NCBI RefSeq assembly: GCF_000376425.1
Contig: NZ_AQWL01000004.1
Coordinates: forward strand, 78,223 to 142,222
Length of the DNA: 64,000 nucleotides
Reading direction: 5' to 3'
Origin: Thiobacillus denitrificans DSM 12475
GTDB taxonomy: Bacteria; Pseudomonadota; Gammaproteobacteria; Burkholderiales; Thiobacillaceae
The notes under the pieces were generated by a model. The model was not told where the DNA came from and ran no database searches. It worked only from the letters and a program-made list of their open reading frames with translations. Below, in pieces: positions 1 to 64,000 of this stretch. Numbering within the stretch: position 1 is the first letter of the stretch; each line of letters begins with the position of its first letter. The position numbers were made by a program, and so were the translations under genes.

Positions 1-88
1 GATGAAGCCGCATCAATCCGGCCACGCACGCGCAGCCGCTTCCGGCGCTCCGCACAAACCAGAACGAACCCGCTACAATGCGCGCCGT
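1..88. other. Left edge, no supported gene
   Basis: I see no supported coding sequence here. A TACAAT hexamer at 74-79 lies ten bases before the tRNA and could be its -10 box. No convincing -35 box is visible. Confidence 0.4.
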
Positions 89-178
89 GGAGGTGTGGCC
101 GAGCGGTTTAAGGCACCGGTCTTGAAAACCGGCGATGGTGCAAGCCATCCGTGAGTTCGAATCTCACCGCCTCCGCCA
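89..178 (+). tRNA. tRNA-Ser (anticodon UGA)
   Basis: The sequence folds as a class II tRNA. The acceptor strand GGAGGTG pairs with CACCTCC-like bases before an encoded CCA end. The anticodon loop CTTGAAA carries TGA. A long variable arm follows, then a TTCGAAT T-loop. The long variable arm and the UGA anticodon identify serine. Confidence 0.95.
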
Positions 179-220
179 GCCGAATGACCGGGACGCCCCA
201 ACTGATGCGAAAATCCACGG

Positions 221-1078
221 ATGGCACCTACCTTGTCCCTCACTCCACGCAACCACGACCGCGACAGCGCGGGGATGACCTATGTCTATCCCGTCGTGTC
301 GCGCCGCGCCGGCGGGGTGTCGGTCGGAATCAATCTCAACCCGAATAACGCGTGCAACTGGGCGTGCGTGTATTGCCAGGTGCCGGACCTGACGCGCGGC
401 ACGGCACCCGAAATCAGCCTGGCGCAACTGGAAACCGAACTGCGCGCGATGCTGGCCGCCATCCTGTACGGCGATTTCATGCAAACGCGCGTTCCCGAGA
501 CGGCACGGCGGCTCAACGACATCGCACTGTCGGGCAACGGCGAGCCGACCAGCGCCAGCGCCTTTCCGCAAGTCATCGAACTGATCGGCCGGGTGATGGC
601 GGATTTCGATCTAGTCGACAAGATCAAGCTGGTGCTGATCACCAACGGCAGCCTCGCGGACCGTCCACGCGTGCAGGACGGCCTGAAAAAAATGGCCGCC
701 TTGAACGGCGAAGTCTGGTTCAAGTTCGATCGCGCAACCGCAAGCGGCATGCGCAGCATCAACCAGACGCGGATTTCACCCGAAAGGCAGCTCGAGCGGC
801 TAGCCGTGGCCGCGCATCTGTGTCCAACCTGGCTGCAAACCTGCATTTTCGCGCTCGATGGCGCGCCGCCTTCCGACGCGGAACAGGCGGCTTATCTGTC
901 TGCGGTCGAACGCATCCGGATGCAGCAGATTCCGCTGCAGGGCGTGCTGCTGTATGGCCTTGCACGGCCGTCGATGCAGCCGCAGGCCAGCCGCCTGTCC
1001 GCGCTGCCCGCCGCGTGGCTCGAAGCGTTTGCCGAGAAAATCCGTGCAGCCGGCCTGCCGGTAAAGGTGTCGCCATGA
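221..1078 (+). CDS. Radical SAM family protein
   Basis: This 285-aa protein carries the radical SAM cluster motif CNWACVYC near residues 46-53 in the longer reading (C-x3-C-x2-C). It should bind a 4Fe-4S cluster and cleave S-adenosylmethionine. A GNGEPT segment about 60 residues later fits the glycine-rich SAM-contact motif. The substrate cannot be named; the compact single-domain form resembles COG0731-type Fe-S oxidoreductases. A start at 275 (MTYVYPVVSRR) is also possible, because the first 18 residues look unconserved. The stop codon overlaps the acpS start by ATGA, so the genes are translationally coupled. Confidence 0.8.
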   Translation: MAPTLSLTPRNHDRDSAGMTYVYPVVSRRAGGVSVGINLNPNNACNWACVYCQVPDLTRGTAPEISLAQLETELRAMLAAILYGDFMQTRVPETARRLNDIALSGNGEPTSASAFPQVIELIGRVMADFDLVDKIKLVLITNGSLADRPRVQDGLKKMAALNGEVWFKFDRATASGMRSINQTRISPERQLERLAVAAHLCPTWLQTCIFALDGAPPSDAEQAAYLSAVERIRMQQIPLQGVLLYGLARPSMQPQASRLSALPAAWLEAFAEKIRAAGLPVKVSP

Positions 1079-1485
1079 TCCACGGTATCGGCACCGACCT
1101 GCTCGATGCCGGGCGCATCCGCAGCGGCCTCGCCCGCTTTGGCGAGCATTACGCCGACCGCATTCTCGCCCCGGCCGAGCACGCCGGGTATTACGCCAGC
1201 GCTGACCCGGCGCGCTTTCTGGCCAAATGTTTCGCGGCCAAGGAAGCGTTTGCCAAGGCGGCAGGAACCGGGCTGCGCGTACCGGTGAGCTTGCGCAATC
1301 TCGCCGTGCTGCGCGACGCACAAGGCAAGCCGCATATCGAATGCGCCCTCCCGCTTGCCGCCTGGCTGGCCGCGCGCGGCGTCACGGCGCATCATGTTTC
1401 GCTGTCGGACGAGGGCGACCTCGTGCTGGCGTTTGTCGTGCTGGAACAAACCGGCCCTCAGCCCAACCCACAGGAGCGCGCATGA
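1075..1485 (+). CDS. acpS: Holo-[acyl-carrier-protein] synthase AcpS
   Basis: AcpS transfers 4'-phosphopantetheine from CoA to the serine of acyl carrier protein, activating it for fatty acid synthesis. The 136-aa length is normal. The N-terminal GIGTDLLDAGRI is the family's metal-binding Asp motif, and FAAKEAFAKAAGTGL is its second signature with the conserved Glu and Lys. The ATG at 1075 overlaps the previous stop and the gene overlaps nagZ by ATGA, giving a tightly coupled operon. In many proteobacteria acpS sits beside pdxJ; here it sits beside nagZ. Confidence 0.95.
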   Translation: MIHGIGTDLLDAGRIRSGLARFGEHYADRILAPAEHAGYYASADPARFLAKCFAAKEAFAKAAGTGLRVPVSLRNLAVLRDAQGKPHIECALPLAAWLAARGVTAHHVSLSDEGDLVLAFVVLEQTGPQPNPQERA

Positions 1486-2561
1486 CGCTTGGCCCCTTGA
1501 TGCTTGACGTGGCGGGTACCGAACTGACCGCCGACGACCGCCGCCGCCTGAGCCACCCGCTCGTCGGCGGGGTGATCCTGTTTTCCCGCAACTACCGCGA
1601 TCCGGCGCAGCTGGCCGCGCTGACCGCCGAGATCCATGCGCTCAAATCGGCGCCGCTGCTGATCGGCGTCGACCACGAAGGCGGCCGGGTGCAGCGCTTC
1701 CGCGAGGGCTTCACCCGTCTGCCACCGATGCGCGCCATCGGCGAAATCTGGGATACGCACCCGCAACGCGCGCGCGAACTGGCGCGCGAAACCGGCTACC
1801 TGCTGGCGAGCGAACTGCGCGCGCACGGCGTCGATTTCAGCTTTGCACCGGTGCTCGATCTGGATTACGGCGCCTCCAGCGTAATCGGTGACCGCGCCTT
1901 TCACGGCGATCCGCACGCGGTGTTCGAGTTGGGCCAGGCGGTGATGCTGGGGATGAAGGACGCCGGCATGGCCGCCTGCGGCAAGCATTTCCCCGGTCAC
2001 GGTTTCGTGGTGGCGGATTCGCATGTCGCCGTCCCGGTGGACGAGCGTAGCCTGGCCGCCATCACCGTCGCCGACCTCGTCCCCTTCCGGCTGATGATCG
2101 AAGCGGGGCTCGCGGCGATCATGCCCGCACATGTTGTCTACCCCCAGGTCGACGACCGGCCCGCCGGATTTTCGCGCATATGGCTGCAACAGCTGCTGCG
2201 TCGTCAACTGGGATTCGACGGAACGATTTTCAGCGACGACCTCTGCATGGCGGGTGCCGCGGTGGCAGGCGGCGTGGTCGAACGCGTGGCGGCTGCGCTC
2301 GATGCCGGCTGTGACATGGCGCTGGTATGCAATCGCCCCGATCTGGCCGACGAAGTGCTGGCCAGGCTGCAGGTGGACTGGCCCGCTCCCGCGCGCGCAC
2401 GGCTGGCGCGCATGCACGGCCACCCGCATCCGCCGACGATGACCGCACTGCGGGAATCGGCGCGCTACGTGAGTGCGCTGCACCACATCGCCGGACTGGG
2501 GCAGGATTCCGCCGACCTCAACCTGCAAATCGATCCAACGGATTACTGTGGACGTGCATAA
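1482..2561 (+). CDS. nagZ: Beta-N-acetylhexosaminidase NagZ
   Basis: This 359-aa glycoside hydrolase family 3 enzyme removes N-acetylglucosamine from 1,6-anhydro-muropeptides during cytoplasmic peptidoglycan recycling. The diagnostic KHFPGHG motif with the catalytic His appears in CGKHFPGHGFVVADSH. GVDHEGGRVQRF and FSDDLCMAGA, which holds the nucleophile Asp, are also present. The length matches the single-domain Gram-negative NagZ form. The ATG at 1482 overlaps the acpS stop. Confidence 0.95.
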   Translation: MTLGPLMLDVAGTELTADDRRRLSHPLVGGVILFSRNYRDPAQLAALTAEIHALKSAPLLIGVDHEGGRVQRFREGFTRLPPMRAIGEIWDTHPQRARELARETGYLLASELRAHGVDFSFAPVLDLDYGASSVIGDRAFHGDPHAVFELGQAVMLGMKDAGMAACGKHFPGHGFVVADSHVAVPVDERSLAAITVADLVPFRLMIEAGLAAIMPAHVVYPQVDDRPAGFSRIWLQQLLRRQLGFDGTIFSDDLCMAGAAVAGGVVERVAAALDAGCDMALVCNRPDLADEVLARLQVDWPAPARARLARMHGHPHPPTMTALRESARYVSALHHIAGLGQDSADLNLQIDPTDYCGRA

Positions 2562-3486
2562 GCACGATCACCCGCACGGCGCCAGCGGACACCACGTACA
2601 CGCAGAGGTCCCCGGCGGCAATGGCAAGCTGGCCGTCGCCCTGCTGCTGACGCTGTCATTCGCCGTGATCGAGGCAGTGGCCGGCTGGTGGTCGGGTTCG
2701 CTCGCGCTGCTGTCCGATGCGGCGCACATGCTCACCGATTCGTCCGCGCTGGGGCTGGCCGCCGGCGCCGCCTGGCTGGCGCGCCGCCCGCCCAGCACAC
2801 GCCATTCCTACGGGCTGGTACGCGCCGAAGTGCTGGCTGCACTGCTCAACAGCCTGGTGATGCTGATCCTGATCGGCTACATCGTGCATGAGGCCGTCGA
2901 TCGCCTCGGCGCCCCGCGTGAGATTGCCGGTGATGCCGTAATCGGCATCGCCGTCATCGGCCTCGCGGTCAATCTCGTCGTCGCCTGGGTGCTGTCGCGT
3001 GGCGAACACACCTTGAACAGTCGTGCCGCGCTGCTGCATGTTCTAGGCGATGCGCTCGGCTCGGTGGCGGCGATCGTCGCCGGCATCGTCATCGTCACCA
3101 CCGGCTGGACGCCGATCGATCCGCTGCTGTCGCTGCTGGTGGCGGCGCTGATCCTGGTCTCGGCATTGCGCCTGTTGCGCGAAGTCGTGCATGTGCTGAT
3201 GGAAGGGGTGCCGCCACATGTCCGCCTCGATGCCGTCGGCCACGACCTGGCCACGCTCGAAGGCGTGCTGCGGGTGCACGATCTGCATGTATGGACCCTG
3301 TCGTCCGGCACCATCGCCTTGTCCGCCCACCTGGAAATCCGCACGCTGGCCGACTGGCCAGCGATTCTCGCTACAGCGCGCCGGACCCTGGACACACAGC
3401 ACGGCATCTGTCATGTCACCCTGCAGCCCGAGGTGCTGGCGGCGACGCCGCTGGTACGCGCACCCCATCCCCCCACCCACTCCTGA
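2548..3486 (+). CDS. Cation diffusion facilitator (CzcD/ZitB-like metal efflux)
   Basis: The protein is about 312 aa with six hydrophobic segments and belongs to the CDF family, which exports Zn2+, Cd2+ or Co2+ by proton antiport. The His-rich N-terminus (HKHDHPHGASGHHVH) is typical of zinc-type members. The transport-site motifs are SDAAHMLTD in TM2 and HVLGDALGS in TM5. The C-terminal cytoplasmic domain ends near residue 300. The likely start is GTG at 2548, or GTG at 2554, overlapping the end of nagZ. Reading upstream of this gives an unconserved nagZ-overlapping extension. The ion is not determinable from sequence. Confidence 0.88.
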   Translation: MDVHKHDHPHGASGHHVHAEVPGGNGKLAVALLLTLSFAVIEAVAGWWSGSLALLSDAAHMLTDSSALGLAAGAAWLARRPPSTRHSYGLVRAEVLAALLNSLVMLILIGYIVHEAVDRLGAPREIAGDAVIGIAVIGLAVNLVVAWVLSRGEHTLNSRAALLHVLGDALGSVAAIVAGIVIVTTGWTPIDPLLSLLVAALILVSALRLLREVVHVLMEGVPPHVRLDAVGHDLATLEGVLRVHDLHVWTLSSGTIALSAHLEIRTLADWPAILATARRTLDTQHGICHVTLQPEVLAATPLVRAPHPPTHS

Positions 3487-3519
3487 ATATTTTTTCTGCA
3501 AAAAGTCGTGCGCTGGCGC

Positions 3520-3548
3520 TTGACACACAAATGAGAATCGTTATTATT
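3520..3548 (+). promoter_or_regulatory. Fur-box promoter of hemP operon
   Basis: A TTGACA -35 box at 3520-3525 is followed after 16 bases by TATTAT at 3542-3547. The stretch AATGAGAATCGTTATTATT (3530-3548) covers the -10 region and resembles the 19-bp Fur consensus. Iron-replete Fur would therefore occlude RNA polymerase. The next gene is hemP. Confidence 0.75.
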
Positions 3549-3580
3549 CGTAACACCTGAGGCAAAAACAAATATCTCGA

Positions 3581-3799
3581 ATGAATCCCGCTCAACCCGA
3601 AGCTGACGCCGACACCATGCGAACGCACCTCTCTTCACCCCGCCGTTTACCGGTTGAGCCCAGGCAACGGGTTTTTCCGTCGGACATCATCCCAACGAGT
3701 CTTTTATTCCAGGGCCAGCAGGAAATCCTGATCAGCCACCAGGGCGAGCACTATCGCCTGCGCATAACCAAGAACGACAAACTGATTCTGACCAAGTAG
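3581..3799 (+). CDS. hemP: Hemin uptake protein HemP
   Basis: This 72-aa protein ends in the HemP/HmuP signature: SLLFQGQQEILISHQGEHY, then LRITKNDKLILTK. HemP-family proteins are small and are encoded at the head of heme-uptake operons; some members act in expression of the heme receptor. The first 35 residues are variable, and an internal ATG at 3617 could be the real start because no strong ribosome site precedes 3581. The gene lies directly downstream of a Fur-box promoter. Confidence 0.85.
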   Translation: MNPAQPEADADTMRTHLSSPRRLPVEPRQRVFPSDIIPTSLLFQGQQEILISHQGEHYRLRITKNDKLILTK

Positions 3800-3893
3800 T
3801 ACGCACACCATTTTTCAGCTGCCTGAAAAATGGAATTCCCACCCGCCCGCCAGCGCACACGCGCCAGCCAGCCTCGAGTTCAAGGAGACTGGC

Positions 3894-4136
3894 ATGGCCT
3901 CACCGCATTTTCACGACACCCACGAAATCGTCATCGCCGCAACCTTGTGGCTGATGCACCGCTACCAGAAGACTGGCTGTAAAAAGCTCGCCCGTATGGT
4001 CGAGCAGCATTTGCGCTGGATGCGGGCAAGCGCAACCAGCCCCGTGCTCGCCAATGCGTGCGAACGCCTGTCGTACGAATGGCGCTCAGTGTCGGGTGCC
4101 GCACGCCCCGTGCCCCCACCCCCCAGCTTGCATTGA
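3894..4136 (+). CDS. Small hypothetical protein in heme operon
   Basis: This 80-aa protein has no recognised domain. An AAGGAG ribosome site lies just before its ATG. The N-terminal half (HDTHEIVIAATLWLMHRY) looks like an amphipathic helix, followed by a basic helix with two Cys in total. The C-terminal tail is proline-rich. It lies between hemP and a peroxiredoxin, all in one direction, so a heme or iron role is inferred from context only. Its helix pattern loosely resembles the small protein at 4721. Confidence 0.6.
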   Translation: MASPHFHDTHEIVIAATLWLMHRYQKTGCKKLARMVEQHLRWMRASATSPVLANACERLSYEWRSVSGAARPVPPPPSLH

Positions 4137-4147
4137 AGGAGCCTCCC

Positions 4148-4669
4148 ATGATCTCGATTGGACAAACGATCCCCGACTCCACATGCGCAGCTTATCTGCC
4201 CGATGGTCGCATCGAACCCATCTCGCTTGATCAATACCATGGCAAATGGCTGGTGCTGTTCTTCTGGCCGCTCGATTTCACCTTCGTCTGCCCGACGGAA
4301 ATCCGTGCCTATTCCGATCTCAGCCACGATTTCGACGTCTCCGGTGCTGTCCTACTCGGTGCCAGCGTCGATTCAGCGCACGCCCACCGCGCCTGGGTCA
4401 GGCACGGTCTCGGCGCGGTCAGGTTCCCGTTGTTGGGCGACGTGTCGCGCACGCTGGCACAAGGCTTCGACGTACTCACCGAATCCGGGGTGGCAGTGCG
4501 CGCCATCTTCATCGTCAGCCCTGAAGGCCGCGTCATGAGCGTGGCAGCGAACGATCTGAACGTCGGCCGTTCAGCACGCGAAACACTGCGCCTCTTGCAC
4601 GCCTTGCAAAGTGGCGCACTCACCGCCTGCGAATGGCAGCCCGGCCAGTCCTTCATCGCCGCCGCCTGA
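4148..4669 (+). CDS. Typical 2-Cys peroxiredoxin (AhpC/TSA family)
   Basis: Peroxiredoxins reduce hydrogen peroxide and organic peroxides through a peroxidatic Cys. The motif FTFVCPTE places this Cys at residue 48 of 173. A C-terminal Cys at 161 (TACEWQPG) fits the resolving Cys of the typical 2-Cys dimeric class. The usual VCPA context is altered to TACEW. It lies inside the heme operon, where peroxide removal during heme breakdown would make sense; that link is inference. The ATG at 4148 follows GAAGGAGCC. Confidence 0.9.
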   Translation: MISIGQTIPDSTCAAYLPDGRIEPISLDQYHGKWLVLFFWPLDFTFVCPTEIRAYSDLSHDFDVSGAVLLGASVDSAHAHRAWVRHGLGAVRFPLLGDVSRTLAQGFDVLTESGVAVRAIFIVSPEGRVMSVAANDLNVGRSARETLRLLHALQSGALTACEWQPGQSFIAAA

Positions 4670-4720
4670 CGGTGCCGGCATTTCGCTTCGCAAGTTTCAC
4701 ATTTGAAGAAAGGAATTCCC

Positions 4721-5029
4721 GTGCATCCTTCCCATCCCACTTCACTTCTTATTGCCGCATTGGTCATGTTGCGCCGCCCTTGCGTGCGCAACAAGGCGAC
4801 CGCCCAGTTGCTGCTCGAGCGCGCGGCCGAATACGCCGACCTGACGCCGGCCGAGCGCGAAGCCTGCCTCAATCTTGCCAGCGATCTCGATATCGAGCAT
4901 CCCGGCCTCATCGCGGCGTATCCCGTCCGGTCCGCGGCACGCCCCGTTCCGGGCGCGAAAAGCCCGCAGCATCGGAAGCCGATTCCCGGCCCATTCCTTG
5001 CCTCGAACACGAAAGGAGTTCCCGCATGA
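4721..5029 (+). CDS. Small hypothetical protein upstream of hemS
   Basis: This is a 102-aa protein with no family I recognise. GTG at 4721 is preferred because GAAAGGA lies 8-14 bases upstream; TTG at 4703 would place the start on the ribosome site. A hydrophobic helix (LLIAALVMLRRP) is followed by an acidic helical region and a proline-rich basic tail. It overlaps the hemS-like start by ATGA, which implies co-translation. Weak similarity in helix layout to the protein at 3894 suggests a shared unknown family. Confidence 0.6.
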   Translation: MHPSHPTSLLIAALVMLRRPCVRNKATAQLLLERAAEYADLTPAEREACLNLASDLDIEHPGLIAAYPVRSAARPVPGAKSPQHRKPIPGPFLASNTKGVPA

Positions 5030-6093
5030 GCCCCGCCCACGCTGCTGTTGTTTCCACCGAAACCCTCCACACCCTGCGCGGTGCCTGGCATGCGCTCACC
5101 GCACAGCAAAACCTGCGCACCCGCGATGCGGCGCAGAAACTCGGCGTATCGGAAGCCCAATTGCTCGCCACCGGCGTAGGCGCACACGTCACCCGCCTCA
5201 CCGGCGACCTGCGTGACCTGATGATGCGCATCGGCGAACTGGGGAAAGTGCAGGCTCAGACGCGCAACGAGGCCGCCGTCCATGAGAAGGTGGGGGCATA
5301 CACGAACATCACCCACGGCGATCAGGTCGGTCTGGTACTGGGCGACGCGATCGACCTGCGCCTGCTTTACGACAAATGGGCATTCGGCTATGCGGTCGAA
5401 GAGAAGATCGGACAGGGAACCCGCCGCTCCTTCCAGTTTTTCGATGCGTTCGGCGACGTCATTCACACGATTTATCTGCGCGACAACGGCGACATATTCG
5501 CCTTCGAAGCGCTGCGCGATGCCTGGGCGGCGCCCATCCAGATCTCCGGCGAAACCGTGCTACCGCATCCCGCAGGCAGCGCGCCGGAACGCCCGGACGA
5601 TGCCGTCGACGCCAAAGCCTTCGCTGCCGACTGGAGGGTGATGACCGAGACCCCGGGGATTTTAGGGCTGCTGAAAAAACACAAGCTCAGCCGTACGCAG
5701 GCATTCCGCCTCATCGGCAGCGAATTTGCCATCCCGCTCCTGACCGATGCACCCGCGCGGCTGCTGCAGGCCGCCGCCAGGATCGGTCAGGAAATCATGG
5801 TGTTTGTCGGCAATCCAGGCTGTATCCAGATCCATGCCGGACCGGTGCAGAATGTCCAGCGCAGAGGTAACTGGCTCAGCGTGCTCGACCCCGATTTCAG
5901 TCTGCACCTGCGCGAAGACAGGGTGGCACAGGCCTGGCTGGTGAGAAAGCCTACCACCGACGGTATCGTCACCTCGGTCGAACTGCTCGACGCTGCAGGC
6001 GAGCTCATCGCCTGCTTTTTCGACAAGCGCACGCCCGGCTTCCCCGAAACCACCGGCTGGCGCATGCTGGCCTCCAGCCTGGAGCCATGCTGA
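5026..6093 (+). CDS. hmuS: Hemin-degrading / heme-trafficking factor HemS family
   Basis: At 355 aa this matches the tandem-repeat HemS/HmuS family, whose members bind heme in the cytoplasm and pass it on or degrade it. The N-terminal repeat contains NLRTRDAAQKLGVSEAQLLATG and a later HGDQVGLVLGDAIDLRLLYDKWAFGYAV segment. The second repeat has LSRTQAFRLIGSEFA and IMVFVGNPGCIQIHAGPV, which carry typical family patterning. The ATG overlaps the previous gene by ATGA. No hmuTUV transporter genes lie in this window, so heme import must use genes elsewhere. Confidence 0.88.
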   Translation: MSPAHAAVVSTETLHTLRGAWHALTAQQNLRTRDAAQKLGVSEAQLLATGVGAHVTRLTGDLRDLMMRIGELGKVQAQTRNEAAVHEKVGAYTNITHGDQVGLVLGDAIDLRLLYDKWAFGYAVEEKIGQGTRRSFQFFDAFGDVIHTIYLRDNGDIFAFEALRDAWAAPIQISGETVLPHPAGSAPERPDDAVDAKAFAADWRVMTETPGILGLLKKHKLSRTQAFRLIGSEFAIPLLTDAPARLLQAAARIGQEIMVFVGNPGCIQIHAGPVQNVQRRGNWLSVLDPDFSLHLREDRVAQAWLVRKPTTDGIVTSVELLDAAGELIACFFDKRTPGFPETTGWRMLASSLEPC

Positions 6094-6416
6094 TGCTCGC
6101 GATCTCCTACCATTTTTATGTGCTGCCGCGCCATCGCGAGCATTTCCGCCATGCCTACCAGGCATCACGCGAAACCTTGCAACAGGCGCAGGGGCTGGTT
6201 TCACATCAGCTCAACGAGCCACGTAGCCAACACGAAGCTTTTACGCTGCTGATGGCGTGGAATAACCGGTCGAGTTTCGAACGCTTCATCCGCAGTTGGG
6301 TTGGCGTCTGGATGCTGAACGGCATGGGACTGGAGCGCGATGCCTTCGCCGCGCCGATCCGGACCCACATCGGCGAGGAGGAATCCGCTCTCCACGTGGA
6401 CAAACACGTGGCATGA
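6087..6416 (+). CDS. ABM-fold monooxygenase-like protein (possible heme-related)
   Basis: This 109-aa protein has the pattern of the antibiotic-biosynthesis-monooxygenase ferredoxin-like fold: a short N-terminal strand, a long helix (HREHFRHAYQASRETLQQ) and a later FERFIRSWVGVW helix. IsdG and HmuQ heme oxygenases share this fold, and the position next to hemS makes a heme role plausible, but catalytic residues are not obvious. An alternative ATG at 6093 has better spacing to GGAG and overlaps the hemS stop by one base. Confidence 0.65.
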   Translation: MLMLAISYHFYVLPRHREHFRHAYQASRETLQQAQGLVSHQLNEPRSQHEAFTLLMAWNNRSSFERFIRSWVGVWMLNGMGLERDAFAAPIRTHIGEEESALHVDKHVA

Positions 6417-6669
6417 AACGGCACACATGGGTTGCGACCTGTTCGTCGCGCTGCCATGGCTTGTCGGTATGGCAAGCCCCTCATCCGCCACTCGCCCTGT
6501 TCCTGTTGTTGGCGCGGAGATATGGGCAAGAGCTACAGATTGGCGGCAAAGGCAGGCGTGAGCCTTGCCACCCTGCCGTTACTTTTATTCATGACACACA
6601 AAAAAAAATCTTCATGCATGCAAGCATTGAAGCCCTCTCAACTCCTGCCGCAAACGCGACGTCACGATC
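6417..6669. other. Intergenic, no supported gene
   Basis: This 253-base stretch has only weak overlapping reading frames. It contains a run of nine A near 6599-6607, which could mark a decayed or frameshifted start of the short frame that follows. Confidence 0.4.
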
Positions 6670-6843
6670 ATGACCGATCCGGGCAAGGCGGCCATGAAAA
6701 TGGAGGTCAAGAAGGTCGGGAAGGTCGAGCGCTACAAGACCAGCAATGACTTCGGCCAAGAGGAAGATGAGAAAGCCGGCATCGCCCATCGGATGAAGGA
6801 CGGTTCCATGGTGTACGCGCCGGAAACGATGGCCACGGAGTAA
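6670..6843 (+). CDS. Possible 57-aa small protein
   Basis: A short frame runs from ATG at 6670 to TAA at 6841. It encodes a charged peptide rich in Lys, Glu and Met (for example KMEVKKVGKVERYK). No signal peptide, membrane segment or known motif is visible. No strong ribosome site precedes it. It may be a genuine small gene or the 3' remnant of a longer gene broken upstream. It lies between the heme operon and the Fur-regulated tonB promoter. Confidence 0.3.
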   Translation: MTDPGKAAMKMEVKKVGKVERYKTSNDFGQEEDEKAGIAHRMKDGSMVYAPETMATE

Positions 6844-6903
6844 AGCATTTCACGCCCAGCCCATACAATTACGCAACATTTGCATATTGGTTAGCACAGA
6901 TTA

Positions 6904-6930
6904 TTGACACAAATAATGCGAATTATTATC
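6904..6930 (+). promoter_or_regulatory. Fur-box promoter of tonB-exbBD operon
   Basis: A TTGACA box (6904-6909) precedes AATAATGCGAATTATTATC at 6912-6930, a close match to the Fur consensus overlapping the expected -10 region (TTATTAT near 6923-6929). It sits 128 bases before tonB. Confidence 0.75.
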
Positions 6931-7057
6931 ATTAGCTTAATTGTTCCCGATCCGCCATAACGGTTTCAACCCGGACGGGACCAGCCCCTGCCAGACAGAA
7001 TCGCCGTTCGCCACGGACCACGGTTTCGGCTGGCATCGTTTGTAAATTGAACTGGAT

Positions 7058-7846
7058 ATGTCCGGGATGACCGCCACGCTGACTGCTTCGCCGGAATTCA
7101 AAAACGATCACGACACAGCAGCAGCACGCGGCGCCCGTTCGACATTCCAGCGCACGCGCATTTCACCCGCCTTGCTTCTCACGGTAGGTCTTGGTCACGC
7201 CGCTCTGCTCTGCCTGCTGCTGTTCGCCAGCGACTCGCCGGAACCCATTACGCCACCACGGCCGCTGACGATCAACCTGATCTCACCCGAAGCCGTAAAG
7301 CCACAGCCCACGCCGCAACCCAAGCCGCGGCCGCAGCCCGAACCGGTACCCAGGCCGCCCGAACCGGTGGTCAAGACGCTACCGCCGCCGCCAGTACTGG
7401 CAGCCAAGCCGACGCCCACCCCCGCAGCACAGCCCGTGATCGAGGAGGTGCCCATACCTGCACCCGCACCCAAGCCCGTGCCCGTAGCCGAGCCGGTGCC
7501 GGCACCCGAGCCGGCCCCGGCGCCGGTGGCGGCTGAAATCAGCAAACCTGCGCCAGCGCCGCCCACACCGCCACGTCAGGCGGATTACCTGGCCAATCCC
7601 AAGCCGCACTATCCGCAACTGTCGCGGCGACTGGGCGAGGCCGGCACGGTGCGCCTCAACATCCTGGTCAATCCGGATGGCAGCGTCGCACGCCTGGAAC
7701 TGGCGCAAAGCAGCGGTTATCCGCGCCTCGACCGCTCCGCCATGGACACGGTTCAGTCCAGCTGGAAATTCGAGCCCGCCCGCCAGAACGGTAAACCGGT
7801 GGCCGCCTGGGTCATCGTGCCGATCCAATTCACCCTCAGGAGCTAA
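7058..7846 (+). CDS. tonB: Energy transducer TonB
   Basis: This 262-aa protein couples the proton motive force, through ExbB-ExbD, to outer-membrane receptors. It has one N-terminal membrane anchor (about residues 38-58). A long Pro/Lys and Pro/Glu-rich periplasm-spanning region covers about residues 65-170. The C-terminal TonB domain (about 180-262) carries YPQLSRRLGEAGTVRLNILV, and SGYPRLDRSAMDTV follows later. It heads an operon with exbB, exbD and a receptor behind a Fur-box promoter. ATG at 7067 is an alternative start. Confidence 0.95.
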   Translation: MSGMTATLTASPEFKNDHDTAAARGARSTFQRTRISPALLLTVGLGHAALLCLLLFASDSPEPITPPRPLTINLISPEAVKPQPTPQPKPRPQPEPVPRPPEPVVKTLPPPPVLAAKPTPTPAAQPVIEEVPIPAPAPKPVPVAEPVPAPEPAPAPVAAEISKPAPAPPTPPRQADYLANPKPHYPQLSRRLGEAGTVRLNILVNPDGSVARLELAQSSGYPRLDRSAMDTVQSSWKFEPARQNGKPVAAWVIVPIQFTLRS

Positions 7847-7849
7847 GTC

Positions 7850-8605
7850 ATGGAAACCGCAGTACACCCCACCCAGCTGGGCTTCGCCCATTTCCTCGCA
7901 CAGGCCGACGGCCTCGCGCATTTCCTGCTCGTCGTACTGCTCGCGATGTCGGTCATCACCTGGTACCTCATCGCCAGCAAGAGCATTGCCAACTGGCGCA
8001 TGAAGAAACATGCGCAGGCTTTCCTGGCGCGCTTCTGGGATGCGCCCGGCCTGGCCTCGGTGGCCGAATACCTGCAGAACCATGGCATCAACGACCCGTT
8101 CTCGCATCTCACCCATCACGGCCTCAAGGCCGCCGAGCAGTTCCGCAACAAGACCGGCCAGCGTCTGGTCGAGTCGGGCTCGGAAGACGAATTCCTCACC
8201 CGCGCGTTGCGGCGGGCGATCAATCAGGACACCGCGCGCCTGGAATACGGCCACACCATGCTGGCGTCGATCGCCTCCTCGGCGCCTTTCGTCGGCCTGT
8301 TCGGCACGGTATGGGGCATTTATCACGCGCTGGTCAATATCGGCATGAGCGGGTCGGGCAGCCTCGATCAGGTGGCGGGGCCGGTCGGCGAGGCGCTGAT
8401 CATGACTGCACTGGGCCTGGCCGTCGCGATCCCCGCCGTGCTTGCCTACAACTTCTTCAACCGCGCCAAGCGCAGCATGCTGTCCGATGTCGACGGCTTC
8501 GCACACGACCTGTTCGCTTTCATGTCCACCGGCGTGCGCAACAACACCCGCGTCGACCGCGGCGAAGCGCGCATCTACAGCGCACCCGTGGCAAGGGGCG
8601 CGTGA
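7850..8605 (+). CDS. exbB: Biopolymer transport protein ExbB (MotA/TolQ/ExbB family)
   Basis: ExbB forms the pentameric inner-membrane proton channel that energises TonB. The 251-aa protein has three membrane segments, at about residues 20-42, 140-165 and 180-205. The conserved block SIASSAPFVGLFGTVWGIYH and the glycine/alanine-rich EALIMTALGLAVAIPAVLAY are typical. It starts three bases after the tonB stop with AGGAG upstream. The stop overlaps the exbD start by one base. Confidence 0.95.
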   Translation: METAVHPTQLGFAHFLAQADGLAHFLLVVLLAMSVITWYLIASKSIANWRMKKHAQAFLARFWDAPGLASVAEYLQNHGINDPFSHLTHHGLKAAEQFRNKTGQRLVESGSEDEFLTRALRRAINQDTARLEYGHTMLASIASSAPFVGLFGTVWGIYHALVNIGMSGSGSLDQVAGPVGEALIMTALGLAVAIPAVLAYNFFNRAKRSMLSDVDGFAHDLFAFMSTGVRNNTRVDRGEARIYSAPVARGA

Positions 8606-9024
8606 TGGCCTTCGGCGGACTCACGAACGACGGCGGCGACGGCGACAATGCGGAAATCAACATGATTCCGCTGATCGACGTGATGCTGGTGCTGCTGGTC
8701 ATCTTCATCATCACTGCGCCTTTGATGACGCACGCGGTCAAGGTCGACCTGCCGACCGCTTCCAGCCAGCCCGACCCGGCCCGGCCCGAGACGATCAATC
8801 TCTCGATCAAGGCAGACGGCTCGGTGTTCTGGAACGCCGAGCCGGTCGACGCCGCTGCCTGGCAGGCACGCATGGAAGCTGCTGCGCAGCAGACGCCACA
8901 GCCGGAAATCCACCTCCGCGCCGACGGCGATCTGGCCTACCGCAATGTCGCGCAGATCATGGCCGACGCCGCGAAAGCCGGTCTCACCAAGCTGGGATTC
9001 GTGACCGACCCCCACCCCCGATAA
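8605..9024 (+). CDS. exbD: Biopolymer transport protein ExbD
   Basis: ExbD is the single-span partner of ExbB. The 139-aa protein has a short cytoplasmic N-terminus, then INMIPLIDVMLVLLVIFII with the membrane Asp needed for proton movement. A periplasmic domain with the ExbD/TolR fold follows. It is preceded by the overlapping stop of exbB (TGATG) and followed by a TonB-dependent receptor. Confidence 0.95.
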   Translation: MAFGGLTNDGGDGDNAEINMIPLIDVMLVLLVIFIITAPLMTHAVKVDLPTASSQPDPARPETINLSIKADGSVFWNAEPVDAAAWQARMEAAAQQTPQPEIHLRADGDLAYRNVAQIMADAAKAGLTKLGFVTDPHPR

Positions 9025-9133
9025 GGTTTCACTACCGGACGCAGCTGTCCATTTTCAACCACCGCCAGCCAGCCGCATGCCTTGCATCAAGCCAGCCAGC
9101 CAGCCAAACACATCCGACGCAAGGGAGCAAGCA

Positions 9134-11218
9134 ATGAACCGCATCACCCGTACTTTCAGGCAGCAGGGCCCGGCCTGTGTACTCACCCCATCCCGGCTGG
9201 CCGTGGCCGTGGCCTTCGCCCTCAATTTCCCCGCCCAGGGAATGGCCGCCCAGGCTGAGCTGCCGCGCATCGACGTCATCTCCGGTGGCGAAGAAGCCAT
9301 TGCCAAACAACCGGGTTCGGTCTCGATCGTCAATCAGGCGCAACTCGAACGCATCCAGCCGCTCACCACCGAGGACGCCCTGCGCCAGGTGCCCGGGGTG
9401 CACATCAAGCGCGAAGAAGAAACGGCTGTCGTCGCCAACATCGGCATCCGCGGCCTGAACGCGGCTGACTACAAGTCGCTGATCCTCGAAGACGGCGTGC
9501 CCATTGCCCCCGGCCTGTTCGTCGGCAACGGCCGCTACTACAACCCGCGCATCCAGCGCATGGACGAAATCGAAGTGCTGAAGGGTGCCGCTGCGCTGCG
9601 CTACGGCCCCAACACCATCGGCGGCGTCATCAACTACAAGACCAAGGATCCCATCGACGGCTTTTCCGTTTCGGGCCGCGCTGGCACGCACAACTATCGC
9701 GAAGCCACCATCGAAGCAGGCGGTTCGACCCCTTCGGGAGAAGCCAGGGCCGGCTTGTTCTACACCCGCGCGTCAAGCGACGGCTTCCAGGACAAAGGCT
9801 TCGACATGCAGGATTTCATGGTCAAGGCCGGCATGGCGCTGGGTGACGACCAGTGGCTGGGCGCGAAATTCACTTATTACGAAAACGACGCCAATATTTC
9901 CTATCGCGGCCTGTTCCTTGGCGAATACAACGCCGGAGCCGGGTACAACCCCGCGCCGGATGATTATTTCCTGACCGAACGCAAATCGCTCGACATCAAC
10001 CATATGTGGGAAATCCGCCCCGGCATGAGCCTCAACACCGTGGTCTACTGGAGCGAGATGTACCGCGATTACTGGCGCTTCGCAGTCGACAACGCCGCCT
10101 CGACCGCCGCCGGAAGCTGGGTTTACACGAACGTCGTCAACGGCAACAACCGCGCCTTCGACCGCATCGGTCTGGATTCCCGTCTCACTGTCGCCAACCG
10201 GCTCTTCGGCGTGACCGGCGAGGCCGAAATCGGTGTGCGCGTGATGCAGGAAGAGATGGTCGATCAGGGTATCGCCGCGACCCGTGCCAACCCGCGTACC
10301 GGCACGATCACCTCCGACCGCATCGATACCGCCACCAGCTACGCCCTGTTCGCGCAGAATCGCTTCGATGTGACCGACAGGCTCTCGATTACCCCTGGCC
10401 TGCGGATCGAAAGCTACGAGCAGGAGCGTGAAGATCTGAAGAACAGCGCCAACAACGGCGACAGTTCGAACACCGAATACCTGCCCGGGATCGGCGCAAC
10501 CTACAAGCTGAGCCCCGCCGCCCAGCTTTATGGCAGTGTCTACAAAGCGTTCTCGCCGCCACTCAACTCGCAGTCGATCGTCACCGGTCTCGATCAGCAA
10601 CTCGACGCCGAACATTCCATCAACGTCGAATTCGGCGTACGCGGCGGCAGTGGCGCGCTACGTTATGAATTCACCGCGTTCCAGATGGATTTCGACAACC
10701 AGATCACCCCGGCCATCTCCGGCGGCCTCGCGAACGCGAACGCCGGCAGCACTCTGCATCGCGGTCTGGAAGGCGCGCTGGGCTACCGCTGGGACAATGG
10801 CTTCAGCATGGACGGCAACCTGACCTGGATTCCGGTTTCGGAATACCGCGAAGATCGTGGCGGCGGCATCAACGACGGCAACCGCCTGCCCTACTCGCCA
10901 GAACTGCTGGCGAACCTGAGCCTCGGCTACGCGTCGGGCCCGGTCAACGCTGCACTATCGTGGAATTACGTCGATGAGCAATTCGGTTCCGGCGAGAACA
11001 CCACGCCGATCACCGGCAGCGGCAACGCCGTCTGGTCGGGCCTGATTCCGAGCTACTACACCGTAGACCTCACCGGCAGCTACGACGTCAACAAGCAACT
11101 CAAACTCTTCGGCGCGATCAAGAACCTGACCGACGAGCGCTACATCGCCAGTCTGCGCCAGGGCATCTATGCCGGTCCCGAACGGGCATTCGAAGTGGGT
11201 GCGAAATACACCTTCTGA
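9134..11218 (+). CDS. TonB-dependent outer-membrane receptor, FecA-like
   Basis: This 694-aa protein has a signal peptide ending near AAQA. A TonB-box-like IDVISGGEEA follows. The plug domain, about residues 45-160, carries ALRQVPGVHIKREEE, NIGIRGLNAADYKSLILEDG and VLKGAAALRYGPNTIGGVIN. The rest is a 22-strand barrel ending in the aromatic outer-membrane signal KYTF. The plug resembles the FecA-type ferric-citrate group, but the ligand is uncertain. ATG 9134 is chosen for its AAGGGAG site. Operon position after tonB-exbBD supports iron or heme uptake. Confidence 0.9.
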   Translation: MNRITRTFRQQGPACVLTPSRLAVAVAFALNFPAQGMAAQAELPRIDVISGGEEAIAKQPGSVSIVNQAQLERIQPLTTEDALRQVPGVHIKREEETAVVANIGIRGLNAADYKSLILEDGVPIAPGLFVGNGRYYNPRIQRMDEIEVLKGAAALRYGPNTIGGVINYKTKDPIDGFSVSGRAGTHNYREATIEAGGSTPSGEARAGLFYTRASSDGFQDKGFDMQDFMVKAGMALGDDQWLGAKFTYYENDANISYRGLFLGEYNAGAGYNPAPDDYFLTERKSLDINHMWEIRPGMSLNTVVYWSEMYRDYWRFAVDNAASTAAGSWVYTNVVNGNNRAFDRIGLDSRLTVANRLFGVTGEAEIGVRVMQEEMVDQGIAATRANPRTGTITSDRIDTATSYALFAQNRFDVTDRLSITPGLRIESYEQEREDLKNSANNGDSSNTEYLPGIGATYKLSPAAQLYGSVYKAFSPPLNSQSIVTGLDQQLDAEHSINVEFGVRGGSGALRYEFTAFQMDFDNQITPAISGGLANANAGSTLHRGLEGALGYRWDNGFSMDGNLTWIPVSEYREDRGGGINDGNRLPYSPELLANLSLGYASGPVNAALSWNYVDEQFGSGENTTPITGSGNAVWSGLIPSYYTVDLTGSYDVNKQLKLFGAIKNLTDERYIASLRQGIYAGPERAFEVGAKYTF

Positions 11219-11288
11219 CCTGCGTCACGACTTCCGGGGAAAACGTAATCGTCACCCTTGACAACGTACTGACCTCCGGCGAGTTCGT

Positions 11289-11317
11289 GGGACGGACCTC
11301 TGCTCGAGGCCCGTCCC
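11289..11317 (+). terminator. Hairpin between the two receptor genes
   Basis: GGGACGG at 11289-11295 pairs with CCGTCCC at 11311-11317, and an inner CCTC/GAGG pair extends the stem. A T-rich stretch follows a few bases later. It may terminate the tonB operon or partly insulate the second receptor. Confidence 0.5.
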
Positions 11318-11395
11318 GCACACTCATCTTTTCAACCGCCAGCCAAGCAGCGTTTTGCTCCGCCAGCCCGTTATTTTCCAGCCAGGAGCAAATCC

Positions 11396-13639
11396 ATGTC
11401 ACCCCCCCGTCCACACCCGCCTTCGGGTGCCCTCCGCCAGCTGCTGGCACGCATCCAGCCGGCCGCCACGACCCCTGTGGCAGCCTCGCTCGCATTCATG
11501 ATGCTGGCCCCCGCCGCCGCGCTGGCGCAAACCCCTGGCGCGGCCGAAACCACCCTGGCCACGGTACAGGTGGAGGACACCGCCGACCCCATGGCCGTCA
11601 ATAACGGCTACCAGGCGACCGAGACCCGCGTCGGTAAAATCAAGCAGAATCCGCACGACGTTCCACAAGCGATCACCACCCTCACCAACCAGTTGATGGA
11701 AGAGCAGCAGGTCGGTAGCCTGCGCGAAGCGCTGCGCAACGTGTCCGGCCTTACCTTCAACGCCGCCGAAGGCGGCCGCGCGGGCGACAACATGATGCTG
11801 CGCGGCTTCTACACCTTCGGCGACCTGTATCTGGACGGTCTCCGCGATACCGCGCAGTACAACCGCGAAACCTTCAACCTGGAGCAGGTCGACGTGCTGC
11901 GCGGTTCCGCTTCGATGCTGTTCGGCCGCGGCCAGGCCGGCGGCGTCATCAATCTGGTCAGCAAGACGCCCAAGCGCGCCGACGCCTACAAGCTGACCGG
12001 CAGCGTCGGCACCGACGGGTACACCGAAGCCACGGCCGATCTCAACAAGCGCATCGGCCAGGACGCCGCCGTGCGGGTCAATCTGATGAAGCGCGACGAA
12101 GACAGCTGGCGCGAGAACCCGGTCACCGGCGCCCAGCCGGAAGTCGATCGCAGCGGCGTGGCAGTCAGCCTGGCGTTGGGGATGCAGACCGACGACGCGT
12201 TCATCCTGTCGCATCAATTCACCCGCAACCGGGACATCCCCGACTACGGCTTCTCGTTCGACAATGCCACGCGCCGTCCGAACACCCATTTTTCGCCGAA
12301 CACCTTCTGGGGCATCGATGCCAACTTCGACGACAGCGACGTGAACATCAGCACCGCGACGTGGACGCACCGTTTCTCGCCGACGAGCGAACTGCGCACC
12401 GTGGTTCGTTACGGCGATTACGAGCGCAGCTACTGGGCACGTACACCCAATGCCACCACGCCGCCGAACGCGATCGGCCTGATCGGCACCAATGCCGGCC
12501 CGACGCGCTCGATGGACTACGAGACCGTCACCGTGCAGTCCGACTACAACACCCGCTTCCGCGCCTTCGACATGAAGCACGAACTGGTCACCGGCGTCGA
12601 GTATCTGCACGAGGACAGCCATCGCATCGGACTCCGCAATCTTGGCGGCACGACGGTAGGCAATCCGCCGCTGTTCCAGCCCTACGTCGAGAACACCACG
12701 GGCGCGGTCAATTTCACCGGCGATTCCTACGCAATCTACGTGCAGGATACGGTCGAGTTCATGCCTTTCTGGAAAGCCACGCTGGGCGCCAGGCGCGACG
12801 AGCTGTATGCCGATTATTACAGCCTCACCTCGCCCAGCCTGGAGTATGGCGAGTGGAGCTACCGCGCGGCGCTGTCATGGCAGCCCAACGATAGCGCGCA
12901 CTACTACCTCGGCTACAGTGATTCGTTCAGCCCCACCGCCGACCTGTATCAGCTGACCGTCACACCACAGCCACCCGAAACCAGCCAGGTGGTCGAGCTG
13001 GGCGCAAAATGGATGTTCTTCGACGGCGATCTCGCGTTCCGCACCGCCCTCTACCGTGCCACCAAGCACTGGGAGCGCAACACCGATCTCGAGTCGACGG
13101 CCTCGATTCTCACCAGGAAACGACGGACGGACGGACTGGAATTCGAGCTGGCAGGCCGCATCACCTCCAACTGGGAAGTGTTTGCCGGGCTCGCGCTGAT
13201 GGATGCCGAGATCCTCGACACGGCCGAAAACATCAATGCCACGACAGGGGTCATCACCAAGGGCAACCTCGGCTACATCGGCCAGCGGCCGCGCAATACG
13301 CCCGAATACACCTTCAATTTATGGAGCACCTACAAGCTCGGCGGCGGCTGGAAAATTGGCGGCGGCGTCGAGGTCAAGGGCGACCGCTACGGCTACAACC
13401 CGAGCGGCGCGGGCGCGATTCCCACCCTGCCGGGCGGCACCGCTTTCCATCCCAACACCGCGCCGTCCTACGACCGCTGGGATGCCATGGTCGCCTACGA
13501 ACGGAAGGACTGGGGCGTTCGCCTGAACGTCAAGAACGTGTTCGACGAAGTCTATTACGACGCGATCTACGACAACGGCCCGTTCACCGTTCCCGGCACC
13601 AACCGCGCCTTCATCCTCACCGGCGAACTGAAATTCTGA
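11396..13639 (+). CDS. TonB-dependent siderophore receptor, Fiu/FhuE type
   Basis: This 747-aa protein has a long signal region ending near AAALAQ. Its plug contains NPHDVPQAITTLTNQLM, LREALRNVSGLTFNAAEGGR and VDVLRGSASMLFGRGQAGGV, which are typical of the TonB-siderophore receptor subfamily. The barrel ends FILTGELKF with the terminal Phe. The family takes up ferric catecholate or hydroxamate siderophores; no siderophore biosynthesis genes are nearby, so a xenosiderophore role is likely. The neighbouring PiuC-type dioxygenase is a common partner of Fiu/PiuA receptors. Confidence 0.92.
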   Translation: MSPPRPHPPSGALRQLLARIQPAATTPVAASLAFMMLAPAAALAQTPGAAETTLATVQVEDTADPMAVNNGYQATETRVGKIKQNPHDVPQAITTLTNQLMEEQQVGSLREALRNVSGLTFNAAEGGRAGDNMMLRGFYTFGDLYLDGLRDTAQYNRETFNLEQVDVLRGSASMLFGRGQAGGVINLVSKTPKRADAYKLTGSVGTDGYTEATADLNKRIGQDAAVRVNLMKRDEDSWRENPVTGAQPEVDRSGVAVSLALGMQTDDAFILSHQFTRNRDIPDYGFSFDNATRRPNTHFSPNTFWGIDANFDDSDVNISTATWTHRFSPTSELRTVVRYGDYERSYWARTPNATTPPNAIGLIGTNAGPTRSMDYETVTVQSDYNTRFRAFDMKHELVTGVEYLHEDSHRIGLRNLGGTTVGNPPLFQPYVENTTGAVNFTGDSYAIYVQDTVEFMPFWKATLGARRDELYADYYSLTSPSLEYGEWSYRAALSWQPNDSAHYYLGYSDSFSPTADLYQLTVTPQPPETSQVVELGAKWMFFDGDLAFRTALYRATKHWERNTDLESTASILTRKRRTDGLEFELAGRITSNWEVFAGLALMDAEILDTAENINATTGVITKGNLGYIGQRPRNTPEYTFNLWSTYKLGGGWKIGGGVEVKGDRYGYNPSGAGAIPTLPGGTAFHPNTAPSYDRWDAMVAYERKDWGVRLNVKNVFDEVYYDAIYDNGPFTVPGTNRAFILTGELKF

Positions 13640-13647
13640 CCCGCCTT

Positions 13648-13698
13648 CCCTGCCCGTCGGCAGGGATGTGACGCTGCCCACGCGGCGTCACATCCCTG
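13648..13698 (+). promoter_or_regulatory. Overlapping alternative hairpins before piuC
   Basis: A 14-bp perfect inverted repeat pairs 13661-13674 with 13685-13698 across a 10-base loop. The left arm's CAGGG also belongs to a smaller stem (13648-13654 with 13659-13665, loop CGTC). The two folds cannot both form. The element sits 14 bases before the piuC start. Confidence 0.55.
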
Positions 13699-13711
13699 AC
13701 AGGAGCCCCTC

Positions 13712-14395
13712 ATGCTATTGCTCATTCCCAATGTACTCGACGCCGCCACCCTCGCCCGCTGCAGCGATCTGCTCGACCAGGCCGACTGGACCGACGGCCG
13801 CGTCACCGCCGGTTCGCAGGCCGCCACGGTCAAAAACAACTTGCAACTGCCGGAAGCCAGTCCGTTCGCCCAGCAGTTGCGTGCCAGCGTCCTCGAAGCA
13901 CTGTCGAAGAATCCTGCCTTTTTCAGCGCCGCTTTGCCCAGGCGCATCTACCCGCTGCTATTCAACCGTTACGGCGGCGAAGCCAATTCCTTCGGCAATC
14001 ATGTCGACAACGCCATCCGCACCCATCCGGCGAGCGCCCAGCACGTGCGCACCGATCTGTCATTCACGCTGTTTCTCAACGATCCCGCCGACTACGACGG
14101 TGGCGAACTCATCATCGAGGACGGCATGGGCGGGCGGGCGGTCAAGCTGCCGGCGGGTCACCTCATCCTCTACCCGTCATACAGCGTGCACCGCGTCGAA
14201 GCAGTGACGCGCGGCACGCGGCTGGCGTGCTTTTCCTGGCTGGAAAGCATGGTGCGCGAGCCGCAACAGCGCGAATTGCTGTATGAACTGGACATGAGCA
14301 TCGTCGCCCTGCGCGGCGAGCAGGGCGAGACCGATACCACAGTGCGGCTTACCAGCTGTTATCACAACCTGATGCGAATGTGGGCGACGGTGTAA
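13712..14395 (+). CDS. piuC: Fe2+/2-oxoglutarate-dependent dioxygenase, PiuC/YbiX family
   Basis: This 227-aa PKHD-type protein matches the PiuC/YbiX length exactly. The iron facial triad is visible as H97-x-D99 (NHVDNAIR) and H160 (YSVHRVEAV). FNRYGGEANSFGNHVD and YDGGELIIED are strong family blocks. Members accompany siderophore receptors and are iron-regulated; the substrate is not established. An AGGAG site precedes the ATG. It lies 72 bases after the receptor, probably in its operon. Confidence 0.92.
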   Translation: MLLLIPNVLDAATLARCSDLLDQADWTDGRVTAGSQAATVKNNLQLPEASPFAQQLRASVLEALSKNPAFFSAALPRRIYPLLFNRYGGEANSFGNHVDNAIRTHPASAQHVRTDLSFTLFLNDPADYDGGELIIEDGMGGRAVKLPAGHLILYPSYSVHRVEAVTRGTRLACFSWLESMVREPQQRELLYELDMSIVALRGEQGETDTTVRLTSCYHNLMRMWATV

Positions 14396-14533
14396 GCGGA
14401 CACGAACAAGCGCGCCTTATGGCGGCCGTCATGACGGAGGCCGCGCGTGCCTAAGGCTGACGCCGGGCGCGACCACGCCGCCACTACTGTTTTTTCCTTG
14501 CTTTCAGCGTAGTGCCGCCCTGTATGTTTGTTA

Positions 14534-14559
14534 TTGACAATTATTCTCATTTATATAAT
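14534..14559 (+). promoter_or_regulatory. Fur-box-like promoter of bfd
   Basis: TTGACA (14534-14539) is followed by an AT-rich stretch ATTATTCTCATTTATATAAT with TATAAT at 14554-14559. The spacing is short (14 bases), but an overlapping TATATA is possible. GACAATTATTCTCATTTAT resembles a Fur box, as expected because bfd is iron-repressed in many bacteria. Confidence 0.6.
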
Positions 14560-14596
14560 ATTCCATTTAACCGATGCAACTGCTGGAGAGTTCACC

Positions 14597-14806
14597 ATGT
14601 ACGTCTGCCTTTGCCACAGCGTCACCGACACCGATATCCGCCGGCTTGTGCGTACCGAAGGCGTATGCTCGATGCGCGAATTGAGCAGGCAACTGGGTGT
14701 CGCCACCCAATGCGGCAAGTGCGGCCGCTGCGCCAGGGAAGTGCTGCACGACGCCATGCATGAGACACGCAGCGAAGCAGGCTGCCCCGCGCTCGTGGCC
14801 GCCTGA
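14597..14806 (+). CDS. bfd: Bacterioferritin-associated ferredoxin Bfd
   Basis: This 69-aa protein has the Bfd 2Fe-2S pattern. C4 and C6 lie in MYVCLCHSVTD, and C39 and C42 lie in TQCGKCGRC. Bfd delivers electrons to bacterioferritin heme to release stored iron under starvation. GGAGAG precedes the ATG. The bacterioferritin gene follows in the same direction after 172 bases. A GC-rich hairpin (14839-14862) between them fits separate regulation, with bfd made in low iron and bfr in high iron. Confidence 0.95.
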   Translation: MYVCLCHSVTDTDIRRLVRTEGVCSMRELSRQLGVATQCGKCGRCAREVLHDAMHETRSEAGCPALVAA

Positions 14807-14838
14807 CCCCCGCCCATACCCGACTCCCATTACCCAGA

Positions 14839-14876
14839 CGCCGCCGAATCGCCACGGCGGCGCTTGCTTTGCAAGC
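14839..14876 (+). terminator. Hairpins between bfd and bfr
   Basis: CGCCGCCG (14839-14846) pairs with CGGCGGCG (14855-14862). A second small stem, GCTTGC/GCAAGC, follows at once. There is no T run, so a Rho-independent role is uncertain. Confidence 0.45.
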
Positions 14877-14978
14877 CCGTATACCTAGAATGCCGGATGA
14901 ACCTGCATTGCCCCCTGACCGGGCATGCGTCCAGCCATCAGCCCGCTCGCGGGCATTTCCAGCCACCAGGAGAGCGTC

Positions 14979-15458
14979 ATGAAAGGCGATAAGAAAGTCA
15001 TCCAGTATCTGAACAAGACCCTGACGGTGGAGCTCACTGCCGTCAACCAGTATTTCCTGCATGCGCGCATGTACAAGAACTGGGGGCTGACTGCACTGGG
15101 CAAGCATGAATACGAGGAATCGATCGAGGAGATGCGCCATGCCGACAAACTGATCGAGCGCATCCTCTTTCTGGAAGGTCTGCCCAACCTGCAGGACCTC
15201 AACAAGCTGATGATCGGCGAGAACGTGCCCGAGTGCCTGGCATGCGACCTCAAGCTCGAGCACACCGGCCGGGCCCTGTATATCGAAGCGATTGCGCATT
15301 GCGAAGCGGTCAAGGATTACGTCTCGCGCGAAATCCTGGTCAGCATCCAGGCAGACACTGAAGAGCACATCGATTATCTGGAAACCCAGCTCGACCTCAT
15401 CCAGCGCATGGGCGAACAGAACTACATGCAAACCGCTGCCGGCCCGATTGAAGGCTGA
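14979..15458 (+). CDS. bfr: Bacterioferritin
   Basis: This 159-aa protein is a heme-containing 24-mer iron store. All key residues are visible: ferroxidase ligands E18, E51 and H54, and the heme ligand M52 in [18 protein letters not shown]. The [11 protein letters not shown] and [14 protein letters not shown] blocks are typical. The ATG at 14979 follows CAGGAGAG. The C-terminus adds a short AAGPIEG tail. Pairing with bfd gives a full iron storage and release module. Confidence 0.96.
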
Positions 15459-15550
15459 GCGCAGTCCGCCATACCATCAACGTCCCCCAGCGGGACTTAC
15501 GACTGCCCGGGCTTCGGCCCGCCGCAGAGGAATCCCCGCGTGGGACATTC

Positions 15551-16180
15551 ATGCCTGCCAGCTTCGATCCGGATTGCCGCACCTGCCCGCGTCTCGCCAC
15601 CTTTCTTGACGAGGTACGCGCACGCCACCCCGATTACCACGCCCGCCCGGTACCCGCTTTTGGCGACGCCGCGCCCGATCTGCTTATCGTTGGCCTCGCC
15701 CCCGGCATGCACGGCGCCAACCGCAGCGGCCGCCCCTTCACCGGCGACTACGCCGGGGTGCTCCTGTACGAGACGCTGCACCGCTTCGGCTACGCCAGTG
15801 CGCCGCAATCGCTAGCGGCAAACGACGGCTTGCAGCTCATCGGCTGCCGCATCACCAACGCGGTGAAATGCCTGCCGCCCGCCAACAAGCCGGAGCCCGG
15901 CGAGATTCGCGAATGCAACCGCTATCTCGCCACCGAACTGGCCGATCTGCCCGGGCATGCCAGCATCCTGGCGCTGGGCCAGATCGCGCATCAGGCCGTG
16001 CTGCGCGCGCAAGGCCTCAAGCTCAAGGACTACCCCTTCGCCCACGCCAGCGACCATCGCCTGCCCGACGGCCGGCGGCTGGTCAGCAGCTACCACTGCT
16101 CCCGCTACAATACCCAGACGCGCCGCCTCACCCCCGAAATGTTCGCGGCGGTGTTCGAGAAAATTCAAGCCAAGGACTGA
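15551..16180 (+). CDS. Type 5 uracil-DNA glycosylase (UdgB)
   Basis: This 209-aa enzyme should excise uracil and other deaminated bases from DNA. Motif GLAPGMHGANRSGRPFTGDY is the UdgB signature (family 5), lacking the polar catalytic residue of family 1. Cys residues at the N-terminus (CRTCPR) and in the ITNAVKCLPP block fit the 4Fe-4S cluster ligands. The HCSRYNTQTRRLT segment is the second active-site motif. The next gene starts two bases after its stop. Confidence 0.9.
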   Translation: MPASFDPDCRTCPRLATFLDEVRARHPDYHARPVPAFGDAAPDLLIVGLAPGMHGANRSGRPFTGDYAGVLLYETLHRFGYASAPQSLAANDGLQLIGCRITNAVKCLPPANKPEPGEIRECNRYLATELADLPGHASILALGQIAHQAVLRAQGLKLKDYPFAHASDHRLPDGRRLVSSYHCSRYNTQTRRLTPEMFAAVFEKIQAKD

Positions 16181-16182
16181 CC

Positions 16183-16368
16183 ATGCCCGTCGTCACCATC
16201 AAGCTCGCCGGTTCGCTCACCCGCGCACAGAAACAGAAGGTTGCCGAGGAAATCACCGCCACGCTGGAGCGCCACGCCGGCAAACCGGCGTCGTATACCA
16301 CCATCGCGTTCGAGGAACTGCCGGACGAGAACTGGGCGATCGCCGGCAAGCTTTTGGACGAGGAATGA
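16183..16368 (+). CDS. 4-oxalocrotonate tautomerase family protein
   Basis: This 61-aa protein begins MPVVTIKLAGSLTRAQK. Removal of Met would expose the catalytic Pro-1 of the tautomerase superfamily. The length is that of the hexameric 4-OT subunit. The substrate is unknown. It starts two bases after the glycosylase stop, so it is co-transcribed with it. Confidence 0.85.
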   Translation: MPVVTIKLAGSLTRAQKQKVAEEITATLERHAGKPASYTTIAFEELPDENWAIAGKLLDEE

Positions 16369-16370
16369 TT

Positions 16371-16456
16371 TTTTTATCCGCGAAGTACGCGAAGAACCGC
16401 GAAGAAAGACTTTGAAGATTTTCTTCGTGTCACTTCGCGTACTTCGCGGATAAAAA
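16371..16456. repeat. 24-bp perfect inverted repeat in uvrC leader
   Basis: The arms at 16371-16394 and 16433-16456 are exact inverse copies built around the phrase CGCGAAGTACGCGAAG. The loop contains a further CGAAGAAA/TTTTCTTCG pair. This is the type of intergenic repeat that yields spurious FIREVRE/LRVLRG peptides in many genomes. The right arm reaches the uvrC ribosome site. A degenerate relative lies at 32935-33017. Confidence 0.8.
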
Positions 16457-16466
16457 GGTTTTGCAA

Positions 16467-18263
16467 GTGAGTATCACCAAGGACTTTCTCGCCTCGCTGC
16501 CCACCCTGCCCGGCGTCTACCGCATGGTCGATGCGGCCGGCATGGTGCTCTACGTCGGCAAGGCGAAGGATCTCCGAAAGCGCGTCTCCAGCTATTTTCA
16601 GAAAACCGACCAGAGCCCGCGCATCAAGCTGATGCTGAAAAGTGTCGACCATATCGACACCACGGTGACGCGCACCGAGGCCGAAGCGCTGCTGCTGGAA
16701 AACAATCTGATCAAGGGGCTGAAGCCGCGCTTCAACATCCTGTTCCGCGACGACAAATCTTATCCCTACCTGCTGCTGACCGGGCATCGCTTTCCGCGCC
16801 TGGCCTATTTCCGCGGCACGCCGAAAAAACACGACCAGACGTTCGGGCCGTATCCAAACGCCTATGCGGTGCGCGAAAGCATCCAGCTGCTGCAGAAGGT
16901 TTTCCAGCTGCGTACCTGCGAGGACAGCGTGTTCGCCAACCGTTCGCGCCCCTGTCTGCTGTATCAGATCAAACGCTGCAGCGCACCCTGCGTCGGCCAC
17001 ATCGCGCCCGACCATTACGCACGCGACGTCGCCGAGGCTGCGCAACTCCTGCATGGTGAAGCCACCCGGCTGACCGGACAGATCACCGAACAGATGAACG
17101 CCGCCGCCGCCGCGCTCGACTTCGAAACCGCGGCACTGCTGCGCGACCGCCTGCGCATGCTGGCGACGGTGCGCGAAAAGCAGTTCGTCGACAGCACCGG
17201 CGGCGAAGCCGACGCCGATGTGATCGCGGCGGCCGAGGCCGGCGGCGTGATCGCGGTCAACCTGACCATGATCCGCGGCGGACGCCATCTCGGCGATCGC
17301 AGTTTTTTCCCTCAGCACGGCGAAGGCGCGACGCCAGCCGAAGCACTGGAGGCCTTCGTCGCCCAGCATTACCTCGATCACCCCATTCCGCCGCGTATCC
17401 TGGTCAACGAGGCGATCGAGGCCGACGCGCTGGAAGCGCTGCTCTCCGAGCAGTCCGGCAAGAAAATCAGCCTGCAGCACCGTGTCACCGGCGAACGCCG
17501 CGTCTGGATCGGCATGGCACAGGCCAACGCGCGGCTGTCGGCGGAACGTCGCAGCGCCGAGCGCGCCAACCAGTCGCAGCGGCTCGCCGCGCTGCGCGAC
17601 ACGCTCGATCTGCCGGCGCTCAACCGCATCGAATGTTTCGACATCTCGCACACCATGGGTGAAGCGACCATCGCGTCTTGCGTCGTCTACGAAGGCGACG
17701 ACCTGAAAAAATCCGACTACCGGCGCTACAACATCGGCGGCATCACTCCGGGCGACGACTATGCCGCGATGCACGCCGCGCTGATCAAGCGCTTCCACAA
17801 AAGCATCGAGGAAAACGGCGTACTGCCCGACCTGCTGTTGATCGACGGCGGCAAGGGACAAGTATCGAGCGCGGTCGAAGCCATGAATGAGCTTGGATTG
17901 GGTGAGGTTTTGCTGCTTGGTGTGGCCAAGGGCGAGGCGCGCAAGCCCGGGCTGGAAACGCTGATCTTCGCCAACGGCCGCGAACTGAAACTGGCCAAGG
18001 ATCATCCCGGTTTCCACCTGATCCAGCAGGTGCGCGACGAAGCGCACCGCTTCGCCATCACCGGCCACCGCGCCAAGCGCGGCAAGGCACGTGTACAGTC
18101 GACGCTGGAAGACATTGCGGGGATCGGCCCCAAGCGCCGCAAACAGCTGCTCGAACATTTCGGCGGCCTGCAGGGCGTCCGTGACGCCGGCATCGACGCG
18201 CTTGCCTCGGTCAACGGTATCAGCCGAGAATTGGCGGAAACCATTTATCACGCCCTCCACTGA
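16467..18263 (+). CDS. uvrC: Excinuclease ABC subunit C
   Basis: UvrC makes both incisions flanking a DNA lesion after UvrAB loading. The 598-aa product has the GIY-YIG nuclease domain at the N-terminus ([19 protein letters not shown]), a UvrB-binding UVR region near residues 200-235, the RNase H-like C-terminal nuclease ([19 protein letters not shown]) and a terminal helix-hairpin-helix pair. GTG at 16467 is preferred because AAGG lies eight bases before it; TTG at 16461 is too close. The stop overlaps pgsA (TGATG). Confidence 0.97.
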
Positions 18264-18832
18264 TGCCGCTCAACCTCCCCAACCTGCTCACCTGGCTGCG
18301 CATCCTCTTCATTCCGCTGATGGCAGGCGTGTTCTACCTGCCCGACGGCTGGGTGACGCCGTTCGAAGCCAATTTGTTCGCAGCGGGGTTTTTTGGCGTG
18401 GCGGCGCTGACCGACTGGCTCGACGGCTGGCTAGCCCGCAAACTCGGCCAGACTTCGGCCTTCGGCGCCTTTCTCGATCCGGTAGCCGACAAGCTGATGG
18501 TCGCCGCCGCGCTGATCGTGCTGATCGACCTCGACCGGGTGGCGCCGCTGATCGGGCTCATCATCATCGGCCGCGAAATCACCATTTCCGCCCTACGCGA
18601 GTGGATGGCCAAGGTCGGCAAATCGGCCAGCGTGGCCGTGTCCTTCGTCGGCAAGCTGAAAACCGCGGCACAGATGATCGCCATCGTGCTGCTGCTGTAC
18701 TTCACCCCTTTCGCCGGCCTGCCCATCGCCGCCATCGGCACCTTGCTGATCTGGGGCGCCGCGCTGCTCACCCTGGTTTCAATGGCGTATTACCTGGTGA
18801 TGGCGGCGCGCGCACTGCAAGAATCTTCCTGA
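18263..18832 (+). CDS. pgsA: CDP-diacylglycerol-glycerol-3-phosphate 3-phosphatidyltransferase
   Basis: PgsA makes phosphatidylglycerol phosphate, the committed step to PG and cardiolipin. The 189-aa membrane protein has the CDP-alcohol phosphotransferase motif: TDWLDGWLARKLGQTSAFG, then FLDPVADK, with its Asp residues. About five hydrophobic segments are present. The uvrC-pgsA overlap is common in proteobacteria. Confidence 0.96.
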   Translation: MPLNLPNLLTWLRILFIPLMAGVFYLPDGWVTPFEANLFAAGFFGVAALTDWLDGWLARKLGQTSAFGAFLDPVADKLMVAAALIVLIDLDRVAPLIGLIIIGREITISALREWMAKVGKSASVAVSFVGKLKTAAQMIAIVLLLYFTPFAGLPIAAIGTLLIWGAALLTLVSMAYYLVMAARALQESS

Positions 18833-18836
18833 GGTG

Positions 18837-18865
18837 TTGACAGAAAAAAACGAAATCCCCATAAT
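18837..18865 (+). promoter_or_regulatory. Promoter of the tRNA-Gly cluster
   Basis: TTGACA at 18837-18842 and CATAAT at 18860-18865 are separated by 17 bases. The tRNA-Gly starts 15 bases later, which suits a sigma-70 stable RNA promoter. Confidence 0.8.
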
Positions 18866-18879
18866 GCGCAGCCTTCAAC

Positions 18880-18955
18880 GCGGGAATAGCTCAGCTGGTA
18901 GAGCGCAACCTTGCCAAGGTTGAGGTCGGGAGTTCGAACCTCCTTTCCCGCTCCA
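18880..18955 (+). tRNA. tRNA-Gly (anticodon GCC)
   Basis: The acceptor GCGGGAA pairs with TTCCCGC before TCCA. The anticodon loop TTGCCAA contains GCC. The T-arm is GGGAGTTCGAACCTCC. CCA is encoded. Confidence 0.97.
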
Positions 18956-19044
18956 GTATTCTGGGGAAAACAGAAGGCTAAGCCCGGATGTTTTCCCCTT
19001 TTCGTTTAAGCGGTTTACCGCCTATCTCAGCGGTATTCAACTTG

Positions 19045-19118
19045 GGCGCGTTAGCAAAGCGGTTATGCACCGGATTGCAAATCCGTGTAGGTCGGTTCGA
19101 CTCCGGCACGCGCCTCCA
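19045..19118 (+). tRNA. tRNA-Cys (anticodon GCA)
   Basis: The acceptor GGCGCGT pairs with ACGCGCC before TCCA. The anticodon loop TTGCAAA contains GCA. It is the second tRNA of a Gly-Cys-Leu cluster, an order common in betaproteobacteria. Confidence 0.96.
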
Positions 19119-19142
19119 GATTCAGGGCCGGCTGTCCGCTTC

Positions 19143-19229
19143 GCCCGGATGGTGAAATTGGTAGACACAAGGGACTTAAAATCCCTCGCCAGCGATGGCG
19201 TACCGGTTCGATTCCGGTTCCGGGCACCA
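19143..19229 (+). tRNA. tRNA-Leu (anticodon UAA)
   Basis: This is a class II tRNA with acceptor GCCCGGA paired to TCCGGGC and an encoded CCA. The anticodon loop CTTAAAA contains TAA. A long variable arm (CTCGCCAGCGATGGCGT) and the T-arm CCGGTTCGATTCCGG follow. Confidence 0.96.
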
Positions 19230-19260
19230 CCTTTCCCTTCCAGTCTACTGGCCAGAGTGG

Positions 19261-19326
19261 TATAATTTCGCCGCTTGATTATTTGTGTAATGGCGTTGGG
19301 CAAATGGGCGGTTCGCCCATTTTTTA
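19261..19326 (+). promoter_or_regulatory. -10 box and terminator-like hairpin upstream of rimP
   Basis: TATAAT at 19261-19266 could start a transcript. About 35 bases later AATGGGCG (19303-19310) pairs with CGCCCATT (19314-19321) around GTT, followed by a T run to 19325. The hairpin has the shape of an intrinsic terminator or attenuator placed 35-40 bases before the rimP start. Confidence 0.6.
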
Positions 19327-19360
19327 TTTGTGCCCAATGCGAAGCAATGATGGATTTTCG

Positions 19361-19789
19361 ATGATGGATTTGCCCGCCCGCCTGCAGCCTGTACTCGCCG
19401 GACTCGGTTATGAGCTGGTAGTGCTGGAACGTGCCGGGCGTGGGCTGATCCGGATTTTCATCGACAAGCCGGGCGGCATCACGATTGACGACTGCGTAAC
19501 GGTGAGTAATCACCTGACCCACCTGTTTACCGTAGAGAACATCGACTACGACAGGCTGGAAGTCTCTTCACCCGGGCTCGACCGGCCACTGGTCAAACCG
19601 CAGGACTATGCGCGTTTTGCCGGCGAGCAGGTGACGCTGAAGCTGCGGGTGCCGATGGACAACCGGCGCCGCCTGAGCGGCCAGCTGGTCGGCCTGGAAG
19701 AGAATGCGGTGAAATTGATCGTCGATGGCACGGAAGTGTCGGTTGACTTGAGGAATGTGGACGCGGCCCGCCTGAAACCGATGGTTTAG
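19361..19789 (+). CDS. rimP: Ribosome maturation factor RimP
   Basis: RimP assists 30S subunit assembly. The product is about 142 aa and contains [20 protein letters not shown], then [13 protein letters not shown] and [12 protein letters not shown], the family hallmark. The start is uncertain: ATG at 19361, 19364 or 19337 are in frame; those near [15 protein letters not shown] fit the family length best. It heads rimP-nusA-infB-rbfA-truB. Confidence 0.94.
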
Positions 19790-19808
19790 GCGGGCCGCGC
19801 TGGAGGGA

Positions 19809-21290
19809 ATGATGAGCCGTGAAATGTTGATGCTGGCCGACGCGCTGGCGCGCGAAAAGAACGTGGACAAGGAGGTGGTGTTCGAAGCACTCGAGCAGGC
19901 ACTCGCCTCCGCCACCAAGAAACGCTTCAAGGAAGAGGCCGATGTGCGCGTGTCGATCGACCGCAACACCGGCGAGTACGAATCCTTCCGCCGCTGGCTG
20001 GTGGTGACCGAGGCCGAACTGGAGTCCGAGGGCCACCAGATTCTGCTGATCGACGCCCAGGACAAGATTCCCGACATCGAGATCGGCGACTACATCGAGG
20101 AGCCGCTGGAAAACGTCGAATTCGGCCGCATTGGCGCGCAAGCGGCCAAACAGGTCATCCTGCAGAAGATCCGCGACGCCGAGCGCGAGCAGATCATCAG
20201 CGACTTCCTCGACCGCAAGGAACACCTGGTCAACGGCGTGGTGAAGCGCATCGATCGCGGCAACGCCATTATCGAATCGGGCCGCGTCGAAGGCTTCCTG
20301 CATCGCGACCAGATGATCCCGCGCGAAAACCTGCGTGTCGGCGACCGCGTGCGCGCCTACCTGCTGCGCATCGACCGCGGCGCCCGCGGCCCGCAGGTGG
20401 TGCTGTCGCGCACCGCGCCCGAATTCATCATGAAGCTGTTCGAGCTGGAAGTGCCGGAAATCGAGGAAGGCCTGCTCGAGATCAAGGCGGCCGCCCGCGA
20501 CCCCGGCCTGCGCGCCAAGATCGCGGTAGTGTCGCACGACCCGCGCATCGATCCGATCGGCACCTGCATCGGCCTGCGTGGCTCGCGCGTCACCTCGGTG
20601 ACCAATGAACTGGCAGGCGAACGCGTCGACATCATCCACTGGTCGACCGACCCCGCGCAGTACGTCATCAACGCGCTGGCGCCGGCCGAGGTCAGTTCCA
20701 TCGTGGTCGACGAGGACAAGCACAGCATGGACGTGGTGGTGGACGAGGAACAGCTTGCGATGGCGATCGGCCGCGGCGGCCAGAACGTGCGCCTGGCGTC
20801 CGAACTGACCGGCTGGGAACTCAATATCATGTCGCGCGAAACGGCCGAAGAGAAACAGTCGGCCGAAAGCGGCAAGACGCTTGCCCTGTTCATCGAAAAA
20901 CTCGATGTGGACGAGGAAGTCGCCCAGATTCTGGTCGACGAAGGCTTCTCCACGCTGGAAGAAGTCGCCTACGTCCCCATGAATGAAATGCTCGAGATCG
21001 AGGCATTCGACGAAGACCTGGTCAACGAATTGCGCAACCGCGCCCGCAATGCCCTGCTGACCGCCGCCATCGTTGGCGAGGAACAGGTCGAGGCCTCGGC
21101 GGGCGACCTGCTGTCGCTCGAAGGCATGGACGCGGAAACCGCGCGCACGCTCGCCAGCAAGGGTGTCCACACCACCGAGGATCTGGCCGAGCTGGCCGTC
21201 GATGAGCTGACCGAAATGGCCGCCATGGATGCCGAACGTGCCAAACAATTGATCATGGCCGCACGCGCGCCCTGGTTCGCCCAAGGCTAA
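19809..21290 (+). CDS. nusA: Transcription termination/antitermination factor NusA
   Basis: NusA binds RNA polymerase and modulates pausing, termination and antitermination. The 493-aa protein has the N-terminal polymerase-binding domain, an S1 domain (about residues 135-200), two KH domains ([20 protein letters not shown] and [20 protein letters not shown]) and two C-terminal acidic repeats as in E. coli. A second ATG at 19812 is equally possible. GGAGGGA lies just upstream. Confidence 0.97.
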
Positions 21291-21299
21291 GAGGACTGC

Positions 21300-24089
21300 A
21301 TGAACGTTGAACAATTCGCCCAGGAACTGAAACTGCCACCCCAGCTGTTGCTCGAACAGCTGAAAGCGGCAGGCGTCAGCAAAAAAGATGTCGTCGACCC
21401 TGTCACCGAAGCGGACAAGGCGCATTTGCTCGACTATCTGCGCAAGATGCACGGTGGTGGAACCGAGGCCGGCAAAACCAAGATCACCATCACGCGCAAG
21501 CAGACCGGCGAAATCCGCAAGACTGACAGCACCGGCAAGTCGCGCACCATCCAGGTGGAAGTACGCAAGTCGCGCACCTACGTCAAGCGCGATGCCGCCG
21601 CATTGGCGACCGAAGCGCCACCTGCGGCAGAGCCCGTTGCGGAAGCACACCCCACCCCGCCGGCGGCAGAGCAGGCCCAGCCCGTCACCGAGAGCATGAT
21701 CGAAGCCCCCGTCTCCGAACCTGTCGTCGAACCGGTTGTGGCCCCGGCTGCCGAGCTTGCGCCCGACGTCGCCGAGCCCGCTGCAGTGGTTGAACCCGTA
21801 GCGGTTGAAGCCACGCCCGTGCCCGATGCTGCCGATGCCGCCGCTGCCGATGCCGCCGCTGCCGAGCCCGCCGCTACGGAACCCGCCCCGGTGGTGAAGA
21901 AAACCACCCGCATCAAAAAAGCCTCGATCCTGAACGAAGCCGAAATCAAGGCACGCGAAGAAGAGACGCGCCGTCACCAGGCGCTGCAGGCGCGTCAGGC
22001 AGCGGATGCCCGGGCGCGCATAGAACGCGAAGCCTTGCGCAAACAGGCGGAAGCTGCGCGCGAAGCCGCCAAGCTTGCTGCAGCGGAAAAAACCGCTGCG
22101 CCCGCCACGCCGGCCACGCCCACCGAAAAAACCCTGCACAAGCCGGACAAGCCGGCTGCGGCCAAGGGCCCGGACAAGAAGGCCGGAAGCAGCTGGAAGG
22201 ACGACGCCGCGCGCCGCAGGGGCGGACTCAAGACCCGCGGTGGCGCTGCGCCCGAGGCAGGCTGGCGCGGCCGCAAGGGCAAATCCAGATCCGGTCAGGA
22301 CGACACCACATTCGTCGCCCCGACTGAGCCGATCGTGCGCGAGGTGCTGGTGCCGGAAACCATCACCGTGGCCGAACTCGCCCACAAGATGTCGGTGAAG
22401 GCGGCGGAAGTCATCAAGGCGCTGATGAAGCTGGGCAGCATGGTGACCATCAACCAGGTACTGGATCAGGAAACCGCGATCATCGTAATCGAGGAAATGG
22501 GCCACATCGGCAAGCCGGCTGCGCTCGACACGCCAGAAGCTTTCCTCATCGAAACCGGCGAGACCGGCGAAGTGGAAATGGTCGCGCGTCCGCCGGTGGT
22601 GACGGTGATGGGTCACGTCGACCACGGCAAGACCTCGCTACTCGACACCATCCGGCGTACCCGGGTGGCCATCGGCGAAGCCGGCGGCATCACCCAGCAC
22701 ATCGGTGCATACCATGTCGAAACCGAAAAAGGCGTCATCACCTTCCTCGACACCCCTGGCCACGAAGCATTTACCGCGATGCGCGCACGCGGTGCCAAAG
22801 CAACCGACATCGTGGTGCTGGTGGTGGCGGCCGACGACGGCGTGATGCCGCAAACGATCGAAGCCATCCATCACGCCAAGGCGGCCAATGTGCCGCTGGT
22901 GGTGGCAGTGAACAAGATCGACAAACCCGATGCCAACCCCGAGCGCATCCGCCAGGAACTCGTCGCGCAAGGCGTCACGCCCGAGGAATGGGGCGGCGAC
23001 ACCCAGTTCGTCGAAGTGTCGGCCAAGGCCAACACCAACATCGACGGCCTGCTCGATGCCATCCTGCTGCAGGCCGAAGTGCTGGAACTGCAGGCAGCGG
23101 CCGACGGCCCCGCCAAAGGCATCGTCATCGAGGCCCGCCTGGACAAGGGCAAGGGCCCGGTGACTACACTGCTGGTGCAATCCGGCACGCTGCGCCGCGG
23201 CGACATGGTGCTGGCAGGCCAGGCTTTCGGTCGTGTGCGCGCCATGCTCGACGAATCGGGCAAGGTTGTGAACGAAGCCGGCCCCTCGATCCCGGTCGAA
23301 ATCCAGGGCCTTTCCGATGTGCCGCAGGCCGGCGAGGACATGATGGTATTGCCGGACGAACGCAAGGCACGTGAAATCGCCCTGTTCCGTCAAGGCAAGT
23401 TCCGCGACGTGCAGCTCGCCAAGAAGCAGGCCGCCAAGCTGGAATCGATGTTCGAGCAGATGGGCCAGGGCGAAGTGCAGCATCTGCCCATCATCCTCAA
23501 GGCCGACATGCAGGGTTCCTACGAAGGTCTGGCGCATGCGTTGGGCAAACTGTCGACCGATGAGGTCAAGGTCAACATCATCCACAGCGCGGTCGGTGCG
23601 ATCACCGAGTCCGACGTCAACCTGGCGCTCGCCTCCAAGGCGGTGCTGATCGGCTTCAACGTGCGCGCCGATGCGTCGGCGCGCAAGCTGGCTGAGTCCA
23701 GTGGCGTCGACATCCGCTACTACAACATCATCTACGAAGCGGTGGATGAGGTGAAGGCCGCACTGTCGGGCATGCTGGCGCCCGAGAAGCGGGAAAGCGT
23801 CATCGGTACCGTGGAAATCCGTCAGGTCTTCCATATTTCCAAGATCGGCACCATTGCCGGCTGCTACGTGCTGGACGGGATAGTCAAGCGCGGCGCCGGC
23901 GTACGCGTGCTGCGCAACAACGTAGTGGTGCATCAGGGCGAACTCGATTCGCTCAAGCGCTTCAAGGACGACGTCAAGGAAGTCAAGGCCAACTTCGAAT
24001 GCGGCTTGAGTCTGAAGAACTTCAACGACATCCAGGAAGGCGACATCCTCGAAGTGTTCGAGGTGGTCGAAGTAGCACGTTCACTGTGA
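21300..24089 (+). CDS. infB: Translation initiation factor IF-2
   Basis: IF-2 is the GTPase that brings fMet-tRNA to the ribosome. The 929-aa form has an N-terminal IF2N domain, a long Ala/Pro/Glu-rich linker (about residues 100-210), a basic region, a second IF2N domain and the G domain with [17 protein letters not shown] and NKID motifs. Domains II to IV follow with the C-terminal tRNA-binding part. It starts nine bases after the nusA stop. Internal starts for short isoforms are possible but unproven. Confidence 0.97.
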
Positions 24090-24099
24090 GGACCGAGGA

Positions 24100-24182
24100 T
24101 ATAGGAGCTAGGATTTAGGGATTGAGCGCGGCTTCGCCGCGCGCTTCTTTATCCCCCAGCCCCTAATCCCTAGCCCCTAAAA
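24100..24182. repeat. Imperfect inverted repeat between infB and rbfA
   Basis: A left arm around TAGGAGCTAGGATTTAGGG and a right arm around CCCCTAATCCCTAGCCCCTA are imperfect inverse copies. Between them GCGCGGC (24126-24132) pairs with GCCGCGC (24136-24142) around TTC. It resembles the dispersed intergenic repeats of betaproteobacteria and ends directly at the rbfA ATG, so it may affect rbfA translation. Confidence 0.65.
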
Positions 24183-24557
24183 ATGCCCAAAGACTATCCC
24201 CGTGCCCGCCGTGTCGCCGACCAGATCCAGCGCGAACTGCCGGAGCTGATCCGGCAGGAAGTGAAAGACCCGCGCGTCGGCATGCTGACCATCACCGAGG
24301 TGGAGGTCAACCGCGACATGGAGTTCGCCAAGGTCTATTTCACCACGCTCGGCGGCCAGACCGAACATGATGCCTGCCTGCATGGCCTGCAGCGCGCCAG
24401 CGGTTTTCTGCGTTCGCAGCTGTCGCACCGCATGCAGCTGCGCGTAGTGCCCAAGCTCACGTTCGTGTACGACCGCTCGGTCGAGCGTGGCATCGAGCTC
24501 ACCCAACTGATCGAAACTGCCGTCGCCGAAGACGCAAAACACCCCAAAGACGCGTGA
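24183..24557 (+). CDS. rbfA: 30S ribosome-binding factor RbfA
   Basis: RbfA binds immature 30S subunits and is needed for 16S 5' end processing and cold growth. The 124-aa protein shows ARRVADQIQRELPELIRQEV, then DPRVGMLTITEVEVNRDM and LTFVYDRSVERGI. No normal ribosome site precedes the ATG; the sequence there is the repeat arm. The stop overlaps the truB GTG start. Confidence 0.95.
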   Translation: MPKDYPRARRVADQIQRELPELIRQEVKDPRVGMLTITEVEVNRDMEFAKVYFTTLGGQTEHDACLHGLQRASGFLRSQLSHRMQLRVVPKLTFVYDRSVERGIELTQLIETAVAEDAKHPKDA

Positions 24558-25450
24558 AGCCAGCCCGCCAGATCGTCGATGGCGTGCTGCTGCTGAACAA
24601 GCCGGTCGGCATCACCTCCAACGCCGCGCTGCAGAAAGCCAAATGGCTGCTCAACGCCAGAAAGGCGGGCCACACCGGCACCCTCGATCCCTTTGCCGAC
24701 GGATTGCTGCCGCTGTGTTTCGGCGAGGCCACCAAGTTCTCGGCCTATCTTCTGGAATCGGACAAGCGCTATCGTGCCGTGATGCAGCTGGGCGTCACCA
24801 CCACGACCGGCGACCCGGAAGGCGAAGTACTCGACACCCGCGAGGTGATGGTCGACTGTGCCGGCATCAACGCCGTGTTGCCACGCTTCATGGGCGAAAC
24901 CGAGCAGATCCCGCCCATGCATTCGGCGCTCAAGCACCAGGGGCGCCCGCTCTACGAATATGCCCGTGCCGGGATCGAAATCGAACGCCCGCCGCGCAAG
25001 GTCACCATCCGTTCGCTGGCGATGATCGAATGTGCGCCGCCCCGCGTGGTCCTCGACGTGCAATGCAGCGCCGGCACCTACATCCGTACCCTGGCGCAGG
25101 ACATGGGCGCCGCGCTCGGCTGCGGCGCTCATCTCAGCGCGCTGACGCGAACTGCAGCCGGCGGCTTTACGCTCGACCAGGCGCACACGCTCGCCCAGCT
25201 GGAGTCGCTCGACGCCAGCCAGCGGCAGGCCTTGCTGCTGCCGGCAGACTGCCTGGTGGCGCACCTGCCCGCCGTGCAGCTCGATGCCACCGATGCCACG
25301 GCCTTGTGCCAGGGCCGCAGCGTCGCGTATGCGGCGGCGCATGCAGGGCTCACGCGCGTGTATGCGGCGGCGCACACCTTTATCGGTCTGGCCGACGCCA
25401 GCGCCGGCCAACTGGTGCCGCACCGCCTGGTTGCTACCCAAAACGCTTGA
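24554..25450 (+). CDS. truB: tRNA pseudouridine(55) synthase TruB
   Basis: TruB makes pseudouridine 55 in the T-loop of tRNAs. The 298-aa protein has the catalytic Asp in GHTGTLDPFADGLLP and the VDGVLLLNKPVGITSN opening. A C-terminal PUA-like region follows. The start is GTG at 24554, overlapping the rbfA stop by GTGA. Confidence 0.96.
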   Translation: MKPARQIVDGVLLLNKPVGITSNAALQKAKWLLNARKAGHTGTLDPFADGLLPLCFGEATKFSAYLLESDKRYRAVMQLGVTTTTGDPEGEVLDTREVMVDCAGINAVLPRFMGETEQIPPMHSALKHQGRPLYEYARAGIEIERPPRKVTIRSLAMIECAPPRVVLDVQCSAGTYIRTLAQDMGAALGCGAHLSALTRTAAGGFTLDQAHTLAQLESLDASQRQALLLPADCLVAHLPAVQLDATDATALCQGRSVAYAAAHAGLTRVYAAAHTFIGLADASAGQLVPHRLVATQNA

Positions 25451-25476
25451 GTTTGGGTCCTTTTCCAGCGTAAAAT
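25447..25476 (+). promoter_or_regulatory. Probable rpsO promoter
   Basis: TTGAGT at 25447-25452 and TAAAAT at 25471-25476 are 18 bases apart. The -35 box overlaps the truB stop. It would give rpsO-pnp its own transcript, as in E. coli. Confidence 0.55.
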
Positions 25477-25539
25477 CCGCGGTTTACCAGAACGTGTCCC
25501 GCTCAGCCGCAGGCCACGCGATTTCAGAAGGAGTACACC

Positions 25540-25809
25540 ATGGCTGTTACCGTCGCGCAAAAAGCGCAAATCGTCCAGGATTACCAGCGGGCCGCTGCCG
25601 ACACCGGCTCGCCCGAAGTGCAGGTTGCCCTGCTGACGGCTCGCATCAACGATCTGACCGGCCACTTCAAGGCCAACATGAAGGATCACCACTCACGTCG
25701 GGGTCTGCTGAAGATGGTGAGCCGCCGCCGCAAGCTGCTCGACTACCTGAAGCGCACCAACCTCGAAGGCTACAAGACCCTGATCGATCGCCTCGGTCTG
25801 CGCAAGTAA
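25540..25809 (+). CDS. rpsO: 30S ribosomal protein S15
   Basis: This 89-aa protein matches S15 along its whole length, with [20 protein letters not shown] and [21 protein letters not shown]15 binds the central domain of 16S rRNA early in assembly. GAAGGAG precedes the ATG. The pnp gene follows. Confidence 0.98.
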
Positions 25810-25889
25810 TCCTGACAAGGCCACTGTGATGATCCGGCACTTCGCTGCACCGGCACAGTGGATGGGATTGCTGCCTCCTGAATTTCCCA

Positions 25890-25913
25890 CGCCCCGCCCA
25901 TGCGGGGCGTTTC
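25890..25913 (+). terminator. Hairpin between rpsO and pnp
   Basis: ACGCCCCGC (25890-25898) pairs with GCGGGGCGT (25902-25910) and is followed by a short T-rich stretch. It may partly terminate the rpsO transcript or act as an RNase III-type processing site ahead of pnp. Confidence 0.6.
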
Positions 25914-25932
25914 TGCTTTGAAAGGAACTCGT

Positions 25933-28065
<2,133 letters not shown>

Positions 28066-28080
28066 AACAGCCTGCCCGCC

Positions 28081-28110
28081 AAAACCGCGCTCCCGGGCGC
28101 GGTTTTTTTT
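28081..28110 (+). terminator. Rho-independent terminator after pnp
   Basis: AACCGCGC (28083-28090) pairs with GCGCGGTT (28097-28104) around a C/G-rich loop, followed by eight T. It ends the operon just before the convergent histidine kinase gene. Confidence 0.9.
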
Positions 28111-28114
28111 GCGC

Positions 28115-29497
28115 CTACACTGGCGGAAATCGCACGCTCGCCACCAGGCCCGTTCCCCCTTCTCCCGCTTCCAGGCTTACCGTCGCGCCATGCAAATGCG
28201 CGATGCGCTGCACGATCGTCAAGCCAAGCCCGGCCCCTCCCACGCCGGCAGACAGTCGGTAAAATGGGGCAAAAACTGCGGTGCGCTGCTGTTCCGGGAT
28301 ACCCGGGCCATTATCGGCCACCTGCCACGTCACGCCCTGCTCCGAACCGCATACTGTCAGTGCGATCCCCGCCCCGCCATAACGCAAGGCATTGTCGATC
28401 AAATTGGCCAGCATCTCGCGCAGCAGCTGGGCATCGCCCATCAGCCATGCGTCTCCGCCTTGCATATCGAAGCTGATTTCCACCCCCTTGGCCAATGCCT
28501 GCGGCGCCCATTCGCGGGCAACCTCCCGCACCACCTCAACGCCGTCCAGCCGGATCAGGTGCAAGGTATTTTCCGCAACATCGACGCGCGCCAGGATGAG
28601 CAGCTTCTCAACCAGGCCGCCCATGGTTTGCGCCGACTGTGCAATACGCGCCAGTGCGTGCTGCGCGTCTTCATGCCGTGTGCTCGCCAGCGCGGCCTCG
28701 GCCTGTGCACGGATGCCGGCGATGGGCGTGCGGAGTTGATGCGCTGCATCCGCGACAAAGCGCGACTGCGCTTCGACCGCTTCGGACAGGCGCTGCAGCA
28801 ACGAATTGATCTCATCCAGGAACGGCCGCAATTCCGCAGGCGTGCCCTCCAGCGGAACCGGGCTTAGATCGAACGCCTGTCGCGCCGACAAGCGGTCCCG
28901 CAGCCGGCTCAGCGGCTCAAGCCCACGCCCGACGCCAAAAGCGATGGCAACCGCGGCAGTCAGCGTCATGAGCAGCATCGGAATCACGATCGCCAGCGTG
29001 GCGCGCCCCGCCAGAACCGAACGGCGGGTCAGTGTTTCCCCCACCTGCACCAGCGCCGCGCCGCTTGCACTGGTGCCCTTGAGCGAAAGCGCAAATGCCG
29101 CCACCCGGACTTTCGCGCCATCCTTGGTGCCGTTATAGACGATCAACTGGCCAGGCTTGAGCGGCTTTCGCGCGGGAAGCCGCGGCATATCACGCTCCCC
29201 CTCGATGACCTGTCCATCCGGGCTGGTGATGCTGTGGAACAATAAATCTTCCTGATCGAACACCAGCAATTCGCGTGCTGCGACCGGCAGATCCACCTGT
29301 ACCTGGCCGTGCAGCACCTCAACCCGATCTGCAAGCGCGAACGTTCGCCGTAGCAGCGAGCGATCGAATGCCGCATTGATGAAATACTGGCTGGAAAAAT
29401 AGGCAATGGCGCAAAGCAGAATGAACAGCGGCAACATCATCGCCAGCATGCGGACGATCAGTTGCCGCCGCAGGCTTTGCCGCTTTTCCCGATTCAA
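28115..29497 (-). CDS. Sensor histidine kinase (TctE/QseC-like)
   Basis: This 460-aa inner-membrane kinase has TM1 at about residues 17-35, a periplasmic sensor of about 125 residues and TM2 at about 165-187. The dimerisation/phosphoacceptor helix DAAHQLRTPIAGIRAQ (His near 250) follows. The ATPase domain has N-box NLIDNALRYG, G1 DNGPGIP and G2 GAGLGLTIVQRI. The start appears to be TTG at 29497, overlapping the response-regulator stop by TTGA. It faces two small exported proteins in the divergent direction, its likely targets. Confidence 0.9.
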   Translation of the reverse strand: MNREKRQSLRRQLIVRMLAMMLPLFILLCAIAYFSSQYFINAAFDRSLLRRTFALADRVEVLHGQVQVDLPVAARELLVFDQEDLLFHSITSPDGQVIEGERDMPRLPARKPLKPGQLIVYNGTKDGAKVRVAAFALSLKGTSASGAALVQVGETLTRRSVLAGRATLAIVIPMLLMTLTAAVAIAFGVGRGLEPLSRLRDRLSARQAFDLSPVPLEGTPAELRPFLDEINSLLQRLSEAVEAQSRFVADAAHQLRTPIAGIRAQAEAALASTRHEDAQHALARIAQSAQTMGGLVEKLLILARVDVAENTLHLIRLDGVEVVREVAREWAPQALAKGVEISFDMQGGDAWLMGDAQLLREMLANLIDNALRYGGAGIALTVCGSEQGVTWQVADNGPGIPEQQRTAVFAPFYRLSAGVGGAGLGLTIVQRIAHLHGATVSLEAGEGGTGLVASVRFPPV

Positions 29498-30162
29498 CGC
29501 TCGGCCTCCAGCAGATAGCCAAGGCCGCGCAAAGTGCGGATCGCCACGCCGGAGCCTTCCAGCTTGCGGCGCAAGCGATGGATGTAGACCTCCACCGCAT
29601 TCTCCCCCACGCCGTCATCCCAGCCGGTCAGGCGGTCTGCGATGGCCTCTTTGGCCGTGACGTGCCCGGCATGATGGAGCAGGATCTCAAGCACTTCCAC
29701 CTCGCGTGCGGATAACACCAGCGGCGCCTCGCCCATGCTGGCCTGCCGCTTGACGCTGTCGAAACTCAGGCGCCCGATCCGTATCAGGGTGTCGGCCACG
29801 CCATGCGCCCTGCGCAGCAGGGCCCGCAATCGCGCGAGCAATTCATCCAGCGCAAACGGCTTGAGCAGGTAATCGTCCGCGCCGGCATCCAGCCCCCGCA
29901 CCCTGTCCTCCACCGTGTCGCGCGCAGTCAGAATCATCACCGGCAGGGTCGCGCCACGTTTCCGCAAGTTGCGCAGCACCTGCAGCCCCTCGCGCCGCGG
30001 CAGCCCCAGATCGAGCAGCATGGCATCGTAGGCATACCCCGCCAGCGCGTTTTCCGCCTGCACGCCATCCCGGCTCCAGTCGACCGCAAAACCCGCCTGC
30101 CGGGTTGCCAGCATGACCGCCTCGCCCAGGGTCGGATCGTCTTCCACAAGCAGGATTTTCAT
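29494..30162 (-). CDS. OmpR-family response regulator (QseB/TctD-like)
   Basis: The 222-aa regulator begins MKILLVEDDPTLGEAV with the acidic pocket. The phosphoacceptor Asp lies in AMLLDLGLPR near residue 51, and the conserved Lys is in DDYLLKPFALDEL. The C-terminal winged-helix domain ends YIHRLRRKLEGSG and IRTLRGLGYLL. The ATG at 30162 starts the conserved domain; an upstream extension is not conserved. The GTAAG direct repeat at 30237-30252 lies between it and the divergent small gene. Confidence 0.93.
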   Translation of the reverse strand: MKILLVEDDPTLGEAVMLATRQAGFAVDWSRDGVQAENALAGYAYDAMLLDLGLPRREGLQVLRNLRKRGATLPVMILTARDTVEDRVRGLDAGADDYLLKPFALDELLARLRALLRRAHGVADTLIRIGRLSFDSVKRQASMGEAPLVLSAREVEVLEILLHHAGHVTAKEAIADRLTGWDDGVGENAVEVYIHRLRRKLEGSGVAIRTLRGLGYLLEAER

Positions 30163-30236
30163 GCCAAAAGTCTGACATAAAGCGTGCCCATCGCACACGA
30201 AATGCTTCTCAAAAATATCCGTCCGAGCCGGCTTTC

Positions 30237-30268
30237 GTAAGGTTCCTGTAAGCGTGGCGCCGCATAGT
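30237..30268 (+). promoter_or_regulatory. Candidate response-regulator box and -10 of first small gene
   Basis: Two GTAAG half-sites (30237-30241 and 30248-30252) are 11 bases apart, one helical turn, as in OmpR/PmrA-type boxes. CATAGT (30263-30268) lies ten bases further, so the repeat overlaps the -35 position as for a class II activator. The same element occurs at 30824-30855. Confidence 0.65.
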
Positions 30269-30330
30269 GGCCGGCATGCAGTTGCAATCCGCGATTGCAT
30301 GGCAACCTACACTTGACCACACAGGAGAAA

Positions 30331-30561
30331 ATGATGAACAAACTGATGTCTTCCCTGATCGCCGCGGCTATTGCCGGCGCATTCAGCATGTCCGCTATCG
30401 CAGCCGACACGGCCGCGCCCCCCGCTACCGGTGCCAGCTCCGCGGCCGAGAAGCCCGCCGCCGCCCCCAAGAAGGCCCATAAAGCCAAAAAACACGTTGC
30501 CAAGGCCGCAGCGAAAAAGTCTGATGCTGCTGCCATGCCTGCCGAGCCCGCCAAGAAATAA
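30331..30561 (+). CDS. Exported Lys/Ala-rich small protein, copy 1
   Basis: This 76-aa protein has a clear signal peptide (MMNKLMSSLIAAAIAGAFSM, cleavage near AIAAD). The mature part of about 50 residues is made almost wholly of Ala, Lys, Pro and a few Ser and His, ending MPAEPAKK. No known domain applies; it looks disordered and strongly basic. ACAGGAGAAA precedes ATG 30331 and a second ATG follows at once. It is paralogous to the protein at 30918 and probably controlled by the adjacent two-component system. Confidence 0.75.
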   Translation: MMNKLMSSLIAAAIAGAFSMSAIAADTAAPPATGASSAAEKPAAAPKKAHKAKKHVAKAAAKKSDAAAMPAEPAKK

Positions 30562-30580
30562 TCCTTCCGGGCCGCAGCGA

Positions 30581-30606
30581 ACCGCGCTCTCGGGCGCGGT
30601 TTTTTT
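30581..30606 (+). terminator. Terminator after copy 1
   Basis: ACCGCGC (30581-30587) pairs with GCGCGGT (30594-30600), followed by a T run. It is nearly identical to the terminator after copy 2. Confidence 0.85.
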
Positions 30607-30820
30607 ATGCCGGAGCGTCACCGCGCCACACTGCGGGCTCCGCGAAGGCATGCGTCTCATCCTACAGAGCCGCCGTTGGCATCTCGGATCTCGCTGAGGC
30701 CGGGCGCATCGCGGCTGTCCGCACAAACGATCGCGCAGCAAGCCTCTTTATCCGGAATCCGGAAAATCCCGCCAATCCAGCCCGAAACGCATCACGGGCG
30801 GAAGCTCGATCAAGGCAACA
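30607..30820 (-). pseudogene. Decayed duplicate of the 3' part of the gene at 31171-31614
   Basis: This stretch has no intact gene, but two blocks match the gene after copy 2. GGCATGCGTCTCATC near 30648 matches GGCATGCGGCTCATC near 31252 in 14 of 15 bases. CTGTCCGC...AAACGATCGCGCAG near 30715 matches the segment near 31368 with few changes, mostly transitions. The order is kept and the space between is shortened. The remnant marks the old duplication unit. Confidence 0.6.
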
Positions 30821-30823
30821 TTC

Positions 30824-30855
30824 GTAAGGTTCGTGTAAGCATGACGCTGCATAGT
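30824..30855 (+). promoter_or_regulatory. Candidate response-regulator box and -10 of second small gene
   Basis: GTAAG half-sites at 30824-30828 and 30835-30839, then CATAGT at 30850-30855. The spacing between half-sites, to the -10 and to the start codon is the same as for copy 1. Confidence 0.65.
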
Positions 30856-30917
30856 GGCGCCATGCAGTTGCAGCCCGCGATTGCATGGCAACCTACTTGA
30901 TCACACTGGAGAAATTG

Positions 30918-31127
30918 ATGAGCAAACTGATGTCTTCCCTGGTCGCCGCGGCTATTGCCGGCGCGTTCAGCATGTCCGCCGTCGCTGCCGACGCCCCCGC
31001 TGCCTCCGCGGCTGAAATGCACGCTGCCGCACCCAAGAAGGCCGAAGAAGCCAAGAAGCACGCTGCCAAGGCCGAAACGAAAAAGTCTGACGCTGCTGCC
31101 ATGCCTGCCGGGCCCGCCAAGAAGTAA
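30918..31127 (+). CDS. Exported Lys/Ala-rich small protein, copy 2
   Basis: This 69-aa paralogue of the protein at 30331 has a nearly identical signal peptide (MSKLMSSLVAAAIAGAFSMS) and C-terminal SDAAAMPAGPAKK. The middle differs: it has more Glu and no His-Lys run, so it is less basic. Function is unknown. The shared promoter element and shared terminator show a tandem duplication with later divergence of the mature part. Confidence 0.75.
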   Translation: MSKLMSSLVAAAIAGAFSMSAVAADAPAASAAEMHAAAPKKAEEAKKHAAKAETKKSDAAAMPAGPAKK

Positions 31128-31142
31128 TTCTTCACGGCCGCA

Positions 31143-31172
31143 AAAAACCGCGCTCTCGGGCGCGGTTTTTTT
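31143..31172 (+). terminator. Terminator after copy 2
   Basis: ACCGCGC pairs with GCGCGGT and is followed by seven T. A-rich bases on the 5' side would also let it work for the convergent gene at 31171. Confidence 0.85.
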
Positions 31173-31614
31173 ATGCCGAATTATCGAGAAATGATTGCCA
31201 CCAGCGTTTGCGCTGGCCAGTCACCACTCCGCGCATTTCGAGTTCGCGCGGCGGCATGCGGCTCATCAGCCAGCCCGGCAGGATCGACGATTTGGTCGCG
31301 CTCGATCCACACGAACTGCCGAGATGATTGGGATCGTAGATCTTGATGAAGCTGGGCGTATCCAGATTGTCCGCGTAAACGATCGCGCAGTAATCTTCGT
31401 GATGCTCGCGCCGCAGCAGTTCATCCAGTTCGCGCATGAACTGCTGCACCTTGTCGGCAGAAGCTGGTGCCTGCGGCGCCTGCTGGCCTACCGCATAGAG
31501 GTACCAGCCGGCCCCGGCATCCACTTTTTGCCAAAACGCCGTCAACTGATCCCAGCGCATCACGCTGTAAAGCAGCCCATTGTAATAACGGTCGAACTCG
31601 TCGGTATCTGCCAT
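31171..31614 (-). CDS. Conserved hypothetical protein downstream of dksA
   Basis: This 147-aa soluble protein starts MADTDEFDRYYNGLLYSVMRW. I do not recognise a family. It contains a DQLTAFWQKVDAGAGWYLYAV segment, an acidic helix and FIKIYDPNHLGSSCGSS. The ATG at 31614 is chosen because residues upstream of MADTDEF look unconserved and run into the intergenic region. It is 53 bases downstream of dksA on the same strand. A decayed copy of its 3' part lies at 30607-30820. Confidence 0.7.
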   Translation of the reverse strand: MADTDEFDRYYNGLLYSVMRWDQLTAFWQKVDAGAGWYLYAVGQQAPQAPASADKVQQFMRELDELLRREHHEDYCAIVYADNLDTPSFIKIYDPNHLGSSCGSSATKSSILPGWLMSRMPPRELEMRGVVTGQRKRWWQSFLDNSA

Positions 31615-31667
31615 TGCGTGGATCAGCTTGTGAATCGGAAATGACCTGGCAATCCGGGACGCCAGGT

Positions 31668-32087
31668 TTACTTGGCGACCTGGCGCTCGCGGATTTCCTC
31701 GAGCGTCTTGCAATCGATGCACAGGGTGGCGGTCGGGCGCGCCTGCAGGCGGTCGAGCCCGATTTCGACACCGCAGGATTCACAGTAGCCGTATTCGCCG
31801 CTGTCGATCTTGACGATGGTTTCATTGATTTTCTTGATCAGCTTGCGCTCCCTGTCCCGATTACGCAGTTCCAGCGCCATGTCCGATTCCTGAGTGGCGC
31901 GATCGTTGGGATCGGCAAAGACGGTCTGCTCATCCTGCATGGAATGCAGGGTGGTATCGATGTCCTGCGACAATTCCGCTTTCCAGGACTCAAGCATCTT
32001 GCGAAAATGCTCGAGTTGTTTTGCGTTCATGTATTCTTCGCCTTTTTTGGCCTTGTACGGCTCAAAGCGCATCAAAGTTTCAGCCAT
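31668..32087 (-). CDS. dksA: RNA polymerase-binding transcription factor DksA
   Basis: DksA enters the polymerase secondary channel and acts with ppGpp to shut down rRNA promoters and activate amino acid genes. The 139-aa protein has the N-terminal region, the coiled coil with Asp-rich tip (DPNDRATQESDM) and a four-Cys zinc finger, CESCG and CIDCK, the canonical form. The C-terminal helix ends IRERQVAK. Confidence 0.96.
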   Translation of the reverse strand: MAETLMRFEPYKAKKGEEYMNAKQLEHFRKMLESWKAELSQDIDTTLHSMQDEQTVFADPNDRATQESDMALELRNRDRERKLIKKINETIVKIDSGEYGYCESCGVEIGLDRLQARPTATLCIDCKTLEEIRERQVAK

Positions 32088-32171
32088 CTCGTTCTCTTTG
32101 AAAATTTCGGTTCATCCCGGGCGAAGCCCAACCCGACTTAATAGCAGAATCATTTAACCGCCGCAACCCAT

Positions 32172-32930
32172 ATGACATTACAAGCCCTACTCTTCGACGT
32201 TGACGGCACACTCGCCGACACCGAACGCGACGGCCATCGTCCTGCCTTCAATCAGGCATTCAAGGATGCCGGTCTCGACTGGCACTGGGACGTCGCCCTC
32301 TACGGCAAACTGCTCGCCGTGACTGGCGGCAAGGAGCGGATGAAACACTATATCGACCACTATCGGCCGGACTATAGAAAGCCAGATAATTTCGACACAA
32401 TGGTGGTCGAACTGCATCAGGCCAAAACCCGGCACTACGCGGCGCTCGCCGCGCGCGGCGGCATTCCGATGCGACCCGGGGTCGAGCGTCTGCTGATCGA
32501 AGCGCGTGGCGCCGGACTGCGGCTGGCGATCGCCACCACCACCACCCCGGAAAACGTCACCGTGCTGCTGGAACACAGCCTGGGTGCCGGCACGGCTGAC
32601 TGGTTCGAGGTGATCGCTGCAGGCGATATCGTTCCGGCGAAGAAACCCGCGCCCGACATCTATCACTACGCGTTGCGGAAAATGGGGGTCGACGCCGCCG
32701 ACTGCCTGGCGTTCGAGGATTCGGAGAACGGCCTGCGCGCGAGCCTGGGCGCTAGCCTGAAAACGCTGGTGACAGTCAACGACTACACGCTGGAGCACGA
32801 CTTCAGCGGCGCTGCCGTCGTGCTGTCCGACCTCGGTGAACCGGGTACACCAACCCGGGTGCTGACCGGCCCCGATCTCGGCCAGCCGTTCGTCGACGTG
32901 GCCTACCTCAGGGCACTGCACGCCAACTGA
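32172..32930 (+). CDS. cbbY: CbbY-type HAD phosphatase
   Basis: This 252-aa HAD-superfamily protein starts with the catalytic motif FDVDGTLADTERDGHR. It has the CbbY-specific GLDWHWDVALYGKLLAVTGG and KERMKHYIDHY blocks. CbbY removes phosphate from xylulose-1,5-bisphosphate, an inhibitor of Rubisco, so it fits an autotroph. Motif IV (FEDSENGLRAS) and motif III Lys (PAKKPAPDIY) are present. No cbb operon is visible here. It is divergent from dksA. Confidence 0.85.
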   Translation: MTLQALLFDVDGTLADTERDGHRPAFNQAFKDAGLDWHWDVALYGKLLAVTGGKERMKHYIDHYRPDYRKPDNFDTMVVELHQAKTRHYAALAARGGIPMRPGVERLLIEARGAGLRLAIATTTTPENVTVLLEHSLGAGTADWFEVIAAGDIVPAKKPAPDIYHYALRKMGVDAADCLAFEDSENGLRASLGASLKTLVTVNDYTLEHDFSGAAVVLSDLGEPGTPTRVLTGPDLGQPFVDVAYLRALHAN

Positions 32931-32934
32931 ATAT

Positions 32935-33017
32935 TTATCTGCGAAGGGTCGCGAAGAAAACCTGCCTTCCCTTCGCGTTTCTTCGCGTCTTTATGCACTT
33001 CGGGTATTCGCGGATAG
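32935..33017. repeat. Degenerate relative of the uvrC-leader inverted repeat
   Basis: TTTATCTGCGAA on the left and TTCGCGGATA on the right frame several CGCGAAG/CTTCGCG phrases, like the repeat at 16371-16456 but with mismatches. It lies between convergent cbbY and folD and may serve both as a terminator-like structure. Confidence 0.65.
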
Positions 33018-33024
33018 CCTGATT

Positions 33025-33879
33025 TCAAGGGTTGTGCATCAGCGCTGCTTCGAGCGTGTTTTCCAGCAGCGTCGCCACGGTCATCGGGCCGACCCCACCG
33101 GGTACCGGGGTGATCCAGCTGGCGCGTTCCACCGCGGAATCGAAATCGACGTCGCCGACCAGTTTGCCATCGGGTAGCCGGTTGATGCCGACGTCGATCA
33201 CGATCGCGCCCTCGCGCACCCAGTCGCCCGGGATCATGCGCGGCTTGCCCACCCCCACCACCAGGATTTCGGCGGAGCGCACAAAGCTTTCCAGGTCGCG
33301 CGTGGCACTGTGGCATACGGTGATGGTGCAGCCGGCCAGCAGCAGTTCCAGACTCATCGGCCGGCCGACAATGTTGGAGGCGCCGACCATCACCGCATTC
33401 TTGCCGCGCAGCTCCTCGTTGGTCGCGCGCAGCAGCGTCATGATGCCGCGCGGCGTGGAGGGCCGCAGCGTCGGCATCTTCACCGCTAGGCGGCCGATGT
33501 TGTAAGGGTGGAAGCCGTCGACATCCTTGTCCGGGCGGATGCGCTCGATCACCGTCTCAGCGTCGATGTGCGCGGGCAGCGGCAGCTGCACCAGGATACC
33601 GTCGATGGCCGGGTCGGCGTTGAGCTGGTCGATCAACGCCAGCAATTGATCCTGTGTTGCGGCAGATGGCAGATCGTGCGAGATGCTGGCCACGCCGGCC
33701 CGCTCGCAGGCGCGCTTCTTGTTGCGCACGTACACCGCCGAAGCGGCATCGTCGCCGACCAGCACGACCGCCAGGCCGGGGCGGCGCTTGCCTTGCGCCT
33801 CGCGTTCGGCCACCTTGTCGTGGACCACTGCGAGGATGGTATCGGCCATGGCCTTGCCGTCGAGAATGCGTGCGCTCAT
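33025..33879 (-). CDS. folD: Bifunctional methylenetetrahydrofolate dehydrogenase/cyclohydrolase
   Basis: FolD interconverts 5,10-methylene-THF and 10-formyl-THF for purine synthesis and fMet. The 284-aa protein has the catalytic Lys region [27 protein letters not shown], the NADP-binding [16 protein letters not shown] and [10 protein letters not shown] near the end. All signatures are intact. Confidence 0.97.
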
Positions 33880-33900
33880 TAGGACAACCCTGAAGCAAAA

Positions 33901-33924
33901 GGGTGATTTTCCCGGAAATCACCC
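33901..33924. promoter_or_regulatory. 9-bp inverted repeat upstream of folD
   Basis: GGGTGATTT (33901-33909) and AAATCACCC (33916-33924) are exact inverse copies around a six-base centre. The element is 22 bases before the folD start and near the divergent tRNA promoter, so it could be an operator or a leader hairpin. Confidence 0.5.
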
Positions 33925-33942
33925 ACCATACTCAAGTGGAAA

Positions 33943-33971
33943 TTGACCCGGCCGATTCGCCGCGGTATAGT
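33943..33971 (+). promoter_or_regulatory. Promoter of the tRNA-Pro-Arg-His cluster
   Basis: TTGACC at 33943-33948 and TATAGT at 33966-33971 are 17 bases apart. A GC-rich discriminator follows, as expected for a stable RNA promoter. Confidence 0.75.
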
Positions 33972-34012
33972 CTCGCCTCTCCGAAATGCGCCTTGAAGCG
34001 CCAACAGGATTT

Positions 34013-34089
<77 letters not shown>

Positions 34090-34134
34090 CCCCCTATCCG
34101 ACAAGTAAGAGATCGCGCCCGAGATAGTGAGTCT

Positions 34135-34211
34135 CTGCCCGTAGCTCAACTGGATAGAGCACCAGCCTTCTAAGCTGGGGGTTACAGGTTCGATTCCTGT
34201 CGGGCAGGCCA
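34135..34211 (+). tRNA. tRNA-Arg (anticodon UCU)
   Basis: The acceptor CTGCCCG pairs with CGGGCAG before GCCA. The anticodon loop CTTCTAA contains TCT. The D-arm is GCTCAACTGGATAGAGC and the T-arm ACAGGTTCGATTCCTGT. Confidence 0.96.
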
Positions 34212-34246
34212 AGGTTTTCGTTGCCGGCATGCTGGCGACAACAATG

Positions 34247-34322
34247 GTGGATGTAGCTCAGTTGGTAGAGTCCAGGATTGTGATTCCTGTTGTCGTGGGT
34301 TCGAGTCCCATCATCCACCCCA
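34247..34322 (+). tRNA. tRNA-His (anticodon GUG)
   Basis: The acceptor GTGGATG pairs with CATCCAC, with discriminator C and encoded CCA. The G at 34246 supplies the extra -1 residue typical of histidine tRNAs. The anticodon loop TTGTGAT contains GTG. Confidence 0.96.
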
Positions 34323-34404
34323 CCTTATTCGATTAGAAGCCGCTACAAAGCCCGCGCCAGCGGGCTTTGTCTTGTGCGCCGCCCGCACCCCGCGATGCCC
34401 GCCA

Positions 34405-34794
34405 TCATTCGCGGATCTCGCCGCCGACATACAGCCAGCGTCCGTCCAGCCGTTCGAAACGGCTCACTTCGTGCAGCTTGAACGCACGGCCATTGAGCTT
34501 GTAGCGCGCAATGAATTCCACCTCGGCGTGACTGTCGTCCGACGGCACGTGCGCTTTCACCGCAAGTCCCAGCCATTGCGGGCGCGGGCTGGCGTCGAGT
34601 TCCAGCGCCGCGGGGCGGGTAGCGGCATGCCAGGTAGCCAGGAGATAGGACTCCAGGCCATGCACATAGGCGCTATAGCGCGAGCGCATCAGGGTTTCCG
34701 CATCCGGTGCCGGTTCGCCGGCGTGAAAGCGTCCGCAGCAGGCCGCATAGGTGCGCCCGGACCCACAGGCGCAGGCGGGGTCAAGCGTCTTCAT
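34405..34794 (-). CDS. YchJ family protein (SEC-C motif)
   Basis: This 129-aa protein of the YchJ/UPF0225 family has an N-terminal SEC-C zinc motif: CACGSGRTYAACCGRFH. A small domain containing LMRSRYSAYVHGLESYLLAT follows. The molecular function is not established. The ATG overlaps the stop of the upstream esterase gene, so the two are coupled. Confidence 0.85.
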   Translation of the reverse strand: MKTLDPACACGSGRTYAACCGRFHAGEPAPDAETLMRSRYSAYVHGLESYLLATWHAATRPAALELDASPRPQWLGLAVKAHVPSDDSHAEVEFIARYKLNGRAFKLHEVSRFERLDGRWLYVGGEIRE

Positions 34795-35411
34795 TTCGTT
34801 GGGCAGCGCAGTTTCGGTTTGAGGTACGGCCACACGGCGTCGAGCATATCGGCCTGGGCCTTTTCGTTGGGATGGATGCCATCGGCCTGCATCATGCCCG
34901 GCTTCGCGCCGACCGCACAGACGAAACACGGCACATGCGTGATCGTTTCCGCGCGCGCCACCTCGCCGTACAACTTCGCGACCGCGTCGGCATAGGTCTT
35001 GCCGTAATTCGGCAGCACCGGCGCTTCCAGCAACACCACCCATGCGCCGGTCGCCTTGGCCTGGCGCACCAGGCTCAGCAGATTCTTGCGGATCGTCTCG
35101 GGCGGCGTGCCACGCAAGGCGTCGTTGCCGCCCAGTTCGATCAGCACACCCTGCGGGTGCTGCCGGGCCAGCGCGGGCGCCAGGCGCTGCAGGCCGTTCT
35201 GCGTGGTGTCGCCGCTCACGCTGGCGTTGATCACGCGCCAGTCCGGCGCGGTTTTTTTCAATCGCGCATCGAGCCGATCCACCCAGCCTGAACCATTTGC
35301 CAGGCCATAGCCGGAACTCAGGCTGTCGCCGACAATCAACAAGGAACACGAGCCCGCCGCTGCCCAACCTGGCAGCAACAGCAACAACAGCACCCATACG
35401 CGATAATTCAT
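34791..35411 (-). CDS. tesA: SGNH-hydrolase, TesA-type arylesterase/thioesterase
   Basis: This 206-aa protein has a signal peptide (about residues 1-19) and the SGNH blocks: GDSLSSGYG with the nucleophile Ser, GDTTQNG, ELGGNDALRG and DGIHPN with the catalytic His. TesA hydrolyses acyl-CoA thioesters and lysophospholipids in the periplasm. It is divergent from ybbA with 21 bases between the starts, the classic ybbA-tesA layout. Confidence 0.92.
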   Translation of the reverse strand: MNYRVWVLLLLLLPGWAAAGSCSLLIVGDSLSSGYGLANGSGWVDRLDARLKKTAPDWRVINASVSGDTTQNGLQRLAPALARQHPQGVLIELGGNDALRGTPPETIRKNLLSLVRQAKATGAWVVLLEAPVLPNYGKTYADAVAKLYGEVARAETITHVPCFVCAVGAKPGMMQADGIHPNEKAQADMLDAVWPYLKPKLRCPTK

Positions 35412-35432
35412 TCACTCATCCCAATCCGGCCC

Positions 35433-36161
35433 ATGCCAATAATGACGTCACCAGTCCGCACCCGGTTCCCTGCTGAATCGACCCGCTCACTGCAATCGCC
35501 CGGCATCGTCAGTGCACGCGGCCTGTCGCAGCATGTCGCCACAGCCGACGGCATACTCGCCATCCTCAGCGATGTAGGGCTTGCCGTCAAAGCGGGTGAG
35601 ACGCTGGCCATCACCGGCGCCTCCGGCTCCGGCAAATCGACCCTGCTTGGCCTGCTGGCGGGACTCGACCAGCCGTCCGCGGGCGAAGTCTTCTTACTCG
35701 GCCAACGTCTCAACGATCTCGACGAGGACGCCCGTGCCCGCCTGCGTGCCGGCCGCGTCGGCTTCGTGTTCCAGTCGTTTCAGTTGCTGCCTGCGCTGAC
35801 TGCGCTGGAAAACATCCTGCTGCCGCTGGAACTGGCGGGCCACCCCGGTGCACGCGAACGCGCCGCCTACTGGCTCGACCGCGTCGGCCTTGCCGCGCGC
35901 GCGGCACACACCCCGCGCCAGCTGTCCGGTGGCGAACAACAACGCGTCGCCATCGCACGCGCCTTCGCCACCGATCCCGAAATCGTGTTTGCCGACGAGC
36001 CCACCGGCAACCTCGACGCCGACACCGGCGCGCGCATCATCGAACTGCTGTTCGAGCTCAACGCTTCCGCCGCCACCACCCTGATCCTGGTCACCCACGA
36101 CGATGCGCTGGCGGCGCGCTGCCAGCGCCGGCTGCATCTGGTCGCGGGGCGCGTCGCATGA
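35433..36161 (+). CDS. ybbA: ABC transporter ATP-binding protein, YbbA family
   Basis: This 242-aa protein is a MacB/LolD-type ATPase. It has Walker A GASGSGKST, Q-loop FVFQSF, signature LSGGEQQRVAIARAF, Walker B IVFADEPTGNLD and switch His THDD. The first 30 residues are variable. The stop overlaps the permease start by ATGA. Cargo is unknown; the neighbour tesA suggests handling of released acyl chains or envelope lipids. Confidence 0.92.
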   Translation: MPIMTSPVRTRFPAESTRSLQSPGIVSARGLSQHVATADGILAILSDVGLAVKAGETLAITGASGSGKSTLLGLLAGLDQPSAGEVFLLGQRLNDLDEDARARLRAGRVGFVFQSFQLLPALTALENILLPLELAGHPGARERAAYWLDRVGLAARAAHTPRQLSGGEQQRVAIARAFATDPEIVFADEPTGNLDADTGARIIELLFELNASAATTLILVTHDDALAARCQRRLHLVAGRVA

Positions 36162-38716
36162 ACTTCCTGCGGAAGGGTCGCTGCGCAGCAGCGGGGACCC
36201 CACCGGCATACCCTTTACGGGTGATTCGGCTCGGCCTGTGGCTGCTGCAGCGCGAACGCGCCAGCGGCGAATGGCACGTGCTGCTGCTGGCGCTGATCAT
36301 CGGCGTCGGCAGCGTTGCCACCACCGGCTTTCTCGGCGACCGTCTGAAGCGCACCATGAGCGAACAGGGCGCCAGCTTTCTCGGTGCCGACCTGCTGGTC
36401 ACCAGCCCGCGTCCGATCGAGGTCTGGCCCGCCCTTTCCATTGAAAACAGCGCACCCAAGGCCGGTTCGCTGGCAACCAGCCAGGCGCTCGAATTTTCCA
36501 GCATGGTCACCCGGAAGGACGTTTTCCAACTCGCCACCGTGCGCGCCGTCGACGCTGCCTATCCACTGCGTGGCACGGTGCGCATCGCCTCCCGCCCCTT
36601 CGCCGTCGGCACGCCGCGCCCGGCGCAGCCGCCGCCGGGCGCGATTTACGTCGAGCCTTCGCTGCTGTCGCTGCTGTCGGCCAGCGTGGGGGATGAAGTA
36701 CAGATCGGCGAAGCACGTTTCCGCATCGCCGGCGTGGTGGCCGAAGAACCGGGACAGCTCGGCGGCGTATTCGGGCTCGCCCCCCGCGTATTCATGCGGG
36801 CCGATGAAATCGAACGCACCGGGGTGCTGCAGCCTGGCAGCCGCGTCACCTACCTCTACCAGTTTGCGGGCGAGCCCGGGCAGCTCGCGGCTTTCGGTAC
36901 GGCGCTCAAGCCACGGCTCGACAGCACCCAGCGCCTCATCGGTTCGCGCGAAGGCGTCGAAACCCTGCGCGGCGCGTTCGCCAATGCAGACCGCTACATC
37001 CAGCTCACCGCGCTCATCAGCCTGCTGCTGTCGGTGGCCGCCATCGCCGTCGCCGCGCACCACCACGCGCTGCGCCACTACGACCAGGCAGCGCTGCTGC
37101 GCTGCCTCGGCGCCACCGCTGCGCAGCTGCGCAGCCTCTATGCCATCCAGTTGCTGGCGCTGGGTCTCCTGGGCAGCATGCTGGGCGTGGCGGTCGGCGC
37201 GCTGATGCAGCAGGCGCTGGCGCTGCTGATCCTGCCCGAGGCGGCTACCCGCCTGCCTGCACTCGGCCTGGCGCCGGTGGGCGCCGCCGTCGCCAGCGGC
37301 TTGCTGGCGCTGGCGGGTGCCAGCCTGCCGGCCCTGATGCGCCTGATCCGCGTGCCGCCGCTGCGGGTCTTGCGGCGCGAGCTGCCGCCGCTGCCGGTGG
37401 CCGCGTGGGCCAGCGCGGCCGTCAGCGGGTCCGCGCTGCTATTCCTGATTGCCTGGTATGCGGGCGACGCCCGGCTGGTCGGCGTCTTCGTCGGCGCGCT
37501 GGCCGCGCTGGCCGCGGTATTGATCCTGCTGGCCCGGCTGGCCCTGCTGGCCGGGGGCGGCGTCCAGCGCATGGCACACGGCCCGCTGCGCTTCGGCCTC
37601 GCGCAGCTGCTGCGCCACCGCTTCGACAGCACGCTGCAGCTCGGCGCCTTCACTCTGGCGCTGTTCCTGGTGGCCTTGCTGGCGCTGGTGCGCAGCGATC
37701 TCGTCGCTGGCTGGCGCCAGCAACTGCCGCCGCAAACACCCAATTATTTTCTGGTGAACATCGCACCGCAACAGCAGCAAGCAGTAGCCGCCTATCTGTC
37801 GCAGCACCGCCTCCAGGCCTCCGCGCTCTACCCTATGGTGCGCGGCCGCCTGGTCAGCAAGAACGGCGTGCCGATCGCCGACACGCTGCCCGAGGACGCG
37901 CGCAACAGCAATACCCTGCGGCGCGAGCTCAATCTCACCTGGACTGCCACCCTGCCGGCCAACAACGTCGTGCTGGGCGGACGCTGGCACGGCGAACGCC
38001 ACGCCGCCGAAATCTCGGTCGAATCCGGCATGGCCGAACGGCTGCATCTTGCGGTCGGCGACCAGCTCGGCTTCCAGGTCGGCGACCAGACGCTCACCGC
38101 GCGCATCACCAGCCTTCGCAGCGTGAAGTGGGACTCGATGCAGCCCAACTTCTTCGTCATCTTCGCACCCGGCCAGCTCGACGCCCTGCCCGCCAGCGCC
38201 ATCGCCAGCGTCTACGTGCCGCCGGACGCGGCCCGCGCGCTGCCCGGCTTCGTCAAGGCCTTTCCCGGCATCACCGTGCTCGCGCTCGACAAGCTCATCG
38301 CCAACATCGAGGCAGTGTTCGCGCAGATCATCGGTGCCATTCAGTTACTGCTGGGATTCCTGCTCGCCGCCGGCATGGCGGTGGTCGTCGCCACGCTCCT
38401 GGCCAGTCTCGACGCACGCCGGCAGGAAGCCGTGTTGCTGCGCACGCTGGGCGCCCAGCGCGCCTACCTGGCGAAGGGGCTGTGGAGCGAGTTCATCGCG
38501 CTCGGCGTGTTGGCCGGCCTGCTCGCCAGCGTCTGCGCCGAAATCGCCATGGCGCTGATCGCCGAGCGCCTGTTCGACCTGCCGCTGCGTCTGCATCCAT
38601 GGTTGTGGCTGACGTTGCCAACGGCCGGCGCGCTGCTGGTGGGGATGAGTGGCTGGCTCACCACGCGCCACATCACGCGCGTGCCGCCGATGCAGTCGAT
38701 CCGGGCGTTGAACTGA
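36158..38716 (+). CDS. ybbP: ABC transporter permease, YbbP family (FtsX-like)
   Basis: This 852-aa permease has two FtsX domains with about ten membrane segments in total. One segment lies near residues 40-60, a block near 280-460, one near 500-520 and the last block near 725-840. Large periplasmic regions lie between them. The length and fusion of two FtsX units match YbbP. The first 20 residues (MNFLRKGRCAAAGTPP) look unusual, so the true start may be downstream at VIRLGLWLLQRERASGE. Confidence 0.9.
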   Translation: MNFLRKGRCAAAGTPPAYPLRVIRLGLWLLQRERASGEWHVLLLALIIGVGSVATTGFLGDRLKRTMSEQGASFLGADLLVTSPRPIEVWPALSIENSAPKAGSLATSQALEFSSMVTRKDVFQLATVRAVDAAYPLRGTVRIASRPFAVGTPRPAQPPPGAIYVEPSLLSLLSASVGDEVQIGEARFRIAGVVAEEPGQLGGVFGLAPRVFMRADEIERTGVLQPGSRVTYLYQFAGEPGQLAAFGTALKPRLDSTQRLIGSREGVETLRGAFANADRYIQLTALISLLLSVAAIAVAAHHHALRHYDQAALLRCLGATAAQLRSLYAIQLLALGLLGSMLGVAVGALMQQALALLILPEAATRLPALGLAPVGAAVASGLLALAGASLPALMRLIRVPPLRVLRRELPPLPVAAWASAAVSGSALLFLIAWYAGDARLVGVFVGALAALAAVLILLARLALLAGGGVQRMAHGPLRFGLAQLLRHRFDSTLQLGAFTLALFLVALLALVRSDLVAGWRQQLPPQTPNYFLVNIAPQQQQAVAAYLSQHRLQASALYPMVRGRLVSKNGVPIADTLPEDARNSNTLRRELNLTWTATLPANNVVLGGRWHGERHAAEISVESGMAERLHLAVGDQLGFQVGDQTLTARITSLRSVKWDSMQPNFFVIFAPGQLDALPASAIASVYVPPDAARALPGFVKAFPGITVLALDKLIANIEAVFAQIIGAIQLLLGFLLAAGMAVVVATLLASLDARRQEAVLLRTLGAQRAYLAKGLWSEFIALGVLAGLLASVCAEIAMALIAERLFDLPLRLHPWLWLTLPTAGALLVGMSGWLTTRHITRVPPMQSIRALN

Positions 38717-38726
38717 GCCCTTGAGG

Positions 38727-39473
38727 TCAGCGATGCTGGCGTCCGGATGCCGGCTGCAAATCCGCGCTCACCCCCTCGCGCTCGTCGAACACGAAGCAGT
38801 CGCCGCGGTAATGCGCGCCGCCGACCTCCTCGAAATATTTGAGGATGCCGCCTTCGAGCTGGTACACGTGCTCGATGCCGATGGCCTTCATATGGATGGC
38901 GGCCTTTTCGCAGCGGATGCCGCCGGTGCAGAACGACACCACGGTCTTGCCGGCATAGTCGGCACAATGCGCGGCCAGGCGCGGCGGAAACTCGCTGAAG
39001 ACGCCAATTCCATAATCGACCGCCCGGTCGAAAGTGCCCGCCGCCACTTCGTAGTCGTTGCGGGTATCCAGCATCACTACCGGGCGGCCTGCGTCGTCCA
39101 TGCCGCGGTCCAGCCACTGCTTCAGCGTGGCGGCGGCCACCGACGGCGCGCGCCCTGCTTCGGGACGGATCAGCGGATGCTTCATGGTGATGATTTCCTT
39201 CTTCAGCCGCACCCGCATCCGCCTGAACGGCGGCTCGGCCGACAGGCTTTCCTTGGGCGCGAGGTCGGCAAAACGCGGATCGGAGCGCAGATGGGCGACG
39301 ATGGCGTCGATCGCTGTGCGTGGACCGGCCAGGAATACGTTGATACCCTCCGGCGCGAGCAGGATCGTGCCCTTGAGGCCAAGTTCGAGACAACGCGAAG
39401 TGAGATCGGTCTTGAGCGCCTCGCGATCGGCGAGGGTGACGAACTTGTAGCAGGAAATATTGACGACGGACAC
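38727..39473 (-). CDS. trhO: tRNA uridine(34) hydroxylase TrhO (YceA rhodanese)
   Basis: This 248-aa protein has an N-terminal acylphosphatase-like domain ([19 protein letters not shown]) and a C-terminal rhodanese domain with the active-site loop [11 protein letters not shown]. TrhO hydroxylates uridine 34 of certain tRNAs using oxygen, giving ho5U. GTG at 39473 is chosen because conserved sequence starts at [10 protein letters not shown]. The 5' reading beyond is unconserved. Confidence 0.9.
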
Positions 39474-39597
39474 GGTAAAAAAACCTTTCAGCAAGCCGGC
39501 ATTATCCTGGAAACCTGGCTTCCAGGATAAATACGGGACGGTTCTGCCGGGCTGGCGGTTTTGATACCCTGCGGGATTCCCTTCCCTTTTGCCGATC

Positions 39598-40422
39598 ATG
39601 AATGAACAACTGCAAACGCTGGAACATGCCCAGCAAACCGCGATCGACCTCGCCATCCAGTTCGGTCCCAGGCTGCTGGCGGCGCTGCTGATTCTGGCGG
39701 CGGGCTATTACGTCGGGCGCTGGGTGGGCAGGGCGGCCGATTCGATGCTGGTGAAACTCGGGCTCGACGCCACCCTGCGCCTGCTGCTGGTACGCATGCT
39801 ACGCATCCTGGTGCTGGGCCTGTTTCTCATCATGGCGCTGCAGAATCTGGGGGTGCAGCTGCTGCCGCTGATCGCCGGGCTGGGCGTCGCAGGCGCCGGC
39901 ATCGCGCTGGCGATGCAGGGGGTGCTGGGCAATCTGGCAGCAGGTCTGACCATCATCTTCACCCGGCCATTCAAGGTGGGCGAATACATTTCCATCGTCG
40001 ACGAGGAAGGCATGGTCGAGGAAATCAAGCTGTTCAACACGGTGCTGAGCCATCCCGACCGCTCGCGCGTGGTCATCCCCAACCGCAAGATCGCCGGCGA
40101 GATCCTGCACAACTTCGGCACCCTGCGCCAGCTCGACGTGGTGGTCGGCGTGGCCTACGATGCCGACATCAAGCGGGCGCTGGCGGCAATCCGCGACCTG
40201 CTGATAGCGCACCCCAAAATCCTGCGGGAACCTGAGCCGATGATCCATGTGCTGGCACTGGCGGACTTTAAGGTGCAGATCGCGATCCGCCCGTGGACCT
40301 CGGTGGCCGATTTCCACACCACATCGGGCGAGATCACCCAGGCGGTGCTGGAAACCTTCCACGAATGCGGCATCCCCATCCCCTTGCCGCAACGCGAAGT
40401 GCGCCTGCTGGGGGCGGCATGA
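39598..40422 (+). CDS. mscS: Small-conductance mechanosensitive channel MscS
   Basis: The 274-aa protein matches E. coli-type MscS in length. It has three membrane helices (about residues 22-42, 62-84 and 90-112). TM3 carries the pore glycine/alanine pattern [21 protein letters not shown]. The beta domain has [19 protein letters not shown] and VVIPNRKI. It opens under hypo-osmotic shock. The stop overlaps the methyltransferase start by ATGA. Confidence 0.94.
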
Positions 40423-41303
40423 AGCGCGCCGCACCCTCCGCCGCCGGCACGCCGAAAGCCGCTTATGTCGACCCGCTGACGGAGGTACTGCGCCCCGGCC
40501 AGTCGATCGAGCTGCTGAAGGAATTGCACATCCTGACGCGCGACGGCAAGCTCAATCAGGACAGCCGCCGCAAGCTGAAGCAGGTCTACCACCTGTGCCA
40601 TTTCATAGAGCCGCTGCTCGACGAGGTGTTGGGCCGGCAGGACACGCTGACGCTGGCCGATCACGGCGCGGGCAAGTCTTACCTCGGCTTCATCCTCTAT
40701 GACCTGTTCCTGAAAGATCGCGCCGGCGCCCATATCTATGGCATCGAGACCCGCGACGAACTGGTGGAGAAATCGCGCGAACTGGCAGCGCGGCTGGGTT
40801 TCGAGCGCATGAGCTTTCTCAGCACGACAGTGACGGAATCGATCACCTCCGACGCCCTGCCGCCGCGCATCGACATCGTCACTGCGCTACACGCCTGCAA
40901 CACCGCGACTGACGACGCCATCCGCTTCGCGCTCGCCAGGCAGGCGCACCACATCGTGCTGGTGCCGTGCTGCCAGGCCGAAGTCGCCGCGGTGCTCAGA
41001 AAGCACAAGAATGCGTCGTTTGGCAAGACGCCGCTGTCCGAGATCTGGCGCCACCCCATCCACACGCGCGAATTCGGCAGCCAGCTCACCAACGTGCTGC
41101 GCTGCCTGCAGCTGGAATCGCACGGCTACCAGGTCACCGTCACCGAACTGGTCGGCTGGGAGCATTCGCTGAAAAACGAGTTGATCGTCGCCACCCGCAC
41201 CGGCGCGCCGCGCCGCAACGCGCGCGAACGCTTGCAGCAGATTCTGCAGGAGCTCAATCTGCAGGAACTCGAAACACGCTTTCTCGACCCGCAGCCATCC
41301 TGA
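40419..41303 (+). CDS. SAM-dependent methyltransferase (Methyltransf_32 type)
   Basis: This 294-aa protein has a SAM-binding segment (TLTLADHGAGKSYLGFILYD), then HIYGIETRDELVEKSRELA. A further VTALHACNTATDDAIRFAL and LVPCCQAEV block fits the Methyltransf_32 family. The target is unknown. It is coupled to mscS by an overlapping stop and start. It ends with a Gln/Leu-rich helix. Confidence 0.82.
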   Translation: MKRAAPSAAGTPKAAYVDPLTEVLRPGQSIELLKELHILTRDGKLNQDSRRKLKQVYHLCHFIEPLLDEVLGRQDTLTLADHGAGKSYLGFILYDLFLKDRAGAHIYGIETRDELVEKSRELAARLGFERMSFLSTTVTESITSDALPPRIDIVTALHACNTATDDAIRFALARQAHHIVLVPCCQAEVAAVLRKHKNASFGKTPLSEIWRHPIHTREFGSQLTNVLRCLQLESHGYQVTVTELVGWEHSLKNELIVATRTGAPRRNARERLQQILQELNLQELETRFLDPQPS

Positions 41304-41350
41304 AAACGGCCTATGCTGGAAAAAGGCAGGGTTTGAATGAGAATGGCCGA

Positions 41351-41914
41351 ATGCGCGTTTCAGTCCTGAGTGCTCCCTTCATTGCGCTGGTTTTGCTCGG
41401 CACTCTGGCAGCTTGCGCCACGCCGCAATACCAGACGACGGTACGTCTGGTCCCGCCGGACGATGCGCAGGGTCAGGCTTGCGTAAAAGGCTGTGAAGCC
41501 AGGAAAGCAGCCTGCCAGGCCGATTGCCAGACCCGTTACCAGGCTTGCGTGAAAACCCTCGAACCGCAGGTGGAAGCACGCTATACCGAAGCGCTGAAGG
41601 AGTACGAACTCGAGCTGAAGCGCTACGCTGCGGCCTTGCGCCACTACGAGATGCAGCTGCAGTTCAGTTGGATGCACAGCTACCCCTACCGCTATCCCTA
41701 CTACTGGTGGGATCCGTGGCCAAGGCCCTATTTTCCGCCGCCCTATTTCGAGCCGCAGATGCCGACCCGCACCGAGGTACTGGCGCAACTGGAAAAATCG
41801 AATTGCCAAGCCGACTGCGGCTGCCTGCCCGTATACGACGCCTGTTTCGTCGGCTGCGGCGGGCAGCGACTGACGGAAACCGTCTGCATCAAAAACTGCC
41901 CGCCCGAAAAATGA
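41351..41914 (+). CDS. Cys-rich outer-membrane lipoprotein with repeated CX3C motifs
   Basis: The 187-aa protein has a signal peptide with lipobox LAAC (Cys22). After it, Cys residues are spaced C-x3-C-x6-C-x3-C-x6-C in a helical stretch. A Glu/Lys helix, a Tyr/Pro/Trp-rich segment (YPYRYPYYWWDPWPRPYF) and a second Cys cluster (CQADCGCLPVYDACFVGC) follow. No family is recognised. The paired CX3C pattern suggests disulfide-tied helical hairpins in the periplasm. Confidence 0.75.
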   Translation: MRVSVLSAPFIALVLLGTLAACATPQYQTTVRLVPPDDAQGQACVKGCEARKAACQADCQTRYQACVKTLEPQVEARYTEALKEYELELKRYAAALRHYEMQLQFSWMHSYPYRYPYYWWDPWPRPYFPPPYFEPQMPTRTEVLAQLEKSNCQADCGCLPVYDACFVGCGGQRLTETVCIKNCPPEK

Positions 41915-41969
41915 AACGCCCCGGCAAAGGGGCGCCGTTGCATGGCCGGCCAGCCGGCAACAAGCGTGC

Positions 41970-42512
41970 TCAGGCAGGCAATTGCAGCGGGGTCAGTTTT
42001 AGCGGCACATTCTGCGTATCGGTATTGATCCAGATTTCGCCGTCCTGCACCATGCATTGCAGGCGCATGCTGCGCTCCGCCAGGGTGGCCAGCGCCTGGC
42101 TGGTTGCGGCGGGCAGCTGCAGCACGGTCAAATTGGAAAACCGCGTCAGCTTGCTGGCGATCTGCTTCCACCACACCTCGCAGCCGCTGCTGTAGCACAA
42201 CACAATGACCTGTTCGGCGCGGTTGCATGCGCGACGGATACGCGCTTCGTCGGGCTGACCGAGGTCGATCCACAGGGTAATCTCGTCGGTCAGGCTCTTG
42301 ACCCACACTTCCGGCTCGTCGACATCGAACAGCCCCTTGGTGAAGGCAATGCCGTCCTGTGCGTAAAGGGCATAGGCCAGCACCCGCACCATCATGCGCT
42401 CGTCGGTTTCGGAGGGATGGCGCGCGATGGTCAGCGCGTGGTCGGCGTAGACATGCCGATCCATATCGGCAATCTGCAGGTCGGCTTTGTGGATGGTGGC
42501 TTTGAGTGCCAT
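41970..42512 (-). CDS. yaeQ: YaeQ family protein
   Basis: This 180-aa protein matches the YaeQ family, a PD-(D/E)XK nuclease-like fold. It shows MALKATIHKADLQIADMDRH at its start and later IARHPSETDERMMVRVLAYA and ITLWIDLGQPDEARIRRAC. It has been linked to RfaH-dependent transcription in E. coli, but the role is not firmly established. The ATG at 42512 starts the conserved sequence. Confidence 0.9.
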   Translation of the reverse strand: MALKATIHKADLQIADMDRHVYADHALTIARHPSETDERMMVRVLAYALYAQDGIAFTKGLFDVDEPEVWVKSLTDEITLWIDLGQPDEARIRRACNRAEQVIVLCYSSGCEVWWKQIASKLTRFSNLTVLQLPAATSQALATLAERSMRLQCMVQDGEIWINTDTQNVPLKLTPLQLPA

Positions 42513-42557
42513 GAGGTCATCACTCGAAAAAGGCGATGGATTGTAGCGCGCACCCAT

Positions 42558-42586
42558 AAAAAAACCCCGGCGAACCGGGGTTTTTT
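42558..42586. terminator. Bidirectional terminator between csp and yaeQ
   Basis: ACCCCGG (42564-42570) pairs with CCGGGGT (42575-42581), flanked by A-rich bases on one side and six T on the other. It can end transcription of the csp gene on the minus strand. Confidence 0.85.
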
Positions 42587-42604
42587 CACATCAGGTCGCG
42601 AGGA

Positions 42605-42811
42605 TTACGACACGACCTGGATGTTGGAGGCTTGCTTGCCCTTGGGGCCAGTGGTCACTTCGAAGCTGACCTTCTGGTTTTCCTGCAGGGACTTGAAGCC
42701 GCTGGAGTTGATTGCGGAAAAGTGTGCAAACAGGTCTTCGCCGCCGTTATCCGGGGTAATAAAACCAAAACCTTTTGCATCATTGAACCACTTGACAGTA
42801 CCCGTTTCCAT
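42605..42811 (-). CDS. Cold shock protein, CspA family
   Basis: The 68-aa protein is a single cold-shock domain with both RNA-binding motifs, KGFGFIT and DLFAHFS. It acts as an RNA chaperone. A 150-base AT-richer leader precedes it (42812-42960), as is typical for cold-shock mRNAs with structured 5' ends. Confidence 0.96.
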
Positions 42812-42961
42812 CTTGTTTCCTATCTATCTAAAAAAATTGAGCGACATGCTCTATCGATCGAATTTCAAGGAAAACGCTTACCAGAGGTACCGCAATTTAA
42901 AGCTTGAATCCAACAGATGGTGCATTAATAGCACAGATAAAAGCGATGTCCAAGAAAAATC

Positions 42962-43522
42962 TCATTTTTCGTCGAGTGGACGCAGCATCAGGGTATCGCC
43001 GCGCTGAGTGAATTCCAGATGCTTCAGCACGCTCATCCCCAGCAATATCTGATCGCCTGCCATCCCGGGGTTAAGGCTGGCGGCGATGCCGTGCAGCGCG
43101 AACGGGCCGAACGCCAGCGCGCCCACCCGGGTGGCATGGGTGGTCACCGTGCCATTGGCGGTGATCGACCGCTGCGGCACGCCGGCCTCCAGGCCCAGCT
43201 CGCCCGCCAGATGCGCCGGGATCGACACCAGAGTGGCGCCGGTGTCTAGCAGGAAGGTGACCGGCCGGCCGTTGATCGTGCCGGGGAAAATATAGTGTCC
43301 GTTGCCGCTGCGCTTCAGCACCAGTTCGGTTCCGGGCGCGACCTGCAGTTGGCGATTGGGATTGCTGCGCGCCTGCAGGCTGTTTTCGAAGTAAAAATAA
43401 AACAGCCCCAGCACCAGCAGGCTGGCGACCAGTGCCATGCCGCGTCCGAGCGGACGATGCGGGTTACGGGAAGGATCGGATGCTTTCGGATTCACGACGT
43501 GGTGACAGTCTGGCTCATTCAT
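42962..43522 (-). CDS. Membrane-anchored retropepsin-like aspartic protease
   Basis: The 186-aa protein has one N-terminal membrane span (about residues 29-45) and a periplasmic retropepsin domain. The catalytic Asp is D93 in LLDTGATLVSIP, and a later GDQILLGMSVLKHLEF is the family's second signature (TIGR02281 clan AA type). It would act as a homodimer. Substrate unknown. A start four codons upstream is possible. Confidence 0.88.
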   Translation of the reverse strand: MNEPDCHHVVNPKASDPSRNPHRPLGRGMALVASLLVLGLFYFYFENSLQARSNPNRQLQVAPGTELVLKRSGNGHYIFPGTINGRPVTFLLDTGATLVSIPAHLAGELGLEAGVPQRSITANGTVTTHATRVGALAFGPFALHGIAASLNPGMAGDQILLGMSVLKHLEFTQRGDTLMLRPLDEK

Positions 43523-43635
43523 CGTTCCCCGCACGCAACGCGCGGGTAATCAAGCCGTATACATATCACACACGCAAGACAACGCCTCACGCCGCCTGCG
43601 CGGGCGGCACCGCCGGAATCCGGCGCAGATGAGGC

Positions 43636-44121
43636 TCAGGTGACGTGCTGCATGCGCGGCTGGCTGAAGTGGCAGTGCGGCGCATCGCCAAAAATGTCGC
43701 GCAGATAACGGGTTTCGATGTGCAACAGGCGCTTGTGGTCGCCGCCTTCCAGATAGACGTCCGGTTGCGCCATCAAATCGTCGTCCCAAACCATTTCCAC
43801 CCCCCAGGCATTTGGCAGGCCCGGCACCACGCCGGGTTCGCACTCGCTGAATAGCCTGCTCACACTGGCCTCATCGGCCAGGCTGAACTCCATGCCATGA
43901 TCCAGCCCCAGTTTTCCCAGGTGAATTTCCTGATCGGCGGGGATCATCGCCACCATCTGGCAACCCTGACCGTCGAGTAGCACGCCCTTAGCCAGCCGAT
44001 TGGAAGGCACTCCCGCCGCACGCGCCGTTTCGGCGCTGGTCTGGGTGTGCGGATGCGCCACGATGTCGAACGGAATCATATGCTGGTCGAGAAAACGTTC
44101 CATACGATGCAGTGCGTTCAT
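43636..44121 (-). CDS. YbaK/ProX-type aminoacyl-tRNA deacylase
   Basis: This 161-aa protein belongs to the YbaK/prolyl-tRNA deacylase-associated family, which hydrolyses mischarged aminoacyl-tRNAs. HPHTQTSAETARAAGVP, then AKGVLLDGQGC with the conserved Lys, are visible. The C-terminal YLEGGDHKRLLHIET is typical. The exact tRNA target is unknown. Confidence 0.85.
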   Translation of the reverse strand: MNALHRMERFLDQHMIPFDIVAHPHTQTSAETARAAGVPSNRLAKGVLLDGQGCQMVAMIPADQEIHLGKLGLDHGMEFSLADEASVSRLFSECEPGVVPGLPNAWGVEMVWDDDLMAQPDVYLEGGDHKRLLHIETRYLRDIFGDAPHCHFSQPRMQHVT

Positions 44122-44202
44122 GATCGACTCCTTGCAAAAGCGATTGGATGATTTTCACTATAGTCCACCCCTTCCCGCCTGCAGGCGCCGGAAAACGGAT
44201 CG

Positions 44203-46647
44203 CTAACGCCGCCCGGAGCGGTCGCCGGCGCGAAAATGCCGGCGCGGCACCTTGGTGTGCTCCAGCGTCTGGCAGGCACGACGAAATGCCAGCAGGGCAT
44301 CCTGCGCATGCCCCAGCACGCTGCCATGGGGATAGTGTCCCGCGGCGTTCAGTTCGCCTGCCGCCACCCCGGTCAGCAGCCCGATCCCTTCGGTCACGTG
44401 CTCCGCGGCATGGATATGGAAAAGCCCGCGGGCGACGGCGTCGACCACGCACGGTTGCAGCATTAGATGGCGCCGGTTGCGTGCGGGGATCAGCACGCCC
44501 TGGCTGCCGTCCAGGCCGGCGGTCTCGCACACGCGAAACCAGCCTTCGATCTTTTCGTTGATGCCGCCCACCGGCAGCACCCCGCCGTGCTGATTGACCG
44601 CACCGGTGACGGCGATGCCCTGCCTGAGGGGCAGGCCCGACAATGCCGACAACAGCGCATAGAGCTCGGCGCACGAGGCGGAGTCGCCTTCCACGCCGTG
44701 ATACTGCTGCTCGAACACGATGGAGGCATTCATTGAAAGCGGCGCCAGATGGGCGAACAGCGCAGCCAGGTAGTTCTGCAGGATGAACACGCCCTTGTCG
44801 TGGATCGGCCCGGACAGCTCGACCTCGCGTTCGATGTTGAGCAGGCCGTCTTCGCCCGCGTAGGCATGCGCGGACAGCCGTACCGGCAGGCCGAAGCGAT
44901 AGTCGCCCAGATCGATCTGGGTAAGGCCATTGACCTGGCCCGCCCGGGAGCCATGCAGGTCGATCAGCACGTCGCCTTCGGCGATTTCCTCGCGCAGGCG
45001 CTGCTCGGGGTAATCGTGGCGCGCTGCATGCGCAGCGAGCGCCGTCTCGACGTCTGCCGCCGCCACCAGGCACGGCCCCCCGCGGGCGCGGCAGACCGCG
45101 GCGCTTTCCATCACCAGCGCCTCGGTGCGGGCGAAGATTGCGCTCTCGCGCGTCTGGTCGCCGGCCTCGCGATGCGATTCCTCGAGCAGACGCGCCACCG
45201 CCGCCGCCGAAAAATGCGGCAGGCCGGACAGGCGGCAGGCATGGGCAACGAAAATCGCCGAGGCGCGGCGGGTGTCGGCGCTGGCGACGAAGCTGTCGGC
45301 GAAATCGACCTTGGCGCGGAAATGGCGGGCGAATTCCGGCGCCGCTTCCTGCAGCTCATAGTACTGCGCGCGCGAGCCGATCAGCACCAGCTTGACCTCG
45401 ACGTCGACCGCCTCCGGCACCAGCGACACCGCCGCGATCGGCGAGAACGACACGCCCGGTTCCTCGATCTGCAGCCGCCCGCTGCGCAGGAAGCGCCGCA
45501 GCTTCTCCCACACCAGGGTATCGGCCAGCACGTCGGCGAGGTGCAGCATCAGGAAGCCACCATGCGCCTGCAGCAGGCTGCCGGCACGGATGCGCGTGAA
45601 GTCGGTCACCAGCACGTCGTTCTCGGACTGGTATTCGATGCTGCCGAATAGCGCGCGGAACAGCGGGTTGTCCTCGACGATTACCGGCGCGCCGGAAAGA
45701 CCGCCGTTGTCCACCACCAGGTTGACGCGGTAGCGTGCCAGCGCTGCTTGCAGGCCATCCAGCCGCTCCTCGTCATCCTCGCTGCCGCTGAAAAGTTCCA
45801 GCCTGTCGAACACGTCCTGCTCCAGCGCGTCGAGCCAGGCGTTGAGTTTGGCGGCGTCCTTGATCTGCTTCTTCAGGCCGGCGCGGATCGCCTGCAGTTC
45901 GCGCTCGACCAGCGGCTTCACCACCTGCCGCCGCAGCGCCGCCAATGCCTCGTTCATCGCGCGTTCCAGCGGCTGGGTCTTCTCGATGTAGCGGGTGATC
46001 TCGGCGCGCAGCGCCTGCTCGGCCTGTTCCACCGCCGCACGGCGCGCCTTCGGCAGCGCCAGCACCTCGTCCTCGGTGAGCGCCTGCCCCCTCTTGCCGG
46101 TCAGCGTGAACACCATGCGCCCGGCCTCGCGGTGCAGCGAAAAGCTGCGCGCCTCGGCAAACGCTGTCAGCTCGGCATAGTGCCGTGCCACGTCGTCCTT
46201 CCAGGCCTGCTCGATGCGCTCACTCTCGGCCTTGTAGTCCTGCCCCTCGAGCCGCTGCGGGATATCGCTTTGTAGCGTCTTTACCGCCTGCGTCAGCAGC
46301 TGGCGCAGCAGCCTCCCTTCGCCGGCTGGCAGACGCAATGCCAGCGGCCGTTCCGGCGCGTCGAAATTGTGCAGGTAGCAGAGATCGGGCGGCACCCGGC
46401 GCTGCGCGGCGGCCTCGACCATCGCCTGCTTCAGCAGCGAGGAGCGGCCGCTGCCGACTTCGCCGAGCACGAACAGGTTGTAGTTAGGCTGATCCATGCC
46501 GAGGCCGAAGCGTGCGGCTGCTTCGGCCCGCGCCTGACCGATCCATGGCAGGGTCTCGTCCCGCAGTTCGGCGGTGTCGGCGAATCCCAGGACAGCGGGA
46601 TCGATGGTCAGGCGCAGGTCGGCGGGCAGCAGCGTGGCGATGGGCAT
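44203..46647 (-). CDS. Lon-like ATP-dependent protease (AAA_32 / LonB-type)
   Basis: The 814-aa protein has an N-terminal AAA region with a P-loop GEVGSGRSS in which Arg replaces the usual Lys, a long coiled-coil middle (about residues 150-280), further AAA motifs and a C-terminal Lon peptidase domain. The catalytic dyad is intact: Ser in VEGDSASCAELYALL and Lys in GGINEKIEG. It resembles the YcbZ/LonH group. The ATG at 46647 begins the conserved LRLTIDPAVLGF region. It is downstream of the pyruvyltransferase gene on the same strand. Confidence 0.88.
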   Translation of the reverse strand: MPIATLLPADLRLTIDPAVLGFADTAELRDETLPWIGQARAEAAARFGLGMDQPNYNLFVLGEVGSGRSSLLKQAMVEAAAQRRVPPDLCYLHNFDAPERPLALRLPAGEGRLLRQLLTQAVKTLQSDIPQRLEGQDYKAESERIEQAWKDDVARHYAELTAFAEARSFSLHREAGRMVFTLTGKRGQALTEDEVLALPKARRAAVEQAEQALRAEITRYIEKTQPLERAMNEALAALRRQVVKPLVERELQAIRAGLKKQIKDAAKLNAWLDALEQDVFDRLELFSGSEDDEERLDGLQAALARYRVNLVVDNGGLSGAPVIVEDNPLFRALFGSIEYQSENDVLVTDFTRIRAGSLLQAHGGFLMLHLADVLADTLVWEKLRRFLRSGRLQIEEPGVSFSPIAAVSLVPEAVDVEVKLVLIGSRAQYYELQEAAPEFARHFRAKVDFADSFVASADTRRASAIFVAHACRLSGLPHFSAAAVARLLEESHREAGDQTRESAIFARTEALVMESAAVCRARGGPCLVAAADVETALAAHAARHDYPEQRLREEIAEGDVLIDLHGSRAGQVNGLTQIDLGDYRFGLPVRLSAHAYAGEDGLLNIEREVELSGPIHDKGVFILQNYLAALFAHLAPLSMNASIVFEQQYHGVEGDSASCAELYALLSALSGLPLRQGIAVTGAVNQHGGVLPVGGINEKIEGWFRVCETAGLDGSQGVLIPARNRRHLMLQPCVVDAVARGLFHIHAAEHVTEGIGLLTGVAAGELNAAGHYPHGSVLGHAQDALLAFRRACQTLEHTKVPRRHFRAGDRSGRR

Positions 46648-46676
46648 GGTCGGGGGCGGAAGCGAAGTTCCCCTGA

Positions 46677-47879
46677 TTATTGCCCATGTCCCGGGGGCAG
46701 CAACAGGCCGGCCCATTGCGCCTGGCTTTCGCGGTAACGCGTGCGCAGCTGCGCGGCGCTGTCCTGCAGCACGTCAGACGGCACAGCCAGCGCCTGCATC
46801 GTCGCGGATTCGATCCGGTCGAGCGCCACGCTGCGCGGGACCGCCTCCGGCTCCCAGGTTTCGGCCCACGCCGCCACCTTGCCCGGGCGCTCACCCTGTT
46901 GCGGCAATGCGAGACTGACGCGCGGCAGGCCATAGGCCAGCGCGACGAGCCGCGTATGCAGGCTGCTCGCGACCGTGCCGCGGCTGGCGGCGATGAGTGC
47001 GCAGATGTCCCACAGATGCAGCGACGGGAACAGCCGCGCCGCACCCGGCGGCAACCTGCGCAACAGGCTTGCGTAAAGCGCAGGATCGTCGTGCCACGGC
47101 GCCGCACCGGCGCGGAACAGCGCGACGCCCAGCCCGGTCGCGGCAGCCGTCCTCGCCAGCCCCTGCGCCAGCGCATCCAGGCTGGCGTCGTCGGCAAAAT
47201 CGGCGCTGAACTGGCACGCCAGATAGCCCTGCGGGAAAGCTTCACGCATCGCCTGCACCGCGCCCCGCCTCTGGTGCTGGAGAATCAACTCACCCGAGCA
47301 TTCCGCCACCATCACCGCCGGATCGGGGCACAGCGGCGCGTCGATGCCTTCCGCCCGCAAGGCGGCTTGGGTGACGTGATCACGCACGCTGAGCCAGTCG
47401 GCCTCCCTGAGCGCCGCTTTCACCTCGTCCCGCTGCGAGGCCGACAGGGCATCCCACGCCACCCCGCCCACGGCGTTGAAGATCAGCCTGCCGCCCGGCG
47501 CCAGCGCGCCACGCCCGACCACGTAGGGCATGCTGCGCGCCGTGCCGAGCCGGCGCGCAGCCCATGTGGCGGCGGCCGCCGGGTCGGCAGCGTAGCGCGC
47601 TATGGCGGCCGCGGCCGCAGCCGGATCAAGCAGCATGACCGCGGCCTGCCAGGCGCTGCAGGTCAGCAGTTCGCCGCCGACGTGGATCAGCCGCGCTGCC
47701 TGCGCCGCTAACGGCCGCACCTGGTGGCCGCCGAAAGCCCGCAAATCGCGCTCGACCAGTCCGCACACTCCGAACACCTGCCCCGGCAGCAGCGCTGCCA
47801 GCAGATGCGGAAACAGCAGATCGCCGAAGTTGTGGCGGTCGAAGGCGCCGAACAGGAGCGGCGAGGCATGCGCGTTCAT
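46677..47879 (-). CDS. Polysaccharide pyruvyl transferase family protein
   Basis: The 400-aa protein fits the polysaccharide pyruvyltransferase family. It starts with LLFGAFDRHNFGDLLFPHLL, the family's GxNxGD-like opening, and has a C-terminal SLHTRLVALAYGLPRVSL block. Members transfer pyruvate ketals onto surface sugars, or act in related cell-surface chemistry. No polysaccharide cluster surrounds it. It is divergent from the MFS gene. Confidence 0.85.
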   Translation of the reverse strand: MNAHASPLLFGAFDRHNFGDLLFPHLLAALLPGQVFGVCGLVERDLRAFGGHQVRPLAAQAARLIHVGGELLTCSAWQAAVMLLDPAAAAAAIARYAADPAAAATWAARRLGTARSMPYVVGRGALAPGGRLIFNAVGGVAWDALSASQRDEVKAALREADWLSVRDHVTQAALRAEGIDAPLCPDPAVMVAECSGELILQHQRRGAVQAMREAFPQGYLACQFSADFADDASLDALAQGLARTAAATGLGVALFRAGAAPWHDDPALYASLLRRLPPGAARLFPSLHLWDICALIAASRGTVASSLHTRLVALAYGLPRVSLALPQQGERPGKVAAWAETWEPEAVPRSVALDRIESATMQALAVPSDVLQDSAAQLRTRYRESQAQWAGLLLPPGHGQ

Positions 47880-47945
47880 GGATGCATGATATTTCGCGCG
47901 GCGCAGGATTTCGCACTACATTCCTGTAAAAGACACGTGCATCAG

Positions 47946-49130
47946 ATGAAACCCGCCCAGCCCTCCTTCTTCGTCCTCATCGCCCTCATCGGCGGGCTGG
48001 CCATCTTCAGTTCCACGCTGTCGAAAACGCCGGTGCTGCCGCTGTTCGCCGCCTCGCTCAACGCCACCCCCGCCGAGATCGGCTGGATCGTCATGGCTTC
48101 GACGATTCCCGGCATTCTCATCAGCTATCCCGCCGGCGCGCTGTCGGATCACCTCGGCAAGCGGCGCATCCTGCTGGCCTCGCTGGTGGTGTTCGCCAGC
48201 GCGCCCTTCCTCTACCTGGTGATCGAAACCGCCTGGCAGTTGATGGCAGTGCGCTTCTATCACGGCTTCGCCACCGCGATCTTCGGCACCGTGGCCAGCG
48301 CGGCCATCGCCGAGCGCTACAGCGCCGACCGCGCGGCAAAACTCTCCACCTACTCCTCGGTCACCATCGTCGGCCGCTCGGTCGCGCCCTTCCTCGGCGG
48401 CACCCTGATCTCGCTGGCGAGCTTCGGCGCGGTGTACGTCGCCTGCGCCATCGCCGGCGTCCTGGCGCTGGGCGCGGGTCTGCTGCTTAAAGACCGCCAG
48501 TCGCAGCCCACCGACAAGATCGAGCTGCCGCATTTCTGGGCGAGCCTCGTCACTGTGCTGCGCGACCGCGGCATCATGCTGGTGAGCACGGTCGAGGCGG
48601 CGCAATACCTGGTGTTCGGCGCGATCGAGGCCTTCCTCGCGCTGTACGCGTCCTCGCTCGGCATCCCGGCGTGGCAGATCGGCGTCATCCTCGGCGTGCA
48701 GCTGGTCAGCATCGTGTTCGCCAAGCCGGTCATGGGCCGCCTCTCCGACCGCGTCGGCCGCCGCCGCGTGATCCTGCCGGGCCTCTTGATCGGCGCGGTG
48801 AGCGTCGCGCTGCTGCCCTACTTCCCCAGCTTCATCGGCCTGTCGATACTGAGCCTCGCGTTCGGCATCGGCTTCGCCACGGTGACATCATCTACCGCCG
48901 CGCTCGTCGCCGACCTCACCCGTTACGGCCGCTACGGCTCGTCGATGGGCGTGCTGCGCACCGTGATGGACGTCGGCCAGTCGATCGGCCCCGTGCTTAC
49001 CGGCTTCATGGTCGGCACCGCCGGCTACGCCAGTGCCTTCACGTTATTGGCGGCGATCCTCGTCGCCGCGGCGCTGCTGCTCGGGCTGTTGCTCAAGGGT
49101 GTGGATAAGGGAGCGCCCGAGGGGCTATAG
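47946..49130 (+). CDS. MFS transporter
   Basis: The 394-aa protein has about 12 membrane segments and the MFS loop 2-3 motif GALSDHLGKRRIL, repeated in the second half as GRLSDRVGRRRVILPG. It is a proton-coupled drug or metabolite exporter by general resemblance; the substrate cannot be assigned. The ATG at 47946 begins the hydrophobic N-terminus; earlier reading overlaps the divergent gene. Confidence 0.88.
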   Translation: MKPAQPSFFVLIALIGGLAIFSSTLSKTPVLPLFAASLNATPAEIGWIVMASTIPGILISYPAGALSDHLGKRRILLASLVVFASAPFLYLVIETAWQLMAVRFYHGFATAIFGTVASAAIAERYSADRAAKLSTYSSVTIVGRSVAPFLGGTLISLASFGAVYVACAIAGVLALGAGLLLKDRQSQPTDKIELPHFWASLVTVLRDRGIMLVSTVEAAQYLVFGAIEAFLALYASSLGIPAWQIGVILGVQLVSIVFAKPVMGRLSDRVGRRRVILPGLLIGAVSVALLPYFPSFIGLSILSLAFGIGFATVTSSTAALVADLTRYGRYGSSMGVLRTVMDVGQSIGPVLTGFMVGTAGYASAFTLLAAILVAAALLLGLLLKGVDKGAPEGL

Positions 49131-49163
49131 TGATCTAGCCTGTTGCTCTCGAGGAGACCCGTC

Positions 49164-49454
49164 ATGCGCATCCCGTCCCTGCTCGCCACGCTCGTCTTCG
49201 CCGCCGCCGGCTTCGTCATGCCGGCCAGCGCCGGCCCGGCCCTCGACCGTGCCACCCCCGCCGCCCTGGCGGAAGCGGTCTCGCCCGAGGTCTGCCTCGC
49301 CAGTGCAAAAGGCAACCACCTCGCCCAGCTCAGCTGCTGCAAGGGCCACAAAGGCGTCTGCGGCTGCCGCGCCGGCAAGATCGTGTGCTGCGACAATACC
49401 GCCAGCACCGAGCCGGGGTGCACGTGTCATGGGGATGAGGCGGTTGTCGAGTAA
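49164..49454 (+). CDS. Small Cys-rich exported protein
   Basis: This 96-aa protein has a signal peptide (MRIPSLLATLVFAAAGFVMP, cleavage near ASAGP). The mature part carries nine Cys, mostly in pairs: LSCCKG, VCGCRAG, VCCDN and GCTCHG. The pattern suggests a disulfide knot or metal binding. GAGGAGA precedes ATG 49164. I do not recognise a family. It is 33 bases after the MFS gene, possibly in the same transcript. Confidence 0.72.
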   Translation: MRIPSLLATLVFAAAGFVMPASAGPALDRATPAALAEAVSPEVCLASAKGNHLAQLSCCKGHKGVCGCRAGKIVCCDNTASTEPGCTCHGDEAVVE

Positions 49455-49558
49455 GGCGGTGGAATCGACCGAGCGCCCAGCAAAATGGCTGTCGTGGCTC
49501 CCAAGCTCATCTGCTACGAACGGGGTACGCAGCTGCGCTCCCGGAAACGTAAACCCCT

Positions 49559-51283
49559 TCACTTGCTCCCCGCCACCCAAACCCCATCCCACCCCGTCTC
49601 CGGCGGCGCCTGCCGGAACGCCGCAACCCGCTCCAGCATGACCCGGCCCGGCTTGTCGCCCGGCGCGTTGGACAGGCATTCGCGGAACGCGGCTTCGGCG
49701 GCGTCCCACGCCTGCACACGGTAGTGCGCGAGCCCCGCTTCATAGGCCTGCACCGCCTTGCGGGTCGTATCGCCCATCTCGTCGGTGAGCCCGATCAGTT
49801 CGTAGACCTTCACCGGCTCCAGCTTGCCGGCGACGCGCAGGCTATCGATCTCGCGAAAGGCCAGCGTGTCGCCCGCCAGATTCCGCGCGGCCTCGCTGAC
49901 GAGGATGCGTGTGCCGTAGAACTTGTTGGCCTGCTCCAGCCTTGAAGCCAGGTTCACGGTGTCGCCGATGACGGTGTAGCCGCGCGAGGTCTCCGAGCCG
50001 ATGTTGCCGACGGTGACCTCGCCGCTAGCGATGCCCATGCGCACGTTGACCTCGGGCAGGCCGTGGCGCACGCCGAAAAGCCCGGGCAGCGCGGCCCGGA
50101 AATCGTCCATCTTCTTCATCTGCCCAAGCGCGGCGACGCAACCCAGGCGCGCATGCTCGGCGGGGTCGGTGAAAGGCGGGCCCCAGAACGCCATGACGGA
50201 ATCGCCGATGTACTTGTCGACGATGCCCTGCTGGCCGCGGATCACTTCGGACATCAGCGAAAAATAGCGGTTGAGGAAACGCACCGCAGCATCCGGAGTG
50301 AGGTTTTCGCACATCCGTGTGAACTCTTCGAGATCGGAGAAAAACACGGTCATCACCTCGCGCTCACCCTTGCCCGCGTCGATGCGGTTTTCCAGCAGAC
50401 TCTTGACGATGCGCGGATCGACATATTGGCCGAAGGTCTCGCGGATGCGTTCCTTTTCGCGCAGTCCGACCACCATGTGGTTGAAGGAAGTGGCTAGGGT
50501 GGCGATCTCGTCACGCGACCTGACCTGGATTTCCACGCCCAGGTCGCCGTCTTCCACCGCGCGTGTGCCGCCCACCAGGCGCTTGACCGGATCGACCAGC
50601 GAGCGCGTGACGAAGGTGGCGAAAATCAGCCCAAGCGCGGTGGCGATCGCGGTGACGATCCAGTTGAGGGTGGTGGCGCGTTTCTCCTCCAACTTGGCCT
50701 GGATCGCGGTGTCCTGCGTCAGCTTGTTGAGGATGTCGATGGTCTTGCCGATTTCGACGTCGACCGTGTCCTTCTCGCGCAGCAGGGCGTCGCGCACGAT
50801 TTTTTCCGAGCGCGGCGTGCCCTCCTCGGCCTCAATCTGGAACTGGCGGAAGGTCAGGTGAAAGTGCTGGCGGGCGGTCTGGATCGCCGGCAGCTGCTTA
50901 CCCAATACGGCAAGCGTCACACGGTCGAGTTCGAGGTCCTTTTGCGCCTCGGCCTCATCCAGCATGCGCAGCGAGGAATCGACGATCTGGTCGGCGTTGA
51001 TGCCGCGCATGTCGAAGCCAGTGGATTCGTTGGCGAGGAATTCGGGATCGGGCTTCGCGGCCTCCATCCCCGCCATCACCCGCTCCATGTGCACCATTTG
51101 CTGGCGGATCAGGATCTCGACGCTGGCGACCTGCTGCTGCAGCGGCAGATACCAGTCCGAGAGCGCGCGCACCTGGTTGCTGAGCTGGCGGAAGTTGAGC
51201 ACCGACAGCCAGGTGACCACCACCATCAGCACCAGCAGGGCCGTGGTGATGCTGAAGATTTTCAGACTGATGGGCAGGCGCAT
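49559..51283 (-). CDS. Membrane-bound class III adenylate/guanylate cyclase with HAMP domain
   Basis: The 574-aa protein has TM1 (about residues 9-28), a helical periplasmic sensor of about 175 residues, TM2 (about 208-228), a HAMP domain with RSLVDPVKRLVGGTRAVEDG and a class III cyclase domain. Metal ligands lie in FFSDLEEFTRM and KYIGDSVMAFWG. The ribose/transition-state segment is GYTVIGDTVNLASRLE. The usual Asp before YTVIGD is Gly, so adenine specificity is uncertain. A helical TPR-like tail ends the protein. Confidence 0.9.
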   Translation of the reverse strand: MRLPISLKIFSITTALLVLMVVVTWLSVLNFRQLSNQVRALSDWYLPLQQQVASVEILIRQQMVHMERVMAGMEAAKPDPEFLANESTGFDMRGINADQIVDSSLRMLDEAEAQKDLELDRVTLAVLGKQLPAIQTARQHFHLTFRQFQIEAEEGTPRSEKIVRDALLREKDTVDVEIGKTIDILNKLTQDTAIQAKLEEKRATTLNWIVTAIATALGLIFATFVTRSLVDPVKRLVGGTRAVEDGDLGVEIQVRSRDEIATLATSFNHMVVGLREKERIRETFGQYVDPRIVKSLLENRIDAGKGEREVMTVFFSDLEEFTRMCENLTPDAAVRFLNRYFSLMSEVIRGQQGIVDKYIGDSVMAFWGPPFTDPAEHARLGCVAALGQMKKMDDFRAALPGLFGVRHGLPEVNVRMGIASGEVTVGNIGSETSRGYTVIGDTVNLASRLEQANKFYGTRILVSEAARNLAGDTLAFREIDSLRVAGKLEPVKVYELIGLTDEMGDTTRKAVQAYEAGLAHYRVQAWDAAEAAFRECLSNAPGDKPGRVMLERVAAFRQAPPETGWDGVWVAGSK

Positions 51284-51398
51284 GGCGTCAGATCCTGAAT
51301 GCTCGACACATTGAACCCTAGCGCAAGCCGCCCATCCGTCAATATTCCCGGGGCCGGGCCGGCGCATGCGGCCCGGCCTGAATCCGCGGGCTTGCTTG

Positions 51399-52496
51399 CT
51401 ATCGGTTTCCCGGAACCTGCGGCGCGCCGCTCGCCACGTCGCCGCACTGCGCGCGGTGGCGCAGCGCGTGGTCCATCAGCACGATCGCCGTCAGCGCCTC
51501 GGCGATGGGGGTGGCGCGGATGCCGACGCAGGGGTCGTGGCGGCCGTGGGTGACGACCTCGACCGGCTGGCCGTTGAGGTCGATCGAGCGGCCGGGCAGG
51601 CGCATCGACGAGGTAGGCTTGATCGCGACGTGGGCGACGATGGCCTGGCCCGACGAGATGCCGCCGAGCACGCCGCCGGCGTGGTTGCTCAAAAAACCAT
51701 CCAACGTGATTTCGTCGCGGTGCTCGGTGCCCTTCTGCCGCGCGGCGTCCATGCCGCTGCCGATTTCCACGCCCTTGACGGCATTCAGCCCCATCAGCGC
51801 ATGGGCGAGGTCAGCGTCGAGCTTGTCGTACAGCGGCTCGCCCCAGCCGGGCGGCACGTTCTCGGCCACCACGGTCACCTTCGCGCCGACCGAGTCGCCC
51901 GACTTCCTGAGCGCGTCCATGTAGGTTTCAAGTTCGGGCACGATGGCCGCATTGGGCGAAAAGAAGGCGTTGCTGTCGATTTCGTCCCACGACTCGAAGG
52001 AAATGTCGATCGGTCCCAGCGCGCTCATGTAGCCGCGGATGACGATGCCATGTTTTTCCTGCAGCCACTTCTTGGCGATGGCGCCGGCGCCGACGATGGG
52101 CGCGGTCAGCCGCGCCGACGAACGGCCGCCGCCGCGCGGGTCGCGGAAGCCGTATTTCTGCGTATAGGTGTAGTCGGCGTGGCCGGGGCGGAAGGTCTCG
52201 GCGAGGTTGCCGTAGTCCTTGCTGCGCTGGTCCTCGTTGCGGATCAGGAGCGCGATCGGCGTGCCGGTGGTCCTGTCCTCGTAGATGCCGGACAGGATTT
52301 CAACGGTGTCGGATTCGCGGCGCTGGGTGACGTGGCGCGAGGTGCCGGGCTTGCGGCGGTCGAGATCGTGCTGGATGTCGGCCGCGGACAGCGCCATGCC
52401 GGGCGGACAGCCGTCGACCACGCAGCCGATGGCTGGGCCATGCGATTCGCCGAACACGGTGACACAGAACAGTTTGCCGAGTGTGCTGCCAGACAT
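51399..52496 (-). CDS. aroC: Chorismate synthase
   Basis: AroC forms chorismate from EPSP using reduced FMN. The 365-aa protein has the three family signatures: [19 protein letters not shown] near the start, [11 protein letters not shown] in the middle and [16 protein letters not shown] near the end. The ATG at 52496 starts directly before the conserved region. It is divergent from the transaldolase gene. Confidence 0.97.
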
Positions 52497-52655
52497 GGAA
52501 ATAACCGCGGAAAGGACCGAAAGAATGCGCCGAAGTCTAGCACAGGCGCGGCTTTGCACGCCGCCCGCCGCATCCCGCCGGGCCCGCCGCGGCAAGACCG
52601 ATCCGTATTTAGCCGCTATCCTGAACATTTCATCTCACGGAACGAGGACGCCCCA

Positions 52656-53735
52656 ATGAATACCACGCAGCACCTCACCACCCTCGGTCAGAGCCTCTGG
52701 CTGGACAACCTGTCGCGCAGCCTGATCCGCGACGGCACGCTGGCCAGGCTGATCACCGAGGACGGGATATCTGGCGTGACCTCGAATCCGTCGATTTTCC
52801 AGAATGCGCTCGCCACCAGCCCGTATTACGCCGATGACCTGGCACGGCTGAAAACGGGCGAATCCGATGCCGAGCGGCGTTACGAAGCGCTGCTCATCTC
52901 CGACATCCGGGCAGCCTGCGATCTGCTGTTGCCGATATTCACACGCAGCGGCGGCAACGACGGCTATGCCAGCCTGGAAGTCGCGCCGCGCTGGGCGTAC
53001 GATGCCGCGCGCACGGTGGAGGAGGCCCAGCGCCTGTCGGCCGCGGTGGACCGCAGCAACCTGATGATCAAGGTGCCGGGCACACCGGAAGGCATAAGCG
53101 CGTTCGAGACGCTGACCCGGCTCGGCATCAACGTCAATGTGACGCTGCTGTTTTCGCTTGCCCAGACCGAGGCAGTGTTCAACGCCTATCTGCGCGGCCT
53201 TGCCGCACGCGTGCAAACCGGGGCCGGCGTGCGCCGCAGCAAGGCGGTGGCGAGCCTGTTCCTGTCACGCGTCGACACCCTGGTCGACACGCAGCTCAAT
53301 TCGATCGGCACGCCGGAAGCGCTGTCGCTGCGCGGCAAGGCGGCCATTGCCATGGCCAGGCTCGCCTATCAAAACTATCTGAAAATATTTCGTGGCGAGG
53401 CTTTCGCCACCCTGGCGCAGCAGGGCGCGATGCCGCAGACCCTGCTGTGGGCAAGCACCGGCGTGAAAAACCCGGACTACCACGCCCTGCTGTACGTCGA
53501 ACCGCTGATCGGCAGGGAAACCATCAACACGCTGCCCGACAAGACGCTCGCCGCGCTGCGCGACCACGGCAAACCGGCGCTGCGGCTGGAGGACGGCATT
53601 GCCGAGGCGACAGCGCAGTGGGTGGATCTGGCGCGGCTGGGGATCGACATGGACACGGTCGGCAATACCTTGCAGGACGAAGGCGTCAAACTGTTCGAAG
53701 CCGCGTACCAGAAACTGCTGCTGCAGACCGGGTGA
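52656..53735 (+). CDS. tal: Transaldolase
   Basis: Transaldolase moves a dihydroxyacetone unit between sugar phosphates in the pentose phosphate pathway. The 359-aa length and TSNPSIFQNAL opening match the longer bacterial type. The Schiff-base Lys is in NLMIKVPGTPEG. The second conserved block is MPQTLLWASTGVKNP. It may serve carbon cycling along with the Calvin cycle. Confidence 0.94.
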   Translation: MNTTQHLTTLGQSLWLDNLSRSLIRDGTLARLITEDGISGVTSNPSIFQNALATSPYYADDLARLKTGESDAERRYEALLISDIRAACDLLLPIFTRSGGNDGYASLEVAPRWAYDAARTVEEAQRLSAAVDRSNLMIKVPGTPEGISAFETLTRLGINVNVTLLFSLAQTEAVFNAYLRGLAARVQTGAGVRRSKAVASLFLSRVDTLVDTQLNSIGTPEALSLRGKAAIAMARLAYQNYLKIFRGEAFATLAQQGAMPQTLLWASTGVKNPDYHALLYVEPLIGRETINTLPDKTLAALRDHGKPALRLEDGIAEATAQWVDLARLGIDMDTVGNTLQDEGVKLFEAAYQKLLLQTG

Positions 53736-54051
53736 GCGGCCCCCTATCCCTGCCATGCGTGTCCTGTTGATGCTGCGGAAGCCCGCCATCATCGATCCGC
53801 CGAGATCGGCCGCGTCAAGGGCCGGACGCAACGGCAGGGTTACGTCGGCAGCCACCTGGCCGGCCGGATCGGGCGACAGCTCAAGCTGTCGCGCTACCCC
53901 TTGCACCACCGCATATCAACCAAGAACAATTTATGCGCTGAAAAGAAATCTTGAATGGACAGAAAAGCTTGCGGGGGAGAGGATGGCCATTCCCGCTCGA
54001 TTGCGCCGGCCGGCGCAATGGGATACCAGAATCGACACAAGGAGACGCGCC
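53736..54051. other. Intergenic with a 20-bp perfect palindrome
   Basis: No supported gene lies here. A lower-GC patch (near 53915-53965) contains AATTTATGCG-like bases but no clear promoter. A perfect palindrome, ATTGCGCCGGCCGGCGCAAT, occupies 54000-54019, 32 bases before the CBS-domain gene. Confidence 0.6.
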
Positions 54052-54639
54052 ATGAGCTTTACCCGTTTGCCCACCAGCAATCTCGATAAAACCGCCGGCC
54101 TGTTACGCCCTGCCTGCGTATTGCCCGAGCGCGTGGGAATGGACAACCCCGCCCTCGATGTGATGACCGATTTCCGTCGGTTGACCGCCTTTATCGCCAC
54201 CCCCGGCGACACCATCAAGCAGGCGGAAGAGCGCATGATCCGCCGCAAGGTGCGCCTGCTGATCGTGATGGACCGTCAGGATCGCGTGGCCGGGCTGATC
54301 ACCAGTACCGACATCCACGGCGAAAAGCCCCTGCAGGTGCTGCAAAGCCGCGGCCTCCGCCGCGACGAAGTGCTGGTGGCCGACATCATGACCCCGGTGG
54401 ACCGGCTGGAAGCGGTCGACTTCGACGACCTGTCGCATGCCCGCGTCGGCCATGTACTGGAAACGCTCAAGGCACGCGGCCGTCAGCATGCCCTGGTGAT
54501 CGAAAACGCGAACGGCCTGCAAATGGTGCGCGGCCTGCTATCGCTGTCGCAGCTGTGCAAGCAGCTTGGCGTCAACGTCGAAACCACCGAAGTGGCGCAC
54601 ACCTTCATTGAAATCGAGCAGCAGCTGGCGCACGCCTGA
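54052..54639 (+). CDS. CBS-domain protein
   Basis: The 195-aa soluble protein has a pair of CBS domains. The first covers about residues 45-95 (PGDTIKQAEERMIRRKVRLL and GLITSTDIHGE). The second covers about 110-170 (VADIMTPVDRLEAVDFDDLS and RGLLSLSQLCKQLG). CBS pairs bind adenine nucleotides and regulate partners; the partner is unknown. AAGGAGA precedes the ATG. Confidence 0.85.
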   Translation: MSFTRLPTSNLDKTAGLLRPACVLPERVGMDNPALDVMTDFRRLTAFIATPGDTIKQAEERMIRRKVRLLIVMDRQDRVAGLITSTDIHGEKPLQVLQSRGLRRDEVLVADIMTPVDRLEAVDFDDLSHARVGHVLETLKARGRQHALVIENANGLQMVRGLLSLSQLCKQLGVNVETTEVAHTFIEIEQQLAHA

Positions 54640-54884
54640 GCCGCTGAACCGCTGCCCCTGCCGTCGCCCGGCAAGAGGCAGCGGCGACGGCACATTGCAG
54701 TGCCCGGTTTCGAACGCATCCCCGCACCCATTCCGCCAAGCCGGCATCTCCGGCCGGACTCAAGCCCTATCCCACGCAACATCCAAGGTTTTCCCGCACC
54801 GCATCTTGTGCTCAAATCCCGGACGGACGGCCGCGGCGAAACGCGCGCCGACGGAGCAAGCCTGCACAACACCCTGACAAGCAC
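54640..54884. other. Intergenic with hairpin after the CBS gene
   Basis: TGCCGTCGC (54659-54667) pairs with GCGACGGCA (54684-54692), a 9-bp stem with a 16-base loop. There is no T run. Nothing else is recognised before the ThDP-enzyme gene. Confidence 0.5.
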
Positions 54885-56552
54885 ATGAATATTTCCGTCA
54901 GCGAACTGATCGTCCGGTATCTGGAACGCCTGGGCATCGACCACATTTTCGGCATGCCGGGCGCGCACGTGCTGCCGATCTACGACAGCCTGCATGATTC
55001 GGGCGTGAAGAGCGTGCTGGTAAAGCACGAGCAGGGCGCGGCCTTCATGGCCGGCGGCTACACGCGGGTGTCGCAGCGGCCCTCCGCCTGCATCGCCACC
55101 GCGGGGCCGGGAGCGACCAATCTCATTACCGGCATCGCCAATGCCTACGCCGAGCGGCTGCCGGTGCTGGTGATCACCGGCGAGACCTCGACCTACATCT
55201 TCGGCCGTGGCGGCCTGCAGGAAAGCTCCGGCGAAGGCGGCACCATCGACCAGGGCGCGCTGTTCGCCAGCATCACCCGCTACCACAGGCTCGTCGAGCG
55301 CACTGATTATCTCGGCCAGGTGCTGAACCAGGCCACCCGGGCGCTGCTCGGTCGTGAACCGGGGCCGGTGCTGCTTTCGATCCCGTACAACGTGCAGAAG
55401 GAACAGGTCGACGCCAGCGTGCTCGAGCAGATCCATTTCCCCTGCCAGCCCACGATTCGCCACACGACGCCGACGAGCGCGCTCGCCGAACTGATCCGGG
55501 CTGCGCATGCGCCGGTGATCGTCGCCGGTTACGGCTGCATCCAGGCGGGTGCGCGCGAAACCGTCGCCGCCTTTTCCGAACGCTTCAACGTCCCGGTCAC
55601 CACCAGCCTCAAGGCCAAGGGCGTGGTGGCCGAAGGCACGCCGCTGTCGCTGGGTTGTCTCGGGGTGACGTCCAACGGCAATGCCTACCGCTACCTCGTC
55701 GACCACGCCGACCTGCTGGTGTTTCTCGGCGCCGGCTTCAACGAACGCACCAGCTACCTGTGGGACGCGAAGCTGCTGGCCGGCAAGAAGATCGCCCAGG
55801 TAGACCGCGACGCCGCCCAGCTCGGCCGCGTGTTCCAGCCCGACGTGGCGATCTGCGGCGACGTCCGCGCGGTGATGGAAGAACTGCTCGCCATGCTCGA
55901 AGCGGACGCCATGCCGCCCAAGGCCCGCGACCTGCTGGACGGCCACCGCGCGGCCACCCCGCCACCCGCAAGCGGCGACGCTGCGCCGGCGGAAGCGGAA
56001 CCCTTCCACCTGATCCAGGCATTTTTCAGCGGGCTCGCCCGGCACTTCCCGCACAACGCGCTGGTGTTCGACGACAACATCGTCTTCGCGCAGAGCTACT
56101 TCGACGTCTCCGACCGCAACCACTACTTCCCGAATTCAGGCATCTCGTCGCTGGGACACGCAATCCCGGCCGCCATCGGCGCGCGCTGCTTTGCCCCTGA
56201 CAGCCCCACCTTCGCCATCCTCGGCGATGGCGGCTTCCAGATGTGCTGCATGGAAATGATGACCGCGGTGAACTACGGCATCCCGCTCAACGTGGTGGTG
56301 ATCAACAACGGCACGCTCTCGCTCATCCGCAAGAACCAGTTCCAGCTCTATGGCGAACGCTACATCGACTGCGACTTTGCGAACCCCGACTTCGGCCTGC
56401 TCGCGCAATCCTTCGGCGTGCAACACTACCGCATCGAGACCGGGGCCGACCTCGATGCCCTGTTTGCCCACGCCGACCTCACCGGCGCGATCAACCTTAT
56501 CGAAGTCCTGCTCGACAAACACGCCTTCCCCCGCTACCTGTCGGCTCGCTAG
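54885..56552 (+). CDS. ThDP-dependent enzyme, acetolactate synthase-like
   Basis: The 555-aa protein has the three ThDP-enzyme domains. The catalytic Glu is in LVKHEQGAAFMAGGYTRVS. The ThDP-binding motif runs from GDGGFQMCCMEMMTAV to VVINNGTL. The FAD-type middle domain is present. It resembles the large subunit of acetolactate synthase, but no small regulatory subunit gene is adjacent, so it may be a catabolic or related decarboxylase or ligase. It is transcribed toward the sigma factor gene. Confidence 0.82.
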   Translation: MNISVSELIVRYLERLGIDHIFGMPGAHVLPIYDSLHDSGVKSVLVKHEQGAAFMAGGYTRVSQRPSACIATAGPGATNLITGIANAYAERLPVLVITGETSTYIFGRGGLQESSGEGGTIDQGALFASITRYHRLVERTDYLGQVLNQATRALLGREPGPVLLSIPYNVQKEQVDASVLEQIHFPCQPTIRHTTPTSALAELIRAAHAPVIVAGYGCIQAGARETVAAFSERFNVPVTTSLKAKGVVAEGTPLSLGCLGVTSNGNAYRYLVDHADLLVFLGAGFNERTSYLWDAKLLAGKKIAQVDRDAAQLGRVFQPDVAICGDVRAVMEELLAMLEADAMPPKARDLLDGHRAATPPPASGDAAPAEAEPFHLIQAFFSGLARHFPHNALVFDDNIVFAQSYFDVSDRNHYFPNSGISSLGHAIPAAIGARCFAPDSPTFAILGDGGFQMCCMEMMTAVNYGIPLNVVVINNGTLSLIRKNQFQLYGERYIDCDFANPDFGLLAQSFGVQHYRIETGADLDALFAHADLTGAINLIEVLLDKHAFPRYLSAR

Positions 56553-56571
56553 CCGTTGGGTTGAAATAATT

Positions 56572-56597
56572 GGAACTTTTCTCTTCCTGCTTCGTTT
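56572..56597 (+). promoter_or_regulatory. ECF-type promoter upstream of the sigma factor gene
   Basis: GGAAC at 56572-56576 and CGTTT at 56593-56597 are separated by 16 bases, the usual ECF -35/-10 layout. The same motif and spacing occur at 58593-58618. It suggests autoregulation of the ECF sigma gene at 56719. Confidence 0.75.
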
Positions 56598-56605
56598 GAC
56601 GCAGT

Positions 56606-56722
56606 ATGGAAGAAGACCGTCAGCCAAAAATCCCGGACTTGCCTGACAGGATCAAGAACCAACCAGAGCAGTGGGATGGCCGGGCCCAGGAACGGGACGT
56701 CGATGACCAGAGTGCCGGATGA
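56606..56722 (+). CDS. Possible 38-aa leader peptide coupled to the sigma gene
   Basis: A short frame begins at ATG 56606, just after the expected transcription start of the ECF promoter, and ends with TGA overlapping the sigma ATG by ATGA. The peptide is charged and Asp/Gln/Arg-rich. It would have almost no leader for ribosome binding, so translation is uncertain. It could couple translation of the sigma gene, whose own ribosome site is weak. Confidence 0.35.
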   Translation: MEEDRQPKIPDLPDRIKNQPEQWDGRAQERDVDDQSAG

Positions 56723-57291
56723 ACAAGAGTGAATCATGCGGCAGCTGGCAGCAGTTGCAGGATCACGAGTGCATCGCCCTGTTCCAGCGCGGCGAGCAGG
56801 AAGCATTTGCGGAGCTGGTGCGACGCCACCAGAATCGCATTTTCCGTTTCCTCCTGCGCATGACGGGCTGCCGTGAAGAGGCGCTTGAACTGACTCAGGA
56901 GACAATGTTCAAAGCCTTTCGCGCACTCCCCGGCTGGCGGCCTGACGCCGCTTTTGGTACGTGGCTGTTTCGTATCGCCAGCAATGCGGCCACGGACAGA
57001 CTGCGGCGCAAGAAGGTGGTGAAGTACGAGCCGATCGAGGCCCACATGGAGTTTCCCGACCCTGCGGCCGGGCCGGAAGAGGAACTGCAATCGGCCCAGC
57101 GCGTCCGCATTCTCGAAGCGGCGCTGCAGCGGCTTCAGGATGACTACCGGCAGGTTCTCTTGTTGCGGGAAGTCGAGGAAATGTCGTACGCCGAAATAGG
57201 CGATGTGCTGGGGTTACGCGAGGGGACGGTCAAGTCCCGCATCGCACGTGCGAGACAGGCTCTGCTGGAGGTCTGCAAGGGCAGGATCTAA
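56719..57291 (+). CDS. ECF RNA polymerase sigma factor (RpoE-like)
   Basis: This 190-aa sigma factor has region 2 (AFAELVRRHQNRIFRFLLRM, then EALELTQETMFKAFRALPGW) and region 4 (LQDDYRQVLLLREVEEMSYA with a helix-turn-helix in EIGDVLGLREGTVKSRIAR). It would direct polymerase to ECF promoters in response to envelope or metal stress. Anti-sigma and periplasmic sensor genes follow in the same direction. Its promoter matches one before the porin-sox operon. Confidence 0.93.
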   Translation: MNKSESCGSWQQLQDHECIALFQRGEQEAFAELVRRHQNRIFRFLLRMTGCREEALELTQETMFKAFRALPGWRPDAAFGTWLFRIASNAATDRLRRKKVVKYEPIEAHMEFPDPAAGPEEELQSAQRVRILEAALQRLQDDYRQVLLLREVEEMSYAEIGDVLGLREGTVKSRIARARQALLEVCKGRI

Positions 57292-57333
57292 GGCCATCAT
57301 TTGGAGATTTCGGCAAATCTGAGAGCAACGATC

Positions 57334-57777
57334 ATGAGCAAGCACTGTAAAAGAAGTGAGAATCTGTCCGCCTACCTCGACGATGAGCTGGACGAGAAGA
57401 CCCGCCTCAAATTCGAGAGGCACCTGGAAGACTGTTTCACCTGCAAGGAAATGCTGCGCGATTTGCGCTGTCTCCAGGGGTGTTTCCAGACCTTGCCACA
57501 GCCGGAAGTGGGATTCGACCTGGCACCTGTGGTGTTGGCGGAGCTGGGACGGCGTAGCGCCCGCCCGACAAGCGTGCTGCGCTTCAACTGGTGGCGGCTG
57601 TTGCCGGTTTCATTCGCGGCCGTGGCCACGGTTTCGCTGGGGGTGTTCCTGGGGAGCCTCCTCACCGGCAGGCTCGACGCCGAGGTGACTGCCCCGACGC
57701 TGGCCATGTTCGATCCCATCCCGCCAGGCGGCATATGTATCGGATTCGCGGGATGCTATCCGAAGGAAAGAATCTGA
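57334..57777 (+). CDS. Anti-sigma factor with zinc finger (zf-HC2)
   Basis: The 147-aa protein starts with an anti-sigma zinc-finger (SAYLDDELDEKTRLKFERHL, then EDCFTCKEML; pattern H-x3-C-x2-C), followed by a linker, one membrane segment (about residues 92-112) and a short periplasmic tail. It should hold the sigma factor at the membrane until signalled. The stop overlaps the next start by one base (TGATG). Confidence 0.9.
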   Translation: MSKHCKRSENLSAYLDDELDEKTRLKFERHLEDCFTCKEMLRDLRCLQGCFQTLPQPEVGFDLAPVVLAELGRRSARPTSVLRFNWWRLLPVSFAAVATVSLGVFLGSLLTGRLDAEVTAPTLAMFDPIPPGGICIGFAGCYPKERI

Positions 57778-58247
57778 TGAAACGTTCCTGGCTTCATACA
57801 TTGCTAGCATTTTCCCTGCTTCTCAACGTGGGGGTGCTGGGCGCGGTGGGCTACCAGGCCTGGCAAAATGGCGGGGGGCCCGATCTGCATGCCGACGCCA
57901 AGCATGACCACCTGGCGGAGTACCTCAACCTCAGCGAGGAACAGCGGCGGCAGTGGCAGGAAAAAGAAGGAAAGTTTCTGCGGGAAATGGGGGCCGATTG
58001 GGAGGAGGTTCGCATTCACCGCGAACGCATGATCCGGCAGATTTTCTCGCAGCAGCCCGACCTTGCAGCGATCGAAGCCGATCGCGCAGCCATCTCGCGC
58101 CTCCAGGAAAAGCAGCAGCGTCATGTCATCGAGCAGCTGATGGAAGAGCAGCGCATGCTCGATGCCACTCAGCGGGAAGCTCTGGCCGAACTCCTGATCC
58201 AGCAAAAACCCGCCGGCTCGCTCGAGGAGCGGCTGCACGGCGATTGA
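57777..58247 (+). CDS. Periplasmic heavy-metal-sensor-like protein (CnrX/CpxP/Spy type)
   Basis: The 156-aa protein has an N-terminal membrane anchor (about residues 8-28). The rest is an all-helical periplasmic domain rich in Glu, Gln and Arg with LNLSEEQRRQWQEKEGKFLR, typical of the LTXXQ/CnrX group. H38, H43, H45, H116 and M122 could bind metal, but not in the exact CnrX arrangement. With sigma and anti-sigma it forms a CnrYXH-like module sensing metal or envelope stress. Confidence 0.78.
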   Translation: MKRSWLHTLLAFSLLLNVGVLGAVGYQAWQNGGGPDLHADAKHDHLAEYLNLSEEQRRQWQEKEGKFLREMGADWEEVRIHRERMIRQIFSQQPDLAAIEADRAAISRLQEKQQRHVIEQLMEEQRMLDATQREALAELLIQQKPAGSLEERLHGD

Positions 58248-58268
58248 TGCGGCAGAACCGGTATCGAC

Positions 58269-58302
58269 ATGGCAGGATGGCGCACGTGCGCGATCCTGCC
58301 AT
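58269..58302. repeat. 34-bp near-perfect palindrome downstream of the sigma module
   Basis: Outer arms ATGGCAGGAT and ATCCTGCCAT enclose GCGCAC/GTGCGC with one mismatched base on each side. No T run follows. It may terminate the sigma operon, stabilise its 3' end or bind a protein. Confidence 0.7.
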
Positions 58303-58592
58303 CGAGCCATTGCCGATCGAAAACACCGTCCGCAATTTCCGGCTTCGGCCATGCCGACCGGCCGGCACATCTCAGCCTTATTTCAACGTGTAGCGACATA
58401 CGGCACGGCATAGCAGCGCCGGCATTATTGGAGCCGCTTTCGCCATACCCTTGGGACAGTCTGGCGGCCGACGGATCATTCCGAGCGGCCTCCCATGCCC
58501 GTGCCCTCTTCCCGCCTGAACGCCGTCGTCACCGATGCGGCGGCGTTTCTGCCTTCACCGCTTCCCCAACCTCCGGGGTCGTAGAAAAAACC

Positions 58593-58618
58593 GGAACATT
58601 TCTCTCGCCCTCTCGTTT
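58593..58618 (+). promoter_or_regulatory. ECF-type promoter of the porin-sox operon
   Basis: GGAAC (58593-58597), 16 bases, then CGTTT (58614-58618), identical in core and spacing to the promoter before the ECF sigma gene. The flanks also match in the TTTCTCT stretch after the -35. Confidence 0.75.
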
Positions 58619-58706
58619 AAGCCAGTGAAGAACGCGATGTCTTCAAAGCAGGCAGCCCGCATCAATGTTTGTTCACCCAATAAAGATAAACGAGGAGGAG
58701 AACGGA

Positions 58707-60158
58707 ATGCGCATCAAGAGGAAATTTATCGCCGCGGCCTGGACGGCAGTCGGGCTTTCATCCGGCGGGGCAAGCCAGGCCGCCAACTGGGTGATGGCGT
58801 TCGGGACCGAACCCCTCGCCAGCACCCACCGCTTGCTCGGTGCGGTGCAGCTCACCTACGAAAACAACTTCGACTGCAGGGACACGCGTGGCTTTGTGGG
58901 CCCCGCAGCAGCCAACAACGGATTAGTGGTAAACAACTGCCGGGTTGGCCCGGAGCTGAGAAATGACGAGTCCGGCCTTTATCTGCAGAACCTGATGCTG
59001 GGGGTCCGGGGAAATCTGATTCCGGGCCGCATCAATTACATGCTCACCGCCAACGCCGGCGAGAACGTCGCCAACTACCAGCCGTACAACACCGAGCGCA
59101 AGCACATCGCGAGCCTGACCGACGCCAGTCTCTCCTTCCACTACATCCCCGGCATGCGGGTACGAACCGGCCTGCTGCGCAAGCCCGGCCCCGAGGAGCT
59201 GTATCAGGGGCTGGAGGCAACCGACTACATCTTCCTCACCGACTTCGTGCAGCGGGTGCAGATCGAGCGCTTCATCAATGGCAACGCCAAGGCTACCGCT
59301 CCGATCGCAGGCCAGGGCTATGCCGGCAATGTATCCCGGCACGGCTACGACGCGGACGCCGGGCGCGACTGGGGACTGCAGTTTTTCGATGCCTTCAGCC
59401 GCGACAAATGGACCCACACCTACTCGGTCATGTTCGGCAACGGCAACGGCATCCATCGGGGCGACAACAACAGCGACAAGGACCTCAACCTCTATCTCTC
59501 CTCCGAGTACGACCTGCCCGGCGGCAAGGGGCCGCTCAAGCACGGGGTGAAGCTGTACGGCTACCACCACAAGGGCGTACGCAACTTCGTCATCGATGCC
59601 AACGGCACCGAGAGCCAGGATTTCGACCGGATCCGCTACGGCATCGGCATGAAGGCACTCGGCTACCTGTTCGGCGAGGATAACGGCAAGCACCGGGTGG
59701 AATTCGAGTTGATGTTCGCCGACGGGATGATCAACTACACCCCCACCGCCAACACGGCAGACGCGCCCTACGGCGGGCTGGTCCAGTTCGCGGCGGAGCG
59801 CGGCAACAAGGCCAAGGGCATTACGCTCGACTACGGCTACTACCTCAACAAGAACTGGCAGTTCGACATCCGCTATTCGCGTAACGATCTGCTGTACGAA
59901 ACGGCCAACGCCAACCCGGCCGTCCAATACTGGACCAGCGGCGACGAGCGCATCCTGAAGTACACGACCCTGGGCGTGAACTACCACTTCACGCCCAAGA
60001 CCCGGCTCACCTTCAACTACGAGTTCCGCAACGTCACCGCCCCGAACCCGGCGCGCACGACCGCTGGCGTCATCAGCAATCCCAGCACCACCAACGCGAA
60101 CGTGGTCTCCGGCTCGGTGGGCGACCGCTTCGGGCTCAGGCTGACGCACAGCTTCTAG
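58707..60158 (+). CDS. Outer-membrane porin (OprO/OprP-like)
   Basis: The 483-aa protein has a signal peptide ending near GASQAAN and a series of amphipathic beta strands ending RFGLRLTHSF with a terminal Phe. Only weak family identity to phosphate-selective-type porins can be claimed. The strong AGGAGG site supports ATG 58707 over an upstream ATG at 58665. It may let sulfur anions such as thiosulfate cross the outer membrane; that is inferred from the sox genes that follow. Confidence 0.8.
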   Translation: MRIKRKFIAAAWTAVGLSSGGASQAANWVMAFGTEPLASTHRLLGAVQLTYENNFDCRDTRGFVGPAAANNGLVVNNCRVGPELRNDESGLYLQNLMLGVRGNLIPGRINYMLTANAGENVANYQPYNTERKHIASLTDASLSFHYIPGMRVRTGLLRKPGPEELYQGLEATDYIFLTDFVQRVQIERFINGNAKATAPIAGQGYAGNVSRHGYDADAGRDWGLQFFDAFSRDKWTHTYSVMFGNGNGIHRGDNNSDKDLNLYLSSEYDLPGGKGPLKHGVKLYGYHHKGVRNFVIDANGTESQDFDRIRYGIGMKALGYLFGEDNGKHRVEFELMFADGMINYTPTANTADAPYGGLVQFAAERGNKAKGITLDYGYYLNKNWQFDIRYSRNDLLYETANANPAVQYWTSGDERILKYTTLGVNYHFTPKTRLTFNYEFRNVTAPNPARTTAGVISNPSTTNANVVSGSVGDRFGLRLTHSF

Positions 60159-60200
60159 GCACGCGCCGGGCGACGGAAAAACACCAAAGGAGAAATATTC

Positions 60201-60695
60201 ATGAGACCGATTTTCAGCAAATGGCGGAACCTTGTGCCGCTGCTACTGGCCGCCGCGCTCGCCGGCTGCGTCGCCCAGCCTGGCAAGCCGGCGCAGCCGG
60301 CGGCCGGAGGCGGCAAGGGAACGGATTTCTCGGAGTGGCCCTGCCTGAGCTACACCCTGGCCTGCGGCCGGACCCCGAACCGCAAGCCGGTTAAACAGGC
60401 GCTCGCCGGGCCGCTCGGCGGCGATCCGGCGCGCGGCAAGGTGTTTGCCAACGAACGCAGCAAGGGCAATTGCGTCGCCTGCCACCTGATCCAGGGCGCG
60501 GAGCAGCCCGGTTCAAAAGGCCCGGACCTGAGCGCCTACGGCACATGGGACAGAAGCGACGCGGAAACCTACGCCCTGGTTTACGACATGCGCTGGCGCA
60601 ACCCGGACACCGTCATGCCGACGTTCGGGGTCAACCAAATCCTGAACGACCAGGAACTGCGCGACGTCGTCGCCTTCCTGCAGTCATCGAAGTAA
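60201..60695 (+). CDS. soxX: Sulfur oxidation c-type cytochrome SoxX
   Basis: SoxX pairs with SoxA to attach thiosulfate to the SoxY Cys in the periplasm. The 164-aa protein has one heme motif C91-V-A-C-H95. A methionine in DTVMPTFGV is the sixth ligand. The N-terminus ends ALAGC, a lipobox, so this SoxX may be membrane-anchored, unlike the usual soluble form. Two extra Cys (WPCLSYTLAC) follow. AAAGGAG precedes the start. Confidence 0.92.
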   Translation: MRPIFSKWRNLVPLLLAAALAGCVAQPGKPAQPAAGGGKGTDFSEWPCLSYTLACGRTPNRKPVKQALAGPLGGDPARGKVFANERSKGNCVACHLIQGAEQPGSKGPDLSAYGTWDRSDAETYALVYDMRWRNPDTVMPTFGVNQILNDQELRDVVAFLQSSK

Positions 60696-60707
60696 AGGAG
60701 CCCTGTC

Positions 60708-61640
60708 ATGGCTGGAAACCATTCTTTTTCCCTGCACGCGCTTGCCCTGATATCGCTGTTCGTCATGGCGGCCCCGGGGCCGGCTGCCGGCGCCGGAGCC
60801 GTATATCGTGAAGCCTATCCGCGCGCGGCAATCGACCCGTCCCGCGGCATCGGCGGTGCCGGCGATGCCGACTTCGGCGCCACCCTGCAGTACTGGCAGG
60901 ACGAAAAATCGCTCGAGCAGCACAAGCAGTGGATCGGCGACCCGGAGCATGAGTGGAAGCTGAACTGGAAATTCCTCGACTTCGACCGCACCGACGACAT
61001 GCACCCGGGATACCTGGCGCTGGAAGCGGGAGAAAAACTGTTCAAGCTGTGGGCCAAGCGCGAGCCGGCATTCCGCACCTGCCTCGGCGAGGGCAAAACC
61101 GACTTGAAGGGGCTGGCGGCGACCTATCCCAAGTACGATCCCAAGCTCAAGCGGATCATGACCGTCGAGGGCCGGGTGGAGCACTGCGCGCAGACCGCCC
61201 TGTGGGAGACCTTCAAGCAGGGGTCGCCGGCAAACAATCAAATCTCCCTTTACTTCAAGTCCCTGTCAGCCCGGGAACCGATCAGAGTGGACACCGGCTC
61301 CGCCGAGATCATGCAGTCCTATCGGCGCGGCGAGAAACTGTTCCATGCCAAGGTGGGACAGTTCAACTTCTCCTGCGCCTCCTGCCACACCTCGTCGGGC
61401 CTGCTGGGCCAGCGCTTCCGCGGCCAGGTACCGACCACCCCGTTCGGGGACGCGGCCCACTTCCCCACCTACCGCCTGGCCCTGGGCGATATCGAGTCGC
61501 TGCAGCAGCGCTTCATGCGCTGCAACCTGCAGGCCCGCACCAAGGCACTGCCGCCCGGCGACCCGGCTTACACCGACCTGGAGGTGTTTTACACCGTGCT
61601 TTCCAACGACTACCCGGTTTCCGTGCCATCGGCGCGCTAA
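60708..61640 (+). CDS. soxA: Sulfur oxidation c-type cytochrome SoxA
   Basis: The 310-aa SoxA has a signal peptide and a single heme motif C223-A-S-C-H227. The active-site Cys that carries a persulfide heme ligand is C272 in RFMRCNLQ. The position of the first heme of diheme SoxA is replaced by C125 and C160, fitting the monoheme type with a structural disulfide. It lies 12 bases after soxX. Confidence 0.93.
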   Translation: MAGNHSFSLHALALISLFVMAAPGPAAGAGAVYREAYPRAAIDPSRGIGGAGDADFGATLQYWQDEKSLEQHKQWIGDPEHEWKLNWKFLDFDRTDDMHPGYLALEAGEKLFKLWAKREPAFRTCLGEGKTDLKGLAATYPKYDPKLKRIMTVEGRVEHCAQTALWETFKQGSPANNQISLYFKSLSAREPIRVDTGSAEIMQSYRRGEKLFHAKVGQFNFSCASCHTSSGLLGQRFRGQVPTTPFGDAAHFPTYRLALGDIESLQQRFMRCNLQARTKALPPGDPAYTDLEVFYTVLSNDYPVSVPSAR

Positions 61641-61671
61641 CCGTTCACTGCAACCGCAAACGGAGAACGAC

Positions 61672-62151
61672 ATGAATGAGCTGAATGAACTACGCAGGGC
61701 GTTGCTGAAGGGCGGATGCGCCGCCGGCCTCGTCGCCTTCGCCGCATCCGCCGGGCTGCTGGTGCCAGGCCGCGCCCTCGCCGCGGAATGGAACAAGAGC
61801 GCCTTCGAGGCCAAAAACGTCGCCGACGTCCTCAAGGGCCTGGGTGCATCGGGGGTCGCCGACAGCAAGGACATCCTGATCAAGGCTTCCGACGTTGCCG
61901 AAAACGGCGCCGTGATACCCGTCGAGGTGACCAGCCAGATCGCCGGCACCCAGTCCATCACCATCCTGGCGGACAAGAACCCTCTGCCGCTTCTGGCGAT
62001 GTTCGAGTTCGTCGACGGGGCGCAGGGCTACGTCTCCACCCGCATCAAGATGGGCCAAACCTCCAACGTGCGCGTGGTGGTCAAGGCCGGAGGCAAGTAC
62101 TACAGCGCGGCCAAGGAAATCAAGGTCACCATCGGCGGCTGCGGCGGCTGA
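61672..62151 (+). CDS. soxY: Sulfur carrier protein SoxY
   Basis: SoxY carries sulfur intermediates on the Cys of its C-terminal GGCGG, present here at the very end (residues 155-159 of 159). The N-terminus has twin arginines (R8-R9, RRALLKGG) and a hydrophobic stretch, fitting Tat export. SoxZ, its partner, follows. GGAGAACGAC precedes the ATG. Confidence 0.95.
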   Translation: MNELNELRRALLKGGCAAGLVAFAASAGLLVPGRALAAEWNKSAFEAKNVADVLKGLGASGVADSKDILIKASDVAENGAVIPVEVTSQIAGTQSITILADKNPLPLLAMFEFVDGAQGYVSTRIKMGQTSNVRVVVKAGGKYYSAAKEIKVTIGGCGG

Positions 62152-62185
62152 GAAACGGAATTTCAAACAAGGAAAGGAATGAAAA

Positions 62186-62500
62186 ATGGCAGAACCGATG
62201 AAGATTCGCACGCAGCTCTCCGGCGACCTGGTGGCAATCAAGGTCCTGATCGGCCACGTCATGGAGACCGGCCAGCGCAAAGACCCGAGAACCGGGCAGG
62301 TGATCCCCGCCCATTTCATCAAGCAGCTCAGCGTCGGCCTGAACGGCAAGACGGTCATTGCCGCCCAATGGGGCGGGGCCATTTCCAAAGACCCCTTCCT
62401 GGGACTGAAGGTGAAGGGCGCCAAGGCCGGCGACAAGATCACCGTGCACTGGGAAGACAGCAAGGGCGAAAAAAACAGCGCCGAGGCCACGGTTGGCTGA
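62186..62500 (+). CDS. soxZ: Thiosulfate oxidation carrier complex protein SoxZ
   Basis: SoxZ is the 104-aa partner of SoxY and has no signal peptide, so it would be carried out with SoxY. The MEPMKIRTQLSGD-like start (MAEPMKIRTQLSGD) and IPAHFIKQLSV are typical. It starts 34 bases after soxY. No soxB or soxCD gene follows, so the full pathway must use genes elsewhere. Confidence 0.94.
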   Translation: MAEPMKIRTQLSGDLVAIKVLIGHVMETGQRKDPRTGQVIPAHFIKQLSVGLNGKTVIAAQWGGAISKDPFLGLKVKGAKAGDKITVHWEDSKGEKNSAEATVG

Positions 62501-62606
62501 GCCCGCCTCACGGCGCGCGAGGTACGCGCAAAGCATGGCTGCCGACGGCACGGACCTGCCGCGCCGGCCGAAGACCACTAACCCATTCTAATTTTGGAGC
62601 ATATTC

Positions 62607-63113
62607 ATGAAACCACATTTCAAGGCAGCGTGGCTCGGCCTGGCGGCAAGCCTGGTCATGGCAGGCGCAGCAGCCGACGTGGGCAAGGACGAACGCCTCA
62701 AGCTGATACTCGAACCGCACGAGCGCCATTTGGTGCTGCTCGAAATGCGTAACTTCCTCCACGTTTTGCAGACCATGACCGACTCGCTGACCCGGGAAGA
62801 CATGAAAACGCTGGCGGATGCGGCGCGAACCATGGGCAGCGGGGCCGCCAATGAAATCCCGCCCGAGACCGTGGCAAAATTGCCGGATACCTTCAAGATG
62901 TTGGCCGGTACCGTGCACACCACGTTCGACATGATTGCGCTGGATGCGGAAAGCCTGGGCGACCCCAGGCACACCCTGAAACAGATGGGCACCCTGCTGC
63001 AGACATGCAATGCCTGCCACGGCATCTACCAGGTTTCGACCGAGCCCTTTCCACCTCTGAAGCGGGGAGGTTTGACTTCCGGGAAAACGACTGCCGTGAA
63101 GCCGGCCCGCTAA
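62607..63113 (+). CDS. Cytochrome c'-like protein
   Basis: The 168-aa protein has a signal peptide (cleavage near AGAAA) and an alpha-helical domain with one C-terminal heme motif, CNACH at residues 134-138, the position seen in cytochromes c' of the four-helix-bundle class. Such proteins bind NO or transfer electrons; here it may take electrons from Sox or protect against NO. GGAG precedes ATG 62607. It follows soxZ by 106 bases. Confidence 0.75.
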   Translation: MKPHFKAAWLGLAASLVMAGAAADVGKDERLKLILEPHERHLVLLEMRNFLHVLQTMTDSLTREDMKTLADAARTMGSGAANEIPPETVAKLPDTFKMLAGTVHTTFDMIALDAESLGDPRHTLKQMGTLLQTCNACHGIYQVSTEPFPPLKRGGLTSGKTTAVKPAR

Positions 63114-63137
63114 CCCGCCATAACCATGGAGTGAATC

Positions 63138-63623
63138 ATGAAACCCCTTCTTCTTTCGCTGTCCGCCGCCATGCTGGCGCTCCCCCTGATGGTGCAGGCT
63201 GCCGGTCCGGCCCACCACCACGATCACGGGGCCGGCGCTCCGCAATCAATCCAGCTCAATGCCGGCAAGAAATGGGCCACCGACGATGCGTTGCGCCAGG
63301 GCATGGAAGCGATCCGGGCACTTGTGGAAAACGCGCTGCCGGCCGCGCATGCCGGCAAGCTCACGGCTGCCGGGTACGACGCCCTGGCGAACGACATCGA
63401 TTCGCGCATCGCTTATATCGTGGGCAACTGCAAGCTCGACCCCAAGGCCGATGCGCAGCTCCACATCGTCATCGGCGAGCTGGCCGGCGGTGTCGACACG
63501 ATAAAGGGCAAGCAGCCCGGCCAGGCACGCGCCATGGGGGTGGTCAATGTTTCCCAGACCCTGAATACCTACGGCAAATACTTCAATCACCCGGGCTGGC
63601 GGGCGATCAAGCTGCCTCACTAG
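63138..63623 (+). CDS. His-rich periplasmic protein (DnrO-like)
   Basis: The 161-aa protein has a signal peptide (cleavage near VQAAG) and a His cluster (AHHHDHG) at the mature N-terminus that could bind metal. The rest is helical, with LRQGMEAIRALVENALPAAH, then YIVGNCKLDPKADAQLHIVI. Resemblance to DnrO-type proteins is tentative. It lies 25 bases after the cytochrome c' gene and probably shares its transcript. Confidence 0.6.
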   Translation: MKPLLLSLSAAMLALPLMVQAAGPAHHHDHGAGAPQSIQLNAGKKWATDDALRQGMEAIRALVENALPAAHAGKLTAAGYDALANDIDSRIAYIVGNCKLDPKADAQLHIVIGELAGGVDTIKGKQPGQARAMGVVNVSQTLNTYGKYFNHPGWRAIKLPH

Positions 63624-63625
63624 AT

Positions 63626-64000
63626 TCACCCCGCCCACGCGCGGCCGCCGCCGGCAGCCGCGAGCTTCTTCGGCCGCGCAGCCGCCGCCTTCGGGCGCGA
63701 CGGCGGCAGCGCCACGACCTCGCGCAGCACCGGCAGCGCGGCCCGCTGGCCGCTCGAACCATCCAGTCTGAATACGCTCACCGCCTCGGCAAGCTTGGCC
63801 GCCTGATCCTGCAGGCTCTCGGCCGCAGCCGCCGCCTGTTCAACCAGAGCTGCGTTCTGCTGCGTCATCTCGTCCATCTGCCCAACCGCCTGGTTGACCT
63901 GCTCGATACCGGCGCTCTGCTCCTGGCTGGCCGCGGCAATCTCGCCCATGATGTCGGTGACCCGTTTCACCGAGCCAACAATCTCGTCCATGGTCTTGCC
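63626..64000 (-). CDS. Methyl-accepting chemotaxis protein, C-terminal part (incomplete)
   Basis: This is the 3' end of a chemoreceptor gene that continues beyond the right edge. IAAASQEQSAGIEQVNQAVG and MDEMTQQNAALVEQ are the conserved signalling and adaptation helices. The tail is Ala/Lys/Pro-rich and ends GGGRAWAG. The sensor part is not in the window. It converges on the sox cluster with only two bases between the stop codons. Confidence 0.85.
   Translation of the reverse strand, partial: GKTMDEIVGSVKRVTDIMGEIAAASQEQSAGIEQVNQAVGQMDEMTQQNAALVEQAAAAAESLQDQAAKLAEAVSVFRLDGSSGQRAALPVLREVVALPPSRPKAAAARPKKLAAAGGGRAWAG

Follow-up and report, generated by a model that had tools for sequence, protein, structure and literature searches.

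Paired predicted ECF-type promoters link a neighboring sigma factor to an accessory porin-sox operon in Thiobacillus denitrificans

Regulation of sox genes is known to involve SoxR, a protein of the ArsR type. In Acidithiobacillus caldus, a sigma-54 two-component system called TspS/TspR controls sox (PMC12194929). It resembles the locus described below in that a dedicated regulator is located beside a sox cluster, but this regulator is not an ECF sigma factor. A closer comparison is provided by Arcobacter butzleri, in which ECF sigma-2 (AB1044) activates and ECF sigma-7 (AB2301) represses sox genes, effects that rest on RT-PCR and an activity assay (PMC3445524). The original prediction for our locus stated that no described ECF control of sox genes was known, and this statement must be corrected given the A. 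butzleri findings. In both organisms, ECF sigma/anti-sigma pairs are implicated in the expression of a sox operon. However, the locus numbers place the A. butzleri sox cluster (AB0563-0570) far from AB1044, whereas the operon examined here is adjacent to its sigma gene and linked to a porin. Furthermore, nap, dctPQM, and other genes also respond in A. butzleri, and the text searched (PMC3445524) gives no defined promoter and contains neither “consensus” nor “promoter motif,” whereas a defined motif is conserved across relatives of the locus described here.

ECF26 sigma factors provide another precedent. RpoE4 of Sinorhizobium meliloti and SigE of Starkeya novella control the sulfite dehydrogenases SorT/SorAB, with sulfite as the signal and with GGAAT/CGTC promoters (PMC3511301, PMC6527743). 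As in our locus, a sigma/anti-sigma pair is encoded directly upstream of periplasmic sulfur-oxidation genes, and in S. meliloti one promoter type serves both the sigma gene and its target. The two arrangements are set apart by promoter (GGAAT/CGTC in PMC6527743 versus GGAAC/CGTT here), by target (sorT/sorA rather than soxXAYZ), and by a CnrX-like third gene that is present here but is not mentioned in the accessible text of either report. As quoted in PMC3511301, Staron et al. tentatively placed the ECF26 group in thiosulfate oxidation, and a betaproteobacterial group of such sigma factors is reported to lack the GGAAT/CGTC consensus (PMC6527743). The CnrYXH and NccYXH systems of Cupriavidus metallidurans likewise combine an ECF sigma factor, a membrane anti-sigma factor, and a periplasmic sensor of similar fold, although their targets differ and CnrY is a class II anti-sigma factor (PMC7406223) rather than a zinc-finger (zf-HC2) protein. 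Within the search terms tried, we found no dedicated adjacent ECF promoter for soxXAYZ in the PMC papers searched.

The window, meaning the whole stretch of 64,000 nucleotides that was analyzed, derives from a genome of 3.61 Mb in 38 contigs (G000), and all features of the window described below are on its plus strand. The first of two putative operons begins with an ECF-type promoter (P1, 56572..56597), which is followed in close order by three genes. The sigma gene (56719..57291) matches Sigma70_r2 (2.1e-19) and Sigma70_r4_2 (3.5e-18), with no region 3 listed, and exceeds the TIGR02937 cutoff. With regions 2 and 4 only, its product is an ECF (group 4) sigma-70 factor. The second gene (57334..57777) encodes a zf-HC2 protein with an HxxxCxxC zinc-finger signature and one hydrophobic segment (residues 92-110), and thus the sigma factor has a co-encoded zinc-finger anti-sigma factor with a predicted transmembrane segment. 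Nine anti-sigma sequences drawn from the 14 ortholog loci described below were aligned, and H30, C34, and C37 are invariant, as are C135 and C141 in the C-terminal region that follows the hydrophobic segment. This cysteine pair is part of a conserved FDPIPPGGxC...CY-like motif (57709-57759 in the window). The third gene (57777..58247) encodes a PF13801 (Metal_resist, 4.9e-23) protein with an N-terminal hydrophobic segment and is probably a periplasmic sensor or partner. Homologs of the sigma factor encoded on plasmids were found only below 60% identity.

The second operon begins with a promoter of the same type (P2, 58593..58618) and a gene for an outer-membrane porin (58707..60158), whose PF07396 match is just over the cutoff. 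Next are soxX (60201..60695; TIGR04485), soxA (60708..61640; TIGR04484), soxY (61672..62151; TIGR04488), whose product has a GGCGG C-terminus, and soxZ (62186..62500; TIGR04490), and all four proteins score above the curated NCBIfam cutoffs. The profile matches agree with the ECF sigma, porin, and soxXAYZ assignments made originally from sequence inspection. The operon also carries a gene for a c-type cytochrome (62607..63113), whose weak match to cytochrome c' is below the cutoff, and ends with a gene for a His-rich, exported four-helix protein (63138..63623). The four-helix model has a mean pLDDT of 82.6 and gave no PDB match at E ≤ 0.001. This protein may be “DnrO-like,” and a literature search on that name yielded nothing relevant. 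Plasmids offered nothing informative on the setting of its homologs, and no porin homologs were found on plasmids at 1e-20.

No soxB gene is present in this operon. The only soxB match in the genome (G000:C4:266753) is part of the main soxXYZAB cluster on contig C4 (L086 2432-6487), and the operon in the window is therefore an accessory soxXAYZ set lacking soxB. A further soxXA-like pair is located on contig C2 (L087). Neither of these two other sox loci is preceded by the promoter motif. The proposal that the sigma factor directly drives thiosulfate oxidation and the porin must be divided accordingly: direct control of the sox genes is well supported by the comparisons below, but “drives thiosulfate oxidation” is an overstatement because the operon is accessory, lacks soxB, and the main cluster lacks the motif.

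The two promoter sequences, GGAAC-N16-CGTTT in both cases, were found on the plus strand with the coordinates and equal spacing originally proposed. They are the only two matches in the window, where 0.08 are expected, and none of 100 shuffled sequences reached two. Across the entire genome, however, the bare core occurs at five places and the pattern read backwards occurs at eight. A bare core match alone is thus weak evidence given this background frequency, and the weight of the observation must come from comparison with other genomes. The longer string GGAACNTTTCTCTN7TCGTTT is restricted to P1 and P2 in G000, and among 250 genomes of the order it was found in only one, which is the source of the window. 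This restriction reflects divergence of the spacers in relatives, and therefore the core motif was used for comparison. The shared TTTCTCT stretch noted originally is indeed present at both sites in the window, but relatives carry, for example, TTTCTTC, TTTCCTT, TTTCTCC, or TTTCTTT at this position. We therefore rejected TTTCTCT as a functional element.

We also considered whether the genome carries a larger regulon. The relaxed pattern GGAACW-N15-CGTT occurs at 15 places in G000, compared to 19 for the backwards control. Eleven of these places overlap open reading frames of at least 782 bases, one (L109) overlaps an open reading frame of 482 bases, and another (L105) overlaps none and has the look of an inverted repeat. 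The remaining two are P1 and P2, which overlap only open reading frames of 296-431 bases. A larger regulon is not supported by these matches, which include no further clear copy in a promoter position, with L109 as a possible exception.

For the comparison, we assembled 14 loci with sigma orthologs: nine from the 11 family genomes matched, three from a sample of 349 genomes of the order (G055, G179, and G430), and two from a sample of 369 genomes of the class (G469 and G616). Scoring in the order and class samples was limited to about nine first-look candidates per genome. Two genes with sigma identities of 41-42% (G332 and G285) were excluded as RpoE. An exact GGAAC-N16-CGTT sequence is present in the 260 bp preceding the sigma start at 14 of 14 loci and in the 260 bp preceding the target gene start at 14 of 14 loci, where some start codons that define these regions are estimates and where the loci, being related by descent, do not amount to 14 independent tests. 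By comparison, spacers of 10-15 and 17-22 nucleotides gave five hits altogether in these regions, the antisense strand gave none, and dinucleotide-shuffled versions of the sigma upstream regions scored positive six times in 5,600. When the sites are aligned, conservation is lower outside the -35 and -10 elements; the invariant columns follow from how sites were selected, whereas the count of 14 of 14 is not a product of that selection. Sites upstream of the sigma gene read GGAACTTT at 12 loci and GGAACATT at the other two (G055 and G616). Those upstream of the target read GGAACATT at eight loci, and GGAACATC (G317 and G430), GGAACAAA (G055 and G616), and GGAACTTT (G469 and G179) at two loci each. 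By virtue of a common motif at the sigma gene and its target, the window sigma would be classed as the head of an autoregulated ECF regulon.

Comparison thus establishes that these predicted promoters are paired, exactly spaced, and linked to the window sigma factor. The best explanation, to which we assign a probability of roughly 0.8, is a self-reinforcing ECF switch built on paired GGAAC-N16-CGTT promoters. The membrane-spanning zinc-finger anti-sigma factor would hold the sigma factor, together with the CnrX/NccX-like periplasmic partner from the same operon, and we infer that these two proteins act jointly. A periplasmic signal, presumably some sulfur, redox, or metal condition, would cause release of the sigma factor. 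The freed sigma factor would then read P1, yielding more sigma factor, anti-sigma factor, and partner, and would read P2, yielding the porin-soxXAYZ-cytochrome-His-rich gene transcript as a second RNA. That the window sigma factor reads both sites, rather than another sigma factor, is likewise an interpretation of the comparative data. Any SoxB acting with the accessory proteins would need to be supplied by the main cluster, which is located elsewhere. If true, a dedicated adjacent ECF switch would place lithotrophic sulfur oxidation under the influence of an envelope signal, and its exact motif makes the accessory sox-porin switch directly testable.

A competing assignment is that RpoE (sigma-E) reads both promoters and that the adjacency of the ECF sigma gene is incidental. 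RpoE-type promoters carry a -35 element of GGAACTT, and cross-recognition of the GGAAC sites by RpoE is possible because of this resemblance. The genome indeed encodes an RpoE protein (G000:C1:110732), which scores 303.2 bits against TIGR02939. The window sigma factor scores 113.7 bits with this model, for which the cutoff is 236.15, and so is not an RpoE equivalog. We examined five RpoE genes called by TIGR02939 scores over the cutoff (G000, G167, G231, G332, and G285), and none has GGAAC-N16-CGTT upstream. Their likely own promoters, GAACTT-N16-TCACA in G000 and GAACTT-N16-TCTCA in G167, also lack CGTT. Moreover, RpoE-level matches (orthologs of the window sigma included) occur in 299 of the 349 order genomes, yet GGAAC-N15..17-CGTT is not found before the sox genes at any of 10 control loci that have SoxA proteins of 38-48% identity and no neighboring sigma hit (L062, L065, and L067-L074). 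The motif matches in L057 and L071 are located elsewhere and do not precede sox genes. Given these results, we judge control by RpoE to be improbable. A further observation counts against the neighboring sigma factor as the regulator: control locus L062 comes from G302, a genome whose ortholog sigma gene sits on another contig, and thus G302 has the sigma factor plus another soxXA locus that lacks the motif.

It is also conceivable that only P1 is functional. P2 would then be a copy that has decayed or arisen by recent duplication, and the porin-sox genes would be served by a housekeeping promoter or by read-through transcription out of the sigma operon. P1 and P2 are identical at 19 of 26 positions and are separated by about 2 kb, as a recent copy might be, and an additional dyad at P2 suggests that other control exists. 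However, P2 retains GGAACATTT and CGTTTA across six family genomes while much of its flank drifts, and G469, which belongs to another order, keeps both sites. A consensus scan of 56500-60250 gave no sigma-70-like promoter, although the scan is a weak one because shuffled sequences average only 0.8. Read-through is countered by a strong hairpin 3' of the sigma operon (58270..58301, folding z -4.98), which has no T run, is absent from the terminator scan list, and may separate the two transcripts. A nonfunctional P2 therefore seems highly improbable to us, and we favor P2 as the second site read by the neighboring sigma factor.

The dyad (TGAAGA-N8-TCTTCA, 58626..58645) is directly 3' of P2. When the P2 regions of the six family genomes are aligned, the conserved blocks are the -35 element, the -10 element, the dyad in the form TGAAGR-N8-TCTTC, and the ribosome-binding region. 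The dyad is present in 16 of 113 loci examined, all of which are stretches of these six genomes. An RNA hairpin at this position was considered and rejected, since the stem folds no better than shuffled sequences in G000, G360, and G167 (z -0.2 to 0.3); in G344, a different and longer stem forms. For this reason a DNA site is likelier, and the dyad could be an operator for a second regulator.

The nature of the signal is a separate matter from the promoter logic. For the PF13801 protein, the best PDB sequence-profile and fold matches are to NccX and CnrX, with E values of only 0.01-0.1, and the Foldseek match (probability 1.00, E ~0.05) is based on a model with a mean pLDDT of 71.4. The protein is therefore predicted to have a CnrX-like fold. 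This similarity invites the view that the system is a metal-stress switch of the CnrX/NccX type, in which the sox-porin genes are induced as part of an envelope or metal response and not in response to sulfur. Such a role is compatible with the paired-promoter switch, and in 7 of the 14 loci the same sigma chassis is coupled to genes other than sox. No metal-efflux gene is found among the profile matches for either operon. Nickel binding by CnrX involves His42, His46, E63, H119, and M123. In the alignment of the third-gene proteins with CnrX, which is weak (E 0.02), only the E63 equivalent is an invariant Glu, while H119 and M123 correspond to invariant Q120 and E124, and the positions of His42 and His46 are variable. 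Because the CnrX ligands look mostly unconserved, a CnrX-type metal site in this protein is doubtful, and we regard a metal-stress role as possible but not likely.

At high identity, the sigma factor and the accessory operon occur together within the family. Sigma proteins of at least 77% identity are present in 6 of 118 family genomes (G000, G306, G305, G167, G360, and G344; next best 56%), and SoxA proteins of the window type (at least 79% identity) are present in exactly the same six (next best 47%). The three close relatives that have been named are Thiobacillus MAGs. The two genes share a contig in five of the six genomes; the exception is G167, where the contig ends inside soxA and the SoxA match contains one TAA. 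In all six, the target of P2 is the porin-soxXAYZ-cytochrome operon plus the His-rich gene (across two contigs in G167). G469 has a porin-soxXAYZ-cytochrome target in the same sigma-porin-sox arrangement, where tblastn segments show 46-64% identity; the search of its family and order covered one genome each.

Targets in the remaining loci are different. A porin-sox target is found in 7 of the 14 loci, and in the other seven its place is taken by the His-rich gene (six loci: G311, G317, G302, G055, G179, and G616) or by a DUF6448 gene (PF20046; G430, L078 4265-4891). The His-rich gene is present in 41 of the 349 order genomes, four of which (G000, G167, G055, and G179) also have an ortholog-level sigma match. 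In the sigma tree, one switch between sox and His-rich targets is enough. On this basis we considered that the link to sox arose once, and set the idea aside, as support is modest (71/88) and the G469 branch is long. The exchange may have run in either direction, with sox genes inserted before the His-rich gene or the His-rich gene added later.

These target differences suggest a broader, more speculative version of the ECF switch that we offer tentatively. The sigma factor, the anti-sigma factor with its zinc finger and periplasmic cysteine pair, a metal-blind partner of the CnrX fold, and the GGAAC-N16-CGTT promoter could form a portable chassis whose target has been exchanged among His-rich, DUF6448, and porin-soxXAYZ genes. 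Where it is coupled to sox, this chassis might use the cysteine pair of the anti-sigma factor to sense a sulfur or redox species in the periplasm, with direct induction of an accessory thiosulfate-oxidizing operon as the outcome. A chassis that stays constant while its targets are swapped would be a compact example of regulon rewiring. The His-rich target need not be adjacent to the sigma operon, as seen in G302, where multihaem cytochrome and EB_dh-domain genes are located between the sigma operon and the distant His-rich gene (L061 2890-6690).
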